Source: Flavobacteriales bacterium
GTDB taxonomy: Bacteria > Bacteroidota > Bacteroidia > Flavobacteriales_D > Sanyastnellaceae
Assembly (NCBI GenBank): GCA_947466425.1
Contig: CANIBZ010000005.1
Span: forward strand, 1-64,000
DNA length: 64,000 bases
Reading direction: 5' to 3'
Position 1 is the stretch's first letter; every line of letters begins with the position of its first letter. Shown here piece by piece: positions 1 to 64,000 of the stretch. Below the pieces are notes generated by a model. The model was given only the letters and a program-made list of their open reading frames with translations, ran no database searches and had not been told where the DNA came from. The position numbers were made by a program, and so were the translations under genes.

Positions 1-174
1 GCTGCTAAAAAAGCTGCTGCTCCTAAGAAAGCCGTTGCTAAAAAAGCTGCTGCTCCTAAGAAAGCTGTTGCTAAAAAAGCTGCTGCTCCTAAGAAAGCCG
101 TTGCTAAAAAAGCTGCTGCTCCTAAGAAGGCTGCTGCTAAAGCTGCTCCTAAGAAAGCTGCGAAGAAGAAATAA
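1..174 (+). CDS. Lys/Ala/Pro-rich histone H1-like C-terminal tail (5' truncated)
   Basis: Frame 1 is open from the window edge to a TAA at 172-174 and encodes only Ala, Lys, Pro and Val, built from an 11-residue unit (AKKAAAPKKAV) repeated about four times. The matching 33-bp DNA units start at 4, 37, 70 and 103. Tails of this composition occur in bacterial histone H1-like and HU-like DNA-binding proteins, where they bind DNA non-specifically by charge. The folded part lies outside the window, so the family cannot be decided. A strong terminator follows within 20 bases. Confidence 0.7.
   Translation, partial: AAKKAAAPKKAVAKKAAAPKKAVAKKAAAPKKAVAKKAAAPKKAAAKAAPKKAAKKK
4..135 (+). repeat. 33-bp coding tandem repeat, about 4 units
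   Basis: Four near-identical 33-bp units encode the AKKAAAPKKAV peptide. The third base of one Ala codon varies (GCC or GCT), and the last unit ends in Ala instead of Val. Copy number in such tails is often variable between strains. Confidence 0.75.
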
Positions 175-193
175 TATTCTACTTCAGAACATT

Positions 194-226
194 AAAAAAG
201 CCGTTTCTTGCGAGACGGCTTTTTTA
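194..226 (+). terminator. Rho-independent terminator
   Basis: An A6 run, the stem GCCGTTTC, a TTGC loop, GAGACGGC and a T6 run form a 14-bp hairpin with a single G-U pair. It lies between two convergent genes and can serve both strands. Confidence 0.85.
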
Positions 227-251
227 TTTGATCTGTTTTTTTTTCGTTTGA

Positions 252-1271
252 TTAATTCACATGCATAAGTATAGGCAAGTGATCACTGTAACCTCCCTTG
301 TATGAATCACCCACATAAGCTCTAGCTGGGGATTTCACACCATCCTTTGATGTGTAGTATAAAAAATCATACGACACGACTTCGAAAGAATTCGCACTTA
401 CACATTTGTTATCGAACATTCCGTAGCTAACCATAAACTGATCTAGCGGACTCCACTCTCCTTTGTAAAAATGTGTTCCCTTTTTCAACGCTTCGAAATC
501 TGACATCATATTGAACAATACCGAATGTTCATTCGAAACACCCGCTTGTAAAACATCGTGTACACTTTTGTTCGAAGGAAAATCATTGAAGTCTCCCATG
601 CAAATAATGTTTGCCTTCGAATTGACAGAAAGAACCTGATCAACTTCCTTTCTTAAGACACTTGCCGCTTTAATGCGATGCATCTCCGATTCATCTTGCC
701 CGCCTCTGCGAGAAGGCCAGTGATTCACAAACAAATGATAATCTTCACTTCCCACTTTAACAGATACCTTAAGAATATCCCTTGTGTTTGGGTCTGATAC
801 ACTTTCTAAAACAACAGGAATGGGTCTGCTTCCAATTATTGCTACTTTCTTCGAATCATAAATCAATGCTACATCGATACCCCGCTCATCTGGACCTTCA
901 TACCAAACAACTTGATAACCTTTTCCTTTCAAATAAGATGTATTCACCAAATCATTCAATACCGTTCCATTCTCAACTTCAATCAATCCAACAATAGCCG
1001 GAAAGTTTGTTCCCTTGTTAGTAATCGCATCAACCGTATGATTTAGATGCTCGTAATATTTCGCTGTATTCCATTGCAACTTTCCAGTTGGTGTAAAATC
1101 TTCGTCCGCCTTATTCGGATCATCAATGGTGTCGAATAAATTTTCAACGTTGTAACTCATTAAATCAAACTTGACTTTAGCCGGAGCATCGGAATACGTC
1201 TTCGTATCTGGCTGAGTGGTTTTGCACGATGCCATCAATGCTATGAAGAATAACACACCTATTTTTTTCAT
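252..1271 (-). CDS. Endonuclease/exonuclease/phosphatase-family lipoprotein
   Basis: The 339-residue protein begins with a lipoprotein signal ending ALMASC, so it should be membrane-anchored outside the cytoplasm. The core has the EEP signatures in order: SYNVENLFDT (Asn) near residue 40, GLIEVEN (catalytic metal Glu) near 98, NHWPSRRGG (His) near 185, GDFNDFPS (Asp/Asn) near 225 and a terminal SDHLPI (Asp-His pair). All catalytic positions are present, so a metal-dependent phosphodiesterase or nuclease is likely. The substrate cannot be predicted; members act on nucleic acid, phosphoinositides or sphingomyelin. It is divergent from the binding-protein gene at 1326, and a -7 element lies 4 bases before its ATG. 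Confidence 0.85.
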   Translation of the reverse strand: MKKIGVLFFIALMASCKTTQPDTKTYSDAPAKVKFDLMSYNVENLFDTIDDPNKADEDFTPTGKLQWNTAKYYEHLNHTVDAITNKGTNFPAIVGLIEVENGTVLNDLVNTSYLKGKGYQVVWYEGPDERGIDVALIYDSKKVAIIGSRPIPVVLESVSDPNTRDILKVSVKVGSEDYHLFVNHWPSRRGGQDESEMHRIKAASVLRKEVDQVLSVNSKANIICMGDFNDFPSNKSVHDVLQAGVSNEHSVLFNMMSDFEALKKGTHFYKGEWSPLDQFMVSYGMFDNKCVSANSFEVVSYDFLYYTSKDGVKSPARAYVGDSYKGGYSDHLPILMHVN

Positions 1272-1275
1272 AACT

Positions 1276-1283
1276 CAAAAGTA
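1276..1283 (-). promoter_or_regulatory. -7 promoter element (TACTTTTG)
   Basis: An exact match to the Bacteroidota consensus TAnnTTTG on the minus strand, 4 bases upstream of the ATG at 1271. The transcript would be almost leaderless. No clear -33 TTG is visible. Confidence 0.5.
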
Positions 1284-1312
1284 GAACAGAACAATTCTAC
1301 TTCCACCTACTC

Positions 1313-1320
1313 TATTTTTG
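1313..1320 (+). promoter_or_regulatory. -7 promoter element (TATTTTTG)
   Basis: An exact TAnnTTTG match 5 bases before the ATG at 1326. It faces away from the element at 1276-1283 across a 54-base divergent intergenic region. Confidence 0.5.
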
Positions 1321-1325
1321 TTTGA

Positions 1326-2945
1326 ATGAAATTTAACGGAAACATATTTTTCGGAAGTGTCCTAATTCTCTTTGTGCTTGTCTCTTGCGGAACGAAACGC
1401 AGCGACAATAAAAATGTTTTTTGTTACAACGAAAGCAATGGCATAACATCGCTCGACCCAGCATTTGCCCGTGACCTTGAAATCATGTGGGCCACCAATC
1501 AACTCTTCGATGGATTGGTTGAATTGAATGATTCCCTTCAAATTGTTCCTTCTGTTGCAAAATCATTCTCAATTTCCGAGGATCTTCTGTCATACACCTT
1601 TACACTTCGCAATGACGTGCGTTTCCACAACAATGCTTGCTTCCCTTCAGAGCAAGGAAGAAAAGTTGTGGCCGCAGATGTCGTTTATTCCTTCAATAGA
1701 ATATTAGACAACACTGTTGCTTCTCCAGGCAAATGGATTTTCGAAAAAGTAATTGAAAACGGATTCTCTGCGCCGAATGATTCAACATTCATTATTCAAC
1801 TTAAAGAACCATTCGCTCCGTTCCTCGGCTTGCTCACCACACAGTACGCCAACATTGTTCCGCACGAAGCTCTTCAAATGTACGGAACCGATTTCCGAAA
1901 TCATCCCGTCGGATGCGGCCCTTTTCAATTTGCGTTCTGGTATGAAAATGTGGCACTCGTGTTTCATAAAAATCCGAACTATTATTTGAATGATGAATTC
2001 GGAAATACCCTTCCCTACCTAGATGCCGTAAAAATAGATTTCGTGAAAGACATGTCCGCTGAGTACCAAGGATTGCTTCAAGGCAAGTACGATTTCATGA
2101 GTGGCATTCACAATGCGTTCAAGGATGAATTGTTAGATCCGAATGGGAATTTATCGAGCGCATACAGCTCTCAGTTGTACTTGCAAAAAACTCCTTTCAT
2201 TAAAACAGACTATCTCGGATTCGTTGTAGACCCGTCCCTTCAAGCGAACAAAGCATTGCTCGACCCCCGAGTAAGAATGGCCCTTCACCTTTCCATAAAT
2301 AAAAAAGATATGGTGAAGCATTTGCGCAACAATACTGTGATTCCAGCTGACTTCGGATTCTGTTCTCCTGCTGCCGCGAAAAACTTAAATACGGAACAGC
2401 TCATTTCCTTCAACAAAAAACAAGCGCTGGAATTATTGGCAGAAGCAGGATTTCCCAATGGAAAAAATCTTCCAACTATTATACTGAATACTACCAGTGA
2501 CTACGCCGACCTCATGGAATACATTCAACATGAATGGCAGCAATTGGGCATTCCTTGCGAGATTCAACAGCTTCAAGGTTCGGCATTTCGCGATCAGGCT
2601 TCGAAATGCCAACTCTCTGTTTTTAGAAAAAGTTGGTTAGCCGATTACGCGCATCCTGAAAACTTTTATTCCGTCTTCACCACTTCTCGATTTACCCCAA
2701 ACGGACCGAATTACACGCACTTCAGCAATCCTGAATACGATAAAATCTATTCGAGAATGGGGAAAACAAATTCAACCGATAGCACGTTAATTTATAGTAA
2801 ACAACTTGAACAAATAATTCATTCAGAGACTCCCATTATTCCGCTTTACTACGACCAAGTCATGCACTTCATTCGTTCGAACATCAAGAACTTCCCAACG
2901 AATTCAGTAAACATGCTCGATTTACGCCGAGTAAAAAAAGAATAA
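1326..2945 (+). CDS. ABC-type peptide/solute-binding lipoprotein (SBP family 5)
   Basis: 539 residues with a lipoprotein signal (LFVLVSC), followed by the whole bacterial extracellular solute-binding family 5 fold seen in DppA/OppA. Recognisable stretches are the N-terminal SLDPAFARDLEIMWATNQLFDGLVE-type segment, VAADVVYSFNRIL, HPVGCGPFQF and the C-terminal SFRKSWLADYAHPENFY region. It probably binds oligopeptides or a similar solute for an ABC importer, but no permease or ATPase genes are adjacent, so it is either an orphan binding protein or works with a transporter encoded elsewhere. The 35-base gap to the next gene suggests co-transcription with the amidohydrolase. Confidence 0.85.
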   Translation: MKFNGNIFFGSVLILFVLVSCGTKRSDNKNVFCYNESNGITSLDPAFARDLEIMWATNQLFDGLVELNDSLQIVPSVAKSFSISEDLLSYTFTLRNDVRFHNNACFPSEQGRKVVAADVVYSFNRILDNTVASPGKWIFEKVIENGFSAPNDSTFIIQLKEPFAPFLGLLTTQYANIVPHEALQMYGTDFRNHPVGCGPFQFAFWYENVALVFHKNPNYYLNDEFGNTLPYLDAVKIDFVKDMSAEYQGLLQGKYDFMSGIHNAFKDELLDPNGNLSSAYSSQLYLQKTPFIKTDYLGFVVDPSLQANKALLDPRVRMALHLSINKKDMVKHLRNNTVIPADFGFCSPAAAKNLNTEQLISFNKKQALELLAEAGFPNGKNLPTIILNTTSDYADLMEYIQHEWQQLGIPCEIQQLQGSAFRDQASKCQLSVFRKSWLADYAHPENFYSVFTTSRFTPNGPNYTHFSNPEYDKIYSRMGKTNSTDSTLIYSKQLEQIIHSETPIIPLYYDQVMHFIRSNIKNFPTNSVNMLDLRRVKKE

Positions 2946-2980
2946 AAGAAAGCGTTAACTTCGCTTCACGAAAAACCGCC

Positions 2981-3988
2981 GTGCTAAAAATAGACACCCA
3001 CACCCACATTATGCCCGATCACTTACCCAATTGGAGTAAGGAGTTCGGTTATGGAAAATTCATTCACCTCGACCACCACAGAAGTGGCTTTGCGCGCATG
3101 ATGCAAGGCGACCAGTTCTTTCGCGAGATAGAATCGAATTGCTGGGATCCCATTTTACGCATCGATGAATACGCGAAATACAACACGCAAGTTCAAGTGG
3201 TTTGTACCATTCCCGTTTTGTTTTCGTATTGGGCGAAGCCCGAACATACCCGCAAAGTTTCTGAGTTTCTAAATGATCATATTGCAATGATTGTGGAAGA
3301 GCACCCGAAAAACTATGTGGGTTTGGCTACGCTTCCCATGAACGACATTCCAATGGCTATTATTGAATTGGAACGTGCGAAGAAAATAGGTTTTCGTGGA
3401 ATTCAAATTGGATCGAATATCAATGGTGTTAATCTTAGCGACGAAAAATTTCTTCCACTTTGGAAAGCTTGCGAAGACTTAAGCATGTGCGTCATGGTTC
3501 ACCCGTGGGAAATGATGGGCGAAAACGACATGAAGAAATATTGGCTACCTTGGTTGGTGGGCATGCCCGCGGAAACAACTCGCGCAATCTGTTCATTGAT
3601 ATTTTCTGGTGTGATTGAAAAATTTCCAAAGCTTCGTTTTTTGTTTGCGCATGCTGGAGGTTCTTTCATTCCTACACTTGGCAGAATTGAACACGGCTTC
3701 AATTGCAGACCAGACCTTGTTGCATTAGACAACAATGTGGCACCGAGTCACTACTTGAATAAATTTTGGATCGACAGCGCAACGCACGATAGCGATTTGC
3801 TTCGTTACATTATGACGAAACAGTCTACGAAAAAAATTGCATTGGGAACCGACTATCCATTTCCGCTCGGCGATTTACACATTGGACAATTCATTGAAGA
3901 AATGCAATTGGAACAATCCGATTTAGAAAACATCATGCACGGTTCTGCATTGGAGTGGCTGGATCTTCCGAAAAGTTTCTTTAGTTAA
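2981..3988 (+). CDS. Amidohydrolase-family decarboxylase, ACMSD-like
   Basis: 335 residues closely resembling 2-amino-3-carboxymuconate-6-semialdehyde decarboxylase (amidohydrolase_2). Metal ligands are visible as DTHTH at residues 5-9, the central HPWE, HAGG and the late GTDYPFP (catalytic Asp). ACMSD acts in tryptophan/kynurenine and 2-nitrobenzoate breakdown; no other kynurenine gene is in view, so the substrate is inferred by family only. The start must be the GTG at 2981, because the next Met (residue 11) would remove the HxH metal site. The 3' end overlaps the convergent M23 gene by 8 bases. Confidence 0.8.
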   Translation: MLKIDTHTHIMPDHLPNWSKEFGYGKFIHLDHHRSGFARMMQGDQFFREIESNCWDPILRIDEYAKYNTQVQVVCTIPVLFSYWAKPEHTRKVSEFLNDHIAMIVEEHPKNYVGLATLPMNDIPMAIIELERAKKIGFRGIQIGSNINGVNLSDEKFLPLWKACEDLSMCVMVHPWEMMGENDMKKYWLPWLVGMPAETTRAICSLIFSGVIEKFPKLRFLFAHAGGSFIPTLGRIEHGFNCRPDLVALDNNVAPSHYLNKFWIDSATHDSDLLRYIMTKQSTKKIALGTDYPFPLGDLHIGQFIEEMQLEQSDLENIMHGSALEWLDLPKSFFS

Positions 3989-5672
3989 AAGACTTTTTAA
4001 AACTGAATTCGTTTCCTACTTTATCAATCACCTTCAAATTGAATTCGTGCGATAATCCATCACTCATTGAAGCTGGTAATTCTACATGCACTGCATTATT
4101 CTTTGAATCGTATTCATAATACAACCATTTATTATCAAGTGTTGGGCGAATGGTTGAAATTCCACTTAAGCCGTCGCGAACAGTGAAATTAATGTACCCC
4201 TTCGTTCCACTTTTCGGCAAACTCTGACTGACAAAATCTATGCTTGGCGATTCATTATCGGTGGCATACGAGAATATTCCCAAAGAAGATGCTGTTGCTA
4301 CAATGTTTGTACCTTCAACAGACCCGCCTATTGACTTTCTATTTGCACCTTCGCCTTGAACAACCACCACTTTCTTTCTTCGCTCTGATGAAGTTTTACT
4401 TAAATCGAATTTGACCTTCACCGGGGTGTATAGTGCAATACCTGAATGACCGATATCCGCGACTGGAGGCATTAGCGAATCATGAACACGTTCTATCATT
4501 TGCAAATAAACATCGTCGAACAAACTCGTACTTTGAAAGACTAGGCTGCCGCCCTTGAACGAGATAACTTTCTCTTCACCAGCTGGAATTAATTTATCTC
4601 TTGAAGATCTTTTCCAAGGCGCCTTCATTGCGCATACATATCCGTTTGCTGTTGTTATCTTGCCATTCCAATCTTCGGCCTCAAACACCACTTCGTGAAC
4701 AGCAGTGTCTTGGATATTTATTGGAGTGTAACTGCTCTTGACTTCATTTTTTAAATGCTGCACTTCGGGCAAGGAACAACGGTACCACTGCCCTGATTTC
4801 GATTTATAAATTCCCATTGGAACAAATCCATTAATCGCTTTCGTGGTATTGAAATTCACCGATTGAATTTCCATCGAATACAACAAGGCACCATCTACTT
4901 TAACACGAATCGACTGCACTCCGCATTCACCACTGCCTTTCACATATCTATCAATAATGCGAACAGCTAATTCAAGATTTCCTTTTTCAATGACCAGGGG
5001 CTGATCTCTGGAAGAACCTTTGCCTTTTGTGAAGCTTGCAATTTCGGGAAGAAAACTTTGGCTCAACTCACTCGCCGCTCTTCCCGACCAAGCGCTGAAA
5101 GATTCAAGGGCAGGAGCTAACGTATCAAGCACCGGCAATCCGAATGAAATCGGATCTAAACATAAGTCTGTTCCATTCTCACGCACTTCAAAATGTACGT
5201 GTGGTCCTGAACTTGAGCCTGAGTTTCCGCTGAGCGCAATGACCTCTCCCCTTGAAATTTTTATTTGCCCTTCTTTCGGATACCAATCCAAATCATACGA
5301 TTCCTTTGCAAAATGTTGCAACCTCACCAACGAATCTATTTCCGAGCTAAAGGATTGAAGGTGCCCATAAACCGTAGTGTATCCTTCTGGGTGTGTAATA
5401 TAGAGGGCTTTACCATAACCCACAGGTGATATTTTCACACGCGAAATGTATCCATCACCAGCGGCATAAACAGACAAACCCTCCTTTTCATTGGTCCTTA
5501 AATCAAGTCCCGCGTGGAAATGATTCGATCTAATTTCAGCAAAAGAACCCGCGAGATGAAGAGGAATATCTAAAGGAGATCCGCAATTCCATTTTGGCGT
5601 TTGTGCAAAACTTAACGAAACGCTAAAAAGCAAAGCAACGAGAAGTTTATTTTTTAATTTACTGAAAGTCAT
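3981..5672 (-). CDS. Secreted M23 (LytM-type) metallopeptidase
   Basis: From the ATG at 5672 the protein has 563 residues and a clean Sec signal ending SLSFAQ. An upstream Met at 5729 would place the signal 19 residues too deep. The LytM domain lies in the first 170 residues, with the zinc ligands HxxxD (His53, Asp57) and HxH (His158, His160). The remaining 400 residues are beta-rich and unrecognised. M23 enzymes cleave peptidoglycan cross-bridges, or act as LytM activators when ligands are missing; here the ligands are intact. It probably acts in the periplasm on cell-wall remodelling. It is divergent from the ZapA operon. Confidence 0.85.
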   Translation of the reverse strand: MTFSKLKNKLLVALLFSVSLSFAQTPKWNCGSPLDIPLHLAGSFAEIRSNHFHAGLDLRTNEKEGLSVYAAGDGYISRVKISPVGYGKALYITHPEGYTTVYGHLQSFSSEIDSLVRLQHFAKESYDLDWYPKEGQIKISRGEVIALSGNSGSSSGPHVHFEVRENGTDLCLDPISFGLPVLDTLAPALESFSAWSGRAASELSQSFLPEIASFTKGKGSSRDQPLVIEKGNLELAVRIIDRYVKGSGECGVQSIRVKVDGALLYSMEIQSVNFNTTKAINGFVPMGIYKSKSGQWYRCSLPEVQHLKNEVKSSYTPINIQDTAVHEVVFEAEDWNGKITTANGYVCAMKAPWKRSSRDKLIPAGEEKVISFKGGSLVFQSTSLFDDVYLQMIERVHDSLMPPVADIGHSGIALYTPVKVKFDLSKTSSERRKKVVVVQGEGANRKSIGGSVEGTNIVATASSLGIFSYATDNESPSIDFVSQSLPKSGTKGYINFTVRDGLSGISTIRPTLDNKWLYYEYDSKNNAVHVELPASMSDGLSHEFNLKVIDKVGNEFSFKKSFN

Positions 5673-5773
5673 AGTGCAAAATGCGTAAAAAACATCAAAG
5701 GCCGTCGTTGCAACTGAAAATTTATTCACAACCCCCGCGTAAAAAAAGCGAAGGGCTATGGACTCTTTTTAAC

Positions 5774-5781
5774 TAACTTTG
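5774..5781 (+). promoter_or_regulatory. -7 promoter element (TAACTTTG) for the zapA-rny operon
   Basis: An exact TAnnTTTG match. Its last base is the G of the upstream GTG at 5781, so that GTG cannot be the start if this promoter is used. This supports the ATG at 5811 and leaves a leader of roughly 20-25 bases. Confidence 0.55.
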
Positions 5782-5810
5782 TGACGCTTCAACAAAAGCT
5801 ATACGTATTT

Positions 5811-6104
5811 ATGGAATCGGCTCAACACTTTGAAACACTTACAGCAAAAATTCACGAATTGGGTGAATCCAAGCGCAATGCAGTAAACGCATTAGCTAAA
5901 GTAAACGAAGAATTAGCCTCGGTATACAAAATCAACAAGGGTCTCCAATCTCAGATTGAGGACTTAAATGTTAAAATAGAAGAGTTAGAAGCAACCCAAT
6001 CGTTGAGGAATGAAACACAAATAGATCATGTTCATTCAACTAAGCAGAGAATCAACGCATTGGTAAAAGAGATAGACGAATGTCTTTTACTATTAAACAA
6101 ATAG
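5811..6104 (+). CDS. Small coiled-coil protein upstream of ZapA
   Basis: 97 residues, nearly all predicted coiled coil (LTAKIHELGESKRNAV and IEDLNVKIEELE heptads), with no signal peptide or membrane segment. It precedes zapA by 7 bases. The position and fold resemble a ZapB-like partner of the division apparatus, but no sequence signature proves this. The ATG at 5811 is preferred over the GTG at 5781 because the latter lies inside the -7 element. Confidence 0.65.
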   Translation: MESAQHFETLTAKIHELGESKRNAVNALAKVNEELASVYKINKGLQSQIEDLNVKIEELEATQSLRNETQIDHVHSTKQRINALVKEIDECLLLLNK

Positions 6105-6111
6105 TGGAACA

Positions 6112-6471
6112 ATGAGCGAAGTAACCTTACAAATATCCATTGCTGGTAAAAATTACCCTCTCTCGGTGAAGGCTTCTGAAGAAGCTGCTATCCGCAAAGC
6201 AGAGTTGCAATTGGAAGAGGCCGTTTCAATGTTTCAAAAAAACTATGGTGTAAAAGACAGAGGCGATTTAGTAGCCATGGCGGCTTTACAAATCATAACT
6301 AAACTAAACAACACCCCTGCCCAGGTTATAGAAAAAACCATTGAGGTTGTGGTGGAAAAGGAAGTCATTGTTGAGAAAGAAGTTACGATTGAAAAAGAAG
6401 CTGCCGCACCCGATTATACCGAGCAATTCTCAGCATTAGAGAATCTCGTAAACGGTTACTTGGCGAACTAG
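6112..6471 (+). CDS. zapA: Cell division protein ZapA
   Basis: 119 residues. The N-terminal part (VTLQISIAGKNYPLSV, then KAELQLEEAV and DLVAMAALQI) is the ZapA fold that promotes FtsZ filament bundling at the Z-ring. The C-terminal half adds a Val/Glu/Lys-rich stretch with repeated VEKE/IEKE motifs, probably an extended coiled coil. It lies between the coiled-coil gene and rny and is expected to be co-transcribed with both. Confidence 0.88.
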   Translation: MSEVTLQISIAGKNYPLSVKASEEAAIRKAELQLEEAVSMFQKNYGVKDRGDLVAMAALQIITKLNNTPAQVIEKTIEVVVEKEVIVEKEVTIEKEAAAPDYTEQFSALENLVNGYLAN

Positions 6472-6547
6472 TCCACTATACTCTCCCCCCTCTGCTTTAG
6501 GAAACGGACCCGAACGTCCGCATGTGGAACACTAATACTTTTATAGT
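6471..6547 (+). ncRNA. Structured zapA-rny spacer, candidate 6S-type RNA
   Basis: The 76 bases between the two genes can fold as an outer stem TCCAC (6472-6476) with GTGGA (6524-6528), a large pyrimidine-rich 5' bulge, and an inner perfect hairpin CGGAC/GTCCG (6505-6509 with 6516-6520) closed by CCGAAC. A further small hairpin, ATACT/AGTAT, overlaps the rny start region. In proteobacteria the 6S RNA gene ssrS lies directly after zapA, and a 6S class is described for Flavobacteria. The location plus the stem-bubble-stem shape make this a candidate. The ends are not defined and it might instead be an rny leader. Confidence 0.4.
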
Positions 6548-8092
6548 ATGGATAGCAGTGTAACGATTATTGTTTGCTCAATTACCGGAGTAGTCAGTGG
6601 TGCTCTTCTTACCTACTTTGTTTTGAATGGTGCTTTAAAGTCTAAGAAAGATGGCATTATTGAAGAAGCGAAGAAAGAAGGAGAAACCCTTAAAGAGAAG
6701 AAAATTCTTCAAGCCAAAGAGAAATTTTTGGAATTGAAGTCGCAACACGACCGTGAGGTTGGTGAGAAAAACAATAAAGTGAAACAAGCGGAAGACCGCA
6801 TTAAGAATCGCGAACGCGAAATTTCACAACAACAAGAACAACTGAAGCGCAAGGAAAAAGAGGCCGATGCTCAAAAAGAAAGCGCGACGAAGGCGATCGA
6901 ATTGCATGAAAAGAAGTCTGCCGATTTAGAAAAATCATCGCAAAAAATCATCGCTCAATTAGAAGACCTTTCTAAACTTTCTGCCGATGATGCGAAAGCA
7001 CAATTGATGGATATGTTGAAGGAAGATGCGCGTAATGCATGCGCTTCGCAAATTCAAGGGATTGTAGACGAGGCTAAACTAAAAGCCAATCAAGAAGCGA
7101 AGAAAATTGTTATTCAGACCATTCAGCGCACAGCCGTTGAGCATGCGGTTGAGAACAGTGTTTCTGTTTTCAATATTGAAAACGACGAAATCAAAGGACG
7201 TATCATTGGTCGTGAAGGACGTAACATTCGTGCGCTGGAAGCGGCTACCGGAGTTGAAATTATTGTAGATGATACGCCCGAGGCGATTGTCCTTTCTTGT
7301 TTCGATCCAGTTCGCAGAGAGATTGCACGTCTTTCTCTTCACCAATTGGTTACAGACGGACGTATTCACCCAGCGCGTATTGAAGAGGTTGTTGCAAAGG
7401 TTAGCAAGAACATTGAAGAGGAGATTGTTGAAGTTGGAAAGCGAACCTGTATTGAAATGGGCATTCACGGTCTTCACAGCGAATTGGTTCGCATGGTTGG
7501 ACGCATGAAATACCGTTCTTCTTACGGACAAAACTTATTGCAGCACAGCCGCGAAGTAGCCAACCTTTGTGCTACCATGGCAAGCGAATTGGGATTGAAT
7601 CCAAAAGCTGCGCGCAGAGCGGGATTGCTTCATGATATTGGAAAAGTTCCTGACACTGAAAGCGAATTGCCGCACGCAGTATTGGGTATGAAGTTGGCAG
7701 AAAAGTATGGCGAAAAACCAGACGTTTGCAACGCCATCGGAGCTCACCACGACGAGGTTGAAATGACTACTTTGCTTTCACCAATTATACAAGTTTGTGA
7801 TGCTATCTCAGGAGCTCGTCCTGGCGCTCGTCGAGAAGTGGTTGAAGCGTACATTCAGCGTTTACGTGATTTAGAGAATTTAGCTTTGGAATATCCTGGT
7901 GTGTCTAAATCTTTTGCTATTCAAGCAGGTCGTGAGTTGCGTGTAATGGTTGAGGCGGATCGCGTAACAGATGATCAAGCAGATGCATTGGCGATTTCAT
8001 TGGCTTCTCGTATTGAAACTGAAATGACTTATCCTGGCCAAGTGCGTGTAACGGTTATCCGTGAAAAGCGTGCTGTAGGAATTGCGAGATAA
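6548..8092 (+). CDS. rny: Ribonuclease Y
   Basis: 514 residues with the full RNase Y order: an N-terminal membrane helix (residues 6-28), a long charged coiled coil (30-170), a KH domain with GREGRNIR near 215, and an HD domain with GLLHDIGK near 355 followed by GAHHDE. This membrane-bound endoribonuclease starts mRNA decay. Length and motifs are canonical. It follows zapA and the structured spacer, and a strong terminator closes the operon. Confidence 0.97.
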
Positions 8093-8111
8093 TCTCTTGC
8101 ATTAGACAAAC

Positions 8112-8138
8112 AAAAACGCCCGCGATGCGGGCGTTTTT
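8112..8138. terminator. Bidirectional rho-independent terminator
   Basis: An AAAAACGCCCGC stem, a GA loop and TGCGGGCGTTTTT form a perfect hairpin with A and T tracts on both sides. It ends rny and also the convergent gene that stops at 8138. Confidence 0.9.
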
Positions 8139-9973
8139 TATTTTAATTTGGATTTGCATTCAAGCCTATCCCGTCTTCCAAATTTCCGATTAAAATCTAA
8201 TCGGTAATATAAGCCTGTGCTAATCTGAAAATTTGCTTTCCCCTGAAATTGTGTTCGAATTCCCAAGTCTGTTACCCAATTTATCTTTCTAACTCCTATT
8301 CTTAAACCCAGGGAACCGTAATATTCACTTGGTCTATTCCAATTTGATCCAAGCGTTTGAAGGTTTTGGTATTTAACGCCTAGCGAGTAATGTAAAAATC
8401 TCGCCGATAAGCCATCCAAACACAATTGATACGCGTATTGATTAGAGTGAACCATTAAAGAGGTGTCTCCTACTCCAGTGTAAAACGTAGATGGATAATC
8501 GAAATAAGTGAATTTCAATCCAATAAAATCAGCGTATTTAACTTTTCGTCCTGAATTATGACCGCTGAATTTCTGAGTATTGTACATCTTATAAAGGCCA
8601 CTCGAATATGCGAAATTCCAATTTGTAACTTGAAAATTCTTCACCGAATCCAATAACATTTCATTTGAAAACAGTTCCGTCCCCAGTTGCAAAGAATAAT
8701 TAAATGGCCTATTTTGTTTCTCTTTCTTGATTAAATCCCTAACAATATGACCGCCCACCTTTTTCTTTAGATGCGTAATCTCAGAGTCAGATTTTCCAAA
8801 AGTTTTTTCTAACTCCTTTATCGCATCATAAGCCCCCTGGTAATCTCTTCGATTGTATAACGCCTCTGCCTGCTCTAATGCCTTGTTTCGTTCGTAATCA
8901 GAACACTTATTTTGAATTTCTATATACTTCTTTAGATTTACATCCTTCAGCCTATCAATTTGGCCTTTAAATTTATAAATCTCGGTTTCTAATCCCTTCT
9001 CAATTGCATTTTCCAGTTGAACATAGATCTGATCAAAATATGCCATTTGCAAGCTTAACTTCATTTCTTTAATCTCATTTTCACATGACAGCAAAGAACA
9101 ATATGCATCGATTTCTTTTAGAGCCATTTCGTACCTCGAATTAGATTCATAAAGGAGGACATCCCGCTTCAGCTTAACCTTATAATTCAATTCTGCAGAT
9201 TCAAGCTCTTGTAGAATAATTGGATCATTCCTGAACTGTTTCTGCAATCTGCGAAGCGTCTTAATCGCATAATTGTATCTTTCCATTCCAAGAGAGTCAC
9301 GCACATAACCCATTTCCTCTTCATAATGCAACTGAACTTGAGATTGTCCCAATTTTGCAATGGCATTTTGACAATCATTATAAAAATTATCAAAACTCTC
9401 ATAGTCTATATCTGGATCTAGATAAATAGATGTTTTCATATGCGAATTCAATAACTCTAGCTTCTTTCTATACATACTTGCATCCACATTGCTCGAGGAA
9501 TTATAAGCCGCATTGATCTCTCCTTTCAGCCCTTTTACAGCGCTCAAACAATCGGCGTAATTAGCTTTAGCCAATTTCAACTTATCAATTGTGAAACGGC
9601 CGAATAATTTTTTCGATTTGTGATCAACACAAAAAGTAAAATCACCATAACTCAAATTTGAAGATGAATGAATGTCAACATGCGAATCGAAATAAGATGA
9701 CAACTTATCATTCACCTCTATGACTTCACTGCTTGTCTGGGATTGCACACTAATTAAAATCTTTTCTGACATTTCTGTGCGCAATTTCACCTTCAGGTCT
9801 TCTTTGGCCTTGTTTATTTGAACTTCTTTATCCCTATCAAAAGTACTTTCCAAATGTGCTTCAATAATTTCAGACGAAAATTGCGCATTCACAAAGTCAA
9901 AGCACTGTCCAATACTAGTGAAACTTGTCAATAAATTGAATAAAATAAAAATTAGCCCATAAAATAATCTCAC
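8138..9973 (-). CDS. Secreted coiled-coil protein of unknown function
   Basis: 611 residues starting at GTG (9971-9973), with a Sec signal ending TSIGQC. Residues 40-130 contain a compact alpha/beta segment (KVKLRTEMSEKILISVQS, then DFTFCVDHKSKKLFGRFTI) that looks like the LPP20/FlgO-type secreted domain. A long helical, TPR-like coiled-coil middle follows (about 150-430), then a C-terminal region of alternating aromatic beta strands that may be a small outer-membrane barrel or a beta domain. I do not recognise a named family. It follows the PLP-enzyme gene by 21 bases and is probably co-transcribed with it. Confidence 0.75.
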   Translation of the reverse strand: MRLFYGLIFILFNLLTSFTSIGQCFDFVNAQFSSEIIEAHLESTFDRDKEVQINKAKEDLKVKLRTEMSEKILISVQSQTSSEVIEVNDKLSSYFDSHVDIHSSSNLSYGDFTFCVDHKSKKLFGRFTIDKLKLAKANYADCLSAVKGLKGEINAAYNSSSNVDASMYRKKLELLNSHMKTSIYLDPDIDYESFDNFYNDCQNAIAKLGQSQVQLHYEEEMGYVRDSLGMERYNYAIKTLRRLQKQFRNDPIILQELESAELNYKVKLKRDVLLYESNSRYEMALKEIDAYCSLLSCENEIKEMKLSLQMAYFDQIYVQLENAIEKGLETEIYKFKGQIDRLKDVNLKKYIEIQNKCSDYERNKALEQAEALYNRRDYQGAYDAIKELEKTFGKSDSEITHLKKKVGGHIVRDLIKKEKQNRPFNYSLQLGTELFSNEMLLDSVKNFQVTNWNFAYSSGLYKMYNTQKFSGHNSGRKVKYADFIGLKFTYFDYPSTFYTGVGDTSLMVHSNQYAYQLCLDGLSARFLHYSLGVKYQNLQTLGSNWNRPSEYYGSLGLRIGVRKINWVTDLGIRTQFQGKANFQISTGLYYRLDFNRKFGRRDRLECKSKLK

Positions 9974-9994
9974 TTGTCAATATTTTTTTTAAAA

Positions 9995-11233
9995 CTACAA
10001 CGCCTGAGCTAAGTCCGCAATAATATCTTCAGAATTTTCAATTCCGACACTTAATCGAATCATTCCTTCAGTAATACCCATTCCAATTTTATCCTCATCG
10101 GGAACGTCTGCGTGGGTCATTGAAAAGGGATGCTGTGCAAGGCTCTCATTACTTCCCAAACTAACCGCCAATTTAATAAGTTTGCAATTATCTAAAACAT
10201 GGAATGCTTCCTCTTCACCGCCACGAACCGTAAACCCAATCATAGCTCCAGGCGCTTTACATTGCTCCTTGTATATTGCAATTTGTTGTGCTGAATTGGT
10301 TGGTAATCCTGGAAAAAACACTTGCTCAATTTTCGGGTGTTTCAATAAAAATTCAACAACATCAACAGCATTCTTCGTCTGTTGATCCATTCTAATTTTC
10401 AATGTCTCAATGCTGCGGGTTAGCAACCACGCGGTGTAAGGCGCTATCATGTTGCCTAAAAATGTACGTAATGTTTTTATTGCAGTTATGTGCTCTTTCT
10501 TTCCAACCGTAACACCAGCTATTAAATCGCTGTGACCGCTTAAATACTTCGTAGCACTGTAGCATACCACATCTGCTCCCCACTCTATGGGCTTCTGCCA
10601 AATAGGTCCCATGTAAGTGTTGTCAACGGCGTATAAAACTTTATTGCCTGAGGTGGCTTCAATTTTAATTCTGAAATCCTGAATGGCCTTCAAATCGAAT
10701 AAATGATTTGTTGGATTCGCAGGAGTTTCGGTGAAAACCATTTTCACACGACTTAATTTATTTTCTGAATGAAGACGATCATACAATTCATCAAGAGAGT
10801 CATTAGGACCAAAAGATTCCCATTGAATACCGAAATCGATTAGCACTTGATGAATGAAGTGATGCGTTCCACCGTAGGTTGGATGGCTGCATACCAAGAT
10901 ATCGCCCGGACGCAAGTATGCTAACATGGTGGTAGCAATGGCGCTCATTCCACTTTCGAAAGTTGCAGCTTCATCTGCGCCTTCGTACAAGGCTAAACGC
11001 TCCTCCAAAATTTGAAGGTTAGGATTATTCAAGCGGCTGTATATTAGACCAAGCTGCTCGCCTTCGTTCATAGAATCCTTCCCGTAAGCTAACGCAAAAA
11101 AGCGTTTTCCTTCAGCGGCAGTATTGAAGACGAAAGTAGATGTTTGGAAGATCGGTGGCTTCACTGATCCTTCGCTCCATTTCGGATTGTATCCGTGACT
11201 CATCATCCATGACTCGGGGTGTTTCTTTTCCAT
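9995..11233 (-). CDS. Cys/Met-metabolism PLP-dependent enzyme (cystathionine gamma-synthase / methionine gamma-lyase family)
   Basis: 412 residues from the ATG at 11233. The PLP lysine is in SATKYLSGHSD, with the family's YSRLNNPN, ESGMSAI, HPTYGGTH and AVDNTYMGP motifs all present. The family includes cystathionine synthases and lyases and methionine gamma-lyase, and these cannot be separated reliably by eye. The start at 11233 is favoured over the ATG at 11251 because a TATTTTCG -7 element lies between them. Confidence 0.85.
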   Translation of the reverse strand: MEKKHPESWMMSHGYNPKWSEGSVKPPIFQTSTFVFNTAAEGKRFFALAYGKDSMNEGEQLGLIYSRLNNPNLQILEERLALYEGADEAATFESGMSAIATTMLAYLRPGDILVCSHPTYGGTHHFIHQVLIDFGIQWESFGPNDSLDELYDRLHSENKLSRVKMVFTETPANPTNHLFDLKAIQDFRIKIEATSGNKVLYAVDNTYMGPIWQKPIEWGADVVCYSATKYLSGHSDLIAGVTVGKKEHITAIKTLRTFLGNMIAPYTAWLLTRSIETLKIRMDQQTKNAVDVVEFLLKHPKIEQVFFPGLPTNSAQQIAIYKEQCKAPGAMIGFTVRGGEEEAFHVLDNCKLIKLAVSLGSNESLAQHPFSMTHADVPDEDKIGMGITEGMIRLSVGIENSEDIIADLAQAL

Positions 11234-11237
11234 TTGC

Positions 11238-11245
11238 CGAAAATA
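11238..11245 (-). promoter_or_regulatory. -7 element variant (TATTTTCG)
   Basis: A minus-strand TAnnTTCG, one base from the consensus, 4 bases before the ATG at 11233. It implies a near-leaderless mRNA and excludes the upstream ATG at 11251. Confidence 0.4.
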
Positions 11246-11259
11246 CGACATCTATTCGC

Positions 11260-11267
11260 TATCTTTG
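11260..11267 (+). promoter_or_regulatory. -7 promoter element (TATCTTTG) with a -33 TTG
   Basis: An exact TAnnTTTG match 9 bases before the ATG at 11277. A TTTG at 11233-11236 sits 23 bases upstream, within the spacing known for Bacteroidota promoters. Confidence 0.55.
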
Positions 11268-11276
11268 AGCTTCGAA

Positions 11277-13322
11277 ATGCAATTCGTACATCCCGAAATA
11301 CTTTGGGCCCTTACTGCTCTAGCCGTTCCGGTTCTTATTCACCTCTTTAATTTTCGTAGGTATAAAAAAATTGCCTTTTCCAATATTTCCTTTCTGAAAG
11401 AAGTGAAATCGGAAACAACCAAATCCTCGAAAATTAGGCACATCATCATACTAATTTGTAGATTGCTCGCCTTCACCGGTATTATTCTGGCCTTTGCTCA
11501 ACCCTTTTTTCCAACTGCACAGAGCGAAAAGATGAATGGCGTTCGTGCGGTAAGTGTCTACATCGACAACAGTCTGAGCATGCAAGGCCAAGAGGCCGGA
11601 GTTTCATTTTTAGAAATTTCCAAACAAAAAGCCACCGCATTAGTTAGCTCTTTTTCAAACAACGATCGATTCCAGATTATTTCAAATAGCTTCAAAGGCG
11701 GAGATCAACGTCTTCTCTCTAAAGATGAAGCGCTTCAGTCGATTCAAAGCATCTCATTCAGCCCTGAAACAAAACAAATCAGTGCTGTTTTCGAACGTCA
11801 GCGAGACCTACTGAATAAATCAGCAGCTGACATACACCTCTATTATTGGCTCTCTGATTTTCAACGCAACACCAGCGAAATTCAAGAACTTGCAAATGCT
11901 GAAAATGAATTTATCACGGCCATTCCTGCAACAAGAGACGTGCAGAAAAACTTAAGTGTTGACTCCCTTTATTTCTCAACTCCCCAGCGCATTTTAAACA
12001 ACTCGGACACGCTGCTCGTTGTGATTCAAAATCACAGCGCCGAACTTATTGAAAATGCTCCCCTCAGTCTTGAACTTGATGGATTACAAAAAGCAGTAAG
12101 TGGCGTTACCATTCCACCCAAGGGCATTGTTACAGTTCCAATAGCTTTCAGCACAACGCAAACGGGATTTCATTACGGCAGCGTTAGAATAAACGATTTT
12201 CCTCTTGTTTTCGACGACGTTCATTATTTCGCATATTCCATTTCAGAAAAAATTAATATTCTGAACCTCGTAGGAAGCGAGCAGCAAAACGTGTCTCAAC
12301 TTTTCGATAACGACCCGCAATACAATTTCAGCACAGTAAACGAAACTTCAGTAACGACAGAAGCTATTCAAACTTCAGACTTCATAATTGTTCAAGGAAT
12401 TCAAACACTTTCTCCTCAACTCATTGGTGACCTTTCAAGTTACATAGACCAAGGGGGATCCGTTTTTATCATTCCGCATACTCTTTCAGACTTATTGAGC
12501 TACAACAATTTTCTTGGAAGGTGCAATAGCGTTCAGCTAGGGGCAAAATCGAATACAGCTTTAGCCGCAAACATGGTTGATCTAAGCAATCCGTTCTACA
12601 GCCCTGCTTTTGAAAAGCTTCAAAACAACGCTTCACTTCCATCAGCAACTTTACACTTCCCGCTAAATAATGGAAATTTTAAATCCATTCCATTAATTTC
12701 TTTTCAAGACAACTCTCCATTGCTCGCTCTAACAAACCATGGAAAAGGAAGGTTGTTTGTCTCATCCGTAACCAGTCTAAAAACAGAGAGCACATTTCTG
12801 TCGCACGCGTTGTTTCCAGTAAGCTTGCTTCGTGCAGCAGAGACAAGCGCTGAAGTACAAGCCTTGTACTATCAATTGGGAAAAGAATCCTACCTAACCT
12901 TAAGTCACACGCCAACTTCGGCAGAAGGACTATTCGAGATTAGCGCAACTACCAATTCCAAAACTTTCATTGCACAATCGCGAAGCGTCGGTGGAGAAAC
13001 AGATGTTTTTCTTCCCATTGAAATGGGCGACGCTGGATTTTATGTTGTGAAAGAAAATGGAGTAAATGTTATGCCCTTGGCTATGAACTTCAACAACACC
13101 GAAAGCAATGTCGAATTGATTGGTGCTGATGAACTCATGAAACTGGCGCAACAAATTGGATTGAATAATTTCTCTGTAAAAGATGCCGATCCGGAAATGC
13201 TTCAAGCGCTTGCCACTGAATTAGGTGGAGGCATTTCATTGTGGAAATATTTAATCTACGCAGCACTTTTGTTTATTGCTTTGGAAATCGTATTCATTAA
13301 AATTTGGAAATCGAAAATATGA
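11277..13322 (+). CDS. BatA N-terminal-domain membrane protein with VWA-like region
   Basis: 681 residues. The first 80 are the BatA domain, comprising HPEILWALTALAVPVLIHLFNFR, a basic loop and a second membrane helix ending FAQPFFP. A VWA-like part follows (VYIDNSLSMQG, a degenerate DxSxS), then a long extracytoplasmic region with a DJ-1/GATase-like segment near FIIVQGIQTLSPQ, and a last membrane helix near the C-terminus. Family members are annotated as aerotolerance regulators, but their function is not established. The ATG at 11277 replaces an upstream TTG that overlaps the -7 element. The gene is coupled by ATGA overlap to the next one. Confidence 0.8.
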   Translation: MQFVHPEILWALTALAVPVLIHLFNFRRYKKIAFSNISFLKEVKSETTKSSKIRHIIILICRLLAFTGIILAFAQPFFPTAQSEKMNGVRAVSVYIDNSLSMQGQEAGVSFLEISKQKATALVSSFSNNDRFQIISNSFKGGDQRLLSKDEALQSIQSISFSPETKQISAVFERQRDLLNKSAADIHLYYWLSDFQRNTSEIQELANAENEFITAIPATRDVQKNLSVDSLYFSTPQRILNNSDTLLVVIQNHSAELIENAPLSLELDGLQKAVSGVTIPPKGIVTVPIAFSTTQTGFHYGSVRINDFPLVFDDVHYFAYSISEKINILNLVGSEQQNVSQLFDNDPQYNFSTVNETSVTTEAIQTSDFIIVQGIQTLSPQLIGDLSSYIDQGGSVFIIPHTLSDLLSYNNFLGRCNSVQLGAKSNTALAANMVDLSNPFYSPAFEKLQNNASLPSATLHFPLNNGNFKSIPLISFQDNSPLLALTNHGKGRLFVSSVTSLKTESTFLSHALFPVSLLRAAETSAEVQALYYQLGKESYLTLSHTPTSAEGLFEISATTNSKTFIAQSRSVGGETDVFLPIEMGDAGFYVVKENGVNVMPLAMNFNNTESNVELIGADELMKLAQQIGLNNFSVKDADPEMLQALATELGGGISLWKYLIYAALLFIALEIVFIKIWKSKI

Positions 13323-14557
13323 AAACACTGATTCAAAACGCCAAACTCTTTTCGCCTCTTTCGAAGCATCATTTAAAGATTATGGATGTAGAATTAACCA
13401 ATGGAATTATTTCAGCCATTGGTAAAAATCTACCCGTTGGAAAATCAAAAATCATAGCCGGAAAAGACCATATTTTAACTGTTGCCTTCACAGATCTTCG
13501 AGCCAATTTCGGGGAACCGGGATTTGAACAAAACGAAACTTTGCGCAGTGGTATTGCCGCAGCGAAAAAAGGTGGATTCACGCGCGTATGTTTGATGCCC
13601 TCTCTTATGCCCGTGACAGACAATCAAGGTGCTGTTCAGTTTCTCACGAAAGAAAACACACCGGATTTTCAACTATTACCTATAGGATCTCTTTCAAAAG
13701 AGATGAAAGGAAAACAACTCACCGAATTTTCCGAACTTCAAAAAGCGGGCGCTGTCGGATTTACAGAAGATGAACACACTGTATCTACTGAGCTCATGAT
13801 GCGCGCACTGGAGTATTCGAAGCAAACGAATACCCGAATATTCGTCGCACCGAACGATTATTCGGTTCACCCAAAGGCACAAATGCACGAAGGGAAAACC
13901 AGTGTGAAAATGGGATTGAAGGGCGCGAGTGAATTGAGTGAAACGTTAAGAATTCAACGTGATCTTGCATTGTTAAAATACACAGGCGGAAGCCTTCATT
14001 TTTATAGCATTTCCACCGCCAAGGGAGTTGACATGATTCGGAAAGCGAAGAAGGATGATCTTCAAGTGACCTGCTCTATTGCAGCTCATCAGCTTTCCTT
14101 CACGCATGAAGATATGATTGACTACGATAGCAATAAGAAAACATGGCCCCCATTCCGCAGCACTGCAGATAGAAAAGCTCTGATCAATGGTTTAATTGAT
14201 GGAACTATTGACGCTATTGAAAGTCAGCACACGCCTTTGGTTATTGAGAACAAAGAACTCGAGTTTGAATATGCCAACTTCGGAATAAGTGGAATTGAAA
14301 TTTCCTTTCAAACCATTTACAGTGCTGTAAAAAACGAAGTGCCCATTGAAACTCTGATTGAAAAATTCACAATTGGTGCAGAATTCTCAGCGAACATTCC
14401 TCCTATTCAAATGGAAATCGGAGAACCTGCGCGGCTCACTCTCATTTCCACTAAAGGCATAACCAAAGTATCAAACAACACTTGGATATCCCGGGGAAAG
14501 AACACGCCGTTCTTCAATACTGAATTAAAAGGAGCAATAACTCCTCTTTTCGCTTAA
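13319..14557 (+). CDS. Dihydroorotase homologue lacking metal ligands (probably non-catalytic)
   Basis: 412 residues with the clear dihydroorotase fold: EPGFEQNETLRSGIAAAKKGGFTRVCLMPS, the STAKGVDMI segment and WPPFRSTADRKALINGLIDGTIDAI. The catalytic sites have changed. The DxHxH metal motif reads DLRAN (residues 59-63), so both His are lost, and the final TDHAPH motif reads SQHTPL, so the catalytic Asp is lost. This resembles the inactive DHO partners (PyrC' type) that hold aspartate carbamoyltransferase together in some bacteria. A structural or diverged role is inferred. Start and stop overlap the preceding BatA gene (ATGA). Confidence 0.85.
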   Translation: MKTLIQNAKLFSPLSKHHLKIMDVELTNGIISAIGKNLPVGKSKIIAGKDHILTVAFTDLRANFGEPGFEQNETLRSGIAAAKKGGFTRVCLMPSLMPVTDNQGAVQFLTKENTPDFQLLPIGSLSKEMKGKQLTEFSELQKAGAVGFTEDEHTVSTELMMRALEYSKQTNTRIFVAPNDYSVHPKAQMHEGKTSVKMGLKGASELSETLRIQRDLALLKYTGGSLHFYSISTAKGVDMIRKAKKDDLQVTCSIAAHQLSFTHEDMIDYDSNKKTWPPFRSTADRKALINGLIDGTIDAIESQHTPLVIENKELEFEYANFGISGIEISFQTIYSAVKNEVPIETLIEKFTIGAEFSANIPPIQMEIGEPARLTLISTKGITKVSNNTWISRGKNTPFFNTELKGAITPLFA

Positions 14558-14871
14558 GCTTGTCCCTGCGGTCCGCCGAACGTCATTGGAAATTGTACAT
14601 CTGAAACACCTTCTTTGATCACGCCATTCTGCGCTTCAAACTTAGAAATATTTTCTTGCAACGCTTTCATTAAACGCTTCGCATGTTGCGGAGTCATTAT
14701 GATTCTTGATTGAACTTTTGCCTTTGGCACATTCGGCATAACACGAATGAAATCAAGCACAAACTCAGAGGTGCTGTGCGTAATAACAGCCAAATTCGAA
14801 TAGGTACCTTCAGCTATATTTTCACTTAATTCAATGCTAATCGGTTGAGGAGTTTCGTTGTTGTTTTCCAT
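14554..14871 (-). CDS. DUF3467 family protein
   Basis: 105 residues with no signal peptide. The core matches the small conserved DUF3467 family: SNLAVITHSTSEFVLDF, VPKAKVQSRIIMTPQHAKRL and a helix ending in a Gly-rich tail. Function is unknown. Its stop overlaps the convergent dihydroorotase-like stop by 4 bases. It is the last gene of a run (GAPDH, membrane protein, HAD, DUF3467) with gaps of 0-1 base. Confidence 0.8.
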   Translation of the reverse strand: MENNNETPQPISIELSENIAEGTYSNLAVITHSTSEFVLDFIRVMPNVPKAKVQSRIIMTPQHAKRLMKALQENISKFEAQNGVIKEGVSDVQFPMTFGGPQGQA

Positions 14872-14872
14872 A

Positions 14873-15604
14873 TTAAATTATATTTTTCAATTCATCCAAA
14901 GTGTCAATGGTAAAGGTAGGAACATAGTTGTGTCGCACAGATTTTCCGTTGTGTAATTCTGCCAAACGCTTCTCTGTAGCCGTGAAAAAGACTTGGTCTA
15001 TCCCCGCGTTTCTAGCGCCTAGTATATCGGCATCCCAGTCGTCTCCAATCATCAATGCCTCTTCAACCGTGCAATTCGCGCGTTGAAGCGCTAAATCAAA
15101 AATAGCCTGATGGGGTTTGCGCACCCCCGCCTCTTCACTATACACCACTGTTGAAAAATAATGCTCAATTTGTGCTGCTGCCATTTTAAAACCTTGAACT
15201 TCTATGAATCCATTGGTTAAAATAACATGAGTATAGTTGTTTTTCGTATGGTCCAAAATCTCACGAGCCCCTTCAATGAGATGAGGAAGTCGAGGACATA
15301 CTTCAAGAAACTCTGTTGCGAATAATTCAACAAAATCCATATCGAAAGACGCATTCACTTCGGTAAACAAATCAATGAACCGCCTATTTCTGAGTTCTTC
15401 CTTAGCTATTTTCCCTTCGCGATACAATGCCCAAACTCTTTCATTGTGCTTGGGGTAAGCATTTAAAAAAAACTCCAGTGAAGTGTTCTGAAAATGATTC
15501 GATTCAAATCGTTTATACAATTGCGTTAGCGCAATGGTTGTATTTCCATTCAAATCCCAAAGGGTGCCATCTAAATCCCAAAGGATTGCTTTATACTTTT
15601 TCAT
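14873..15604 (-). CDS. YjjG-type HAD phosphatase (pyrimidine nucleotidase)
   Basis: 243 residues of HAD subfamily IA. Motif I is DLDGT (nucleophile Asp10, Asp12), motif II is ILTNGF, the motif III Lys lies in the GVRKPHQAIFD segment, and motif IV is MIGDDWDADI. The helical cap (ERVWALYREGKIAKEELRNRRF) is the YjjG type, which hydrolyses dUMP, dTMP and non-canonical pyrimidine nucleotides. The start directly abuts the preceding gene's stop. Confidence 0.85.
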   Translation of the reverse strand: MKKYKAILWDLDGTLWDLNGNTTIALTQLYKRFESNHFQNTSLEFFLNAYPKHNERVWALYREGKIAKEELRNRRFIDLFTEVNASFDMDFVELFATEFLEVCPRLPHLIEGAREILDHTKNNYTHVILTNGFIEVQGFKMAAAQIEHYFSTVVYSEEAGVRKPHQAIFDLALQRANCTVEEALMIGDDWDADILGARNAGIDQVFFTATEKRLAELHNGKSVRHNYVPTFTIDTLDELKNII

Positions 15605-16042
15605 TTAAAACCACTTGATATAATAAGCCGCGGAAGAAAGAATAAACGACCAAACCATGAATCCAATTATTAGCCAAAGGGGAGTGAACTTGTTGTGTTT
15701 AAAAAACTTCGCTGCCAACAGAGAGGTGATTGGCACCGAGATAATAACTGAAATAGCAATGAATCCTATGAGTCCGAATTTATGCTTGATGAATACGATT
15801 CTTCGTCTTCCCTTTGTAAACACTGGCTTAATCTTTTTGGACTTCCAATGACTCGTCCATTTAAAGAGATAAGTTCCGCCATAGTAAAACAACAAAACTC
15901 CAAAAGCAGCACCAGTACTTGTTGTTAAAACAACTTCACCAAATTGAATTGTATCTTTTCCTGTTGCATAAATTGTAAAAGGGGTAATGACAAATTTCAC
16001 CACCGCTAAAAATCCATACAATATGAACTGATAAAATTCCAT
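15605..16042 (-). CDS. Small four-helix membrane protein, unknown
   Basis: 145 residues with about four hydrophobic helices and a basic central loop (KWTSHWKSKKIKPVFTKGRRRIVFIKHKFG). The helices around GAAFGVLLFYYGG and GLIGFIAISVIISVPITSLLAA resemble small DedA-like or exporter-like proteins, but I cannot assign a family. It abuts gap upstream and the HAD gene downstream with no spacer, so translation is probably coupled. Confidence 0.7.
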   Translation of the reverse strand: MEFYQFILYGFLAVVKFVITPFTIYATGKDTIQFGEVVLTTSTGAAFGVLLFYYGGTYLFKWTSHWKSKKIKPVFTKGRRRIVFIKHKFGLIGFIAISVIISVPITSLLAAKFFKHNKFTPLWLIIGFMVWSFILSSAAYYIKWF

Positions 16043-17035
16043 CTAGTGTTTCCTTATTATTTCAGCCGCATCCAAAAGTCTATTGCTATAGCCCATTTCG
16101 TTGTCATACCAGCCGACTACTTTTATCATAAAACCAATTACAGAAGTGAGTTCTGCATCTATAATACAACTATGCTTATTCCCTACAATATCCCTTGAAA
16201 CGAGCGGTTCATGGGACACTTCAAGAATACTCTGATGTGTATTTGTCCAATTTTCAAAAAGTTCATTTACATCATTCGCAGTCGTTTTACTTCGAACCAT
16301 AAACGTTAAATCGGAAAGTGAACCGTTCGGAACTGGCACACGAATACCGCAGCCTCCCAGTCGTTCGCTCAAATGAGGAAATACTTTAGTTAAAGCTCTT
16401 GCCGCTCCAGTTGTCGTTGGAACAATAGATGTCGCTGCCGCCCTTGCCCTGCGTAAATCTTTGTGCGGCGCATCGTGCAGCTTTTGATCACCGGTGTACG
16501 AATGAACGGTTGAAATATAGCAACTCTCAACACCGTACGCATCATCTATCAATTGAATAACGGGTGCTGCATTATTTGTCGTACACGAAGCGCAAGAAAT
16601 AATTTTTCTGTCTAAATCAATCTGATGGTCATTCACACCAACGATCCACATGGGCATTTGATCTTCCGAAGGGGCCGACAATAAAACACGAGAAGCTCCA
16701 TCAGAAATATGCTTTTCACATTGCACCTCAGTTTTCATCGTCCCTGAACATTCAAAAACCAAATCAACGTTCATCTCATTCCAAGGAAATTCCGACACGT
16801 TCTTCAAAAACCGAATAATCTTTCCCCCAATAAGAGCTGTATTTTCTCCAACCGATTCAATTGACATCTCAAAAATGCCCTGCGTTGAATCGTATTTCAG
16901 CAAATGCAAGAGAGTATGCATATCTGCCAAGTCGTGCACGGCAACTATCTCCAACTCATCTCTACGTAAAGCTTCTTTGAGCAAAGTTCTGCCTATTCGA
17001 CCAAATCCGTTTATTGCTGCTCTGTGTGTGCTCAT
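16043..17035 (-). CDS. gap: Type I glyceraldehyde-3-phosphate dehydrogenase
   Basis: 330 residues. The Rossmann start is AINGFGRIGRT, the catalytic Cys151 lies in SCASCTTN, His178 in STVHSYTGDQ, and the C-terminal GWYDNEMGYSNRLLD is intact. The enzyme oxidises glyceraldehyde 3-phosphate to 1,3-bisphosphoglycerate in glycolysis, or the reverse. Small departures from housekeeping GapA (for example DQMPMWIVGVN) leave room for a second GapB- or erythrose-4-phosphate-type paralogue. It heads a gap-free four-gene operon. A TACTTTCG -7 variant lies at 17059-17066. Confidence 0.9.
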   Translation of the reverse strand: MSTHRAAINGFGRIGRTLLKEALRRDELEIVAVHDLADMHTLLHLLKYDSTQGIFEMSIESVGENTALIGGKIIRFLKNVSEFPWNEMNVDLVFECSGTMKTEVQCEKHISDGASRVLLSAPSEDQMPMWIVGVNDHQIDLDRKIISCASCTTNNAAPVIQLIDDAYGVESCYISTVHSYTGDQKLHDAPHKDLRRARAAATSIVPTTTGAARALTKVFPHLSERLGGCGIRVPVPNGSLSDLTFMVRSKTTANDVNELFENWTNTHQSILEVSHEPLVSRDIVGNKHSCIIDAELTSVIGFMIKVVGWYDNEMGYSNRLLDAAEIIRKH

Positions 17036-17058
17036 TTCCTTAACTCAATTGCTTCTAA

Positions 17059-17066
17059 CGAAAGTA
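17059..17066 (-). promoter_or_regulatory. -7 element variant (TACTTTCG) upstream of gap
   Basis: A minus-strand TAnnTTCG, 23 bases before the gap start codon. It is the same TTCG variant seen at 11238, 46486 and 46942. Confidence 0.35.
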
Positions 17067-17090
17067 AGTCATTAAATAGAAAACACCCTC

Positions 17091-17120
17091 AAAAAAAAGA
17101 GGCCCCACAGGGCCTCTTTT
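17091..17120 (-). terminator. Rho-independent terminator
   Basis: AAAAGAGGCC pairs with GGCCTCTTTT around a short loop. On the minus strand it ends in a run of eight or more T, placing it 17 bases after the T9SS protein gene that stops at 17137. Confidence 0.85.
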
Positions 17121-17136
17121 CAAAAATTGATATAGC

Positions 17137-20100
17137 TTATTGCTTAATGAATTTTGCAGTTCCACTTGCGTTACCAGCAAATGTTTTCACTACATATGTT
17201 CCTGTTGCAAGAGATTCAACTCCCAAATCAATTTTGTGTGATCCTGGTGTTAACTGTCCAACATTTACATTCTTCACTAATTGTCCGTTTACATTGTAAA
17301 CTTGAACATATGCTTGGTTTACCGTTGAAGTAACATTCAAGTTAACGAATGCTGTGTTTGTTGTTGGATTAGGATAAACCGATAAGCTTACGTCATTTCC
17401 GTCTACACCAGCACCATTGTTTTCAGCAACATCTACAGAGAAGAAATCATCGCTGCGGAAGATACCACGTCCGTGTGTACCTGCGTAAATTACTCCGTAG
17501 TTTTCTGGGTTCATGTATGGACGTTGTCCAACTTGTTGCTGACGTAAATCGAATACCGGAACATAAGCTAAAGAACCTACGCTTGCGCCAGCCATAGGCT
17601 CAGCTGGAATAGCTGTTGCAACACCAGAACTGTGCGTCCAAGTAGTACCACCGTCATTGGTTGCCCATACGCCGTATTCAGTTCCAACAACAATCGTGTT
17701 TCCTGAAGGATCATTCACATCGATAATCGCAGAATAAATTGGCATTTTGTTCAACGGTGAAGTGTTGTACCAAATATTTGAGAATGTTGGAGATGCTGAT
17801 GTTGCGTTGAATGATTCTCTTACCTTTCCGCTACCCACACTACCATATCCACCAACGGTAAGTACCAAGTGGTCAGGATCATTCGGATCAGAGGCAATAC
17901 TTGTTATAGTTCCACCTGCATTTGTAATAAGGGTTGAAGTAGTCAAATTCGGAATATCATCAACACTCCAAACTTGATTAAATCCTGTTACGCGGTAAAG
18001 TGTTCCACTCCAGCTGCTGTAGAAGAGTGTATTTCCATCTTTAGAGAATTCATAAGCTTTCACACCAGAACCTGGAGCGTTTCCAATTTTCCACCAATCT
18101 GGAGAAGTGTTAAAGTTCAAGGCCTGACGAGTCATCCACAAACCTTCTGTACCGAAGAATCCTGTAACGAAGATTGAAGTGAACTTGTCTTGTACCTGCC
18201 AACGCTCACGAACATTTTCCAACTGATCAGCAGCGTAATAGTACCAAGTTGTGGTCGTGCACTGAATGTCTAAAACAGGAACCGTCATATAGGTGGTATC
18301 TACTCCAACGACTACTATTGAACTGTCGTTCACGATAATTTGAGCTCCTGTTATTGGGTTTATAATAGTATCTGACCAATAAATTGTAACTGTTTGCTCT
18401 GTAATCTGATCAATAACATCTGTGTACCCAACGATGGTCGTATCACAGATGGTAGAATCTACAGTAGATGTCAATGCCTGCGCCGCTAACCAAGGGTAGT
18501 TTGGATCTGCCGTTAATGGCGTGGTTGAATAAACAGCCGGACGGTCTAACACATCCCAAAAATGAAGCGTGTCACCAACAGGGAACCTGTATGGGAATGG
18601 CAATGTCATGTTCTGTGTATACAAAGCTGTGTCTAACCAAGTAGTATCTGTTCCGTTCACAGAACTGAATAAATCGAAATCACGGTTATTCACCAACCAT
18701 ACGTATTGTTGCGAATTTTCATCGTTCGTATTTTCGAACAGGCGCATAGTCGTATAGAACGAACCTGCCTCACCGTCAGTTCCAATTGCTGCAATAACTT
18801 CGTCATCGTAGAACTCACCACCTGAACCTTGAGCATTGAATCGACTGATAGCTCCAAAATAAACCGAAGAGAATGCAACGTTCACACCCGGAACAGTTAC
18901 GTTTGAAATTTCACAATCAAATCCATCACCACCTCCGACAGAAACACCTTGCTGCCAAGAAATTGTACTGAAATTTGAATTATCCATACCTGGGATTAAA
19001 ATTGTCCCATTGTCTTGCGCACCACCCATTGCAGCATATCCGCCCCCATGAGCTATTCCATAAAACTGAGTTACATTATATCCTCTGTTAATCGCATTGA
19101 ATGTGTTTCCACCATCAATAGATTTGAATAGACCACCATCACAACCGATAAACCAATCACCATTTGGAGCAATTTCAAATGTTTGAATATCACTGTGAAC
19201 ATAATATTGAGAACTTCCGAAATCGAAATTCGCAGCAATTTGCTCCGGTTGCGTAGCCGCTCCAGCTTTCCACAACGAAACACCACCCACCCAACATACT
19301 CCTGGGTCACCAGGCTTAACCGTTAATGCTAGATCATAATAGGCTTGACCATTGTCACCAAATACTGAATAAACGTTATCAATTCCCGTTGGCCATTTTA
19401 CTGACCAAGAATTTCCTTTGTCAGATGTGTAATACATTCCACCCATGATTCCGCCCTGTGCATACAATACATAGGCAACGTTAGAATCATCGCGAGAAAT
19501 AGAGATGCGCGTGCGTTGTTTGTTGCTCATACCAGAAGATGCACCCACTTGAGAGAAACTTGTTCCGCCATCTAACGAGCGGTAAATGCGACCGTTCGAT
19601 ACTCCAACGTAACACACCGATCCGTCTGCAGACCATTCAATATCATGTCCGCCTGTATTTGGAATTCCCGAAACACTCATATTCGGAGCAGTCATACCTG
19701 GCTCCCAATATCCAACACCATCAGCTCCTGCTATCCAAATTCTTCCGGCTATGTTCGCATCTGCGCTTACATCATTGATGTATGCCCAGTTGTCACCTGC
19801 TGTAAACTGCGCTGGGTCTGTTCCTGGAACCAATTCCCAAGAAGCTCCTTGGTCTGTTGAACGATACATTCCACATCCGATTGAACCGCTTGAACCGCTT
19901 CCATCGAAACCAGATTCAAACTGGCTACCTGTAGCCACGTATATCGCACCATCTTCAGTAGCATCAATAGAGCTTATCGACATTACTCTTCCGAAGGTAT
20001 CTAATGATTCTACACGAGACCAATTATTACCGCCGTTTGTTGATTTGTACAAACCGCCGGTTACAGATCCTGCGAAAATCACATTGTCTGTTAAAGCTAA

Positions 20101-20412
20101 AATTGCGCGAGTACGACCACCAATGTTATCGGGTCCCATTTCCCACCAGCTCATATTTAAATCACGATTGCCCTGCAAACGATCAATGTCGTTTACCGCA
20201 GCCGTCATTTCCACCACATCAGTAACTTCAAAGTTTCCTGTCACCAGGTTACCGCGAAGTTTCTTTAAAATGTCCACAGATTCGTTGTATCCTTCCGCCT
20301 GAATGTCACGGGGCGCATAGGTTGAGCGTTGACCGTTGGTATTCACCATCACAACTGCTACAGCAGCTGCACAAACCAATCCAGAGGATAAAAGTAAATT
20401 TTTCAATTTCAT
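17137..20412 (-). CDS. Secreted VPS10/BNR beta-propeller protein with T9SS type A signal
   Basis: 1091 residues from the ATG at 20412 (signal near LLLSSGLVCAAAVAVV); an earlier in-frame start at 20439 adds nine residues and weakens the signal. The body contains many sortilin/BNR-type blades (GLYKSTNGGNNWS, GMYRSTDQGASWE, YYTSDKGNSWS, GVWATNDGGTTWT), as in two-propeller glycosidase-like or sortilin folds. The last 80 residues are a type IX sorting domain (LSVYPNPTTN, VYNVNGQLV, GTYVVKTFA, KFIKQ). It should be exported and surface-bound or released. The substrate is unknown. It is a paralogue of the 1348-residue protein at 55399. Confidence 0.9.
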   Translation of the reverse strand: MKLKNLLLSSGLVCAAAVAVVMVNTNGQRSTYAPRDIQAEGYNESVDILKKLRGNLVTGNFEVTDVVEMTAAVNDIDRLQGNRDLNMSWWEMGPDNIGGRTRAILALTDNVIFAGSVTGGLYKSTNGGNNWSRVESLDTFGRVMSISSIDATEDGAIYVATGSQFESGFDGSGSSGSIGCGMYRSTDQGASWELVPGTDPAQFTAGDNWAYINDVSADANIAGRIWIAGADGVGYWEPGMTAPNMSVSGIPNTGGHDIEWSADGSVCYVGVSNGRIYRSLDGGTSFSQVGASSGMSNKQRTRISISRDDSNVAYVLYAQGGIMGGMYYTSDKGNSWSVKWPTGIDNVYSVFGDNGQAYYDLALTVKPGDPGVCWVGGVSLWKAGAATQPEQIAANFDFGSSQYYVHSDIQTFEIAPNGDWFIGCDGGLFKSIDGGNTFNAINRGYNVTQFYGIAHGGGYAAMGGAQDNGTILIPGMDNSNFSTISWQQGVSVGGGDGFDCEISNVTVPGVNVAFSSVYFGAISRFNAQGSGGEFYDDEVIAAIGTDGEAGSFYTTMRLFENTNDENSQQYVWLVNNRDFDLFSSVNGTDTTWLDTALYTQNMTLPFPYRFPVGDTLHFWDVLDRPAVYSTTPLTADPNYPWLAAQALTSTVDSTICDTTIVGYTDVIDQITEQTVTIYWSDTIINPITGAQIIVNDSSIVVVGVDTTYMTVPVLDIQCTTTTWYYYAADQLENVRERWQVQDKFTSIFVTGFFGTEGLWMTRQALNFNTSPDWWKIGNAPGSGVKAYEFSKDGNTLFYSSWSGTLYRVTGFNQVWSVDDIPNLTTSTLITNAGGTITSIASDPNDPDHLVLTVGGYGSVGSGKVRESFNATSASPTFSNIWYNTSPLNKMPIYSAIIDVNDPSGNTIVVGTEYGVWATNDGGTTWTHSSGVATAIPAEPMAGASVGSLAYVPVFDLRQQQVGQRPYMNPENYGVIYAGTHGRGIFRSDDFFSVDVAENNGAGVDGNDVSLSVYPNPTTNTAFVNLNVTSTVNQAYVQVYNVNGQLVKNVNVGQLTPGSHKIDLGVESLATGTYVVKTFAGNASGTAKFIKQ

Positions 20413-20526
20413 AAATGCTAGGTTAAGCTTATAATTCAATTCGGCGCAAGATAATTGAGAAATGTCTTATCAAAAAACGATTGGACGCTTTTTATTTGCT
20501 TTTTTTTCCTTTCCACCGAAAATTCT

Positions 20527-21384
20527 TTAAAACAGGTGTTTTTCAGCATGATAGGAAGAGCGGACTAACGGCCCACTTTCGACAAATCGGTATCCCATCT
20601 TCAGTCCAATTTCTTCGTATTCCTTAAATTGCTCTGGGGTAATAAACTCCTGAACTGGCAAGTGTTTACGCGTGGGTTGAAGGTATTGCCCCAAGGTTAA
20701 AATGTCGACTTGTACCGAACGCAAATCCTCCATTGTCTCTAACACCTCGTCCCTCGTTTCGCCAAGACCTAACATTACTCCACTTTTCGTTCGCATTCCG
20801 CCTTTTTTCAATCGGAACAAAACTTCGAGCGAACGATCATATTTCGCTTGAATGCGCACTTGTTTGGTAAGCCTGCGAACCGTTTCCAAATTGTGAGATA
20901 CAACTTCTGGAGAAACATCAATGATACGTTGCAGATTTTCCCAATTGCCTGCAAAATCAGGAATTAAGGTTTCCATGGTGGTGCCCGGAGATTTAGCGCG
21001 CACAAGCTCTACTGTCTTCACCCAAATCTCAGAACCTCCATCGGCAAGATCGTCGCGGTCCACAGAAGTAATAACTGCATGCTTAACCCCCATTAATTTC
21101 ACTGAATTCGCAACACGAGCGGGCTCAAATGGATCTGCCTCTAATGGCTTTCCAGTAGCCACAGCACAAAACCCACAAGAACGCGTGCATATATTTCCCA
21201 AAATCATGAAGGTCGCTGTTCCTTCGCCCCAACATTCGCCCATGTTCGGACAGTTGCCGCTTTCACAAATAGTATGAAGCTTATGCTCATCGACCAACGA
21301 TCTAACTTTTCGATAATTCTCTCCTGTAGGAAGTTTCACTTTAAGCCACTTCGGCTTTGGAATTCTCTGCTCTTGTTGTTCCAT
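20527..21384 (-). CDS. lipA: Lipoyl synthase
   Basis: 285 residues. The N-terminal auxiliary cluster is CxxxxCxxxxxC (Cys40, 45, 51) and the radical-SAM cluster is CxxxCxxC (Cys66, 70, 73). The C-terminal RSSYHA serine that ligates the auxiliary cluster is present. The enzyme inserts two sulfurs into octanoyl groups on the E2 or GcvH proteins. Length and motifs are canonical. It appears to be a single gene between secreted-protein genes. Confidence 0.97.
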
Positions 21385-21414
21385 ATTTCAATTCCTCTCT
21401 TCTGATGAATGATA

Positions 21415-22188
21415 CTAATTATACTTTCTGCCAAAATAAAAATGGACATACCCAGAAACAAATAACCAATGATTCTTAGCACCATCGGGGTATGAAGAAA
21501 GAACTTGGTCCGACATAATTTCTATTCGCTTCGGATAGGCCTCCCCGGAAATCCCCACCTCAAATCCCTTTATTCCATCACGGTAATTACTGTACTCGAA
21601 AAGCATGGATGCTTTGGCCGAAAATCCTGGCACAATAGACAGTTCGCTAAATCCTAAAAAATTACTCGCTCGACCATATATGTTATCTACGAAATGTTTA
21701 TTCGGATCGTATTTCTCCGTTGACAAACTATATCCATTCAAATTCGGATCAATTATCAGAACTTCCAAATAAATTGGTCTAAGCAAGGAAACAGATGGAC
21801 CCATACCCCAAGCATACGACACTTGAACGCCGGATTTACGCTGCTTTTCGGCAATTTCTTTTTTAAAGCCGAAGTTCAATTTGAAATTGTAAACAGCGTT
21901 TTTTTTCCCGAATACAAATGGGCGAGCACTCGGGTCTTGAAAATAGGACTTCTGTTCTTTCTCGTGTTTAACAAAGTTAAAGTCGTACGAAACTTGCCTT
22001 ACGTTAAAAGCACCTTTGTTCTTACCTTTCACATATGTACCGCCCCAACCGTTGGTTCGAATAACAAGCCCGCCATAAACTTGACGCGAGTAACGGCCTA
22101 CCCCTTGATCCTTAGTCTCATTTTGCGCATTCGCTATTGAAACAAAAAAAAGTAACGGTATAAGAAGCAAATGAAGGAAGCGAGCCAT
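21415..22188 (-). CDS. Predicted outer-membrane beta-barrel protein, unknown
   Basis: 257 residues with a Sec signal ending VSIANAQ, then alternating amphipathic strands (YGGLVIRTNGWGGTYV, FNVRQVSYDFNFV, AVYNFKLNFGFKK, VQVSYAWGMGPS) and a C-terminal FVSGYVHFYFGRKYN. The pattern fits a small outer-membrane barrel. Proteins of this look are common in Bacteroidota, but I recognise no named family. An exact -7 element sits 4 bases before its ATG. Confidence 0.75.
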   Translation of the reverse strand: MARFLHLLLIPLLFFVSIANAQNETKDQGVGRYSRQVYGGLVIRTNGWGGTYVKGKNKGAFNVRQVSYDFNFVKHEKEQKSYFQDPSARPFVFGKKNAVYNFKLNFGFKKEIAEKQRKSGVQVSYAWGMGPSVSLLRPIYLEVLIIDPNLNGYSLSTEKYDPNKHFVDNIYGRASNFLGFSELSIVPGFSAKASMLFEYSNYRDGIKGFEVGISGEAYPKRIEIMSDQVLSSYPDGAKNHWLFVSGYVHFYFGRKYN

Positions 22189-22192
22189 ACCA

Positions 22193-22200
22193 CAAAGTTA
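22193..22200 (-). promoter_or_regulatory. -7 promoter element (TAACTTTG)
   Basis: An exact TAnnTTTG match on the minus strand, 4 bases before the ATG at 22188. It is another near-leaderless arrangement. Confidence 0.5.
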
Positions 22201-22256
22201 GTGCACGAGAGTTGAACATATCCTGCTAAAAAAAACTAATTTCATTGCTTCTATGT

Positions 22257-22264
22257 TAGTTTTG
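22257..22264 (+). promoter_or_regulatory. -7 promoter element (TAGTTTTG)
   Basis: An exact TAnnTTTG match 14 bases before the OsmC-family ATG at 22279. The leader between them is A-rich. Confidence 0.5.
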
Positions 22265-22278
22265 AAAAAAAAACGACC

Positions 22279-22686
22279 ATGACCAAAATGTCTTTAAAAT
22301 ATTCCGGTAACTTAAGATGTGAAGCTATCCACGATCAAAGCAAAACGTCTCTTGAGACCGACGCTCCGCTAGACAACAAAGGAAAGGGTGAACGATTTTC
22401 ACCAACAGACCTCCTTTGTACTTCGCTTGCCACATGTATTCTTACAACAATGGCAATTGCTGCTGAAGAAAGAAACTGGAAGTTTGAGGGGGTTGTTGCA
22501 AATATCGAAAAAATAATGAACCAAACTCCTCGACGTATTGGGGAGATTAAAATCCATTTTATTTTCCCAAATTTAGATTACGACACAAATATGAAGGAAA
22601 AAATACAGAGATACGCACACGCGTGCCCTGTGAGTCGCAGCCTCAGTAACGAAGTGCTACAAACCGTAACATTCGAATTTAATTGA
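22279..22686 (+). CDS. OsmC/Ohr-family thiol peroxidase-like protein
   Basis: 135 residues of the OsmC family: an N-terminal beta sheet, the central helix FSPTDLLCTSLATCILTTM carrying the first peroxidatic-type Cys, and CPVSRSLSN carrying the second. Both reactive cysteines are present, so reduction of organic hydroperoxides is plausible. The family also contains YhfA-like members of unknown function. It is a single gene with its own promoter. Confidence 0.88.
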   Translation: MTKMSLKYSGNLRCEAIHDQSKTSLETDAPLDNKGKGERFSPTDLLCTSLATCILTTMAIAAEERNWKFEGVVANIEKIMNQTPRRIGEIKIHFIFPNLDYDTNMKEKIQRYAHACPVSRSLSNEVLQTVTFEFN

Positions 22687-22689
22687 ATA

Positions 22690-22812
22690 CTACTTTTGTG
22701 GACTTACTTGATCGTAGGCAGCGCATTTCTCATGCTTTCTCTTGCACGACTGAAGACTAAAGACTCCTAAACCAAGTAAAACAAAAAACAAAACTCTTGC
22801 AGATTTTTTCAT
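22690..22812 (-). CDS. Tiny lipoprotein, 40 residues
   Basis: A minus-strand ATG at 22812 opens a 40-residue reading frame ending at a TAG at 22690-22692. It has a Lys-rich start, a hydrophobic helix and a lipobox (LQSC, Cys23), followed by a 17-residue charged tail with a second and third Cys (KRKHEKCAAY). Similar minimal lipoproteins with a K/H-rich tail and a Cys-Ala/Pro-Ala-Tyr motif are familiar in Flavobacteriales. The gene fills most of the gap between OsmC and the Omp85-like gene. Confidence 0.7.
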   Translation of the reverse strand: MKKSARVLFFVLLGLGVFSLQSCKRKHEKCAAYDQVSPQK

Positions 22813-22866
22813 GTTATTTAATTGAATTACGAAATTACTTCAAACTAAAGTTAATCAAGCCCATAT

Positions 22867-24264
22867 TTGAAAAGCAGTTATCAACATATCATTGTAAGAT
22901 GTACTTTTTTGCTTTTAGCATTTGGGGGTTTCTCTTCACACGCTCAACCATCAAGACCCAGCCACAAATATCTCGGGCAAAATATTCCTCTACCGAAGAA
23001 CAAAAATCCCAATGAGTTATTGCATTGGTTCAACAACAAGGGATATCCTTATGCTCAATTGGAGTTGGACACCTTGTTGTTCGATGAAAAAAGCTCTGAA
23101 TTCACCTGGAACATCTCCTTGGGCAGACGAATCGTGCTTGACACGCTTATTACACCTAACATACTTTTCAATAAAAAAATCTTGCAGCGCTGCTTGAATT
23201 ATGAACCTGGCCAACCCTACAGCACTGATAAAATTCAAAGCATAGGAGCAGCCTTAAATCAAATTTCATTTTTAAAACCAAATGCACAAGTTTTCGTTCG
23301 CATGCATAGCGAGACATTCAGTTTAAACATAAAAGCCGACCGCAAAAAAAACAATGTCATTTCGGCGCTTATTGCCCTTCAACCCAAGCCAAATTCGAGT
23401 CAATCAATTTTAACGGGTAACATAGACCTCGAATTATCCAACGCGCTCAAACAAGCTGAGACTCTAGAATTTCATTGGAAACGACCGCAACCTAAAAGTC
23501 AAAGTCTCGCTTTTAAATTAGGCAGTCCTTTTACCGCCGGACTGCCCGTTGGGTTTCAATTTGAATTCGCATCGTTCTTGCGCGACTCTACTTTTTCTTC
23601 AACCGATCTGTGCTTTAGACTTTTAACTAAAACAAGTGATCTCAATGGCTTCTCAGCTGCTGTAGGAAAATCCTCAAACACACACTTTGGATTATCCTCT
23701 CTTTTCGGAAACACTCAAAACAAAACTTATTCGCTTCGTTATTCAAAAAACAACAATTCAATCAACAGCTTTAATTTCTTAATTGAAGGGCTTGCTGGAA
23801 CTCGGACCATTCAATATGAAACTAGTTCTTCAACAAAAAAACTATACGCTCTTCGAGCCAAAGCATGGTCGAAATTCAATATTAATCAACTGCTCTTTGC
23901 CAATGTAAACCTCGAAGCGAATGCACTTTTCAGCGACTCCCTTTTTAACAACGAAATTTCAAGACTTGGAGGAACCAAAAACCTAAGGGCATTTATTGAA
24001 GAGAGCATTTATGCTTCCCAATACGCCATGCTAAATTGTGATTTCGGAATTAACCTTGGATCCGAAATACAATCGTTTCTCTTTGGTGATTTAGCAAAGG
24101 TTCAAGCACCCGTTTCGAAGATATATTATGATGCCGGTTTGGGATTTCGCTTTCTACAAGAAAACGGTTCCCTCTCCATAACCTACGGTGTTGGAAATAT
24201 TGAAAACACTGGACTCCAATTAAAAAATGGTCGTGTTGGAATTACGTTCTCTTCACGTTTCTAA
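22867..24264 (+). CDS. Small Omp85/two-partner-type outer-membrane protein with POTRA-like domain
   Basis: 465 residues. The only start that preserves the signal peptide (CTFLLLAFGGFSSHAQ) is the TTG at 22867, because a stop lies 13 bases upstream and no ATG is in frame. Residues 45-140 look like POTRA domains (LLHWFNNKGYPYAQLELDTL, KILQRCLNYEPGQPYSTDKIQSI). The rest is barrel-like, with the L6-type motif RLGGTKNLRAF (usual VRGF/Y core as LRAF) and a final IEN-TGLQLKNGRVGITFSSRF strand. It is therefore a short TamA/ShlB-like protein. The cargo is unknown. Confidence 0.7.
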   Translation: MKSSYQHIIVRCTFLLLAFGGFSSHAQPSRPSHKYLGQNIPLPKNKNPNELLHWFNNKGYPYAQLELDTLLFDEKSSEFTWNISLGRRIVLDTLITPNILFNKKILQRCLNYEPGQPYSTDKIQSIGAALNQISFLKPNAQVFVRMHSETFSLNIKADRKKNNVISALIALQPKPNSSQSILTGNIDLELSNALKQAETLEFHWKRPQPKSQSLAFKLGSPFTAGLPVGFQFEFASFLRDSTFSSTDLCFRLLTKTSDLNGFSAAVGKSSNTHFGLSSLFGNTQNKTYSLRYSKNNNSINSFNFLIEGLAGTRTIQYETSSSTKKLYALRAKAWSKFNINQLLFANVNLEANALFSDSLFNNEISRLGGTKNLRAFIEESIYASQYAMLNCDFGINLGSEIQSFLFGDLAKVQAPVSKIYYDAGLGFRFLQENGSLSITYGVGNIENTGLQLKNGRVGITFSSRF

Positions 24265-24305
24265 AAATACTTTTCCACAATATTGAAATGCCCTACTCAT
24301 CGAGG

Positions 24306-24313
24306 TAATTTTG
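24306..24313 (+). promoter_or_regulatory. -7 promoter element (TAATTTTG) with -33 TTG
   Basis: An exact TAnnTTTG match 4 bases before the rmuC ATG. A TTG at 24283-24285 lies 20 bases upstream, so both halves of the Bacteroidota promoter are visible. Confidence 0.6.
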
Positions 24314-24317
24314 AAGT

Positions 24318-25619
24318 ATGGATATACTTTCACTTTTTATTGGGGCGATTTCAGGCGGAGCAATTGTTGCTTTTGTTTTTACATTGAATAGAAAAACCGC
24401 TTCAGACCAAACCGACGTTTCATTTTATAAGATCGAACTTGAAAATGCAAAAGCTGAAACCGCCGCCATGCGCGTTCGCGTGGAATCGCTCATTGATGAA
24501 AAAGCCACAACCAAAGCAGCATTAGAAGCTACATATAAAACGCTTGAATCTGAAAAACTCTTGATGGAAGATTTGAAGGCAAATCTCAAAGTTGAATTCA
24601 AAAATTTGAGTAACGACATTTTCGAAGAACGAGTTAAGAAATTAAACGAAGCGAACGAATCTCATTTATCAGTAACACTCACACCGCTTCGCACAACCAT
24701 CAATGAATTCAAATCGAAACTTGAAAAAACAGAACTTGAAAACGTGGATCGTTCCGCTCGATTGGAAAACGAGATAAAGAATTTACGCGAAGCAAGTTCT
24801 AACATTGGTGCTAACGCCGAAAGTCTTACACGCGCGCTTAAGGGAGATAATAAGACCCAAGGGAATTGGGGAGAAATGATTTTGGAATCTGTACTAGAGA
24901 AAAGCGGCTTAGAGAAGGGAAAAGAATTTGTAGTTCAACATTCGGATGTGAACGATGATGAAAAAACAATTCGTCCCGATGTAATTGTTAATCTTCCAGA
25001 TAACAAACATATAATTATTGACTCGAAAGTTTCTCTAACTGCATACAACAGCTACGTAAACACGCAAGACGACAAAGAGAAAGCGTTGGCTATGCGCGCC
25101 CATTTAGACAGTGTTCGCTCACACATAAAACTTTTGAGTGAAAAGAAATACGAATCGGCCGACAGGTTAACGACTCCCGAATTCGTTTTGTTGTTCATGC
25201 CCATAGAGCCCGCTCTTATTGCAGCATTCAACGAAGACAGTAATCTATTTTCATTTGCCTGGGAGCGAAATATAATCTTAGTTTCTCCAACCACATTGCT
25301 TGCTACTTTAAGAACAGTAGCCAGCATCTGGGCGCAAGAGAAACGGTCAAAAAACGCCGAAAGCATTGCGAAAGAAGCGGGAACATTTATAGACAAATTA
25401 GAAGGGTTCGTTGGTTCTCTTGAAGCACTTGAAAGCAATCTAGCAACGGCGCAGAAAACTTTGAATAAGGCTATGGGACAGCTGAAAACAGGTAGTGGCA
25501 ATCTGCTCGGAAAGGCTAAAAAAATGAAAATAATGGGAGCTAAAACAGGGAGCAATTTCGAAAAACGCTTACCTTCGATTGATAATGAAGAAGACGAATC
25601 AACCGATGAACCAATCTAA
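24318..25619 (+). CDS. rmuC: DNA recombination protein RmuC
   Basis: 433 residues with an N-terminal membrane helix (LSLFIGAISGGAIVAFVF), a long coiled coil (residues 30-160) and the RmuC nuclease-like core (TQGNWGEMILESVLEKSGL, RPDVIVNLPDNKHIIIDSKVSLTAY, PEFVLLFMPIEPAL). RmuC limits inversion of short repeats and is related to restriction-type nucleases. It is the first gene of an rmuC-GWxTD-rlmB run. The next gene's ATG overlaps its stop. Confidence 0.93.
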   Translation: MDILSLFIGAISGGAIVAFVFTLNRKTASDQTDVSFYKIELENAKAETAAMRVRVESLIDEKATTKAALEATYKTLESEKLLMEDLKANLKVEFKNLSNDIFEERVKKLNEANESHLSVTLTPLRTTINEFKSKLEKTELENVDRSARLENEIKNLREASSNIGANAESLTRALKGDNKTQGNWGEMILESVLEKSGLEKGKEFVVQHSDVNDDEKTIRPDVIVNLPDNKHIIIDSKVSLTAYNSYVNTQDDKEKALAMRAHLDSVRSHIKLLSEKKYESADRLTTPEFVLLFMPIEPALIAAFNEDSNLFSFAWERNIILVSPTTLLATLRTVASIWAQEKRSKNAESIAKEAGTFIDKLEGFVGSLEALESNLATAQKTLNKAMGQLKTGSGNLLGKAKKMKIMGAKTGSNFEKRLPSIDNEEDESTDEPI

Positions 25620-26850
25620 TTTTTTTCGATTAATCACTTTTCTTATCGTCCTTCTTTTCTTTTCCTGTTCGGCACCAAAAAAACTTCGCGACAAACAATT
25701 CGGCACTAACGAATTTTACTTCAAGCCATTGGCAAACCTAATTCACAGCAGTAACGACACTTCTAATTTACTACTCGAATTCGACGCTGACCAACTGCTT
25801 TATTCTCGCAAATCAACGCATGAGAATTTCACAGCTCAACTCGAGGTAATCATTTCAGTAAAGAAACAAGAAACTAAAACCGATACCCTTCGATACAAAT
25901 TTACTCCGCCGCAAATGCAAGAATCAGGTGTTTGGCGTGAAGAAATTCCTATTCCTATTTCATTCGGAAAATCAGAGGTAACAGTTACGCTTAAAGATCT
26001 GAACCGACGAGCGCAGCATGAAAAGAAATTTATTTTCTTAAAAAATGAGCAGCCAAGCACCTACGACATTCGGATTACAGCTAATTCAACCGAAGTTCCT
26101 ATTTACGATCAGTATTTCAAAACCGGAGACACCATTCACCTCGATTTCCCTCGGTTTGCGCATTCTGAATACCCTCCCGTTGAGATTTTTGCGCTTACTG
26201 AAATTCCTAATCTTCCTCCCCCCGCCTTCTCTAACAACTCTCCAGTCATTCCCGATTCAACCTCATTCAGTTTAACAAATTTGAGTTTCGATGGAACCCG
26301 ATACAACTTCATTGCTGAAAATAAATCGTATCTCTTTCGTACTAAAAACTCTTCGCAGCTTTACTTGTATTCCAACGGGGAATTCCCATCGACTACAGCG
26401 TTAAAAGATCTTATTGCCCCTTTACGATACATTACCTCGAAATCGGAATTTGAATACATCTACAATGTGCGCGATCCCTACACAAGCTTTTGCAATTTCT
26501 GGAAAGACTGCGGAGGATCAGAGGAAAAAGCGAAAGAGCTTATTTCTATTTTCTTTCGAAGAGTGAATACATGCAACACTTATTTCTCCACAACCGTTCC
26601 AGGGTGGCGAACAGATCGAGGTATGATTTATATTATTTATGGAAAACCTACACGCGTTGAAAACGTGGGATATAGCGAACGTTGGATTTACGGTGATGAA
26701 ACTATTCCTGGCTCATTCTCTTTCCTGTTTCGTTATAAAAAAGATGATCTATCAGACAATGTTCTAGTGCTTCAACGCGACGGGCTATACCGTACCAGCT
26801 GGGAACAAGCTGTAAACACTTGGCGTCAAGGTCGTGTTTTACGCGAATAA
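25606..26850 (+). CDS. GWxTD-domain lipoprotein
   Basis: About 414 residues from the ATG at 25606, with another in-frame ATG at 25585. The lipobox is LLFFSC. The C-terminal third carries the GWxTD signature PGWRTDRGMIYIIYGKPT followed by ERWIYG. Such proteins are found in Bacteroidota and Acidobacteria, and their function is unknown. The middle is beta-rich. It overlaps the rmuC stop, so translation may be coupled. Confidence 0.85.
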   Translation: MNQSNFFRLITFLIVLLFFSCSAPKKLRDKQFGTNEFYFKPLANLIHSSNDTSNLLLEFDADQLLYSRKSTHENFTAQLEVIISVKKQETKTDTLRYKFTPPQMQESGVWREEIPIPISFGKSEVTVTLKDLNRRAQHEKKFIFLKNEQPSTYDIRITANSTEVPIYDQYFKTGDTIHLDFPRFAHSEYPPVEIFALTEIPNLPPPAFSNNSPVIPDSTSFSLTNLSFDGTRYNFIAENKSYLFRTKNSSQLYLYSNGEFPSTTALKDLIAPLRYITSKSEFEYIYNVRDPYTSFCNFWKDCGGSEEKAKELISIFFRRVNTCNTYFSTTVPGWRTDRGMIYIIYGKPTRVENVGYSERWIYGDETIPGSFSFLFRYKKDDLSDNVLVLQRDGLYRTSWEQAVNTWRQGRVLRE

Positions 26851-26866
26851 GACTTACTTTTACACC

Positions 26867-27625
26867 GTGAGACCTACTACATCATCATCATCGAAATCGA
26901 ATTTAATCATTGGCATTCATCCCTTGGAAGAAGCTCTTGATGCTGGGAAAAACATTGACAAAGTTCTTTTCAATAAAGAATTGCGCAGCGACAAATTGCG
27001 TCAGTTGAAAGACCGCTTGAAAAAAGAAAAAATCCCCTTCGTTCTTGTTCCTGAAATAAAACTCAATAAAATAACCCGCTCGAATCACCAAGGAGTTCTA
27101 GCCTTCATGGCTCCCATTGCCTTTGCAGATTATGAGAATGTGGTTATGAATGCCATTGAAAGTGGTGAGCCCCCTTTGTTTCTTATTCTAGATCGAGTAA
27201 CCGACGTTCGGAATTTCGGAGCAATTTGTCGTTCGGCAGAATGTTTCGGAGTGAAGGGAATAATAGTGCCTGAAGTCGGTGCTGCGCAAATAAACGAAGA
27301 TGCACTCAAAGCTTCAGCCGGTGCACTTATGCATTTGAATATTTGTAAAGTTAAAAATCTACTAGATGCCTTGGATTACCTCCATGCTTCAGGCATTGGT
27401 TCGGTAGTTCTTTCTGAAAAAGCTACAGTGAGCCTTCAAGAATTTCAAAAAACGCGTGATCAAAATTTGGGTATGTGCATCATCATGGGTTCTGAAGAGG
27501 ATGGAATTAATCCACAGCTCATGAAACGCGCACATCAATTGGTTACCATTCCAATGAAAGGACAAACAAGTTCATTGAACGTTTCGGTTGCAGCAGGAAT
27601 TGCACTTGCTTCTTTAACTGCTTAG
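26867..27625 (+). CDS. rlmB: 23S rRNA 2'-O-methyltransferase RlmB (TrmH/SpoU family)
   Basis: About 252 residues. The N-terminal substrate-binding domain begins SNLIIGIHPLEEAL. The SPOUT motifs follow: LILDRVTDVRNFGAICRSAE (motif 1), MGSEEDGI (motif 2) and IPMKGQTSSLNVSVAAGIAL (motif 3). RlmB methylates G2251 of 23S rRNA. GTG at 26867 is taken as the start because it directly follows the previous stop and a TACTTTTA element 4 bases upstream. A GTG at 26834 would add a non-conserved extension. Confidence 0.92.
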   Translation: MRPTTSSSSKSNLIIGIHPLEEALDAGKNIDKVLFNKELRSDKLRQLKDRLKKEKIPFVLVPEIKLNKITRSNHQGVLAFMAPIAFADYENVVMNAIESGEPPLFLILDRVTDVRNFGAICRSAECFGVKGIIVPEVGAAQINEDALKASAGALMHLNICKVKNLLDALDYLHASGIGSVVLSEKATVSLQEFQKTRDQNLGMCIIMGSEEDGINPQLMKRAHQLVTIPMKGQTSSLNVSVAAGIALASLTA

Positions 27626-29196
27626 AATCTCACTCCAAAAGAAAAACTAACTTGTACGAGCAAGTTGTCGATGCTTGCCATTGCAATCAATGAGGGGTCA
27701 TAAAGGAAATAACCATCCTTATTTTTTGTAATCATCAAAGCTCCATCGCAATAGAAATCGTCTTTTTTATAACCTCCACCGACATTCCAATTGAACAAAG
27801 GCTCTTTTGATTTACCCGCAAGATCAGTATAGACAGACGTGCGATATCCTATTCCCGCTCTCAAGCGATAAACATCTCCTAACCTAAACTCAGTGCCCAA
27901 TTTCCCTTTGTGCACACGCTTGTAATTATCTTGAATGGCTAAATTCTCGGCAGCAAATTCAGAAGTCCCACCAGTAATTCCATACATCACCATTTTCGAA
28001 AAATCTGTTGATTCGTAGTCTGCAGAAACAATTCCGAAATTTCCTAGAATTAAGGCTGCTCCAGCTCCAACGGTTGCAGGAACTTGAACACCGTAATCAA
28101 ATACATTTTTGTCTGACGAGTAATTATATGGAGTAGAACCAATGTTGCTTTCCATTTTTGCTAAATAATTATCGCTAATGGATTGTTTGCAGGCAGAATG
28201 CCAAAACGCTCCAAGACGAACATAAGGACTTGGAACATATTGTACTCCCAATTTAGCTTGAACCGAAGGGCCCTTCGTAACAACATCAGAAGTGCTATTG
28301 TCTTCTGTTAGCGTGTAATTCACTGCAGTGCCATTGGAAGAAAACGATTCAGAATACGTAGAGTTTTTCTCATAGACAACTTTTCGAAAGGCAAATGAAG
28401 CTCCAACAAAAAGCTTATCCTCAAAAGCCCGAGCAACACCGAAAGCGGTTTCTCGAATATAGCCTCTCTCTTCAACATGCTGACGGCGAGTAAAAGTGTT
28501 GTTGTCTATTCCCACATGAACATAGGGGTCAACGGTGCCTGGATTAATCAAATAAGTCTCCCAGGCCAATCCTGCTCCGAAAGGGAACGAGGCTGTTACG
28601 TCTGAATTAGCGGGATTGTAATAATTCAATTGGTCAGTATAAACATCGAGCAGCGAAGACTGATTGTCGCTCGACTCTAAATCATATTTCCTTTTAAAGG
28701 ACTGAGTTCTTCCATAGGCTAATCCGTAAATCCAAGGACCCCATCCAGAACCCGCTGTTCCGAATGTTGAAGTAAATCCGAACGTATTTATTCCTAACCC
28801 CGTTGAGCCGGTTGAAGAAACTCGGTTGTTAAAATCGACTTGCGTTGAACGCGAAAGCAAACTCAATCCAAACTCCATGTTCTGCTTTTTGTAAGCAGCA
28901 ATACCCGCTGGATTTTGAAAGAAGTTCGTGATGTCGGCACCTAGCGCTGTGTATGCCCCACCCATTCCCAAAGCTCGATTGGAATAAGCGCCAAACGTAT
29001 TCGAGAATCTCAATGCGTCGTCTTCATTCTGCGCAAAAACAACATTAACACTAAGCAAAAAAATACATAAAATTGAAACAACTCCCCCCTTGCGAAGCAC
29101 CTTGTGCAACATCTTGCTATGCATCATTCTACGCATCTTGTAAAGCACCTTGTGCAACATCTTGCTTTGCATCTTTTGAAAAATCTTGCTCCGCAT
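27622..29196 (-). CDS. OmpP1/FadL-like outer-membrane transport protein
   Basis: 524 residues from the ATG at 29196, which overlaps the upstream stop as TGATG. The mature part has FadL/PorV-like features: NRALGMGGAYTALGADITNFFQNPAGIAAY, long barrel strands and a C-terminal VQVSFSFGVRF. The signal peptide (VVSILCIFLLSVNVVFAQ) begins only after residue 38; the first 38 residues are encoded by a 12-bp tandem repeat (SKMLHKVLYK-like). A start at 29112 would give a normal signal, so the true start is undecided. The gene probably transports hydrophobic compounds or serves as a T9SS accessory barrel. Its 3' end overlaps the rlmB stop. Confidence 0.8.
   Translation of the reverse strand: MRSKIFQKMQSKMLHKVLYKMRRMMHSKMLHKVLRKGGVVSILCIFLLSVNVVFAQNEDDALRFSNTFGAYSNRALGMGGAYTALGADITNFFQNPAGIAAYKKQNMEFGLSLLSRSTQVDFNNRVSSTGSTGLGINTFGFTSTFGTAGSGWGPWIYGLAYGRTQSFKRKYDLESSDNQSSLLDVYTDQLNYYNPANSDVTASFPFGAGLAWETYLINPGTVDPYVHVGIDNNTFTRRQHVEERGYIRETAFGVARAFEDKLFVGASFAFRKVVYEKNSTYSESFSSNGTAVNYTLTEDNSTSDVVTKGPSVQAKLGVQYVPSPYVRLGAFWHSACKQSISDNYLAKMESNIGSTPYNYSSDKNVFDYGVQVPATVGAGAALILGNFGIVSADYESTDFSKMVMYGITGGTSEFAAENLAIQDNYKRVHKGKLGTEFRLGDVYRLRAGIGYRTSVYTDLAGKSKEPLFNWNVGGGYKKDDFYCDGALMITKNKDGYFLYDPSLIAMASIDNLLVQVSFSFGVRF
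29086..29193. repeat. 12-bp degenerate tandem repeat, 9 units
   Basis: Nine consecutive 12-base units follow the pattern CAYCTTGYNNNR on the plus strand (for example CACCTTGTGCAA, CATCTTGTAAAG). On the minus strand they are in frame with the porin gene and encode a basic tetrapeptide repeat (KMLH/KVLY/KVLR). The 30 bases from 29089 match the start of the 47.5-kb repeat with two mismatches. Confidence 0.8.
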
Positions 29197-30224
29197 CAAG
29201 GTCTCTTACCCGGTGAAGATGAACGCGACGGCGCACTGTGAGAAGGACTCGCACTGTGAGAAGGAGCTGTGCTTCTTGAAGGCGTGCTATGTGTTGGAGC
29301 ACTGTGCGTTGGTGTTGATCGAGAAGGAGAGGGAGAAGCAGTGTGACTCGGTGTTGAACGAGACGGACTGCTGTGCGAAGGACTCGTTGTACTTGGAGTT
29401 GAAGTTGAGCGCGACGGAGCAGAGTAAGTTGGTGAATTGTAATTCGGAGAGGTACGCCCTGGATTAGCACGGGCAGGAGAAGGACTATTTCCGTTCGCTC
29501 TCACTGTGCTCACTGCAACAGGAGTGCGTGCTGTTTCTGTTAGGGGTTGAACCAAGCTTTTTTGCAAAACACCGCGGTGATAGGTGGAAGAATTTCCAGT
29601 TCCTACGCTTGCGGGTTGGCGGTGATGGTGCGTAACATTCGCAGTTTCCCCGTTTCCGGTTGAACCTCCCCACAAACCGCCATTGTTGTTAAATCCATTT
29701 CCGTACCAACCGTTTCCGTATCCATTTCCACCCCATCCTAAACCACCCATTCCATAGCCGTATGAATTGTTACCATATCCGCCGTACGGATTGTATGAAC
29801 TGTAAGGATTGTAACCGTATGAATTGTAACCGTAACCATTGTTTCCATATCCTCCGTAGCCATTGTTAAAACCACCTGAACCGAAACCCATTCCGTAACC
29901 ACCGCCATTGCAGTAATTCGAAAAAGCATTCAAACCATAACTCAACTGCCAACCGCTTAAAGGATTAAAAGTTGCTCTTGGATTGGTGCCTCCGTTAATA
30001 GTATTTGAGCGCGTTACAGAATTCGGATCGTAGTAATCATCTCCTGCACCTGCACCTGAATTGCTCGCCAACAAAGAATTGTCGTAAAACATTTCCTTGC
30101 CATTCCAATACATTTCATCGTCCTCGGCACGTGTACGATCGTCAGTCAAATTTTCAAAACTCGCACAAGAACTTAAAGCAAGAACTGCCGTGATGAAGTA
30201 AAAATTTCTTTGTAACAATTTCAT
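29196..30224 (-). CDS. Low-complexity lipoprotein (Gly/Tyr/Asn-rich, then Pro/Ser/Thr/Arg/His repeats)
   Basis: 342 residues with a lipobox ending LALSSC. Residues 40-90 are an acidic segment (RAEDDEMYWNGKEMFYD). Residues 105-190 are a Gly/Tyr/Asn-rich stretch (NNGYGYNSYGYNPYSSYNPY). The last 90 residues are short repeats of the PSRSTPSHSA type. The acidic start followed by a GYN tract is a recurring lipoprotein type in Flavobacteriales of unknown role, probably surface-exposed. It is translationally coupled to the porin gene. Confidence 0.8.
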   Translation of the reverse strand: MKLLQRNFYFITAVLALSSCASFENLTDDRTRAEDDEMYWNGKEMFYDNSLLASNSGAGAGDDYYDPNSVTRSNTINGGTNPRATFNPLSGWQLSYGLNAFSNYCNGGGYGMGFGSGGFNNGYGGYGNNGYGYNSYGYNPYSSYNPYGGYGNNSYGYGMGGLGWGGNGYGNGWYGNGFNNNGGLWGGSTGNGETANVTHHHRQPASVGTGNSSTYHRGVLQKSLVQPLTETARTPVAVSTVRANGNSPSPARANPGRTSPNYNSPTYSAPSRSTSTPSTTSPSHSSPSRSTPSHTASPSPSRSTPTHSAPTHSTPSRSTAPSHSASPSHSAPSRSSSPGKRP

Positions 30225-30262
30225 AATCGTATGGATTTGATAGTTTAAAGGTAATAAGGTTT

Positions 30263-30270
30263 TACATTTG
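30263..30270 (+). promoter_or_regulatory. -7 promoter element (TACATTTG) with -33 TTTG for proS
   Basis: An exact TAnnTTTG match with a TTTG at 30236-30239, spacing 23. The leader before the ATG at 30293 is about 15-20 purine-rich bases. Confidence 0.55.
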
Positions 30271-30292
30271 CTTCTTCGAAAAAAGAAATAAA

Positions 30293-31762
30293 ATGGCCGA
30301 GAAAATTCCTACAAGAAAAGAAGACTACTCCAAATGGTACAATGAACTTGTGATGCAAGCCGATTTGGCGCAACACAGCGAGGTGAAAGGATGTATGGTT
30401 ATTAAACCCTACGGTTATGCCATTTGGGAAAAGATGCGCGATCAATTGGACATTCGATTCAAGGAAACGGGACATCAGAATGCCTATTTCCCTTTGTTGA
30501 TTCCGAAAAGCTATTTGAGTAAAGAAGCTGCGCATGTGGAAGGATTCGCCAAAGAGTGTGCCGTTGTTACCCATTACAGACTTAAGTCAGAAAATGGAGG
30601 TGTTGTCGTAGATCCAGATGCAAAATTGGAAGAAGAATTAATTATACGTCCAACCAGTGAAACCATAATTTGGAACACCTACAAAGGTTGGATTCAAAGC
30701 TATCGCGACCTTCCCTTGCTAATCAACCAATGGGCGAATGTGGTTCGTTGGGAAATGCGCACGCGCCTGTTTTTAAGAACAGCTGAATTCTTATGGCAGG
30801 AAGGTCACACCGCCCACTCAACCGCGCAAGAGGCGATTGAAGAAACAGAGCGCATGCTCGATGTTTACGCCGAATTCGCAGAAAACTTCATGGCCATGCC
30901 TGTAATAAAAGGAAGAAAATCGGAGAGTGAACGTTTTGCTGGCGCAATTGACACATTATGCATTGAAGCTTTAATGCAAGATGGAAAAGCGCTTCAAGCG
31001 GGAACTTCACACTTTCTTGGACAAAACTTCGCAAAAGCATTCGATGTGAAATTCGCAACGAAAGAAGGAAACACAGAATATGTTTGGGCTACATCATGGG
31101 GCGTTAGCACGCGTCTAATGGGAGCATTAATCATGACCCATAGCGACGACAAGGGACTTCGTGTTCCGCCGAAGTTGGCACCTATTCATGCTGTTATTGT
31201 TCCTATTTACAAAGGACTTGAGCAGTTGGAAGTCATTCGCGAAAAAGTTCTTCCACTTGTCAAAGCGTTGAAGGCAAAAGGTATTGTTGCGAAGTTCGAC
31301 GACGATGATAGCAAGCGAAGCGGATGGAAATTCGCTGAATACGAATTGAAAGGTGTTCCGGTTCGTCTGGCCATTGGCCCGAAAGATTTAGAAAACGGAA
31401 CGGTTGAAATTGCGCGTCGTGATACTTCTGAGAAATCTACAGTTGCTTTCGAAGGAGTTGAAAACACCATAGAACAATTACTAGAAGACATTCAAACGAA
31501 TATGTTCAACCAAGCGTTGGAGTTCAGAAATGGACATATGACTGAGGTTGACGATTACGAGACTTTCAAAAAATTACTCGACGAAAAAACCGGGTTCTTC
31601 TCAGCGCATTGGGATGGAACTGCAGAAACAGAAGAGCTTATTAAAACAGAAACCAAAGCTACCATTCGATGTATTCCGTTCGACGGACCAACAGAACCTG
31701 GCGTTTGCATGGTAACTGGAAAACCAAGTGAGCGACGTGTATTATTCGCAAGAGCTTATTGA
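30293..31762 (+). CDS. proS: Prolyl-tRNA synthetase (archaeal/eukaryal type, ProS3)
   Basis: 489 residues. Class II motifs are visible: [12 protein letters not shown] (motif 1 region), [10 protein letters not shown] with [24 protein letters not shown] (motif 2), and a later [27 protein letters not shown] (motif 3). The anticodon-binding domain and a C-terminal domain ([27 protein letters not shown]) follow. The absence of the editing INS domain and the Tyr at the C-terminus mark the archaeal/eukaryal type found in many Bacteroidota. Confidence 0.96.
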
Positions 31763-31763
31763 T

Positions 31764-32435
31764 ATGGAAACGAAGGAACAAATACTTTCATTACTTAAAA
31801 ATAAAAGCGTTTTAAAGCAAGACGTTTTTCACAACACCATTGCACAGTTCAACGGATTGAAGGAAGTTTTAAAAAGCACCATTCAAGAGTTAACAGATCA
31901 ATTTGGAAATACCGATTCGCGGGTAACTTTTGAATACCGCGACAGAGGAGCTTTTCAATGTGAGGTTCGAATCGCGGGTGACCTGCTTATTTTTCAAATG
32001 CACACCAATGTTTTTCAATTTGAACAAGAAAGTAGTTTTTGGCAAACCGGTTATTTAAAGGAGCATCCGGAAAACAGTTATGTTGGAACAATCAACGTGT
32101 ACAACTTCCTTTCAGACTCTTTTCGTTACGACAGAACAGCTGATGTAGGCTATTTGCTCGCGCGCGTTTTCATAAACAAAGAAAACCATTTTGTGGTTCA
32201 AGGAAAGAAGCAACTGGGAATCATGTTCAACGATATCGTAGCTTCAAACTTCGATGCTGCTAGCCAAACGAAATTTATTGATCAAGTAGTTTTATACGCC
32301 TTGAATTTCGACCTGCTCATTCCGCCTTATGAAAACCTTCACCAGATCACTGTAGAGGAAATGCAAGACATTAATCACAGCGGAAGTTTGGCCACCGGAA
32401 AGAGAATGGGATTTCAGTTTACTTCGGTGAAGTAG
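31764..32435 (+). CDS. Conserved hypothetical protein downstream of proS
   Basis: 223 residues from the ATG at 31764, one base after the proS stop; an upstream start at 31728 would overlap proS. It is soluble, without signal peptide or membrane helix. Distinct segments are RVTFEYRDRGAFQCEVRIAGDLLIFQMHTNVF and GYLLARVFINKENHFVVQGKKQLG. I recognise no family. Coupling to proS suggests a cytoplasmic housekeeping role, but this is inference only. Confidence 0.75.
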   Translation: METKEQILSLLKNKSVLKQDVFHNTIAQFNGLKEVLKSTIQELTDQFGNTDSRVTFEYRDRGAFQCEVRIAGDLLIFQMHTNVFQFEQESSFWQTGYLKEHPENSYVGTINVYNFLSDSFRYDRTADVGYLLARVFINKENHFVVQGKKQLGIMFNDIVASNFDAASQTKFIDQVVLYALNFDLLIPPYENLHQITVEEMQDINHSGSLATGKRMGFQFTSVK

Positions 32436-32469
32436 TCGATTTCATTTTGCTCGAGTGCTTTTCCTTTCT

Positions 32470-33876
32470 CTAATTCCATCTAAAAACCACAACAGGGAGG
32501 TCTTTCGATAATGCCTGAACCTTTCTGCTTGGATATAAAAACATGCGACCTTCTTTGATTCGAATGGACTGGCTCTCGCTGGTGCTCATTTCAATTAAAT
32601 GTTGATCTCTATTCTTCATTACCCAGGGTAATGGAATTTCGGAAGGAACTTCCTCACCTTCCTTCAACAAGACAAAGGCGTATTGCTCGCCGTTCTTTCC
32701 TTCAACAAAATAAATGTTATCTTTTTGAAAATTAGAAACGCTTCGCGTACCATAGATTGCCTGTGAGTGAACACGCGTCCACTCGCCTATTTCCTTCAAT
32801 CTTTTGTTCACCTCTTCCGGAAAAACTCCAGTTGCCGTCGGGCCAACACCTAACAATAAATTTCCGCCTTTGGCTATTACTTCAACCAACTTATGAATCA
32901 CTTCGCGAGAAGATTTGTATTTGTCATTGGGAACGAATCCCCAGGCATTTCCCAAAGTCATGCAGGTTTCCCAAGGATAATCCAATCTTCCTTCCGGAAT
33001 GCGTTGTTCCGGCGTTCTGTAATTTTCATATTCACCATGAACGGTTCTGTCTACGACCAATGTTCCCGGATTGTTCTTACGCGCTATTTCTGCCAAGCGC
33101 GGAACATTTACATCTTGACTCCATGCTGGAATTGGACATTGCCAAGAGAGGACTTCATCGTTCACGGTTTCTAACGGACGCACCCAACCGCCGTCGAGCC
33201 AAAGCATATCTACTTTTCCGTATTCAGAAGTTAATTCTGAAATCTGATTTGCTGTGTAATTCTGAAAACGCTTCCACTGATCGGGGAATTTCCGAATGTC
33301 GTAATTGTTGTTACGCTCGCCGGTTGCGAAGGCATGCCACCAGTAATAATCGGAATGCCAATCGGGCTTCGAAAAATAAGCCCCGATGAAAAAATCTTTT
33401 TCACGGAACGCATTGAACACTTCCTTCGTGACATTCGCTTTTGGATTTGATTTGAAAGGACCGTTCGTGATTTTAAAATCGGAATATTTGCTATCGAACA
33501 TGCAAAACCCATCGTGGTGCTTCGTGGTAAAAACCAAGTACTTCATGCCCGCATTCTTCGCCGAAGAAGCCCAGGAATCAGGATTGAATTGCGTTGGATT
33601 GAATTCCTTCGCTAAACCAAAATACCACTTCTTGTAGTCCTCGTAATTTAAAGCGGTGTCTCTTCCTACCCAATCTTCGTTGCAGATAGACCAAGACTCT
33701 ACAATACCAGGCACTGCATAGATTCCCCAATGAATTATAATTCCAAATTTCAGATCGCGCCAATGTTCTAAGTTCTCACGAACCGAAGGATCATTCGGGT
33801 AGGTGTATGCTGGCGAGGGTTGACACCATGCAATAGAACTAAAATTCAAAAAAAGAACTACCCAAATATTCTTCAT
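32470..33876 (-). CDS. Alpha-L-fucosidase, GH29
   Basis: 468 residues with a signal peptide ending IAWCQ. The GH29 signatures are DLKFGIIIHWGIYAVP, YLVFTTKHHDGFCMFDSKYSDF (the active-site HH), DMLWLDGGW (nucleophile Asp region) and NLLLGVGPTATG. The enzyme removes fucose from glycans and is probably periplasmic or surface-located. It follows the kinase-like gene at 33889 with a 12-base gap, so it may be read through from the lipid operon or be an unrelated neighbour. Confidence 0.92.
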   Translation of the reverse strand: MKNIWVVLFLNFSSIAWCQPSPAYTYPNDPSVRENLEHWRDLKFGIIIHWGIYAVPGIVESWSICNEDWVGRDTALNYEDYKKWYFGLAKEFNPTQFNPDSWASSAKNAGMKYLVFTTKHHDGFCMFDSKYSDFKITNGPFKSNPKANVTKEVFNAFREKDFFIGAYFSKPDWHSDYYWWHAFATGERNNNYDIRKFPDQWKRFQNYTANQISELTSEYGKVDMLWLDGGWVRPLETVNDEVLSWQCPIPAWSQDVNVPRLAEIARKNNPGTLVVDRTVHGEYENYRTPEQRIPEGRLDYPWETCMTLGNAWGFVPNDKYKSSREVIHKLVEVIAKGGNLLLGVGPTATGVFPEEVNKRLKEIGEWTRVHSQAIYGTRSVSNFQKDNIYFVEGKNGEQYAFVLLKEGEEVPSEIPLPWVMKNRDQHLIEMSTSESQSIRIKEGRMFLYPSRKVQALSKDLPVVVFRWN

Positions 33877-33888
33877 TCCAATATCAAT

Positions 33889-34563
33889 CTAAATAAACAT
33901 TGCACACACTGCAATGACTGTCCAAGGTATCGTAACATTATCATATCCTTTTGCTGAAAAGGCCTCAGCCAAGGTACTTGAAACAGCTATTGTGAGAATC
34001 AGCCACACATGAGCAGAAGTCATATTTCCACCTAAAAAATAAACCGATAAAATTGTGCTTACTAATAAAAACGCAAGCGAACCGGCCACACTCTTTTTCT
34101 GATTTCCAACAGCATAAGGCATCCACGGCCAGCGCTTACCAACAAGGGCAGCTGCAGGATCGGCCAATGCCATAATTAAAATTGGCAGATAAAAGAATAA
34201 GTTATTTCCCTTCCAAACACTCGCTAAAAAAGAAGTGTAAACTGCCAAAGGATAACACAAACTTCCAACCGTATCTCTATCTACGGCGTTAATCGATTTC
34301 AAAAAATTGAATTTGATACTTGTTGAAAGTAGAATCGCGAAGGTTGCGCAAAGTACCAATACCCACCAATGATTGCTGAGCATAGCTGGAAATAATAGCG
34401 TCAGAAAACCAGTTCCAACGTGCGACCATTTCCGAGTGAGTTCAGCTTTCACTTTGAACACATGATAGAATAATTCTCCACATGCGAACAAGACTAAAAA
34501 GGAAGTGGAAAGTAAAATTGTATTTGTTAAATCTCTTCCTAAAACAGTATATAGTGTTTCCAT
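33889..34563 (-). CDS. Phytol/dolichol kinase-like (SEC59/DGK1/VTE5) membrane protein
   Basis: 224 residues from the ATG at 34563 and about six membrane helices. The family's RKxxH motif appears as ELTRKWSHVGTG (Arg44, Lys45, His48), and the later ALADPAAALVGKRW and KSVAGSLAFL correspond to the CTP-binding GDPxA...G region. Relatives phosphorylate phytol, dolichol or diacylglycerol with CTP. It starts two bases after the CdsA-like stop and is the last clear member of the seven-gene operon, pointing to prenol or lipid-alcohol phosphorylation. Confidence 0.75.
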   Translation of the reverse strand: METLYTVLGRDLTNTILLSTSFLVLFACGELFYHVFKVKAELTRKWSHVGTGFLTLLFPAMLSNHWWVLVLCATFAILLSTSIKFNFLKSINAVDRDTVGSLCYPLAVYTSFLASVWKGNNLFFYLPILIMALADPAAALVGKRWPWMPYAVGNQKKSVAGSLAFLLVSTILSVYFLGGNMTSAHVWLILTIAVSSTLAEAFSAKGYDNVTIPWTVIAVCAMFI

Positions 34564-34565
34564 AT

Positions 34566-35291
34566 TCAAAAATGAAAAAAGTATGCTACAAAAGACAAGA
34601 CCGTCCAAACCGCAAGAAAGCTATCGAATCGATCAAGCACTCCACCGTGTCCCGGAATGATTTCACTGAAATCTTTCTTACCTGAAAACCGCTTCAACCA
34701 ACTGGCAAGCAAATCTCCGTATAGACCAACCACCGCCATAGCTATTCCAATTAAAAATAAAAATTCTCCTTCCAAAATCCACCATGTTGTGAAACCCATA
34801 ACCAAAGCGCCACCTATGAAACCGCTTCGAGTTTTATTTGGACTCATGCTCGGAGCAAGTGCTTTGCCTTTAACTAATTCTCCGACTGTTTGCGAAAAAC
34901 CATCGAAAACCACAATTAAAAAGAAAACAGGTAAAAGTAATTCTCGCAATTCATAAGAGAGACCAACACCCATTAAAACGAATGAATATACTAAGGCAGA
35001 AATAACTTTCACTCGAGGCAATGCTATTTCTTTCCAACTGGAAAATACTTCGTAGGCACCAATTAAAGTAATGATGCAAATGAGCGCAAAGGCAATGTCT
35101 ACGACATATTTCATGCAAACAACCAAGACACTTACCAACACCAAATAAACAAAAAATTTCAACCACAATCGCTTTCGCGCAGCAGTATCTTTCTTCTTCG
35201 AAATAATATAAAAACCTATTCCCGTAATTAAATAATAAGACAACAGAATAGCTGCAACTTGAAGGAAATCGTATGTTAGAAAAATCTTCAT
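34566..35291 (-). CDS. CdsA-family CTP transferase (phosphatidate cytidylyltransferase-like)
   Basis: 241 residues from the ATG at 35291, with seven to eight membrane helices. The signature is complete: SPNKTRSGFIGG and GDLLASWLKRFSGKKDFSEIIPGHGGVLDRFDS. Members make CDP-diacylglycerol, or CDP-archaeol in the archaeal CarS branch. Whether this is the housekeeping CdsA or a specialised paralogue cannot be seen here. One base separates it from the HMG-CoA reductase stop, so it belongs to the lipid operon. Confidence 0.85.
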   Translation of the reverse strand: MKIFLTYDFLQVAAILLSYYLITGIGFYIISKKKDTAARKRLWLKFFVYLVLVSVLVVCMKYVVDIAFALICIITLIGAYEVFSSWKEIALPRVKVISALVYSFVLMGVGLSYELRELLLPVFFLIVVFDGFSQTVGELVKGKALAPSMSPNKTRSGFIGGALVMGFTTWWILEGEFLFLIGIAMAVVGLYGDLLASWLKRFSGKKDFSEIIPGHGGVLDRFDSFLAVWTVLSFVAYFFHF

Positions 35292-35292
35292 T

Positions 35293-36570
35293 CTATTTCT
35301 TTCTTCCCAACTTTTGGTGCGCACTTGTAAAATGTCCCACAGACAATGCTGCAGCAATACTTAACTCCCCTGATAAAACTACCGCTGCACAAATCTCAGC
35401 AAACTTCCTTGCCTTGTCCGCGCCATAGCAATCCATCATTTCTAAACATTCTCTTTGAGTTGGTAATCCTGTTCCACCGCCCACAGTTCCAACAATTAGA
35501 TTGGGTAAGGTAACAGCTGCGTATAATCCACCATCTTCTGTTACTTCCATGCGCGTAATTCCAACAGAAGCTTCGCTCACACATGCGGCATCTTGACCCG
35601 TTGCGATAAACAAAGCCGCTAATCCATTCGCGTAATGTCCTTGCGCACCAATGCTTCCCGTCTGAATGGCCCCAACCGTTGAGGCCTGCCAATATTCGGC
35701 CATCTTCGCTGGAGTTGTTTTCAATACTTGATTCACAATATCATAACTCATCTCAATTTCAGCGCTCACCTTCTTTCCGCGAACGTGAATGAAAGAAATG
35801 GCGGTTGCTTTTTTATCTCCTGAAAAATTTCCTTCGATATACCAAGTCTTCGGTTGAATTGGTGCGTTTTCAATTAGCCATTTACAAATCGCATCCGTAC
35901 AAATGGTAACCATATTTTGTCCGCTTGCATCACCGGTAAAGTAACCGAACGTAATAATTAATTGATTTCCTTCTATGTTAGAAGAGATATCTTCGAGCTT
36001 CGCAAATCTGCTTGTGGCAGCGACAATCTCATGCATCTTTTCCTCTTGTCCTAAAGCCCAAACCACAAAGGTTCCCAAATCGGCAATATCATTAAAGCGA
36101 AACAGTGGAGCCCTGGAAACGTTTTCAGTTAAGCACACCGAGCGAATTCCTCCGGCCAAAAAAGTCGCTTTTGCCCCACGCTGATAACTAGCAATAAGAG
36201 CTCCTTCACTGGTAGCCAGAGGCACAAAGAAATCACCGTGCGCAGAGGTTCCAACAACACGAACGGGGCCTATTACTCCGGTAGGCACTTGACTCATACC
36301 AATGTAATTTTCAATATTGCCTTCCAACGTTGATAGATTTTCAAACTTAGATTTCCCGCTTAATGTAGCTAACTCAGCACCTGTTATTCGCTTTAAAAAG
36401 TCCAATCGATCTTGCTGAAATTCCGCGCTGAACATTTCACGTGTTGGCATTTGCTTTTGTTCTTTGCTTTCGAACGGACGTTCTTTCAGCTTTTTCAAAA
36501 GCGAATTAATTTCTTGAATTGAATTAATTCTCCAAAGTGCTTTCAAAGATTTTTCGTAAGGATAGGACAT
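35293..36570 (-). CDS. Hydroxymethylglutaryl-CoA reductase
   Basis: 425 residues from the ATG at 36570. Catalytic elements of HMG-CoA reductase are visible: the Glu in LATSEGALIAS, the Lys in SGDKKATAISF, the Asp in TGDASGQNMV, and the late His in SVGHFTSAHQK. The GTVGGGTGLPTQRE loop is also intact. It produces mevalonate for isoprenoids, the route used by many Flavobacteria. No other mevalonate gene is in the window. It is embedded in a seven-gene lipid operon with one-base gaps on both sides. Confidence 0.93.
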   Translation of the reverse strand: MSYPYEKSLKALWRINSIQEINSLLKKLKERPFESKEQKQMPTREMFSAEFQQDRLDFLKRITGAELATLSGKSKFENLSTLEGNIENYIGMSQVPTGVIGPVRVVGTSAHGDFFVPLATSEGALIASYQRGAKATFLAGGIRSVCLTENVSRAPLFRFNDIADLGTFVVWALGQEEKMHEIVAATSRFAKLEDISSNIEGNQLIITFGYFTGDASGQNMVTICTDAICKWLIENAPIQPKTWYIEGNFSGDKKATAISFIHVRGKKVSAEIEMSYDIVNQVLKTTPAKMAEYWQASTVGAIQTGSIGAQGHYANGLAALFIATGQDAACVSEASVGITRMEVTEDGGLYAAVTLPNLIVGTVGGGTGLPTQRECLEMMDCYGADKARKFAEICAAVVLSGELSIAAALSVGHFTSAHQKLGRKK

Positions 36571-36571
36571 A

Positions 36572-37498
36572 TTAAAATTTCTTGTTGGTGTGTTTAGCTG
36601 TTCTGAAAACAAAATCGACTCCGCTCATTGCTTTTGCCTGATTGAACCATTCGCTATAACTAGGTTCCTTCGGCACATTCAAATCTATTTGGTCGAGCCA
36701 ATAGGCAGGCATTCCCGGATAGACATGATGAGCTTCGTGTAAATTGAAATTGAAAAGAAAATATTTCGAGAGGAAAGGCCACGTGTAAAAACTACGCGTG
36801 TACTGAATTTGATCTTTGTATGAAATGGGCTTAACCTCTTCCCCATTCGAAATTGGAATTTCAATGTGGGTGTGTTGCGTGAGAATGATTAATTCCTTCC
36901 AAACTAAACTCAATAAAAAAGCAGGTAAGAAAAAATGCTTCACTTCCCTCCAGAAAAAATAAAATACCACACCGTAAAAAACTGCGTAAACTACCACTGA
37001 AAGAACAGCCAAGCGATACTGATAATCATTCAAGAAGCGACGCATCTTTCCCAAGTTCCAATAGTTGCTGAACATGTAGAACAAATAGAAAATCGGGATG
37101 AATAAAAACCAACTCACATTTGCGACAATGCGCATAACGGGGTTCTTACTTGGCTCAACAGTTTTCTCGGTGGTTGGATCCTTATCGCGCCATCCCGTCC
37201 ACCGATGATGCAAATTGTGCATGTGTTTCCATGAATGAAAAGGAATGAAAGAAAACAATCCGAAAACATTTCCAAACAACGAATTCAATCGATCATTCGC
37301 GAAAAAATTCTGATGTCCGCATTCATGCAAAAGCACAAATGTTTGTGTAAGAAAAAAAGACAAAACTAAAATCCCCAAACCGTAAATCAATCCTGAAAAA
37401 GAAAAGCATAACCACACACCAATTCCTGAAAGTAGAGCTGGAGAAATAAAGAACACCAATGCCCTTAAGTTGTTTGCTTTGTAATCAGAGATTTTCAT
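36572..37498 (-). CDS. Membrane fatty-acid desaturase
   Basis: 308 residues from the ATG at 37498. The three His boxes are HECGH (58-62), HMHNLHH near 92-98, and HEAHH in NLHEAHHVYPG near 255, plus an additional TQHTH. Helices are placed as in the di-iron acyl-lipid desaturase and hydroxylase family. The substrate may be an acyl chain or an isoprenoid ring (carotenoid-type hydroxylases share the fold). It lies one base from HMG-CoA reductase. Confidence 0.88.
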   Translation of the reverse strand: MKISDYKANNLRALVFFISPALLSGIGVWLCFSFSGLIYGLGILVLSFFLTQTFVLLHECGHQNFFANDRLNSLFGNVFGLFSFIPFHSWKHMHNLHHRWTGWRDKDPTTEKTVEPSKNPVMRIVANVSWFLFIPIFYLFYMFSNYWNLGKMRRFLNDYQYRLAVLSVVVYAVFYGVVFYFFWREVKHFFLPAFLLSLVWKELIILTQHTHIEIPISNGEEVKPISYKDQIQYTRSFYTWPFLSKYFLFNFNLHEAHHVYPGMPAYWLDQIDLNVPKEPSYSEWFNQAKAMSGVDFVFRTAKHTNKKF

Positions 37499-37509
37499 TT
37501 CAATCTGAA

Positions 37510-38487
37510 TTAATTCTTCTTTGTGCAAACAACTGTTTGCATGGAAAGGTTAAGGACTCTGCTGAACAGTAAAACCGGAGTAAGTAAAAGCTGGCCAAGA
37601 AAGTAGGGAAAAATAATTTTATCGAGATTCAATCCTTTCCCTAACAACTTGAAATACGCTCCTGTGAAAATATAGAAATAAGCAGGAAATGCGCCGTAAG
37701 GCATATACTTCTCTACCACAAATCCATTTGCTTCAAGCAATTCAATAAACTTCTTCTTTGAAAACAATATAGTGTGCTGTGGCGCTTGAACTCCTGGCCA
37801 TTTCTTGCCATATAATTTGAAAGTGAGCGAATCCAATCGAGGCACTTCAATGATTAGCTTACCATCCTCCTTCAAAACCTTTTTCGCCATTTCCAACGAA
37901 CGAATGGGATCATAATCGTGCTCGAAGAAATGCCACATGGTTACAATGTCCTTTGAATTCTCTTGAATAGGCTGCTCGTAAAACAAACCCTCGTAAAAAT
38001 TAATTTTTTCGAAACCCGGATAGTTTAATCCATCTTTAAAATCGACTCCATGAATACTACAGCCGTGCTTTTTATTCATGTGAAGCAGGAACGTCCCAAC
38101 AGCACAACCAACATCAAGCAATTCAGTCCCCTCATTTACCCGCGCATATTTGCTCACGAGTTTATCTTTTTCTCGATCGTGCTTATTCATGGTCCATTCA
38201 AAAAGCGGAGTTAAAATGCCCCAATTCTTTTTCTTTCTGTGAGCAATGTATTCAGAATCGTAAAACTCTTTTATTCCTTCAATATTCAATCTTGGGTTCT
38301 GGTAAACCAAATCACAAGCGGTGCATTTCACATATAAGAACAGTCCTTCCTTTCCGGTTAGGTCATCTTCACCAATGAGAAATTCGCTGCAATCTTCAGA
38401 ACCGCATGAATAACACTTCACACGTTCGAATTGAAAACGACCAGGATTCTTCAACTCCTGCATTCGTTGAATCGGATCAAATGACAT
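37510..38487 (-). CDS. SAM-dependent methyltransferase with N-terminal zinc ribbon
   Basis: 325 residues. The N-terminus has two CxxC pairs (CYSCGSEDC and CTACDLVYQNPRL) typical of zinc-ribbon class I methyltransferases. The Rossmann core follows with LLDVGCAVGTFL (motif I), DIVTMWHFFEHD and a GKLIIEVP strand. A C-terminal membrane-associated segment (FPYFLGQLLLTPVLLF) suggests a lipid-linked substrate. It overlaps the preceding UbiA-like gene by 11 bases. Confidence 0.85.
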   Translation of the reverse strand: MSFDPIQRMQELKNPGRFQFERVKCYSCGSEDCSEFLIGEDDLTGKEGLFLYVKCTACDLVYQNPRLNIEGIKEFYDSEYIAHRKKKNWGILTPLFEWTMNKHDREKDKLVSKYARVNEGTELLDVGCAVGTFLLHMNKKHGCSIHGVDFKDGLNYPGFEKINFYEGLFYEQPIQENSKDIVTMWHFFEHDYDPIRSLEMAKKVLKEDGKLIIEVPRLDSLTFKLYGKKWPGVQAPQHTILFSKKKFIELLEANGFVVEKYMPYGAFPAYFYIFTGAYFKLLGKGLNLDKIIFPYFLGQLLLTPVLLFSRVLNLSMQTVVCTKKN

Positions 38488-39232
38488 AATTGTTCAAGAT
38501 TAGTTTGAATATTAAAATTAAGAATAACCAAACGATTGGGACTATTTCTTTTTTCGAGTGAACAACAATAAATGCAGCCGCAAGTATCGCCAATCCCGAT
38601 ATTAATGAAACAAGGTTCACACTCGCAAGAAATAGCAAAGCAAGGCAAAAGACAATAATAAAATACAGCACAACCGGAGGTTTGTCTGTTGATTGATTGT
38701 CTAGCAAATCATAGACAACAAAAGATAAAAACAAAGCCGTTGCACTGGTAATTTCGACATATGTTATTTCTTGATTGAAACCGAAACTGAACGACATATA
38801 AAAAAACAGAAAAGGGTACTTAATCAGCGGAAGAACAAATGCCCAGAAGCTCCTGTGCACAAGAGCCTTATACAATACGTGATTCACAATTATAAAATAC
38901 AACCACAAGGCTGCAATAGAAAAATCTGGACTATCATTCAAACAGAAGCCAACGCTCAAAGCCATGCTTAAAACGAGTGGAAGAATGAGTTTCGAGCGAG
39001 ATTCAGATTGCGTATAAATTCGTTCGACATGTTCAACATCGTTTTCCCATTGCATGACATCGTCATACAAACGCATGACCCACAGCATGAAAAACACTTT
39101 AACTATATCAATCAATGAAAGGGGATTGAATGCATGCAACGGAACTGAAAACAGAAATAGGAAAATAGCCAGACTAAAAAACATCAACGTGGAAAATCGT
39201 TGTGCTATATATATGCGAAGCGTTTCAATCAT
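38477..39232 (-). CDS. Divergent UbiA-like prenyltransferase-family membrane protein
   Basis: 251 residues and about eight helices. The first Asp motif of UbiA enzymes appears as MRLYDDVMQWENDVEHVER (Asp57, 58, 65), and a weaker second one appears as YDLLDNQSTD after helix 5. The family transfers a prenyl chain to an aromatic or glycerol phosphate acceptor. The assignment rests on motif spacing and topology, so I hold it with moderate confidence. The ATG at 39232 overlaps the dikinase stop by 8 bases; an upstream TTG is less likely. Confidence 0.6.
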   Translation of the reverse strand: MIETLRIYIAQRFSTLMFFSLAIFLFLFSVPLHAFNPLSLIDIVKVFFMLWVMRLYDDVMQWENDVEHVERIYTQSESRSKLILPLVLSMALSVGFCLNDSPDFSIAALWLYFIIVNHVLYKALVHRSFWAFVLPLIKYPFLFFYMSFSFGFNQEITYVEITSATALFLSFVVYDLLDNQSTDKPPVVLYFIIVFCLALLFLASVNLVSLISGLAILAAAFIVVHSKKEIVPIVWLFLILIFKLILNNYVI

Positions 39233-41669
39233 GAATGACAATGGTGCCTTTGTCGGCGTTCAGTGTTATTAAATCTCCGTCTTTCAATTTTTGAGTTGCG
39301 AGCTCCACTCCTACTATGGCCGGGATTCCAAATTCACGTGAGACAATGGCTCCGTGAGAAAGCATTCCTCCACGCTCTACAATAAGTCCGCTAATTAATG
39401 GAAAAACCGAAACCCATCCTGGATCTGTTTGTCTTGTAACTAAGATATCTCCCATCTCCAATTTATCAGCTTCCATTATTGTTTCTAACACTTTCACTCT
39501 TCCCGTTAATACTCCACCACAAGCACACAATCCTTTCAAATCACTCGTCGAATCAGTACTTACATCCTTTCGTGTGACTTGATCGGGAGAAGTGTACTTT
39601 CCAAATGTCGTATAAAAATCATCTGGATAAATCAATTTCGATTCAACTTCGAAAGCACTCTTCCGCGATTCCAATATTTCACAATTCGAAGCCGAAGCCA
39701 TTTGCGAAGCATCGAGGTGCTCGACAATTTCAGCATAATTCAAAAAGAAAACTTCTCCTTCCACTTTCAAAATGTTTCGTTGAAGAAACGATTGCTCCAC
39801 CTTTTTCAACGCCAACTTAAATCCGAAATACAGCTGTGCTTGTTTTAAGCGAACGCGCTCACGCGAGGAGATTCCTCTGCATGCATTCTTCACCAAAAAA
39901 TTCAATTGCCAAACATGAAGAATTGATTTTAACAGATTCAATTTATTCTTCTTGAAAATATCCTTTTTAAAATCTCGCTTAGCCTGCACAGCTTCAAGGT
40001 ACTTCGTGTGCATGATATCTTCCGGATTCTGATCGGGAAGTTTTTCGTATTGCATTAACAACGCAATGAAGCGTTCGGGTTCTTCTATGTAATTCTTAAA
40101 CGTAAGCATGAGCTCGCCTGAACAGCGGAACCCCCATTTGTTCAGGTATTCATGAATTCCTTTGCAGACAAGACTATCAGCACATTCATCATTCAACCAA
40201 AACCAAAAATCTAGTGCGTTACCTTTTTGAAATTTCGTGTAAACACTTTCATTTTTCCGAATGGAGACAACAAGTTCGTACATGTCAATAACCGGACGAC
40301 TGCTTATTAAATTCGGAATGGCCTGAATGAGTTTATTTTGAATCCCTACTCCACCTTCACCGTAATACTTCACACACAACTTCCCTAACAAACCGTGAAA
40401 GGCCATTGCGAAGAAATCGGCCAACGACGCCCGATACCAGCTGTGCATGCGAATTTCAATAAATCCATGAAATAACTTCCGAATATCGGAATGCGTTATA
40501 GCTCCTTGAACATCGGTCATGTAGTCCGAAACTATTCTTTCAAACTGAGCTACATTCTTTGGAAGCGCCTTGTTTTGCTTCAGCACATTTCGAATAAAAA
40601 GTAATTTCTCTTTTTTGGTTGAAGGAATTTTAGCAACCTTCGCGCCTTCTGCATATCCAACAAAATTATCGAACGACTGAATGAGCGCTTCAGAAAAAGG
40701 CGATGCCGAAAGAATCGCATGAATGCTACTCATGTTGTAATACATATTCCCTCCGAATACACCAATAACATTCGTGAAGGATCCTTCCAGCGAGCGAATT
40801 GATTCTTCCGAAACTTGAAAAAGTCTTGAAAGATTTTTGAAATAATGATAATACGATTGTCGCGCTATGGAATATAACAACGGCGAAATGGCTTCCGGAT
40901 AATTCTCATTCACATTGGTATTCGACCAATACACTTCGGGCTCTTTCCAAGGCGTAGTAATCTTCCGCGCTTGAACAACATAAAACTTCTCATCTTTCAA
41001 CGCCCATTCAATGTCCATGGGCATGCCGTAATGCGCTTCAATCTTCTTTGCTACATGCATACCTTCTTCCAACGCCGGAAGAAATTCTGCATCTGCACTT
41101 CCTTCACCATATCTGTAATGAAAACGCATGGGAGTGACTTCTCCTGAAACCAATTTCTCTCCGTGTCCTTGAACGTATTCCACCAACACTGCGTTGGCTT
41201 CCAAATACGAACGAGTAAAAATAACGCCTGCATAATCGGGATCTATCAATGCTTGCACCACAACGCCCATGCCTTCGAGCCGCTTGTTCGAAATGGCCTC
41301 GTAGGTTTTTACATTCTCCTTCTCATAAGACTTCCAACATTTTTTTATATGTTGAAGAATCTCGTCAATATCGTTTTCACATAAAAAAGAATCGAGTTGT
41401 CCCGCGAACGAATTCTCATCGGAATCCTCGCCAATGGCGGAACTACGGACCATGTAATGCGAAGCGCCGATTCGATTCAATTCAAACTGAACTTCAATCC
41501 TTATCTCTTCTATAGAAAAATTTTCCTTCCCGAAACGCTCAAAAGCTCTAGTTGAAATAACAAAACCATCGGGAATAGGAAATCCCGCTCGCATCATGCG
41601 TGAAAGCTGCGCGCCCTTCCCTCCAAACTCCTCAACTGCAATATTTTTATTTAGCGACAGCAAGTACAT
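39225..41669 (-). CDS. PEP synthase / rifampicin phosphotransferase-like dikinase
   Basis: 814 residues in the three-part order of rifampicin phosphotransferase: an N-terminal PPDK ATP-grasp domain (GGKGAQLSRMMRAGFPIPDGFVIS, MVRSSAIGEDS, DIEWALKD...VVQARKITT), a large middle substrate domain (YWSNTNVNENYPEAISPL, YLNKWGFRCSGE, EVFFLNYAEI), and a C-terminal swivelling phosphohistidine domain (GGMLSHGAIVSREFGIPAIV, His772). Such enzymes split ATP to AMP and phosphate while phosphorylating a substrate. True PPS makes PEP, but the middle domain here is of the RPH type rather than the PEP/pyruvate barrel. It is the first gene of the lipid operon. Confidence 0.82.
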   Translation of the reverse strand: MYLLSLNKNIAVEEFGGKGAQLSRMMRAGFPIPDGFVISTRAFERFGKENFSIEEIRIEVQFELNRIGASHYMVRSSAIGEDSDENSFAGQLDSFLCENDIDEILQHIKKCWKSYEKENVKTYEAISNKRLEGMGVVVQALIDPDYAGVIFTRSYLEANAVLVEYVQGHGEKLVSGEVTPMRFHYRYGEGSADAEFLPALEEGMHVAKKIEAHYGMPMDIEWALKDEKFYVVQARKITTPWKEPEVYWSNTNVNENYPEAISPLLYSIARQSYYHYFKNLSRLFQVSEESIRSLEGSFTNVIGVFGGNMYYNMSSIHAILSASPFSEALIQSFDNFVGYAEGAKVAKIPSTKKEKLLFIRNVLKQNKALPKNVAQFERIVSDYMTDVQGAITHSDIRKLFHGFIEIRMHSWYRASLADFFAMAFHGLLGKLCVKYYGEGGVGIQNKLIQAIPNLISSRPVIDMYELVVSIRKNESVYTKFQKGNALDFWFWLNDECADSLVCKGIHEYLNKWGFRCSGELMLTFKNYIEEPERFIALLMQYEKLPDQNPEDIMHTKYLEAVQAKRDFKKDIFKKNKLNLLKSILHVWQLNFLVKNACRGISSRERVRLKQAQLYFGFKLALKKVEQSFLQRNILKVEGEVFFLNYAEIVEHLDASQMASASNCEILESRKSAFEVESKLIYPDDFYTTFGKYTSPDQVTRKDVSTDSTSDLKGLCACGGVLTGRVKVLETIMEADKLEMGDILVTRQTDPGWVSVFPLISGLIVERGGMLSHGAIVSREFGIPAIVGVELATQKLKDGDLITLNADKGTIVIHD

Positions 41670-41679
41670 AGGTTATTGC

Positions 41680-41687
41680 TATTTTTG
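41680..41687 (+). promoter_or_regulatory. -7 promoter element (TATTTTTG)
   Basis: An exact TAnnTTTG match 34 bases before the desaturase ATG at 41722, in the 52-base divergent gap. A weaker TATTTTAG on the minus strand at about 41694-41701 could serve the lipid operon. Confidence 0.4.
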
Positions 41688-41721
41688 ATTCATCTAAAAT
41701 AGACAAAATACAAAGCGGAAA

Positions 41722-42654
41722 ATGATACACACCTTAAAAAGGCCAAACGAAATTCGCGTATTGCTTCCCAAAGACAAATTAAAGTCTTGGCATAATGTAA
41801 GCACCTTGCGAGGCATTTTATCTATTGTTGTTGAATGGGCGGCTATTGTGGGGTCAGCAATCTTGTGTGAAAACTTTTTCTCTTGGCCGTTGTACATTGT
41901 TTTAGTCTTCTTCCTTGGGGCTCGATACTTGGCATTGGGACTTATCATGCACGAATCGGTTCACAATCTAATTTCGCGAAACACGAAGTTGAACGATTTC
42001 CTTGCTGAAGTTTTTTGTGCTTGGCCACTGTTCATTTCTATGCGCTCTTATCGCATTAAACACTTGGCACATCACCGTCATTTGAACACCGACGAAGATC
42101 CGGATTTCGTTGCGAAAGAAGACGATAACTGGAAGTTCCCCATGTCCGCAAAAAAATTCTTCAAAATTATTTTCATTCAGTTTACCGGCATTGGAGTTTT
42201 CGAAACACTGAAGGTGATGTCCGGTAAACAAGTGAAGCGAAAAAAAGAACCGACTCCAGTGAGCTATAACGTTGCGCGGATTTCGTTTTACTTAATTGTT
42301 TTTTCAATCTTCATTTATTTCAATCACGGCATGTGGTTGCTTCTGTATTGGATTATTCCATTTGCTACTTGGACACAAGTAGCAAATCGATTGCGACGTA
42401 TAGCGGAGCATTCGAGCATTGAAGGGTACGACCATTCGATGCAAACCCGAACAACGACGCACAATTGGTTTGTTCGTCTATTCTTCTCCCCGAAGAACAT
42501 CAATCTTCACAACGAGCATCACCTCTACCCGGGTGTACCATGTTACAATTTACCTAAATTGCACAAGGAGCTCATGAATAACGAAGATATTCGCAACAGT
42601 TTGTACGTTGCCAAATCCTACAAAGACGTTTACAACGACTGTATAAAGAATTAA
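41722..42654 (+). CDS. Second membrane fatty-acid desaturase
   Basis: 310 residues. The His boxes are HESVH, HLAHHRH and HNEHH in NLHNEHHLYPG, with four to six helices. It is a different subgroup from the operon desaturase (it has DEDPDF after the second box). It is transcribed divergently from the dikinase, with a promoter in the shared gap, so it is probably co-regulated with the lipid operon. The substrate is unknown. Confidence 0.88.
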   Translation: MIHTLKRPNEIRVLLPKDKLKSWHNVSTLRGILSIVVEWAAIVGSAILCENFFSWPLYIVLVFFLGARYLALGLIMHESVHNLISRNTKLNDFLAEVFCAWPLFISMRSYRIKHLAHHRHLNTDEDPDFVAKEDDNWKFPMSAKKFFKIIFIQFTGIGVFETLKVMSGKQVKRKKEPTPVSYNVARISFYLIVFSIFIYFNHGMWLLLYWIIPFATWTQVANRLRRIAEHSSIEGYDHSMQTRTTTHNWFVRLFFSPKNINLHNEHHLYPGVPCYNLPKLHKELMNNEDIRNSLYVAKSYKDVYNDCIKN

Positions 42655-42657
42655 ACT

Positions 42658-43404
42658 ATGAAAAAATCACTCTTCGGAATAATCTCCTGTTTAACGCTTT
42701 CTGTCCTATTCAATTCATGTCAGATGGAAAAACGTCTGTACCAAGACGGTTATCATATATCCTGGAATCGTTCAATATTCTCGAAAAAAATCGCGGATGT
42801 ACAAAAAACAAATCAGACTAAAATTGTTGAAGCTGAAATCGAAGCAACTCAAAATCCTGTTCCTTCATTAGCCGAACCGAACGATCATTCGGTTGAAACG
42901 CTTTCTTCAAGTTCTATTGAAAACAATCAATTGATCATTACTCCTAAACAATCTCATTTGATTAAATCAATCAGTGACACCATTATCCCTGACCAATCGA
43001 AGCAGCAAGAGGAATACTTCAGCAACAATTACACGAACCCTCTTCCAACAAATGAGTTGCAAGACAAAAAACTAGCCAACTGGGCATTGGGCCTGGGAAT
43101 TGGAGCCGTATCATCACCTCTTTGGGTAACGCTTCTCTTTTTGCTACTGTTCGCTCTAGTGGGTGCTACTTGGTCTGGCGTTAGTGCATGGACAGCTTTG
43201 GGGCTTGCAATTATTGTAGGCGGAGGAATATTCATTACACTTGAAATATTAGCCATCACCTTTGCCATTCGCTTTCTGCGTATGCACGGGAAAGATCCGA
43301 ACTACCGCAAATACCGCAGTCGCGCTATCACGGGGCTTATACTCGCAGGTATTTATCCAGCAATAATGCTTCTCAATATTATTATTGGATTGGCGATGAT
43401 TTGA
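42658..43404 (+). CDS. Membrane lipoprotein with KRLYxxGYHxSW motif
   Basis: 248 residues. The lipobox is VLFNSC, followed by the short motif MEKRLYQDGYHISWN, which recurs after the lipobox in Flavobacteriales lipoproteins. A Ser/Glu-rich linker (residues 35-125) leads to three hydrophobic helices arranged like DUF4190-type membrane domains. Function is unknown. It starts three bases after the desaturase stop and is probably co-transcribed. Confidence 0.75.
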   Translation: MKKSLFGIISCLTLSVLFNSCQMEKRLYQDGYHISWNRSIFSKKIADVQKTNQTKIVEAEIEATQNPVPSLAEPNDHSVETLSSSSIENNQLIITPKQSHLIKSISDTIIPDQSKQQEEYFSNNYTNPLPTNELQDKKLANWALGLGIGAVSSPLWVTLLFLLLFALVGATWSGVSAWTALGLAIIVGGGIFITLEILAITFAIRFLRMHGKDPNYRKYRSRAITGLILAGIYPAIMLLNIIIGLAMI

Positions 43405-43437
43405 TGTTTCAAATGTCAATAAATAAGTTAGCATTCG

Positions 43438-44922
43438 TCAAAGACATTCGTGCAAATGATTCCAAATAACAACCATTCCATAGGTATCCCGTTCGCAATA
43501 TTTGAGTAACGCCGTTCTCGTCTCTTCCCAATTCCCTTCGAAAGAACCAGCACATCTCGACTCAAAAATCGAACTCGCTTCTCCGCCATTTCCAATGACC
43601 AAATCTGAATAACTAAATTCCGGAGCAATAGCTGGCAATACGTTTTTGATTGAGTAACTTCCTTTCATTGCAGGCAGATAATAAATATTCTGGGGACGAA
43701 ACAATTCCATCAAATCCACAAACCGAGAAATTAAGTTGTCAAGAAAATCAGCTTCGCTTGGAAAACGTTTCTTCATGTCCTTCAATCTATTCTTTTCAAA
43801 TGTTGCATTGTAGGCAACAATGCTTCCCTCAGAATGAAAATCAACTTTCATTTGCTGAATCAATTCAAACTCTGTATTCACCCCTTGAAAGATTTCATCT
43901 GGGTTGGCCAAATATTCTTTGTGACAATTCAATTCGTCTGAATGAATAATGTGCATCGAATATTGAAATGCCAAATGACCAAATGGACTTATTCCTTCTG
44001 CAACAGGTATAGCAGGCCAAACAGTTTCAAAATCAAAAAAATGTAAGGGGTATTCTACTTTACTTAAAAATTTCCGAATCGGCTCCTTATTCAATATCGA
44101 CTCTCCCCTTTTCACACCATTGACTTGAGGTATTTGACGAGTTTGCAGCGGATAACTTGAAGGAATATCTTCAATAGAATAAATTCCTTTGTTATGCAAG
44201 TCCCAAACTTTTTCCGCTGACCCTCTTAAGCTTGTAATAGGATTGACCTTCGGCAAGTGAGCACTGCAGTGGGCATAAAACGAGCAGTTATAAGGGCTGC
44301 TGCAATGCGGACCAATTTCTCTCTGAGGTTCAATTCCTGCCGCAAGCATCGCAGTGAATTGCAATACATTTTCTTTAATGCTTTCTTGAAGACTAACTAC
44401 CCTGTCGGTAATATCAACTTTCTGAAACAATTGATTTACGTCCAATGTCCTTTCACGGACATAAGCACCGTCTAATAACAACAGATAGAACCTTTTGGGT
44501 TGAAAGCCCAATTGCGACATGACATAATATTGGTATGCAGCATCCAAAACATAGATCTCCTTTGCCTCTTTACTGCTTTTCACCTCAATTGCTACTATAT
44601 CATCTTCCTCTCGAACAAGAATATCTAACGCACAAAAGCTGCCCTCAAATGAAAATGCAGCTTCATAGATAACCGGACACTTTTCATCTAAAAACAATTG
44701 GGTTGAATTTATCCATTGATTAAAATCTCTTTCTCCTTGAGGCTCGGCGTTTACTCCGCCGGGAAAACGTTGCTGCGCGAGCGCTCCTACTCTATGACCT
44801 AAATTAAATTTCGACTCTTGATCCAGCGAAATGGGGGTCTTCAATTCTGGGTGATTCACTTCTAAAAACAGACGTTTCTTGCAATTCAGTCCGGCAATAA
44901 ATTTAGATTTAGATATTCCCAC
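43438..44922 (-). CDS. DUF2779 protein: Cas4-like Fe-S nuclease fused to a DEDD-type exonuclease
   Basis: 494 residues. The N-terminal part is a PD-(D/E)xK nuclease (ALDILVREEDDIVAIEVKSS) with four cysteines in the Cas4/AddB arrangement: Cys14, then CSSPYNCSFYAHC near residues 235-247. The C-terminal part has an RNase H-like exonuclease pattern starting HFFDFETVW, then AYNATFEKNRL and a late YCERDTYGM. This matches the stand-alone TM0106/DUF2779 class. It probably processes DNA ends, but the role is unproven. No cas gene or CRISPR lies nearby. Confidence 0.82.
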   Translation of the reverse strand: MGISKSKFIAGLNCKKRLFLEVNHPELKTPISLDQESKFNLGHRVGALAQQRFPGGVNAEPQGERDFNQWINSTQLFLDEKCPVIYEAAFSFEGSFCALDILVREEDDIVAIEVKSSKEAKEIYVLDAAYQYYVMSQLGFQPKRFYLLLLDGAYVRERTLDVNQLFQKVDITDRVVSLQESIKENVLQFTAMLAAGIEPQREIGPHCSSPYNCSFYAHCSAHLPKVNPITSLRGSAEKVWDLHNKGIYSIEDIPSSYPLQTRQIPQVNGVKRGESILNKEPIRKFLSKVEYPLHFFDFETVWPAIPVAEGISPFGHLAFQYSMHIIHSDELNCHKEYLANPDEIFQGVNTEFELIQQMKVDFHSEGSIVAYNATFEKNRLKDMKKRFPSEADFLDNLISRFVDLMELFRPQNIYYLPAMKGSYSIKNVLPAIAPEFSYSDLVIGNGGEASSIFESRCAGSFEGNWEETRTALLKYCERDTYGMVVIWNHLHECL

Positions 44923-45104
44923 AATTCTACTGGATTAAGTTATTATTAAATTAGATCAACTTCTTTGACTCTTAATAGCTGCCAATTCAAGGAATTCGCA
45001 AATTCAAAAAAAGAATCACAATTACAAATAAACACACATACAAAGTTAAATTTACAAATGTTGTTATATTCGTACCTCCTAAATCTTTAAACCTATTAAT
45101 CTTT

Positions 45105-45569
45105 ATGAAAAAACACTTTATTTCTATTCTTATTCTGTCTCTCGTTGTTTTAGTATCATGCTCAAACAATGAAGCCGGAAATGCACCTGCAGTTGATAAT
45201 AACAATGCTGCGGAGCTTCAAAAAATTGAAGCTGAAAAACAAAAATTAGAGCAAGAGCGCCTAAAACTTGAAGAAGAAAAACTCAGACAAGCAGAAGAAT
45301 CTCGCAGGCAAGCTGTTGTAGAACACGCCAAACTTGAGCAACAATTCCCACCCTATACTGAGGGCATTGTAGTCGTTGGAAAAACTTTTTTCCACGGTTC
45401 TGCAGATCCAACAACGGCTAGAGGTGCATTTCTTGTTTCAGGTGACATGTGCGTAATAACCAAAGTAAGCAACGGATTTGGCTATACGGACTTCTTCAAT
45501 TCAAACAATGGTAAAACAACTTCAGGCTGGATAAACCTTCATGATTTGGAGCCCATGTATGGTGACTAA
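45105..45569 (+). CDS. SH3-like lipoprotein with coiled-coil stalk
   Basis: 154 residues. The lipobox is VVLVSC. A short Asn/Ala-rich linker is followed by a strongly charged coiled coil (KLEQERLKLEEEKLRQAEE, about residues 38-78), then a C-terminal SH3-like beta domain (KTFFHGSADPTTARGAFL, GWINLHDLEP). The build suggests a cell-envelope anchor that binds peptidoglycan or a protein. It is a single gene ended by a terminator. Confidence 0.75.
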   Translation: MKKHFISILILSLVVLVSCSNNEAGNAPAVDNNNAAELQKIEAEKQKLEQERLKLEEEKLRQAEESRRQAVVEHAKLEQQFPPYTEGIVVVGKTFFHGSADPTTARGAFLVSGDMCVITKVSNGFGYTDFFNSNNGKTTSGWINLHDLEPMYGD

Positions 45570-45590
45570 TCTTTATAAATCGAATCAACA

Positions 45591-45620
45591 AAAAACCCTC
45601 AACTTTCGTTGAGGGTTTTT
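45591..45620. terminator. Rho-independent terminator, bidirectional
   Basis: AAAAACCCTCAAC, loop TTTC, GTTGAGGGTTTTT form a perfect 13-bp hairpin. It separates the SH3-like lipoprotein from the tRNA gene on the opposite strand and has T runs for both. Confidence 0.9.
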
Positions 45621-45625
45621 CTTTG

Positions 45626-45697
45626 TAGCCCGTAGGGGAATCGAACCCCTGTTTACAGAATGAAAATCTGCTGTCCTAACCCCTAGACGAACGGGCC
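45626..45697 (-). tRNA. tRNA-Glu (anticodon TTC)
   Basis: The reverse strand folds as a cloverleaf. The acceptor GGCCCGT pairs with ACGGGCT, the D-arm contains TAGGGGTTAGGAC, the anticodon stem is GCAGA/TCTGT with loop TTTTCAT, and the T-arm is CAGGGGTTCGATTCCCCT. The discriminator is A and CCA is not encoded. The terminator lies immediately downstream. Confidence 0.97.
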
Positions 45698-45764
45698 GTT
45701 TTGGTTTTGTGGGTGCAAATATATCATCTTTTTGCTTCCCCACAAGTATTCAATCAAAAAAAAA

Positions 45765-46448
45765 TTACAGTCCGATAACAATACCTGCCTTTACAAGGTA
45801 AGGTCCTCCATAGGCCAATTCAAAATTAAACCCAACTTTCTTCCTGCGCGGAAAACCACTAAACCCCAAAGCTACCAATTGGTATTCAGTCACACGATTG
45901 CCAAACGAATTTTTATTAAAATTCACATTTGTTGTATTTTCTTTTACTCCGTACCAATTCAAATTCCCACTAATACCCCAATACAACAAGTAATTACCTT
46001 TTCTAAAACCGAATATTTTCTTGTTTCTAAGCTTTTTAGATTTTTGAAGGTTATATGAAAATAATAATCGGGCACCAATGGTGTTCTTTGTTATTGCCCA
46101 AGAAACATAAGGATCTACTGTTAATCCTCCCGTCTGATTTATATAACGATAATCTGTGGCATTTACCGTTAACGATTGTGAAGTAAGACCAAAACCAAAT
46201 ATAACGCGCCACTTATTTTTAGCTTTCTTATTTAAGGAAAAATCTCCAGATAAATGCAAGGAAGGCAACATTGATTTACTTACAGTAGCGCTCGAATCAC
46301 CAAGCTCACTGACATTCGCAGCCGAATTAAATTGACTGTATCCAACACCAATAGATATTAGGCCGTCCATTTTTTTCAATTGACCTTGAACTTCAAAAGT
46401 GCACAAAGTAACAAGAACAAATAATACCCTCAAATGCAATTTGACCAT
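45765..46448 (-). CDS. Predicted outer-membrane beta-barrel protein, unknown
   Basis: 227 residues with a signal ending CTFEVQGQ, then alternating strands (GLISIGVGYSQFN, WRVIFGFGLTSQSLTVN, LLYWGISGNLNWYGV, VGFNFELAYGGPYLVKAGIVIGL). The pattern is a small outer-membrane barrel without a recognisable family. It is a single gene facing away from the RlpA-like gene. Confidence 0.75.
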   Translation of the reverse strand: MVKLHLRVLFVLVTLCTFEVQGQLKKMDGLISIGVGYSQFNSAANVSELGDSSATVSKSMLPSLHLSGDFSLNKKAKNKWRVIFGFGLTSQSLTVNATDYRYINQTGGLTVDPYVSWAITKNTIGARLLFSYNLQKSKKLRNKKIFGFRKGNYLLYWGISGNLNWYGVKENTTNVNFNKNSFGNRVTEYQLVALGFSGFPRRKKVGFNFELAYGGPYLVKAGIVIGL

Positions 46449-46485
46449 TTCGGTTAAGATTTAAGCGAAGATAATATCTTTTGAC

Positions 46486-46493
46486 TAAATTCG
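46486..46493 (+). promoter_or_regulatory. -7 element variant (TAAATTCG)
   Basis: A TAnnTTCG variant 5 bases before the RlpA-like ATG at 46499. It lies inside the in-frame extension that begins with TTG at 46481, arguing against that earlier start. Confidence 0.4.
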
Positions 46494-46498
46494 TGATT

Positions 46499-46921
46499 AT
46501 GAAAAACCTACTAAAAAAATCTCTTCAAATTCTGTTTTTATTTATTCATTTCAGTGCATTTGCTCAAACTGAGAAGGGTGAGGCGTCATTTTATCACAAT
46601 AAATTCGACGGAAGAGGCACATCCAACGGCGAAATTTTCCGACAAAACAAGTATACATGCGCACACAAGACTCTTCCTTTTGGCACTTGGCTGAAGGTAA
46701 CTCGAGTGAAAAACAACAATGTCATTTATGTTCGTGTGAACGACCGTTTGCCAAAATCTTCAAAAAGATGCATCGACCTATCTTTTTTGGGTGCTGAAAA
46801 ACTAGATTTTATAAAAAACGGACATACACCGGTTCAACTTGATATTGTTAAAGCAGAAGATGTGCCTGAAGAATTTAAGTCTAAAATAGAGCTTAAGCCG
46901 AAACAACCAAGAAAAAAATAA
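46499..46921 (+). CDS. RlpA-like double-psi beta-barrel protein
   Basis: 140 residues with a signal ending HFSAFAQ. The RlpA/DPBB core has GEASFYHNKFDGRGTSNGEIF, the TCAHKTLPFGTWLKVT segment and VRVNDRLPKSSKRCIDLSF, with the conserved Asp and His residues. RlpA proteins cleave naked glycan strands during cell division. The SPOR domain is absent, as in many short family members. The ATG at 46499 gives the signal; a TTG at 46481 would not. Confidence 0.88.
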   Translation: MKNLLKKSLQILFLFIHFSAFAQTEKGEASFYHNKFDGRGTSNGEIFRQNKYTCAHKTLPFGTWLKVTRVKNNNVIYVRVNDRLPKSSKRCIDLSFLGAEKLDFIKNGHTPVQLDIVKAEDVPEEFKSKIELKPKQPRKK

Positions 46922-46941
46922 AAGGCGCCGCCGTTTGTTGC

Positions 46942-46949
46942 TATTTTCG
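46942..46949 (+). promoter_or_regulatory. -7 element variant (TATTTTCG)
   Basis: A TAnnTTCG variant 8 bases before the ATG at 46958. It is the same form as the element upstream of the PLP-enzyme gene. Confidence 0.35.
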
Positions 46950-46957
46950 TTGCGGAA

Positions 46958-47494
46958 ATGAAGAATCAAATTCCTAAAAATCTCGTCCTCTCACTGTTGC
47001 TCCTGCTTATACTTGCACAAGGTGGAATTGGTTATTGGATTCTTCAACACAAGTTGTGGTTGATTAAAAAAGAAATGAAAGCCCTTGTTCTAGGCGGCGT
47101 TGAAGAAGATAAGCTAACTCCCATTCATTTATCCGAAGCTGAATTCAAACAACTGGAATGGCCAGAACCTTGGGAGTTTTTGTACAATGGAAAGATGTAC
47201 GACATCTCAAGAAGAGAATTCCACAAAGACGGATCCGTGACTCTTTATGCCGTTATGGATACAGAAGAAAATGAACTAAAGACTTTGGTTCGATCTCTTG
47301 TGAAAAATTCTTCAGATAAAAAACAAACGCAAGAGCAACTCAACTTCTTCTACAAATTCCAATCGCAATGGACTTGTGATTTCAATTTTATTGAAATTCC
47401 AATTTCAGAATCTTCTTCTTTTCATTTCGCCACAAAGCGCTTTTTCATTTCATCTCCACACGTTCGTCTCAACGAGTTACCTCCCAATTGTTAA
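46958..47494 (+). CDS. Single-span membrane protein, unknown
   Basis: 178 residues with one N-terminal membrane anchor (LVLSLLLLLILAQGGIGYWIL) and a soluble, mostly alpha/beta remainder. Segments EFLYNGKMYDISRREFHKDGSVTLYAVMDTEE and LVRSLVKNSSDKKQ are noticeable, but no family is recognised. Its position just before a TonB receptor and heme-type transporter hints at a metal-uptake link, and the Cys-rich C-terminus would fit, but this is inference. Confidence 0.7.
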   Translation: MKNQIPKNLVLSLLLLLILAQGGIGYWILQHKLWLIKKEMKALVLGGVEEDKLTPIHLSEAEFKQLEWPEPWEFLYNGKMYDISRREFHKDGSVTLYAVMDTEENELKTLVRSLVKNSSDKKQTQEQLNFFYKFQSQWTCDFNFIEIPISESSSFHFATKRFFISSPHVRLNELPPNC

Positions 47495-47501
47495 GTTTTT
47501 T

Positions 47502-47662
47502 TTTCTTGCGAAGCACCTTGTGAAACACCTTGCTGAAGGAATCTTGCTTGCATCTTGTAAAACATCTTTCCTCCGGAATCTTGCTTGCATCTTGTAAAAC
47601 ACCTTTCCTCCGGAATCTTGCTTGCATCTTGTAAAGAACCTTTCCGCAGGGACCTTGCTTCA
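47502..47662. repeat. CTTG-type tandem repeat with three 37-bp units
   Basis: The region begins with 12-base units like those at 29 kb (CTTGCGAAG, CACCTTGTGAAA) and continues as three 37-base units starting at 47540, 47577 and 47614, each made of 11+12+14-base subunits. Copies 1 and 2 differ at one base, and copy 3 is more diverged. It fills most of the gap between the membrane protein and the TonB receptor. A 72-codon minus-strand reading frame crosses it but looks fortuitous. Confidence 0.85.
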
Positions 47663-47699
47663 CATATAATAATTCAACGATTAACAAATAACATTTATA

Positions 47700-50111
47700 A
47701 TGAAACGTATAGTTTTTTCATTGCTACTTTCTTTATGTAGCACAATAGTGGCATTCGCCCAAACCAAATCAGGAAAAGTCATTGACACTCAAACAAATTC
47801 GCCAGTTGTTGGCGCCGTAGTTGAAATCAAAGGAAACCAAACTTTATTAACCGATGAAGAGGGAATCTTTAAATTCAACTGCTCAAGTGATTCTGTAGAC
47901 ATTCGAATACACATTATCGGATATTCTTCTTTTAGAAAAAGAATGTCTTGCAAAGACATGGTTATTCATTTGACCAATGAAAACAACACATTGAATCAAA
48001 TTGAAATTACCGCTACATCTGACCCCAACAAGTCTCAACTCGATCAACCGAGCTCTATTGTTTCGTTGAAACCAACGGAGATTAAAAGAGGGACTGGACT
48101 TTTCCTTGACGATGCCATTAATGGAAACGTTCCAGGGGTAATGATGGTTCGCAGAGCAGCTTCTTCAGGACAGCAATTTAACATTCGTGGCTACGGAAAC
48201 GGCATGGGCGTTAGAGGAGTAAACAGCAACTTCGACGGACAAGGGACAAAGGTTTATCTAAACGGAATTGCTATCACCGATGCTGAAGGCATAACTGTTA
48301 TGGACGATATAGATTTCGGATCTATTAGCAATGTCGAAGTTTCAAAAGGCCCATCAGGTTCTTTATATGGATTAGCCATTGCAGGTGTTGTGAATTTGCA
48401 AACGCAAAAAGCAGCTAAAAACACACTTTCAATTGGACAAGATTATTTAGTTGGAAGCTACGGCCTAACACGCGCAACAACTCGCGTTGCCATTGGTGGA
48501 GACAAAACTTCGTACATGATTAACTACGGTAAACAACATTCAGACGGATTCATGCAGCATACTGCTTCTGACAAAGAATTCGTAAATGTTGTTGCTGAAT
48601 CAAACGTGAGCGACAACCAAACTTTCACTTCGTACTTCGGTTATGCAAATAGCTACGATCAAAGAAATGGTGAATTAACTCAAGGGCAATATGACACCCT
48701 TGACTACTCGGGTAATACTGCATACATTAAAAACAATGCTCACGCAGCTGTGAAAACTTTTCGTGGAGGAATTGGACACACCTATAACTTCAACTCGAAT
48801 TTTTCTAACACAACCAGTGTATTCGGATCAGGGCAGGCCATTGACGCAAGTTCAGCGGGTGGTTGGACAGACAAAATTCCTGTAAATTATGGAATGCGCA
48901 GCACCTTCAATTCTAAATTCAATTTAGGAAAGAACGTAACACTTAGCGGTATTACGGGTATTGAAATGCAACGCATGAATGCAATTACAGTTGGTTATAA
49001 TATGGGCGCAGACAGTACCAATCTTGGTGGTATCTACAATTATAACACAATCACCTCTATGAAGAGTAACCAAGCAACGACTAATTCTACTTACAACTAT
49101 TTTACACAGTGGACAGCTCTACTTCCTAAAGGATTTTCAATCACAGGTGGAATTGGAATTAGCAACATGAGTATTCGTTTGGAAGATAGAATGTGGGGAA
49201 TTCCTAACTCATCAGGATCTACCAACAATCACCCTGGAAACACGAAGTCAAAAGTTTACGAATCTTCATACACAAACCTTGTTTCTCCTAGCATTGCTAT
49301 CAACAAGAAAATAAATGAAGTTGCCTCTGCTTACATTAACTACTCCGTAGGATACAAAGCTCCAGTAAGCAGCAACATTCTAGTAGCAACAACAGGTCAG
49401 GTGAACACCACATTGCAACCTGAAAAAGGAACGCAATTAGAAATCGGAACAAAAGGAAATCTTTTAGATGGTAAATTATTCTATACGGTAGCATTATTCA
49501 ACGCCAAGTTTGAAAATAAATTTACAACTATCGCAGTTCCTAACCCTGCAAACACCGCAACACTTTATACCTACTTAACTAATGGTGGAAACCTAAACAA
49601 CAACGGTGTGGAAGTTCTTGTTAAGTACAACGCAATTAAATCGAAAAAAGGATTTATTTCGAGCTTAACGCCATTTGCAAATTTGACACTTTCAAATTAC
49701 AAATATGAGAATTTCGGATATACCGTTACTGCTAATGGTAACCCTACCGCTACAACCTATGACTACAGCGGAAAGCAAGTAGCGGGTGTAGCTCCACTTG
49801 TATATAATCTTGGATTTGATATTGAAACAAAACTAGGAATTTATGGAAATGCGAACTACAACTACCGCAGCAGCATGTACTACACAAGCGACAATACAAA
49901 TGAAACCAACGCCTTCGCTCTATTAAACGCTAAAATTGGATACAGAAGAAGCATAAAAGCATTGGATTTAGATTTATATGTTGGTGCTAACAACATGACA
50001 AGTGCGCAATACTACACAATGGTATTTGTAAATCAAGCTCCTGATGCATTTGTTCCTGGACCAAATGAAATCAATTATTTCGGAGGTATCAATCTTAAAT
50101 ACAATTTCTAA
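47700..50111 (+). CDS. TonB-dependent outer-membrane receptor (probably heme/iron)
   Basis: 803 residues: a signal ending TIVAFAQ, a CarboxypepD-regulatory-like domain (GKVIDTQTNSPVVGAVVEIKGN, residues 22-100), a plug domain (LFLDDAINGNVPGVMMVRRA through IDFGSISNVEVSKGPSGSLYG) and a long barrel ending INLKYNF. It imports a large solute across the outer membrane using TonB. A substrate-binding lipoprotein and FecCD/ATPase genes follow directly, and the HmuT-like type suggests heme. A terminator separates receptor and transporter genes. Confidence 0.9.
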   Translation: MKRIVFSLLLSLCSTIVAFAQTKSGKVIDTQTNSPVVGAVVEIKGNQTLLTDEEGIFKFNCSSDSVDIRIHIIGYSSFRKRMSCKDMVIHLTNENNTLNQIEITATSDPNKSQLDQPSSIVSLKPTEIKRGTGLFLDDAINGNVPGVMMVRRAASSGQQFNIRGYGNGMGVRGVNSNFDGQGTKVYLNGIAITDAEGITVMDDIDFGSISNVEVSKGPSGSLYGLAIAGVVNLQTQKAAKNTLSIGQDYLVGSYGLTRATTRVAIGGDKTSYMINYGKQHSDGFMQHTASDKEFVNVVAESNVSDNQTFTSYFGYANSYDQRNGELTQGQYDTLDYSGNTAYIKNNAHAAVKTFRGGIGHTYNFNSNFSNTTSVFGSGQAIDASSAGGWTDKIPVNYGMRSTFNSKFNLGKNVTLSGITGIEMQRMNAITVGYNMGADSTNLGGIYNYNTITSMKSNQATTNSTYNYFTQWTALLPKGFSITGGIGISNMSIRLEDRMWGIPNSSGSTNNHPGNTKSKVYESSYTNLVSPSIAINKKINEVASAYINYSVGYKAPVSSNILVATTGQVNTTLQPEKGTQLEIGTKGNLLDGKLFYTVALFNAKFENKFTTIAVPNPANTATLYTYLTNGGNLNNNGVEVLVKYNAIKSKKGFISSLTPFANLTLSNYKYENFGYTVTANGNPTATTYDYSGKQVAGVAPLVYNLGFDIETKLGIYGNANYNYRSSMYYTSDNTNETNAFALLNAKIGYRRSIKALDLDLYVGANNMTSAQYYTMVFVNQAPDAFVPGPNEINYFGGINLKYNF

Positions 50112-50130
50112 GTAACTAGAAATTCTAACA

Positions 50131-50159
50131 AAAAAAGCGGGGAGAAATCTCCGCTTTTC
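50131..50159 (+). terminator. Rho-independent terminator after the TonB receptor
   Basis: AAAAGCGGGGA, loop GAAA, TCTCCGCTTTT, with one G-U pair. It lies between the receptor and hmuT-like genes and could attenuate read-through into the ABC transporter genes. Confidence 0.8.
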
Positions 50160-50171
50160 TAATTATATCCC

Positions 50172-51026
50172 ATGAAAAAAATCATCTACCTCTTATTGGG
50201 CATAAGTCTATTCAGCTGCGGAGAGAACGCAACTAAATCTGAGAATTCAGAGAAGAGAATAGTTTGCGTTTCAAAACAATACAATGAAATAATTTGCGCA
50301 CTAGGCGCCGAGAAAAACCTTGTGGGCATTGATGTTTCAAGCACCTTTCCTGAAAAATTAAGCAACATCGCTAAAGTAGGATATCACAGAGCTCTAAGTA
50401 TTGAAGGTATCTTAAGTTTAAATCCATCTTTATTTCTGCATGACAACAACGTTGGCCCAGAAAGCGTTTTGCAACAGCTCAAAGATCTCAAAGTTCCTAT
50501 TCAAACTTTCACTAAAGGTGAAACCATTGACAGCACTCAAATTCTTATTCGCGAAATTGGCAACTACTTTAATAAGACGAAGGAAGCAGATTCCCTCTGC
50601 ACCATTTTGGACAATGACTTTCAAACAGCACTGAACAATTGCAAAAACTTCACCGACACGAAGAGAGTCTTGATCATTCACTACGGGCAAGCCTCAAACA
50701 CCTATTTGGTCATGACCTCAAAAAGCACCGGAGCTAAAATGATCGAATGGGCAGGTGGCAAAAATTGCATTGAAGATAATTTGAAAGGTATGAAACCTCT
50801 TTCCGCTGAAATCATCGCGAATGCGAATCCAGATGTAATATTGGTAACCGATTTCGGATACGACAAATTAGGAAATATCGAGAGCATAAAAGACCTCCCG
50901 GGTGTTCGCGGAACAGCCGCAAGCAATGCGAATAAAATATTTCGAATTCGTGAACACGACCTTGTATATTTAGGTCCAAGAACAGGACAAAACATTATTG
51001 AACTGCAAAAGACCATTCATCAATAA
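50172..51026 (+). CDS. HmuT-like heme ABC-transporter binding lipoprotein
   Basis: 284 residues. The lipobox is SLFSC, and the protein belongs to the helical-backbone metal-receptor (TroA/BtuF) fold. The stretch GIDVSSTFPEKLSNIAKVGYHRALSIEGILSLNPS matches HmuT heme-binding proteins, including the Tyr in VGYHRAL that can ligate heme. A corrinoid or siderophore role is the alternative. It is followed 5 bases later by the permease gene. Confidence 0.8.
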   Translation: MKKIIYLLLGISLFSCGENATKSENSEKRIVCVSKQYNEIICALGAEKNLVGIDVSSTFPEKLSNIAKVGYHRALSIEGILSLNPSLFLHDNNVGPESVLQQLKDLKVPIQTFTKGETIDSTQILIREIGNYFNKTKEADSLCTILDNDFQTALNNCKNFTDTKRVLIIHYGQASNTYLVMTSKSTGAKMIEWAGGKNCIEDNLKGMKPLSAEIIANANPDVILVTDFGYDKLGNIESIKDLPGVRGTAASNANKIFRIREHDLVYLGPRTGQNIIELQKTIHQ

Positions 51027-51031
51027 CAAGA

Positions 51032-52054
51032 ATGAAAAAAAATAGTTTAATAATTCTTTTTTTTCTAGCCTCTCTTCTAGCCATCTTTCTCTCTTGCGTT
51101 GTTGGGGCTGTGCATTTGTCTTTGGCAGAGATTTTTAATTCAATTTCAAAGACTTTATTCAGTGGCAACGAATTGAATCTTCACGAGAATATTTTCATAA
51201 ACATTCGATTCCCTAGAGCCCTTCTTTCCTTTGTAGTTGGTGCTTCACTTGCCATTGGCGGTGTTCTTATGCAGGGATTGTTTAGAAACCCATTGATAGA
51301 ACCGGGACTAATAGGAACAAGCAGCGGTGCCGCATTAGGCGCTTCTTTTTACTTTCTATCGAGCAATATCCTTGCGGCAGTTTTTCCCTACTGGACATTG
51401 CCTATTTGCGCATTCATTGGAAGTTTGCTTGCCACTCTCTCAACAACCGGAATAAACAGTTCCAATGAAAAATCAAAATCAAGCACAACACAACTCCTGT
51501 TAACGGGCATCGCTGTAAACGCAATTTGCATGAGTCTTGTTGGAATTTTGAGTTTCTTCGCACGCGACCCTCAAGCTCGTTCTATTACTTTCTGGGGGCT
51601 GGGCTCGTTGGCTTCAGCCAATTGGAAGATTGTCACTACATGCACTCTCACTTTAGTCATCGGGTGCTTTATGGCCATTAAAAATGCGAAATCAATTGAC
51701 GCCCTTCAACTCGGAGAAAAAGAAGCTTTCTTGTTAGGCATAAGAATTAAAAAATTACGCATTTCAATCATAGTTACCAATGTCATCTTAATTGGAATTG
51801 CAACGTCGTTTGTTGGCGTTATAAGTTTTTTGGGATTAATCATTCCGCATATTCTCAGGGGTCTTGGTATTCTTCAAACAAAACAACTTGTCCTAGCAGC
51901 TGCATTACTAGGCGGAACAGTGCTATGCTTGTCAGATATCGTTTCAAGAATAATTATTGCACCGACAGAAATTCCAATTGGAATAATAACAGCACTTTTG
52001 GGGGCTCCAATTTTCATCTATCTCATAAGAACTAAAAACGAGTTCCTCGCATGA
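51032..52054 (+). CDS. FecCD-family ABC permease (HmuU-like)
   Basis: 340 residues and about ten helices with the FecCD signatures NIRFPRALLSFVVGASLAIGGVLMQGLFRNPLIEPGLIGTSSGAALGA and GVISFLGLIIPHILR. It moves heme or another chelated metal compound across the inner membrane. It sits between hmuT-like and ATPase genes, overlapping the latter by 4 bases. Confidence 0.92.
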   Translation: MKKNSLIILFFLASLLAIFLSCVVGAVHLSLAEIFNSISKTLFSGNELNLHENIFINIRFPRALLSFVVGASLAIGGVLMQGLFRNPLIEPGLIGTSSGAALGASFYFLSSNILAAVFPYWTLPICAFIGSLLATLSTTGINSSNEKSKSSTTQLLLTGIAVNAICMSLVGILSFFARDPQARSITFWGLGSLASANWKIVTTCTLTLVIGCFMAIKNAKSIDALQLGEKEAFLLGIRIKKLRISIIVTNVILIGIATSFVGVISFLGLIIPHILRGLGILQTKQLVLAAALLGGTVLCLSDIVSRIIIAPTEIPIGIITALLGAPIFIYLIRTKNEFLA

Positions 52055-52842
52055 TTAGAATTGAAAACATATCACTTTCGATAGGCCAACGTGAGATACT
52101 AAAAAATGTATCTGCAGACTTACATGCGAAAAGTGTAAATATAATTATCGGACCCAATGGCGCTGGCAAATCATGCTTGCTCGATTCAATCGGAGGAATT
52201 AACAGAAATTATTCGGGTGAAATTTTATGGAACAATGTTCCCGTAAATGAAATAAAACAAAACAAACGATCTACTATTCAAGCCTATCTCACTCAAAATA
52301 TTCAGATACAATTTCCAATTCGAGTAAGAGATATTATCTCAACCGGACGTTTTCCTTTCTACGACTATAAACCCAATTCAATTGACGAGGAAATAATTCT
52401 AGAGGCCGTTGAAATGTTTGAAATAAACCATCTGTTAGAAAGAAATTATCTTACACTCAGTGGCGGGGAAAAACAACGGGTGCAGTTCGCACGGATATTT
52501 TCTCAAGCCTACAATACAGAAGCTTCAGAAGAAAAGCTTCTCATTTTAGACGAACCCATTTCGCATCTCGATATTCACTTTCAATTTGAATTTTTAAATA
52601 AGCTCAAAGCATTTACTATTAAACACAACCTCATTTCAATTCTTGTCATTCACGAACTTTCTCTGGCATTCGAATTTGCTACACAGCTTATTGTTTTAGA
52701 TGAAGGAAGAACAATACTTACAGGAAAACCAAAAGATGTAGTGCGTGATAAATTATTCGACTCAACATTTAAAATTTCGTCCACACTTCTTGAAATGGAA
52801 GGCCATGATTTTTTATTAATAAAAAACAGCATGAACAATTAA
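52051..52842 (+). CDS. ABC-transporter ATPase (HmuV-like)
   Basis: 263 residues. Walker A is GPNGAGKS, the Q-loop region is AYLTQNIQIQF, the signature is LSGGEKQRV, and Walker B is LLILDEP followed by SHLD. It resembles heme/siderophore importer ATPases that work with FecCD permeases. The ATG overlaps the permease TGA, so translation is coupled. It ends two bases before the convergent lipid-kinase gene. Confidence 0.92.
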   Translation: MIRIENISLSIGQREILKNVSADLHAKSVNIIIGPNGAGKSCLLDSIGGINRNYSGEILWNNVPVNEIKQNKRSTIQAYLTQNIQIQFPIRVRDIISTGRFPFYDYKPNSIDEEIILEAVEMFEINHLLERNYLTLSGGEKQRVQFARIFSQAYNTEASEEKLLILDEPISHLDIHFQFEFLNKLKAFTIKHNLISILVIHELSLAFEFATQLIVLDEGRTILTGKPKDVVRDKLFDSTFKISSTLLEMEGHDFLLIKNSMNN

Positions 52843-52843
52843 G

Positions 52844-53722
52844 CTAGGCAACCACCACATTCAACGAATGTTGAATTGAAATAACCATCGGAGAGAATCC
52901 AACGAACTCTCCGTCCATATCAATAGGCATCGGAACTTCGGTTTCGATGCTTATTTTTTTTGCTGAATAATATTGAATCTTGTGATAGGAAAGCTTCTTG
53001 CACTTCCGCACTTTCGGAACGAAATACAAGTATTCGAAAATATTCAAATCGCCAATTACAATGACTTCCAAAAGCCCATCTGACACTAGGCTTTCCGGAG
53101 AAATACCCAATCCCGAACCGAAATACTTTCCATTGGCAACTACAAAATTCATGGCGCGAGCTTCCAACTTTTTTCCATCTAAATGAAAATGGATGGTTCG
53201 CTTTTTAAAACGAAGAAGATTCTTTACAATAAGCCACTGGTAGGTTAAGAAAGATCCTAACCTTCTTTTACTTCGGGTCATGTCATAGGCCACACATCCA
53301 CCTAAGCCTAGATCTGTCACATTCAAATAAGCGCGCTTCCTGCCATCCCATTCCATGCAGGGTAAATCAATGGCCTTGAAATTTCTATTTTCAATACATG
53401 CCCGCAATTCCTGAAATGATTTGGGAACTTCCAATGTCTTCACAAAATCGTTGCCTGTTCCCGAAGGCCAAATGGCAAGAGGCGTTTGCGGATTGTCCGA
53501 GTTGAATACACCATTAGCCGCCTGATTCAAACTTCCATCACCACCACAAACCAAGACCAAATCGCAGTTGTCATTGCACAGCTCCTTCGCAATTTTTTCA
53601 GCATGTTTATCGTATTCCGTTATTCGAATATGAAGATCCCAATCGGAAAATATTTTCTCGATTTCTATGCGTTGCCGGTACCTATTGCTTTTCGCACCAT
53701 GCAGAATAACGCCTAACTTCAT
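52844..53722 (-). CDS. Diacylglycerol/lipid kinase (DAGK catalytic-domain, YegS/DgkB-like)
   Basis: 292 residues. The nucleotide-binding motif is CGGDGSLNQAANGV with the downstream PLAIWPSGTGNDFVKTL, typical of soluble DAGK-catalytic lipid kinases. A late VSDGLLEVIVIGD strand and FVGFSPMVISI complete the fold. It phosphorylates diacylglycerol or a related lipid, recycling it to phosphatidate. Its start overlaps the preceding T9SS gene's stop (ATGA). Confidence 0.9.
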   Translation of the reverse strand: MKLGVILHGAKSNRYRQRIEIEKIFSDWDLHIRITEYDKHAEKIAKELCNDNCDLVLVCGGDGSLNQAANGVFNSDNPQTPLAIWPSGTGNDFVKTLEVPKSFQELRACIENRNFKAIDLPCMEWDGRKRAYLNVTDLGLGGCVAYDMTRSKRRLGSFLTYQWLIVKNLLRFKKRTIHFHLDGKKLEARAMNFVVANGKYFGSGLGISPESLVSDGLLEVIVIGDLNIFEYLYFVPKVRKCKKLSYHKIQYYSAKKISIETEVPMPIDMDGEFVGFSPMVISIQHSLNVVVA

Positions 53723-55365
53723 TCAACAAGAAGAATTGTCCCCTCCACTGTTTCTTCAACGGCAGTTCCACAATCTGTTTTGTAATGAAATAAATAGAAG
53801 TACGTCCCCGGAGACAAATCATTTGGCCTCCAATATTTTTGAGTATCTGTGCTCTCGAAAATCATTCCTCCCCATCGATTATAAACAGTCAAATCGTATT
53901 CAAGAAAAAGAGTTGTTAAATCTAAAGATGGGTCAGAAGTTAGCATCGCATGCCAGTTATCATTCAAGTTATCTTGTTTCAGTGTAATGATATTTGGAAG
54001 AAGCAAAGTGCTTAGATCTAAGGCATAAACATCACCGGCGTATACCTCCAACGACCCAGAATCGGTGCATCCGTTATCTAAATTAGTCACAACTAAATTA
54101 AACACCCCAGGTACTGTTGCAGTTGGACTCGCAATGTTATTGAATATGAGGCCCGGGCCCGTCCAGGAATATGAAACATTTTGAACAGGATTCACTTCCA
54201 CTCCTAAAATTTCTACTGATGAATTTAAGCACGTAAGTGAATCTTGTGAAGGAATGGCCACTTGAATATCTTGATTCGGAACCGTAACGGGAATGGCACG
54301 CAGACAACCGTTTCCGTCTGTTATAGTTGCTGTATAATTTCCTGCTATAATATTCGAAAGTTCATATTGCGCTTGATTGGATCCGTTGAAGTTCAACGTG
54401 TAATTTCCATCGCCACCAATAATATTCGAAATGGATACACTTCCTCCAATACTGTTGCAAGCCGTTGTTGTGGACACATCGAAATTAATTGGATCGCTAA
54501 TTTCGAACGTAATACTTTGGGTGCCCAAATTTCCACACGCATCTTCAACGAATCCGGTGGTGTTCGTAATGTTTAAAGTATATGTACCTCCAATTAAAAC
54601 CTGATTCACCAATTGAATGGTGAAGACATCGGCCATAGTCGGATTGTTTGCAGTTACCGATTGAACTGCGATGGTTCCGCTTGGACCAGTAATTGTAAAA
54701 TCTGTTGGCTGAACCGAAGTGCCAACAATGGGTTCGCTGAATGTCAGAATAACTGTTAGGTTGCTGCAGTCTGTTGTGGCGTTGATGGGAACAGGAGGAA
54801 TCTGATCGTATAGCGAAGCAGTTGACTGACCAAAGTCAATCGTGTAACCATCAAGACTATTCGACCAATTCATTACAACCAAGGCATAGGTTTGTCCAAC
54901 AACTACAGGCAGATCGGCATTGAAAGGAGGCCCGAAGGTGTTTCCGGGACCATTTGTTGAGCCGCTACCTCCGTTTGCAGTTGAAATTCCTGTAGGACCA
55001 TTGGAACCGAACAGCCCGTAACTGTTGCATTCCACTTCAGGAGATGTTGTTCCCAAGCCCGCGCATCCACCTGTGGTTATATCAAATAAACCCCAATCGT
55101 AATCATCTGCGGCAGTTAACGGATTTAATATAAAACTGAGGTCTCCGGCTTGTTGAACGGTAAAGGTGTACCATACTGAACTCTGTTCTAAACCCTGATT
55201 ACACGCTCCTGTTGGCTCAATCACATTTCCTGTATTGAAGGAAGCCTGTGTCTCAGTGTACAAATCTCCACACAAAACAATAGCCCCATCGCAATCGCTA
55301 ATTGAGGTTTGCGCCCAAGTAGAAATTGAACTCGCACACAAAACAATAAACAATAATTTACGCAT
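53719..55365 (-). CDS. Secreted multi-domain protein with gliding-type (T9SS type B) C-terminus
   Basis: 548 residues with a signal ending STWAQ. The N-terminal beta domain is of the carbohydrate-binding or pre-peptidase type (GNVIEPTGACNQGLEQSSVWYTF, residues 35-180). It is followed by Ig-like or SprB-type beta repeats (TYTLNITNTTGFVEDACGNLG, GSVSISNIIGGDGNYTLNFNG). The final 95 residues are the gliding-motility-associated C-terminal domain (LTVYNRWGGMIFES, PGTYFYLFHYKTD, GTILLVE), exported by the type IX system. It is probably a surface adhesin-like protein. Confidence 0.88.
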   Translation of the reverse strand: MRKLLFIVLCASSISTWAQTSISDCDGAIVLCGDLYTETQASFNTGNVIEPTGACNQGLEQSSVWYTFTVQQAGDLSFILNPLTAADDYDWGLFDITTGGCAGLGTTSPEVECNSYGLFGSNGPTGISTANGGSGSTNGPGNTFGPPFNADLPVVVGQTYALVVMNWSNSLDGYTIDFGQSTASLYDQIPPVPINATTDCSNLTVILTFSEPIVGTSVQPTDFTITGPSGTIAVQSVTANNPTMADVFTIQLVNQVLIGGTYTLNITNTTGFVEDACGNLGTQSITFEISDPINFDVSTTTACNSIGGSVSISNIIGGDGNYTLNFNGSNQAQYELSNIIAGNYTATITDGNGCLRAIPVTVPNQDIQVAIPSQDSLTCLNSSVEILGVEVNPVQNVSYSWTGPGLIFNNIASPTATVPGVFNLVVTNLDNGCTDSGSLEVYAGDVYALDLSTLLLPNIITLKQDNLNDNWHAMLTSDPSLDLTTLFLEYDLTVYNRWGGMIFESTDTQKYWRPNDLSPGTYFYLFHYKTDCGTAVEETVEGTILLVE

Positions 55366-55398
55366 GGTTTTGATTTAAGATGGAAACAAATATAAGTC

Positions 55399-58300
55399 TT
55401 ACAGTTTAATAAAGTCTTTCTTCACTATCGACCCCGAATCTTGAATCTGCAGTACATAAACTCCAGACGCCAGCCCCTCGAGATTTAGCTGCTGTTTTGC
55501 AAACTGAATACGACCCGCCAGAACCTGCTTTCCTTCCGCTGAATAAACAATGTATTTCGTTTCATTCAACACTTCATGACCCAAGTTAATATTCAATTTA
55601 TCTCCAGTTGGAACAGGGAAAATAGAAACTTTATCCAAGGAATTCTCAATCACATTTATCGCTGGAGTTTCGCCAATAGTGAATACACCTGTCGCGGGTA
55701 ATTGCAATGTGACTTCGTAAGCATCGCCTACCAAGGTCATTGGATAAACTTGCAAAGCCGTTGATGTGTTGAATCCTTCTGATTCGCTGATTATCACATT
55801 CACTTCATTCAATCCTACCAAGTCTGAAGCTTGAATGCGCAGCGTTGAATTGAATGTACTTCCTGTTCGGTTAAATGCATACGTGCGTTCAATTCTATTC
55901 GAGATAAATGGATAAACGGCATTGCTCACGTTCATTCCGTTCACATCGTTTCCCACCAAAAGATAATTCCCATCAGCCATGGTGCCAACAGCGCTTACTT
56001 CTAGCACGCCCATTCCTTGGGCCACTTCATGTTTATCGCCTGAATTTTCCTGTCCTACACCAATGACTTCTTCAGCATAATCCGGATGGAAATAACGTGC
56101 CTGCAATCCAAGATCTAGACCGTACTTCGTACCCAAATAATTGTTTACAATGGTGTGGTGAGAGAGAAACAATCTACGTTTGTATAAAATATTCTCACCC
56201 ATTCTTCCCTTTCCAAATCGATCATCAAAATCCCAACCGAAGTGAATATCAATTGGAGTTGTGTTATCACGCGCTCCAATATTCACTCCTGGAAACGCAT
56301 ACAAGTGATCATCGAAAATGGTGTAGAACAACTGATGCAAATCGTCTTGCTCATAGATTAATCCATAGATGTGCGGTGAAGTTGCTTCGCCAATGTAATA
56401 TATAGGAGAGCTCGAATAATTCGTCTGCAAATCGAGTACTTCACTGTGATAATAGTAATCGTTTTTCCAAGGATGAAGAAGGTAGCCATTCGGCATGCGT
56501 GCGCTAGCAAACCATCCGTGATCATTGAATAAGATAGAATCTGTTTCAACCACACAATAAGCGCTGGTGCTTCTTCCACCTATAACTCCATTCATTTGAA
56601 GGAAGTCATTATCGCCATCGAACTGAATTCCTGGACGTGTGTAGACGCCGTTATTCGAGACCCAAGTCGGTCGCTGATTTATACTTCCTTGTGAAGCCGA
56701 ACTGTTGTTTCCACTTTGATCCTGCCAAACGTATACCGGATCTCCGTCGTTTGCAGAAAGTGCAGCATTTTGAAGAACTCCCCTGTCTGCTCGCATCCAA
56801 AACGCTAAGTCTAGACTATCTCCAACACCTCCCGGACCTTTACTTCCGAATGGAGCAGGCGCTTGCATGTAGACCAATTTCAAAGTGTCACTGGCTTCAT
56901 TACCTGTAAAAAAAACATCGATTGTTTTGTTATTTGGAAGCACCACTTTTACTTGTCCAAAAGTCGTAGGAGTAATGTTTACGGTATAGTTCGAAGGTCC
57001 ACCTGTAACGGTATTCACGATTCCATTTTCAATATAAAAATCTGACACTGTTAAATCTGTAACATCTACGTTGGTGAGATTTCGATAAAAGAAAATTTCA
57101 GCATCGAAAGAACCGATAACTTCACCAGAAGTGTTGGGCGAATTCCACACCGCACTTGTAGGAAAGACATTTGTTTCCGGACTGTACAAATCACTTTCCC
57201 AAAGTCCTCTTCCGTATGTAGCGGCTCGAAGACGCTTTGGCGAATCATAAGAAATCTCTAACTCTGTAACACGGGCCGCATATGGCATTCCAGCAGAGAA
57301 GTTAATCCAATCGGTCATGCTTTCATCCCAATAATAAATTCCAAGATCGGTTCCGACATACAAATTTTCCAATACCGAAGAGGTATCGGTCACCAAGGTA
57401 TTCATGGCCACGTCGGGAAGATTTGGTGTCATGTTTGTCCAAGATGTTCCCCCATTTAAACTCTTGTAAACATTTTTATTGAAGGCAATATAGACGGTTA
57501 GCGAATCTGTTTTGTGCGTTTCAATTGCATTTACAGCCACTACTGAACTTGGCAAATAGGTACTTATGTTTTGCCACACAACTGTATCAGCCATTGCGTT
57601 ATTGGTCCTTCCCAATTTACGAGATCCTTTTGACGCATAAAGTACATTTCCATTTGTGTAATGCGCGCGAATTTGATTGCAATCTGTTGTGTTGGCACTT
57701 AAGAAATTCGTTGAGATTTTTTGCCAAACAATAGAATCCTTGTTTGCATCTCTAATGTTCTTCGAACGCCATATGTTTTTCATTCCCACGAACATGGTTC
57801 CCGTGCTATCTGGATGCAGGCAGAACGGAGTGCTCCACGCGCCTTCCTCTGTCATGCCATTGGTGTTTATTCCAGCAAACTTCTGATTAATATACGTGCT
57901 AGAGGATCGGTACAATTCACCATAATAAATACTGCTATACCACCTTCCCTCTTCTTCATGATCGTACATGCATTCAAAACCATCTCCACCACCTGTTCTA
58001 ACCCATCGAGCCCCTTGAAACTCTGCTGTTCCATTATCTTGAAAGCCTGTTAACGCTTTAGCTCCTTCCAAAGGAGATTGCCCAAATCTGTATATCTGAG
58101 CATTCACAATTCCCTTAGAAATGTCTTGCCATTCGCTGTTGTTCGTGTACCTATATAGCCCACCGTCGTTACATACATAGAGGTCATGGTTATGCGGATT
58201 AATGGCCATTGAATGCTGGTCCACGTGCACAAAATTCGAATTAATATCTTGCCAAGTTACTCCACCATCAGAACTCTTTTTGAGACGAATTCCTCCGCAA

Positions 58301-59445
58301 TAAATTACGTTAGCATTTAAATCGTCTCCAGCTAAACAGAGGTCGTACCAGGCCTGCCCGCCAGTACTGGAACCGTCTGCAGACCACCCCATAATGTTAG
58401 GAGTACTGCTCATTTGAGTGAATGTCAATCCGGCGTCTTCACTTTTAAATGTTCCTGTATAAGAATACGTATTTGTTCTCAAGAGGTAGACCGCATCGGG
58501 TTCCGACGCATTCACTGCGACGCACATGCGGGTTCCGTTTGAAACTCCAGAATTACTCTGTGCCCAAGTCAAACCAAAATCTTCGCTTCGATAAAATCTT
58601 CCTGCTCCTGTGGCGTAAAGAATATTGTGCGCTGTCGGATGTTGCGCTAAATCTTTGTATTCGAAAGTGTTTATTGAAACTTGCGTCCAAGTAACTCCAC
58701 CATCTATTGATCTTCGAATTCCCAGGTCAGTAGCAATAACGACACTGCCAGCTTGATCGTCGCACACAATGATATCTCCAACAGTTCTTGAAGATATTCC
58801 AGTATTCACAAAATTCCATGTATCACCACCATCATCGCTTCTTAACATACCCATACCTGGAGAATCGCCTGCGTCACGATCTCCCGTTCCTGCATAAACC
58901 ACATTCGGATTTAAAGGGTCAAAAGCAATAGAACTTACACCCAAAGTTGGCAATTGATCTGAGGCAGTTGTCCATAGTTCACCTCCATTCACTGTCCTCC
59001 AAACGCCTCCAGCGGGCGTTCCTACAAACATAATTTGATCATTCGTTGGATGAAAAGCAATGAACGTTGTTCTGCCAACACCTTCCATGTTAGCACGCGT
59101 GGTTACTCCATCTAAAATAGGTCCAAGTGGCTGCCAATTTCCAGTCAGCGAGCGCCCTCCGTTGTAGTTTCTTAAGGCGTTCCACAAATCAATGTTCTCC
59201 CTTCCACTCAACACCTTTCCGTTTTCATCTGCGTGCGTTTCCATCAACCATTTGTATCTCTGAAGGGGCTTATAGCCCTGTCCTTTTTGTGTTGGACGCT
59301 CAGGCCAAGCGGCATTCATTTCTGAAATAAAATCAAAAACTGAAATATCGCTGTGCATAAAATCGGTCCACATGGGATGATCTTGCGCTAAAACACTCAC
59401 GGTAATTAAACTTGAAAAGACTAAGGAGAATATACGTTTCATCAT
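55399..59445 (-). CDS. Large secreted VPS10/BNR propeller protein with LamG-like insert and T9SS type A signal
   Basis: About 1348 residues from the ATG at 59445. The signal ends TVSVLAQ. The first 750 residues contain sortilin/BNR blades (GVWRTVNGGELWT, GMLRSDDGGDTWN, GIRRSIDGGVTWTQ, NVYKSLNGGTSWTN). Residues about 880-1130 form a LamG/concanavalin-like region (LAFWMRADRGVLQN, YVWQDQSGNNSSA, GIQFDGDNDFLQMNG), and a type A sorting domain ends SIVKKDFIKL. It is the paralogue of the protein at 17137. It appears to be surface-exposed; the ligand is unknown. Confidence 0.9.
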   Translation of the reverse strand: MMKRIFSLVFSSLITVSVLAQDHPMWTDFMHSDISVFDFISEMNAAWPERPTQKGQGYKPLQRYKWLMETHADENGKVLSGRENIDLWNALRNYNGGRSLTGNWQPLGPILDGVTTRANMEGVGRTTFIAFHPTNDQIMFVGTPAGGVWRTVNGGELWTTASDQLPTLGVSSIAFDPLNPNVVYAGTGDRDAGDSPGMGMLRSDDGGDTWNFVNTGISSRTVGDIIVCDDQAGSVVIATDLGIRRSIDGGVTWTQVSINTFEYKDLAQHPTAHNILYATGAGRFYRSEDFGLTWAQSNSGVSNGTRMCVAVNASEPDAVYLLRTNTYSYTGTFKSEDAGLTFTQMSSTPNIMGWSADGSSTGGQAWYDLCLAGDDLNANVIYCGGIRLKKSSDGGVTWQDINSNFVHVDQHSMAINPHNHDLYVCNDGGLYRYTNNSEWQDISKGIVNAQIYRFGQSPLEGAKALTGFQDNGTAEFQGARWVRTGGGDGFECMYDHEEEGRWYSSIYYGELYRSSSTYINQKFAGINTNGMTEEGAWSTPFCLHPDSTGTMFVGMKNIWRSKNIRDANKDSIVWQKISTNFLSANTTDCNQIRAHYTNGNVLYASKGSRKLGRTNNAMADTVVWQNISTYLPSSVVAVNAIETHKTDSLTVYIAFNKNVYKSLNGGTSWTNMTPNLPDVAMNTLVTDTSSVLENLYVGTDLGIYYWDESMTDWINFSAGMPYAARVTELEISYDSPKRLRAATYGRGLWESDLYSPETNVFPTSAVWNSPNTSGEVIGSFDAEIFFYRNLTNVDVTDLTVSDFYIENGIVNTVTGGPSNYTVNITPTTFGQVKVVLPNNKTIDVFFTGNEASDTLKLVYMQAPAPFGSKGPGGVGDSLDLAFWMRADRGVLQNAALSANDGDPVYVWQDQSGNNSSASQGSINQRPTWVSNNGVYTRPGIQFDGDNDFLQMNGVIGGRSTSAYCVVETDSILFNDHGWFASARMPNGYLLHPWKNDYYYHSEVLDLQTNYSSSPIYYIGEATSPHIYGLIYEQDDLHQLFYTIFDDHLYAFPGVNIGARDNTTPIDIHFGWDFDDRFGKGRMGENILYKRRLFLSHHTIVNNYLGTKYGLDLGLQARYFHPDYAEEVIGVGQENSGDKHEVAQGMGVLEVSAVGTMADGNYLLVGNDVNGMNVSNAVYPFISNRIERTYAFNRTGSTFNSTLRIQASDLVGLNEVNVIISESEGFNTSTALQVYPMTLVGDAYEVTLQLPATGVFTIGETPAINVIENSLDKVSIFPVPTGDKLNINLGHEVLNETKYIVYSAEGKQVLAGRIQFAKQQLNLEGLASGVYVLQIQDSGSIVKKDFIKL

Positions 59446-59450
59446 AACTA

Positions 59451-59458
59451 CAAGAATA
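59451..59458 (-). promoter_or_regulatory. -7 element variant (TATTCTTG)
   Basis: A one-mismatch TAnnTTTG on the minus strand, 5 bases before the ATG at 59445, directly followed upstream by the peroxiredoxin terminator. Confidence 0.3.
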
Positions 59459-59482
59459 CGCCACAAATAAATTCACACCATA

Positions 59483-59508
59483 AAAAAAGGGCTCCAAAGA
59501 GCCCTTTT
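59483..59508 (-). terminator. Rho-independent terminator
   Basis: AAAAGGGCTC, loop CAAA, GAGCCCTTTT form a perfect stem. On the minus strand it ends in a T7 run, 19 bases after the peroxiredoxin stop. Confidence 0.88.
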
Positions 59509-59526
59509 CATTCAACATATATTGAA

Positions 59527-60159
59527 TTAGTGCTTTGAAAGATAGTTGGCAACACCTTCATGGTTGGCTTTCATTCCTTCACTGCCCTTTGACCAGTTAG
59601 CAGGACAAACTTCTCCGTTCTCTTCGAAGAACTGAAGTGCATCTACCATACGCAATGCTTCTTCTACATTTCTTCCCAAGGGAAAATTGTTAATCAACTG
59701 ATGCATAACCACACCATTCTTGTCAATTAAGAACAATCCGCGGTAAGCAATCATTGGTCCATTTGCTACTAAGTTTCCATCAACATCGTAATCGTACTCT
59801 CCAGCTAAAACACCGTAATTATCTGAAATAGTTTTAGAAACATCTGCAACGATAGGATAAGTAATTCCTTTGATACCGCCAGCATTCTTTTCCATTTGCA
59901 ACCAACCCCAGTGACTTTCTTCTGTATCTGTAGAACAAGCAACAACTGCGCAATTACGCGATTCAAATTCTGCTAACTTCTCTTGAAATGCATGCAATTC
60001 AGTTGGACAAACGAATGTGAAATCTTTTGGGTAGAAGAAAAACACAACGTGTTTCTTTCCGATGAACTGATCCAATGAAAAATCACTCACTACAGTTCCT
60101 CCGTTAGTGATTGCTCCTGCCTTAAATGAAGGCGCTTTTTTTCCTACTAATGATGACAT
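59527..60159 (-). CDS. Typical 2-Cys peroxiredoxin (AhpC/Prx1)
   Basis: 210 residues from the ATG at 60159. The peroxidatic Cys51 lies in DFTFVCPTEL and the resolving Cys185 in GEVCPANW. The typical YF tail is missing; the protein ends GVANYLSKH. It reduces hydrogen peroxide and alkyl peroxides. An in-frame extension to 60282 is non-conserved and overlaps both a TAACTTTG promoter and the DUF423 gene, so it is rejected. Confidence 0.95.
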   Translation of the reverse strand: MSSLVGKKAPSFKAGAITNGGTVVSDFSLDQFIGKKHVVFFFYPKDFTFVCPTELHAFQEKLAEFESRNCAVVACSTDTEESHWGWLQMEKNAGGIKGITYPIVADVSKTISDNYGVLAGEYDYDVDGNLVANGPMIAYRGLFLIDKNGVVMHQLINNFPLGRNVEEALRMVDALQFFEENGEVCPANWSKGSEGMKANHEGVANYLSKH

Positions 60160-60176
60160 AATATTTATTTTTTTTG

Positions 60177-60184
60177 CAAAGTTA
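60177..60184 (-). promoter_or_regulatory. -7 promoter element (TAACTTTG) for the peroxiredoxin
   Basis: An exact TAnnTTTG match on the minus strand, 17 bases before the ATG at 60159. It confirms the short start choice. Confidence 0.55.
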
Positions 60185-60217
60185 ACACGTTCAACGAAGT
60201 AATTGTTCTCCGCTCTA

Positions 60218-60604
60218 TTAATTAATCGTTTCCTTGCGAAATGCCATGGCGAAGTACACCCATGATGCAACAAAGAACACACCCCCTATTGGAGTAAAGG
60301 GACCAACAACTTGCTTCAATACGATGGGCAACATGTCTGCAAATGTCAATAAATACAAAGAACCAGAAAACCCGACAATCCCTGAAAGAAATAACATTCT
60401 CAATGTCTTCAATGCTTTCTCTCCTTTCAAAACATAGGCAGTAACTATTATCCCTAAAGAATGAATGACTTGATAGTAGACGGCTTTATTGAAAATTTCA
60501 ACGCTGTACTCTGAAACAATACTTTTCAACCCGTGCGCCCCAAAAGCTCCAAGGAATATTGCAAACGCCATTGAATAAGCACCAATTGCAATAGAATTCT
60601 TCAT
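60218..60604 (-). CDS. DUF423 family membrane protein
   Basis: 128 residues and four helices: GAYSMAFAIFLGAFGAHGLK, YYQVIHSLGIIVTAYVL, MLFLSGIVGFSGSLYLLTF and PFTPIGGVFFVASWVYFAMAF. These are the hallmarks of the small DUF423/YgdD family. Its role is unknown. It lies 58 bases upstream of the peroxiredoxin gene, which has its own promoter. Confidence 0.9.
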   Translation of the reverse strand: MKNSIAIGAYSMAFAIFLGAFGAHGLKSIVSEYSVEIFNKAVYYQVIHSLGIIVTAYVLKGEKALKTLRMLFLSGIVGFSGSLYLLTFADMLPIVLKQVVGPFTPIGGVFFVASWVYFAMAFRKETIN

Positions 60605-60672
60605 ATTTCGTATCTTTAAATTGGAATGGAAAATAACTTAGCGAATTTGCGATGTATTTTTACAATTCCTAC

Positions 60673-60680
60673 TAAATTGG
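60673..60680 (+). promoter_or_regulatory. Possible -7 element (TAAATTGG)
   Basis: One mismatch from TAnnTTTG. It lies 6 bases before the ATT at 60687, matching the geometry of several other promoters in the window. Confidence 0.3.
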
Positions 60681-60686
60681 AAGACT

Positions 60687-63600
60687 ATTAGAAAATTTAT
60701 TTCCATATTACTTCTTGCCTTTTGCATCGGAAATCTCTATGCCCAAAAGCCTATAGACGAAAAGACATTGGCTGCCGAGGCAAATGTTTTTTTCGAAGAG
60801 GGTAATTATGTCCAGGCCTATGCTGCCTATTCCCAGTTGGTTTCGTTGTATGGAAGTAATCCTATATACGCGTTTCGTTTTGGTGCGGCCGGGATTTATG
60901 CAACAACCGACCGCGAAAAGTGTGTGTTTTTTATGAAAGATGGCGTGCGCAGGGGATACACGGAACCTGAAACCCATTACTATTTGGCTAGGGCCTATCA
61001 CTTGAGCTATAACTTCAAGGAAGCTTTGGCAGAATATGAAAAATTCGAGACCTCTGCTGAAAAGAAACAACTTGCAAAATCAGATTGCAAAGCACAAAAG
61101 CTTTCTGCTGAATCAGGACTCAACCTCATGAACAGCATTAAAGATGTTCAAGTACTTGAAAAAACAGAAGCGGAAAAATCGAGCTTTTATCGATACATGA
61201 ACATCGACCCCTCTATTGGTAAAATTATTTCAACACCTAAAGAGTTACTTTCTAAGCTCGACTTAAAATCGAAAGAAGAACATGTTTTCTTTCTTCCATC
61301 TAACGGAAAGAAAATTTTCTTTTCGAGCAAAGGAAAAGACGGATTAACAGGCAAGGATATTTACACAACCTCTCGGGTCAATGGGACTTTCACGCCACCT
61401 GTAAAATTAAAGAGCTCTGTTAACACTGAGTTCGACGAAGACTTCGCGTTTATGCATCCGAATGGAAGCACCTTGTATTTCGCATCGAAGGGACACGGAA
61501 GTATGGGTGGATACGACATTTTTAGATGTGAATGGGACGCTACAATCAGCAATTTTGGGCCTGCAATTAATATGGACTTCGCCATTAACACGCCAGATGA
61601 CGATCTTTTCTTTATAACAGACTCACTCAACACAACTGCTTACTTTGCAAGCAGCCGCTTGACTTCTCCCGATAAACTATACGTATATCGCGTTTTTGTA
61701 AATGGAATTCCTATGAATATCACCTACCTCAAAGGTGAGTTTATTTCGCGTGTTGACGCAACGCAAACCGAAGCGAAAATTCAAGTGTTCGACGACTTAA
61801 CCAATCGGAAAATCATGGACACACAAGCCCGCGAGTCGAATGGACAATACTTACTTTTTATTCCAACAGCTGGAAACTACACTTATAAAATTCAACCCCC
61901 AGGAAGCCCTCAAATTCATGAGGTCCTTGTCAAAATACCCGCAGCAGAAGGTTCCCAGGTGTTTCGACAAGAGATTGTTTTCACGAAAACAGATGGACGT
62001 GAAAAAGTTGAGGTGAAGAATTACTGGAACGATCCCTTGAATGATAATGTTGAAGATCTTCAACGGCAGATGCTTCTAGCAAAATCACAACTCGACGTCA
62101 ATGCAACTGTCGACCTTTCATCATTCACTTCGACCAACACCAATAATTCAAATTCAAACACTTCAGCAAGCGGCAACGCTTCAACAAGTGTTCTAAGCCC
62201 ACGTATCGAAATTGATACTGTACTTTCCTCACAAGAAAAAACCATTGCTGCATTGAAGCGTGAAATTGCCTTGGCCGAGCAAACGTCGAAATCACTTCTG
62301 CAATATGTTCAGCAAACGCTTTCAGAAACAGACGAGGCATACGAAGAATTTCAAACTGCGCGATTTGAACAACCGGAATCTCGGAACGACAGTATAGAAT
62401 TAATTGAGGCACGAAACAATATGATTGCGACGCAAGACCGAAGCGTTGCAGCCATTTCGGCTTATGAAATTTCAAAAAACAGAGAGATTGAATTACGTGA
62501 AAAACTCAATGGCGTTCAGGCTGTAAATAAACAAATTAAAGAATCACTGGCTGAAAAAGATTCTCCAATGGCGGCTTATCTCGTGAATGATTATGTGGGG
62601 AAAAATCCAAACAGCGAAAAAGGTCTTGTCACTGAAAGCGCAGTAACATGGAAAGCTGCAGACGCCAAAACAAAAGTTAACGAGAATAAAGCTAAGCTCG
62701 ATGATTCTCAGTTAAGAATTAATACAAAAACAAAAGAAATTGAAGAATTAGAAATTAAGGCCAACGCGGTTAGCAATCAAATGTCTAACACCAAAAAGAA
62801 AAAAGACATAGAGCGATTGGGTAACGAACTTAATTCAATCGAATTAGAATTTACTGAATTGAAGGAAGAAATCGAAGAGGAAAAAGAAACATTAAGAATT
62901 CGAGAATTAGAACTTCAGGAGTCCGTTAGTTTATTGAAATTACTTCAAGAACTAGAATCTGAAAAACAACCGGAAGTAAAACCTGAATTCAAAAGTTTAA
63001 CGAACATTGTAAATATTGAATCGTTAAAGACTGAAATTAGCGAATCTAAAAATCGCGTTTCAACGGCTCTAGAAAACTCTCATTACGAAAATCCAAACGC
63101 TAGTTCCAACAACGCAAGTTCTAACAACGCAAGTTCAAACAACGCAAGTTCTAACAACGCTAGTTCAAACAACGCCAGTTCCAACAACGCAAGTTCTAAC
63201 AACGCAAGTTCTAACAACGCAAGTTCTAACAACGCAAGTTCTAACAACGCTAGTTCTAACAACGCTAGTTCTAACAACGCTAGTTCAAACAACGCTAGTT
63301 CAAACAACGCAAGTTCTAACAACGCTAGTTCAAACAACGCAAGTTCAAACAACGCCAGTTCTAACAACGCCAGTTCTAACAACGCCAGTTCTAACAACGC
63401 CAGTTCCAACAACGCAAGTTCCAACAACGCAAGTTCTAACAACGCTAGTTCTAACAACGCTAGTTCAAACAACGCCAGTTCTAACAACGCTAGTTCAAAC
63501 AACGCCAGTTCCAACAACGCCAGTTCCAACAACGCCAGTTCCAACAACGCAAGTTCTAACAACGCTAGTTCAAACAACGCCAGTTCAAACAACGCTAGTT

Positions 63601-64000
63601 CAAACAACGCCAGTTCCAACAACGCAAGTTCAAACAACGCAAGTTCAAACAACGCAAGTTCAAACAACGTTAGTCCAAAAACTTTCACTGCAGCAGAAGC
63701 CGTAATTATAAACAGCCCTGGACAGTCGAATTATCAGGATGAAAATATTTTTGAAGAACTAAAAAACGACAGTGTTGAAATTTCCAATCGTATAGAAATT
63801 GAAAAACTCTACACTGAAATCGAGACCATCAATCGCAGAATAAAAAGTGAACCCGCACCCGAGAAAATTGCCGAATTGACTGAACAACGGAATCAACTGA
63901 TGTATCAGAAAATGCAAGAAGAGGATAAGAATGCAACGCTAATTGCAGAGCACAATTCGAATTCACTTATTGATCTTCAATCGGCTTGGAAAAAGAATAC
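60687..64000 (+). CDS. Large TPR / PD40-propeller / coiled-coil protein with NASSN repeats (3' truncated)
   Basis: The frame is open to the window end (1104 codons seen). There is no in-frame ATG, GTG or TTG before the signal peptide (RKFISILLLAFCIGNLYAQ), which begins at an ATT codon at 60687, the likely non-canonical start. The order is a TPR-like helical region (nt 60770-61100), PD40 blades with LTGKDIYTTS and GSMGGYDIFRC motifs (61270-61680), an extracytoplasmic beta segment (to 62000), a long coiled coil (62220-62980), 38 NASSN repeats (63096-63665) and another coiled coil. Similar proteins accompany OmpA/PorE-type envelope proteins in Bacteroidota; the C-terminus is unseen. Confidence 0.8.
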   Translation, partial: MRKFISILLLAFCIGNLYAQKPIDEKTLAAEANVFFEEGNYVQAYAAYSQLVSLYGSNPIYAFRFGAAGIYATTDREKCVFFMKDGVRRGYTEPETHYYLARAYHLSYNFKEALAEYEKFETSAEKKQLAKSDCKAQKLSAESGLNLMNSIKDVQVLEKTEAEKSSFYRYMNIDPSIGKIISTPKELLSKLDLKSKEEHVFFLPSNGKKIFFSSKGKDGLTGKDIYTTSRVNGTFTPPVKLKSSVNTEFDEDFAFMHPNGSTLYFASKGHGSMGGYDIFRCEWDATISNFGPAINMDFAINTPDDDLFFITDSLNTTAYFASSRLTSPDKLYVYRVFVNGIPMNITYLKGEFISRVDATQTEAKIQVFDDLTNRKIMDTQARESNGQYLLFIPTAGNYTYKIQPPGSPQIHEVLVKIPAAEGSQVFRQEIVFTKTDGREKVEVKNYWNDPLNDNVEDLQRQMLLAKSQLDVNATVDLSSFTSTNTNNSNSNTSASGNASTSVLSPRIEIDTVLSSQEKTIAALKREIALAEQTSKSLLQYVQQTLSETDEAYEEFQTARFEQPESRNDSIELIEARNNMIATQDRSVAAISAYEISKNREIELREKLNGVQAVNKQIKESLAEKDSPMAAYLVNDYVGKNPNSEKGLVTESAVTWKAADAKTKVNENKAKLDDSQLRINTKTKEIEELEIKANAVSNQMSNTKKKKDIERLGNELNSIELEFTELKEEIEEEKETLRIRELELQESVSLLKLLQELESEKQPEVKPEFKSLTNIVNIESLKTEISESKNRVSTALENSHYENPNASSNNASSNNASSNNASSNNASSNNASSNNASSNNASSNNASSNNASSNNASSNNASSNNASSNNASSNNASSNNASSNNASSNNASSNNASSNNASSNNASSNNASSNNASSNNASSNNASSNNASSNNASSNNASSNNASSNNASSNNASSNNASSNNASSNNASSNNASSNNASSNNASSNNASSNNVSPKTFTAAEAVIINSPGQSNYQDENIFEELKNDSVEISNRIEIEKLYTEIETINRRIKSEPAPEKIAELTEQRNQLMYQKMQEEDKNATLIAEHNSNSLIDLQSAWKKN
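63096..63665 (+). repeat. 15-bp coding tandem repeat, 38 copies (NASSN)
   Basis: 570 bases are exactly 38 in-frame units of AAC GCN AGT TCN AAC. All differences are at the third base of the Ala codon (A, T or C, never G) and of the second Ser codon (A, T or C, never G). A diverged unit (NVSPK) follows. The repeat joins two coiled-coil segments and probably forms a flexible linker. Confidence 0.95.

Follow-up and report, generated by a model that had tools for sequence, protein, structure and literature searches.

Bacterial HMG-CoA reductases (HMGRs) annotated in organisms that use the MEP pathway are easily taken for mevalonate enzymes. An operon of a Flavobacteriales bacterium that places an HMGR-like gene among genes for lipid-type enzymes raises the question of what this protein makes, if not mevalonate, and what its neighbours do with the product. 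The window analysed here is a 64,000-nucleotide stretch of contig CANIBZ010000005.1.

Composition of the operon

Seven minus-strand genes occupy positions 33889-41669, all starting with ATG and joined, from the dikinase gene onward, at junctions of -8, -11, +11, +1, +1 and +2 bases. These coordinates and junctions agree with the original prediction of spacings of 1-11 bases or short overlaps. The first gene (39225-41669) encodes an 814-residue PPDK/RPH-like dikinase with an ATP-grasp domain (Pfam PPDK_N) and a swivelling phospho-histidine domain (PEP-utilizers; motif LSHGAI), in which the C-terminal PEP/pyruvate barrel is missing. Rifampin phosphotransferase and the PEP-synthase-like ligases PigC and RedH share this ATP-grasp and phospho-histidine architecture; the operon dikinase differs in probably having another acceptor and in being paired with a membrane UbiA-like protein. 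The latter (38477-39232; 251 residues) is followed by a SAM methyltransferase whose N terminus carries a Zn-ribbon-like Cys4 stretch (37510-38487; Methyltransf_23), a membrane protein of the di-iron fatty-acid desaturase/hydroxylase family (36572-37498; PF00487 FA_desaturase, 3.7e-33), the class I-like HMGR (35293-36570; HMG-CoA_red, 2.9e-117), a CdsA-like CTP:lipid-phosphate cytidylyltransferase (34566-35291; CTP_transf_1, PF01148, 6e-29) with the signature PGHGG..DR.DS (PGHGGVLDRFDS), and a DOLK/VTE5-like CTP-dependent lipid-alcohol kinase (33889-34563).

Pfam thus bears out five of the seven identities first proposed, the UbiA-like and DOLK-like proteins having no Pfam match. The kinase assignment draws on homologues, conserved motifs and a predicted model. 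The window protein is 50% identical to other cluster DOLKs, an alignment of 28 rows has 20 invariant columns, and the homologue at locus L067 matches PF01148 weakly (E 0.0046). The AlphaFold model (pLDDT 93.3) is predicted to lie closest in fold to the CDP-DAG synthase 4q2e/4q2g (Z 9.0); a PDB sequence search found no relative for the DOLK profile, nor any for the DUF3419 protein of related operons. The UbiA assignment is weak and the least certain in the operon: PF01040 is among the families that the protein does not match, and one motif-like Asp-rich stretch of two was seen (RLYDDVMQWENDV).

The earlier gene list held all seven genes and omitted two neighbours. A second, divergent desaturase/hydroxylase family gene lies on the plus strand (41722-42654), adjoining the 5' side of the operon, and an alpha-L-fucosidase gene lies 12 bases downstream on the operon's own strand. 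The divergent intergenic region between the dikinase and second desaturase genes spans 52 bases and holds a Bacteroidota -7-like element, TATTTTTG (41680-41687, plus strand), a consensus match of a kind common by chance; the scan for Bacteroidota promoter motifs returned fewer matches than chance and therefore carries no weight.

Distribution and modular structure

The operon belongs to a large family, with at least 583 HMGR hits, that occurs in eight or more bacterial phyla; cultured, non-pathogenic carriers are of the Dyadobacter, Sphingobacterium or Methylomonas type. Its conserved core is HMGR-UbiA-dikinase, usually followed by DUF3419, a prenol-type kinase, a GNAT protein and an AMP ligase. 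Gene order is shared across phyla: of the 76 named HMGR loci, 41-46 show it, and the median gaps between their genes are -4 to -1 bases. This upholds the original prediction that the genes form a single lipid-type operon, inherited together and kept in relatives. Of the two findings named in advance as fatal to that proposal, a gene order not kept in relatives and a separate complete copy of each enzyme, neither was obtained. The single families are common, as a chance grouping of ordinary housekeeping genes would have it; that explanation is vanishingly improbable and was rejected, being already refuted by the conserved order and close spacing. None of the eight genomes from the same genus has the operon, 107 of the 114 family genomes lack it too, and its CdsA is an accessory paralogue, present in addition to a separate housekeeping CdsA and most closely related to other cluster CdsA genes.

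Two types of operon meet in the window operon, a chimera that represents a natural swap between type A and type C. The dikinase, methyltransferase and desaturases are of type C. The dikinase is 56% identical to its type C homologue at L033 and 29% to type A; the methyltransferase reaches 71-74% identity in type C clusters, making it their most conserved gene; relatives of the operon desaturase occur in all type C clusters; and the second desaturase is 57-66% identical to genes beside the type C clusters L034, L035 and L099. The HMGR, CdsA and DOLK are of type A, with the HMGR sister to that of L067 (100/100). One clade has its HMGR joined to an APH kinase in a single protein, with the kinase motifs HND..PRN and YDWE intact; in type C, this fusion lies beside a CarS-like protein. 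Because of the swap in the window operon, the pair [HMGR-APH + CarS] and the set [HMGR + DOLK + CdsA] appear interchangeable.

Elsewhere, the partners of the HMGR are a lipid-alcohol kinase, a CDP-lipid synthase and a CDP-alcohol phosphotransferase. Six named loci and L070 carry mini-modules that lack UbiA and dikinase and combine the HMGR with DOLK, CdsA/CarS and CDP-alcohol phosphotransferase, or with two of these; HMGR, DOLK, CdsA and CDP-alcohol phosphotransferase occur together at L146, L178 and L184. At L184, a CdsA-DOLK fusion adjoins the HMGR and a CDP-alcohol phosphotransferase. The 440-residue DOLKs of other phyla were considered as DOLK-CdsA fusions and rejected, as their C-terminal halves bear no CdsA signature except at L184. 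An aminotransferase fusion at L036 is a candidate replacement for HMGR-APH; its C-terminal part has no APH profile match.

The HMGR-like protein and isoprenoid supply

The window HMGR is the sole PF00368 match in its genome. Judged by alignment, it keeps the catalytic Glu/Lys/Asp/His, with Glu and Ala at the positions of human S684 and K735. In published human structures, Ser684 and Lys735 bind the HMG carboxylate, and both are present in the human, plant and archaeal HMGRs compared. Among 113 distinct cluster or paralogue HMGRs, E559, K691 and D767 (human numbering) are kept throughout; the S684 position is Glu or Asp in 111, Ala in two and Ser in none, and the K735 position is never Lys. The H866 position is variable (Asp, Glu, Gln) in many homologues. 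The cluster-type protein is by this alignment a relative of the statin target without the residues that hold the usual substrate; as a counter-argument, Glu at the S684 position could bind some other polar group on an acid resembling HMG. It shares with class I HMGRs (human 1dq8, archaeal 6hr7) the fold family, the catalytic Glu/Lys/Asp and, probably, NAD(P)H-dependent thioester-to-alcohol chemistry; it differs in the missing HMG-carboxylate residues, in its place outside the mevalonate pathway and in its fusion or linkage to alcohol kinases and CDP-lipid enzymes.

Genome context points the same way. The window genome (86.5% complete) has the MEP pathway marker DXR. Of the 38 HMGR carriers negative for mevalonate-diphosphate decarboxylase (MVD), 37 have DXR, and neither HMG-CoA synthase nor MVD was detected in the window genome and 37 other carriers. 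The profile for HMG-CoA synthase, PF08540, is insensitive, missing four of the seven MVD-positive genomes, so that MVD carries the weight of this test. Each of the seven MVD-positive carriers encodes another, divergent HMGR besides, and in two of them it adjoins MVD. The role of mevalonate supplier first assigned to the operon HMGR was accordingly rejected on the undetected MVD and HMG-CoA synthase and the altered pocket. A variant in which leucine breakdown supplies HMG-CoA that the enzyme continues to turn into mevalonate, itself the building block, would account for the kept catalytic residues and the overall closeness to class I HMGR (6hr7, 45% class, E 6e-84). It is very unlikely given the loss of both carboxylate-binding equivalents in every one of the 113 sequences and partner kinases and cytidylyltransferases of membrane-embedded lipid types. 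These patterns indicate that such HMGRs form a large, recognisable subfamily, which acts on another substrate and is linked to a conserved lipid operon found in at least eight phyla.

Candidate routes to a lipid product

From the observed gene set, conservation, genome context, residue loss and patterns of fusion and displacement, we infer an acyl substrate, an order of steps and a lipid product. The reading that we favour, with evenly balanced confidence, is an accessory route to a polar membrane lipid that runs through a repurposed class I HMGR-like enzyme acting on an acyl substrate other than HMG-CoA. This enzyme would reduce the CoA thioester to a primary alcohol in a four-electron reaction consuming two NAD(P)H; the DOLK-like kinase would phosphorylate the resulting lipid alcohol, and the CdsA-like enzyme would activate the lipid phosphate with CTP to yield a CDP-lipid ready to receive a head group. 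The dikinase and the UbiA-like protein may form a second module that, as a guess, phosphorylates and alkylates a partner moiety, and the methyltransferase and two di-iron enzymes would tailor the chains. Against the CDP-lipid head-group model stands the lack of a CDP-alcohol phosphotransferase in the window operon. Small molecules are frequent substrates of APH kinases, and the HMGR-derived alcohol may therefore be non-lipophilic. More tentatively, and doubtful at present, the neofunctionalised HMGR may open a widespread, undescribed and glycerol-acyltransferase-independent route to phospholipid-like lipids, in which the lipid alcohol passes by way of kinase and cytidylyltransferase to a head group. 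A different substrate for the HMGR subfamily, if confirmed, would add a new enzyme activity to a reductase family that is among the best studied and would correct pathway annotation in many genomes; it might also bring to light a new class of bacterial membrane lipid.

An allylic alkenyl donor is an unlikely alternative product. Here, the HMGR-like enzyme would reduce an enoyl- or prenoyl-CoA to an allylic alcohol, the VTE5-like DOLK and a second step would convert this into an activated allylic ester, and the UbiA-like protein would transfer the chain, on the pattern of phytol salvage by VTE5/VTE6 and UbiA. Most operons do combine a DOLK/VTE5-type kinase with UbiA, and the extra C-terminal domain of DOLKs from other phyla has a very weak match to DUF92/TIGR00297, the VTE6 family, although its E values (0.002-0.01) do not reach the cut-off. 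In the window operon and many related ones, DOLK is paired instead with CdsA, joined in relatives by a CDP-alcohol phosphotransferase, which points to a CDP-lipid, and the mini-modules have no UbiA.

Archaeal-type lipid genes have been described for FCB bacteria (PMC7852524), and an isoprenoid, archaeal-like ether lipid was the original proposal: the HMGR would give mevalonate, the UbiA-like protein would prenylate glycerol phosphate in the manner of DGGGP synthase, and the CdsA/CarS-like enzyme would activate the product. Type A UbiA homologues match PF01040 above cut-off (E 4e-9 and 1e-8), and their profile finds DGGGP synthase 6m31 as best PDB match (E 4e-9). The window protein is linked to them by a profile comparison over 65 columns (E 3e-4), and its low-confidence model is predicted to match UbiA/DGGGP synthases best (6m31: Z 8.1, 217 residues), with unrelated folds scoring alike. 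Type C clusters also hold CarS-like proteins. GGGP synthase, said earlier to be absent, is indeed unlinked to the cluster, but a PcrB/GGGPS homologue lies on another contig of the window genome. Such homologues occur in most Bacteroidia tested, yet six HMGR carriers, three of them with type C clusters, have none, and GGGPS was rejected as an essential partner. This weakens the ether-lipid logic and, with the mevalonate pathway undetected beyond an HMGR whose pocket is altered and mini-modules free of UbiA, leaves the proposal unlikely. Isoprenoid chains from MEP-derived prenyl diphosphates may still be compatible with the data. The operon family and the archaeal/FCB pathway (GGGPS, DGGGPS, CarS; PMC7852524) have in common a UbiA superfamily protein, a CdsA/CarS-type CDP-lipid synthase and CDP-alcohol phosphotransferases; they differ in that GGGPS lies outside the cluster and carriers can do without it, and in that the phosphate would come from the joint action of the HMGR-like enzyme and the lipid-alcohol kinase.

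The polar-lipid pathway that we favour is apparently that of an undescribed operon family. Open-access literature on HMGR with UbiA, DUF3419, dikinase, betaine lipid and Bacteroidetes yielded no description or equivalent, in keeping with the earlier remark that no named system has this exact gene set; one paper concerns a different UbiA operon, the ebo cluster (PMC9235831), and another touches on an HMGR neighbourhood in passing only (PMC12419801). Common type A operons share with betaine lipid (DGTS) synthesis the DUF3419 protein, of the BtaA family (E 5e-71, Methylomonas); there, DUF3419 is embedded with HMGR, UbiA and dikinase, BtaB is not established, and the window operon does without DUF3419. 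Phytol salvage (kinases VTE5 and VTE6, UbiA prenyltransferase) likewise combines a CTP-type alcohol kinase with a UbiA-like enzyme, whereas the operon family has an HMGR-like reductase as its putative alcohol source and CdsA/CDP-alcohol phosphotransferase in place of a clear second kinase.

Organization of the window operon

The seven closely spaced minus-strand genes at 33889-41669 are arranged as in the original prediction, with junctions of -8 to +11 bases and an ATG start in all cases. Pfam backs the assignments of the PPDK/RPH-like dikinase, methyltransferase, desaturase, HMG-CoA-reductase-like protein (HMGR) and CdsA-like enzyme; searches with the UbiA-like protein and the DOLK/VTE5-like CTP-dependent lipid-alcohol kinase returned no Pfam match. 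The putative roles of the dikinase, UbiA-like protein, methyltransferase and desaturases are assigned from family membership. A second desaturase gene, divergent from the operon and beginning at 41722, belongs to the cluster type because its nearest relatives (57-66%) adjoin related clusters. An alpha-L-fucosidase gene (PF01120; 32470-33876, minus strand) shares the operon's strand, starts 12 bases past the stop codon of the DOLK-like gene and is possibly co-transcribed with the operon; none was seen in related clusters.

Operon architectures, distribution and chimerism

Relatives were searched and their neighbourhoods fetched, defining three architectures. Type A, the commonest, contains HMGR, UbiA, dikinase, DUF3419 (BtaA family), DOLK-like kinase, GNAT and AMP ligase genes, sometimes with SRPBCC and often with CdsA and a CDP-alcohol phosphotransferase; type B is that of the window; and type C comprises an HMGR-APH kinase fusion, CarS-like protein, dikinase, UbiA-like protein, methyltransferase and desaturase, sometimes with PlsC. 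A species-genome scan yielded at least 583 matching stretches, from which the 80 most similar to the query were taken, so that counts describe this subfamily rather than bacterial HMGRs overall. An HMGR gene was called in 76 kept loci; 48 of these also have UbiA plus dikinase, and the complete set of seven is present in 33. UbiA and dikinase are adjacent in 46 (median gap -1 base) and HMGR and UbiA in 41 (median gap -4 bases). Judged from the titles of their records, carriers of HMGR, UbiA and dikinase include Bacteroidota, Verrucomicrobiota, Planctomycetota, Pseudomonadota, one deltaproteobacterium, Chloroflexota, Deinococcota and Fibrobacterota, though many are MAGs and individual assignments may be wrong. 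Within the window's family, 7/114 genomes have HMGR and eight same-genus genomes all lack it, making it a patchy accessory trait, probably moved horizontally. No earlier description of this operon family was found in the open-access literature.

The window operon is a chimera of type A and type C genes. Its dikinase matches type C at 56% versus 29% for type A, its methyltransferase matches type C at 74%, and both desaturases have good matches in type C only; HMGR (67%), DOLK and CdsA are of type A. In the HMGR tree, the window protein pairs with that of locus L067 inside the type A clade (100/100 support), and the APH fusions form a separate clade (100/100). It therefore seems that HMGR-APH with CarS-like protein and HMGR with DOLK and CdsA-like protein are modules that can replace one another. 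The CdsA gene of the operon is additional to a housekeeping gene on another contig; same-genus genomes without the cluster have the housekeeping CdsA only.

Variant components were also observed. Outside Bacteroidota (L188:15923-17272 and similar), most DOLK-like kinases are extended at the C-terminus by an additional membrane domain of ~220 aa, whose match to DUF92/TIGR00297 is very weak. The AMP ligase of L188, the one type A operon examined for this gene (AMP ligases occur in L126-L205), is nearest to PRK09274 and OleC beta-lactone synthetase models, with ordinary fatty-acyl-CoA ligases less close. At L036:3484-6345, a 953-aa class III aminotransferase fusion has an ICMT/PEMT-like methyltransferase on one side and a CarS-like gene on the other, near two dikinases and one UbiA, occupying the HMGR-APH place of other clusters.

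The HMGR active site and mevalonate supply

In alignments with structurally characterized HMGRs from human, plant and archaeal sources, the window HMGR carries Glu in place of Ser684 (human numbering) and Ala in place of Lys735, the two residues that bind the HMG carboxylate in published human structures. Across 113 distinct homologues, catalytic Glu559, Lys691 and Asp767 are invariant, position 684 holds Glu in 99 proteins, Asp in 12 and Ala in two, and Lys is never found at 735. This pattern suggests that the enzyme retains thioester reduction and has lost HMG recognition. Stand-alone HMGR-like genes also occur in Chitinophaga-like Bacteroidia (L088-L098; mostly ~520 aa, a separate clade), most with the Ser684-to-Glu change and none seen beside UbiA or dikinase, and in Vibrio and Photobacterium (L191, L194, L198, L199, L202 and L204), with Asp at 684 and without operon partners.

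Genome content also argues against the proposal that this HMGR supplies mevalonate. The window genome (a MAG, 86.5% complete) encodes the MEP-pathway marker DXR and gave no HMG-CoA synthase (HMGS) match. Strong mevalonate-diphosphate decarboxylase (MVD) matches occur in 7/45 HMGR carriers; the few among the other 38 are marginal (E 3e-4 to 9e-4). DXR is present in 37 of these 38 and PF08540 HMGS in none, although PF08540 is a weak marker that missed 4/7 MVD-positive genomes, making MVD the informative one. All seven MVD-positive carriers possess a second, divergent HMGR, adjoining MVD in two, which makes the HMGR of the cluster a dedicated paralogue.

The UbiA-like step and predicted fate of the alcohol

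The archaeal ether-lipid logic originally proposed is weakened. Compared as a profile, type A UbiA comes closest to DGGGP synthase, and Foldseek ranks UbiA/DGGGP synthases first for a low-confidence model of the window's UbiA-like protein. This step may involve ether or prenyl chemistry. GGGP synthase (GGGPS) is present in 39/45 HMGR carriers, including the window genome, and missing in six; in three of the six, a type C fusion adjoins a cluster with dikinase and UbiA. The cluster does not track GGGPS-dependent archaeal synthesis.

In type C HMGRs, the fused APH kinase keeps its catalytic motifs intact. Mini-modules without UbiA or dikinase, at six named loci and L070, combine HMGR with two or three of DOLK, CdsA/CarS and CDP-alcohol phosphotransferase; at L184, HMGR and CDP-alcohol phosphotransferase genes accompany a gene for a CdsA-DOLK fusion. 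Either of the two apparently interchangeable modules (HMGR-APH with CarS-like protein, or HMGR with DOLK and CdsA-like protein) could serve a path from alcohol through phosphate to CDP-lipid.
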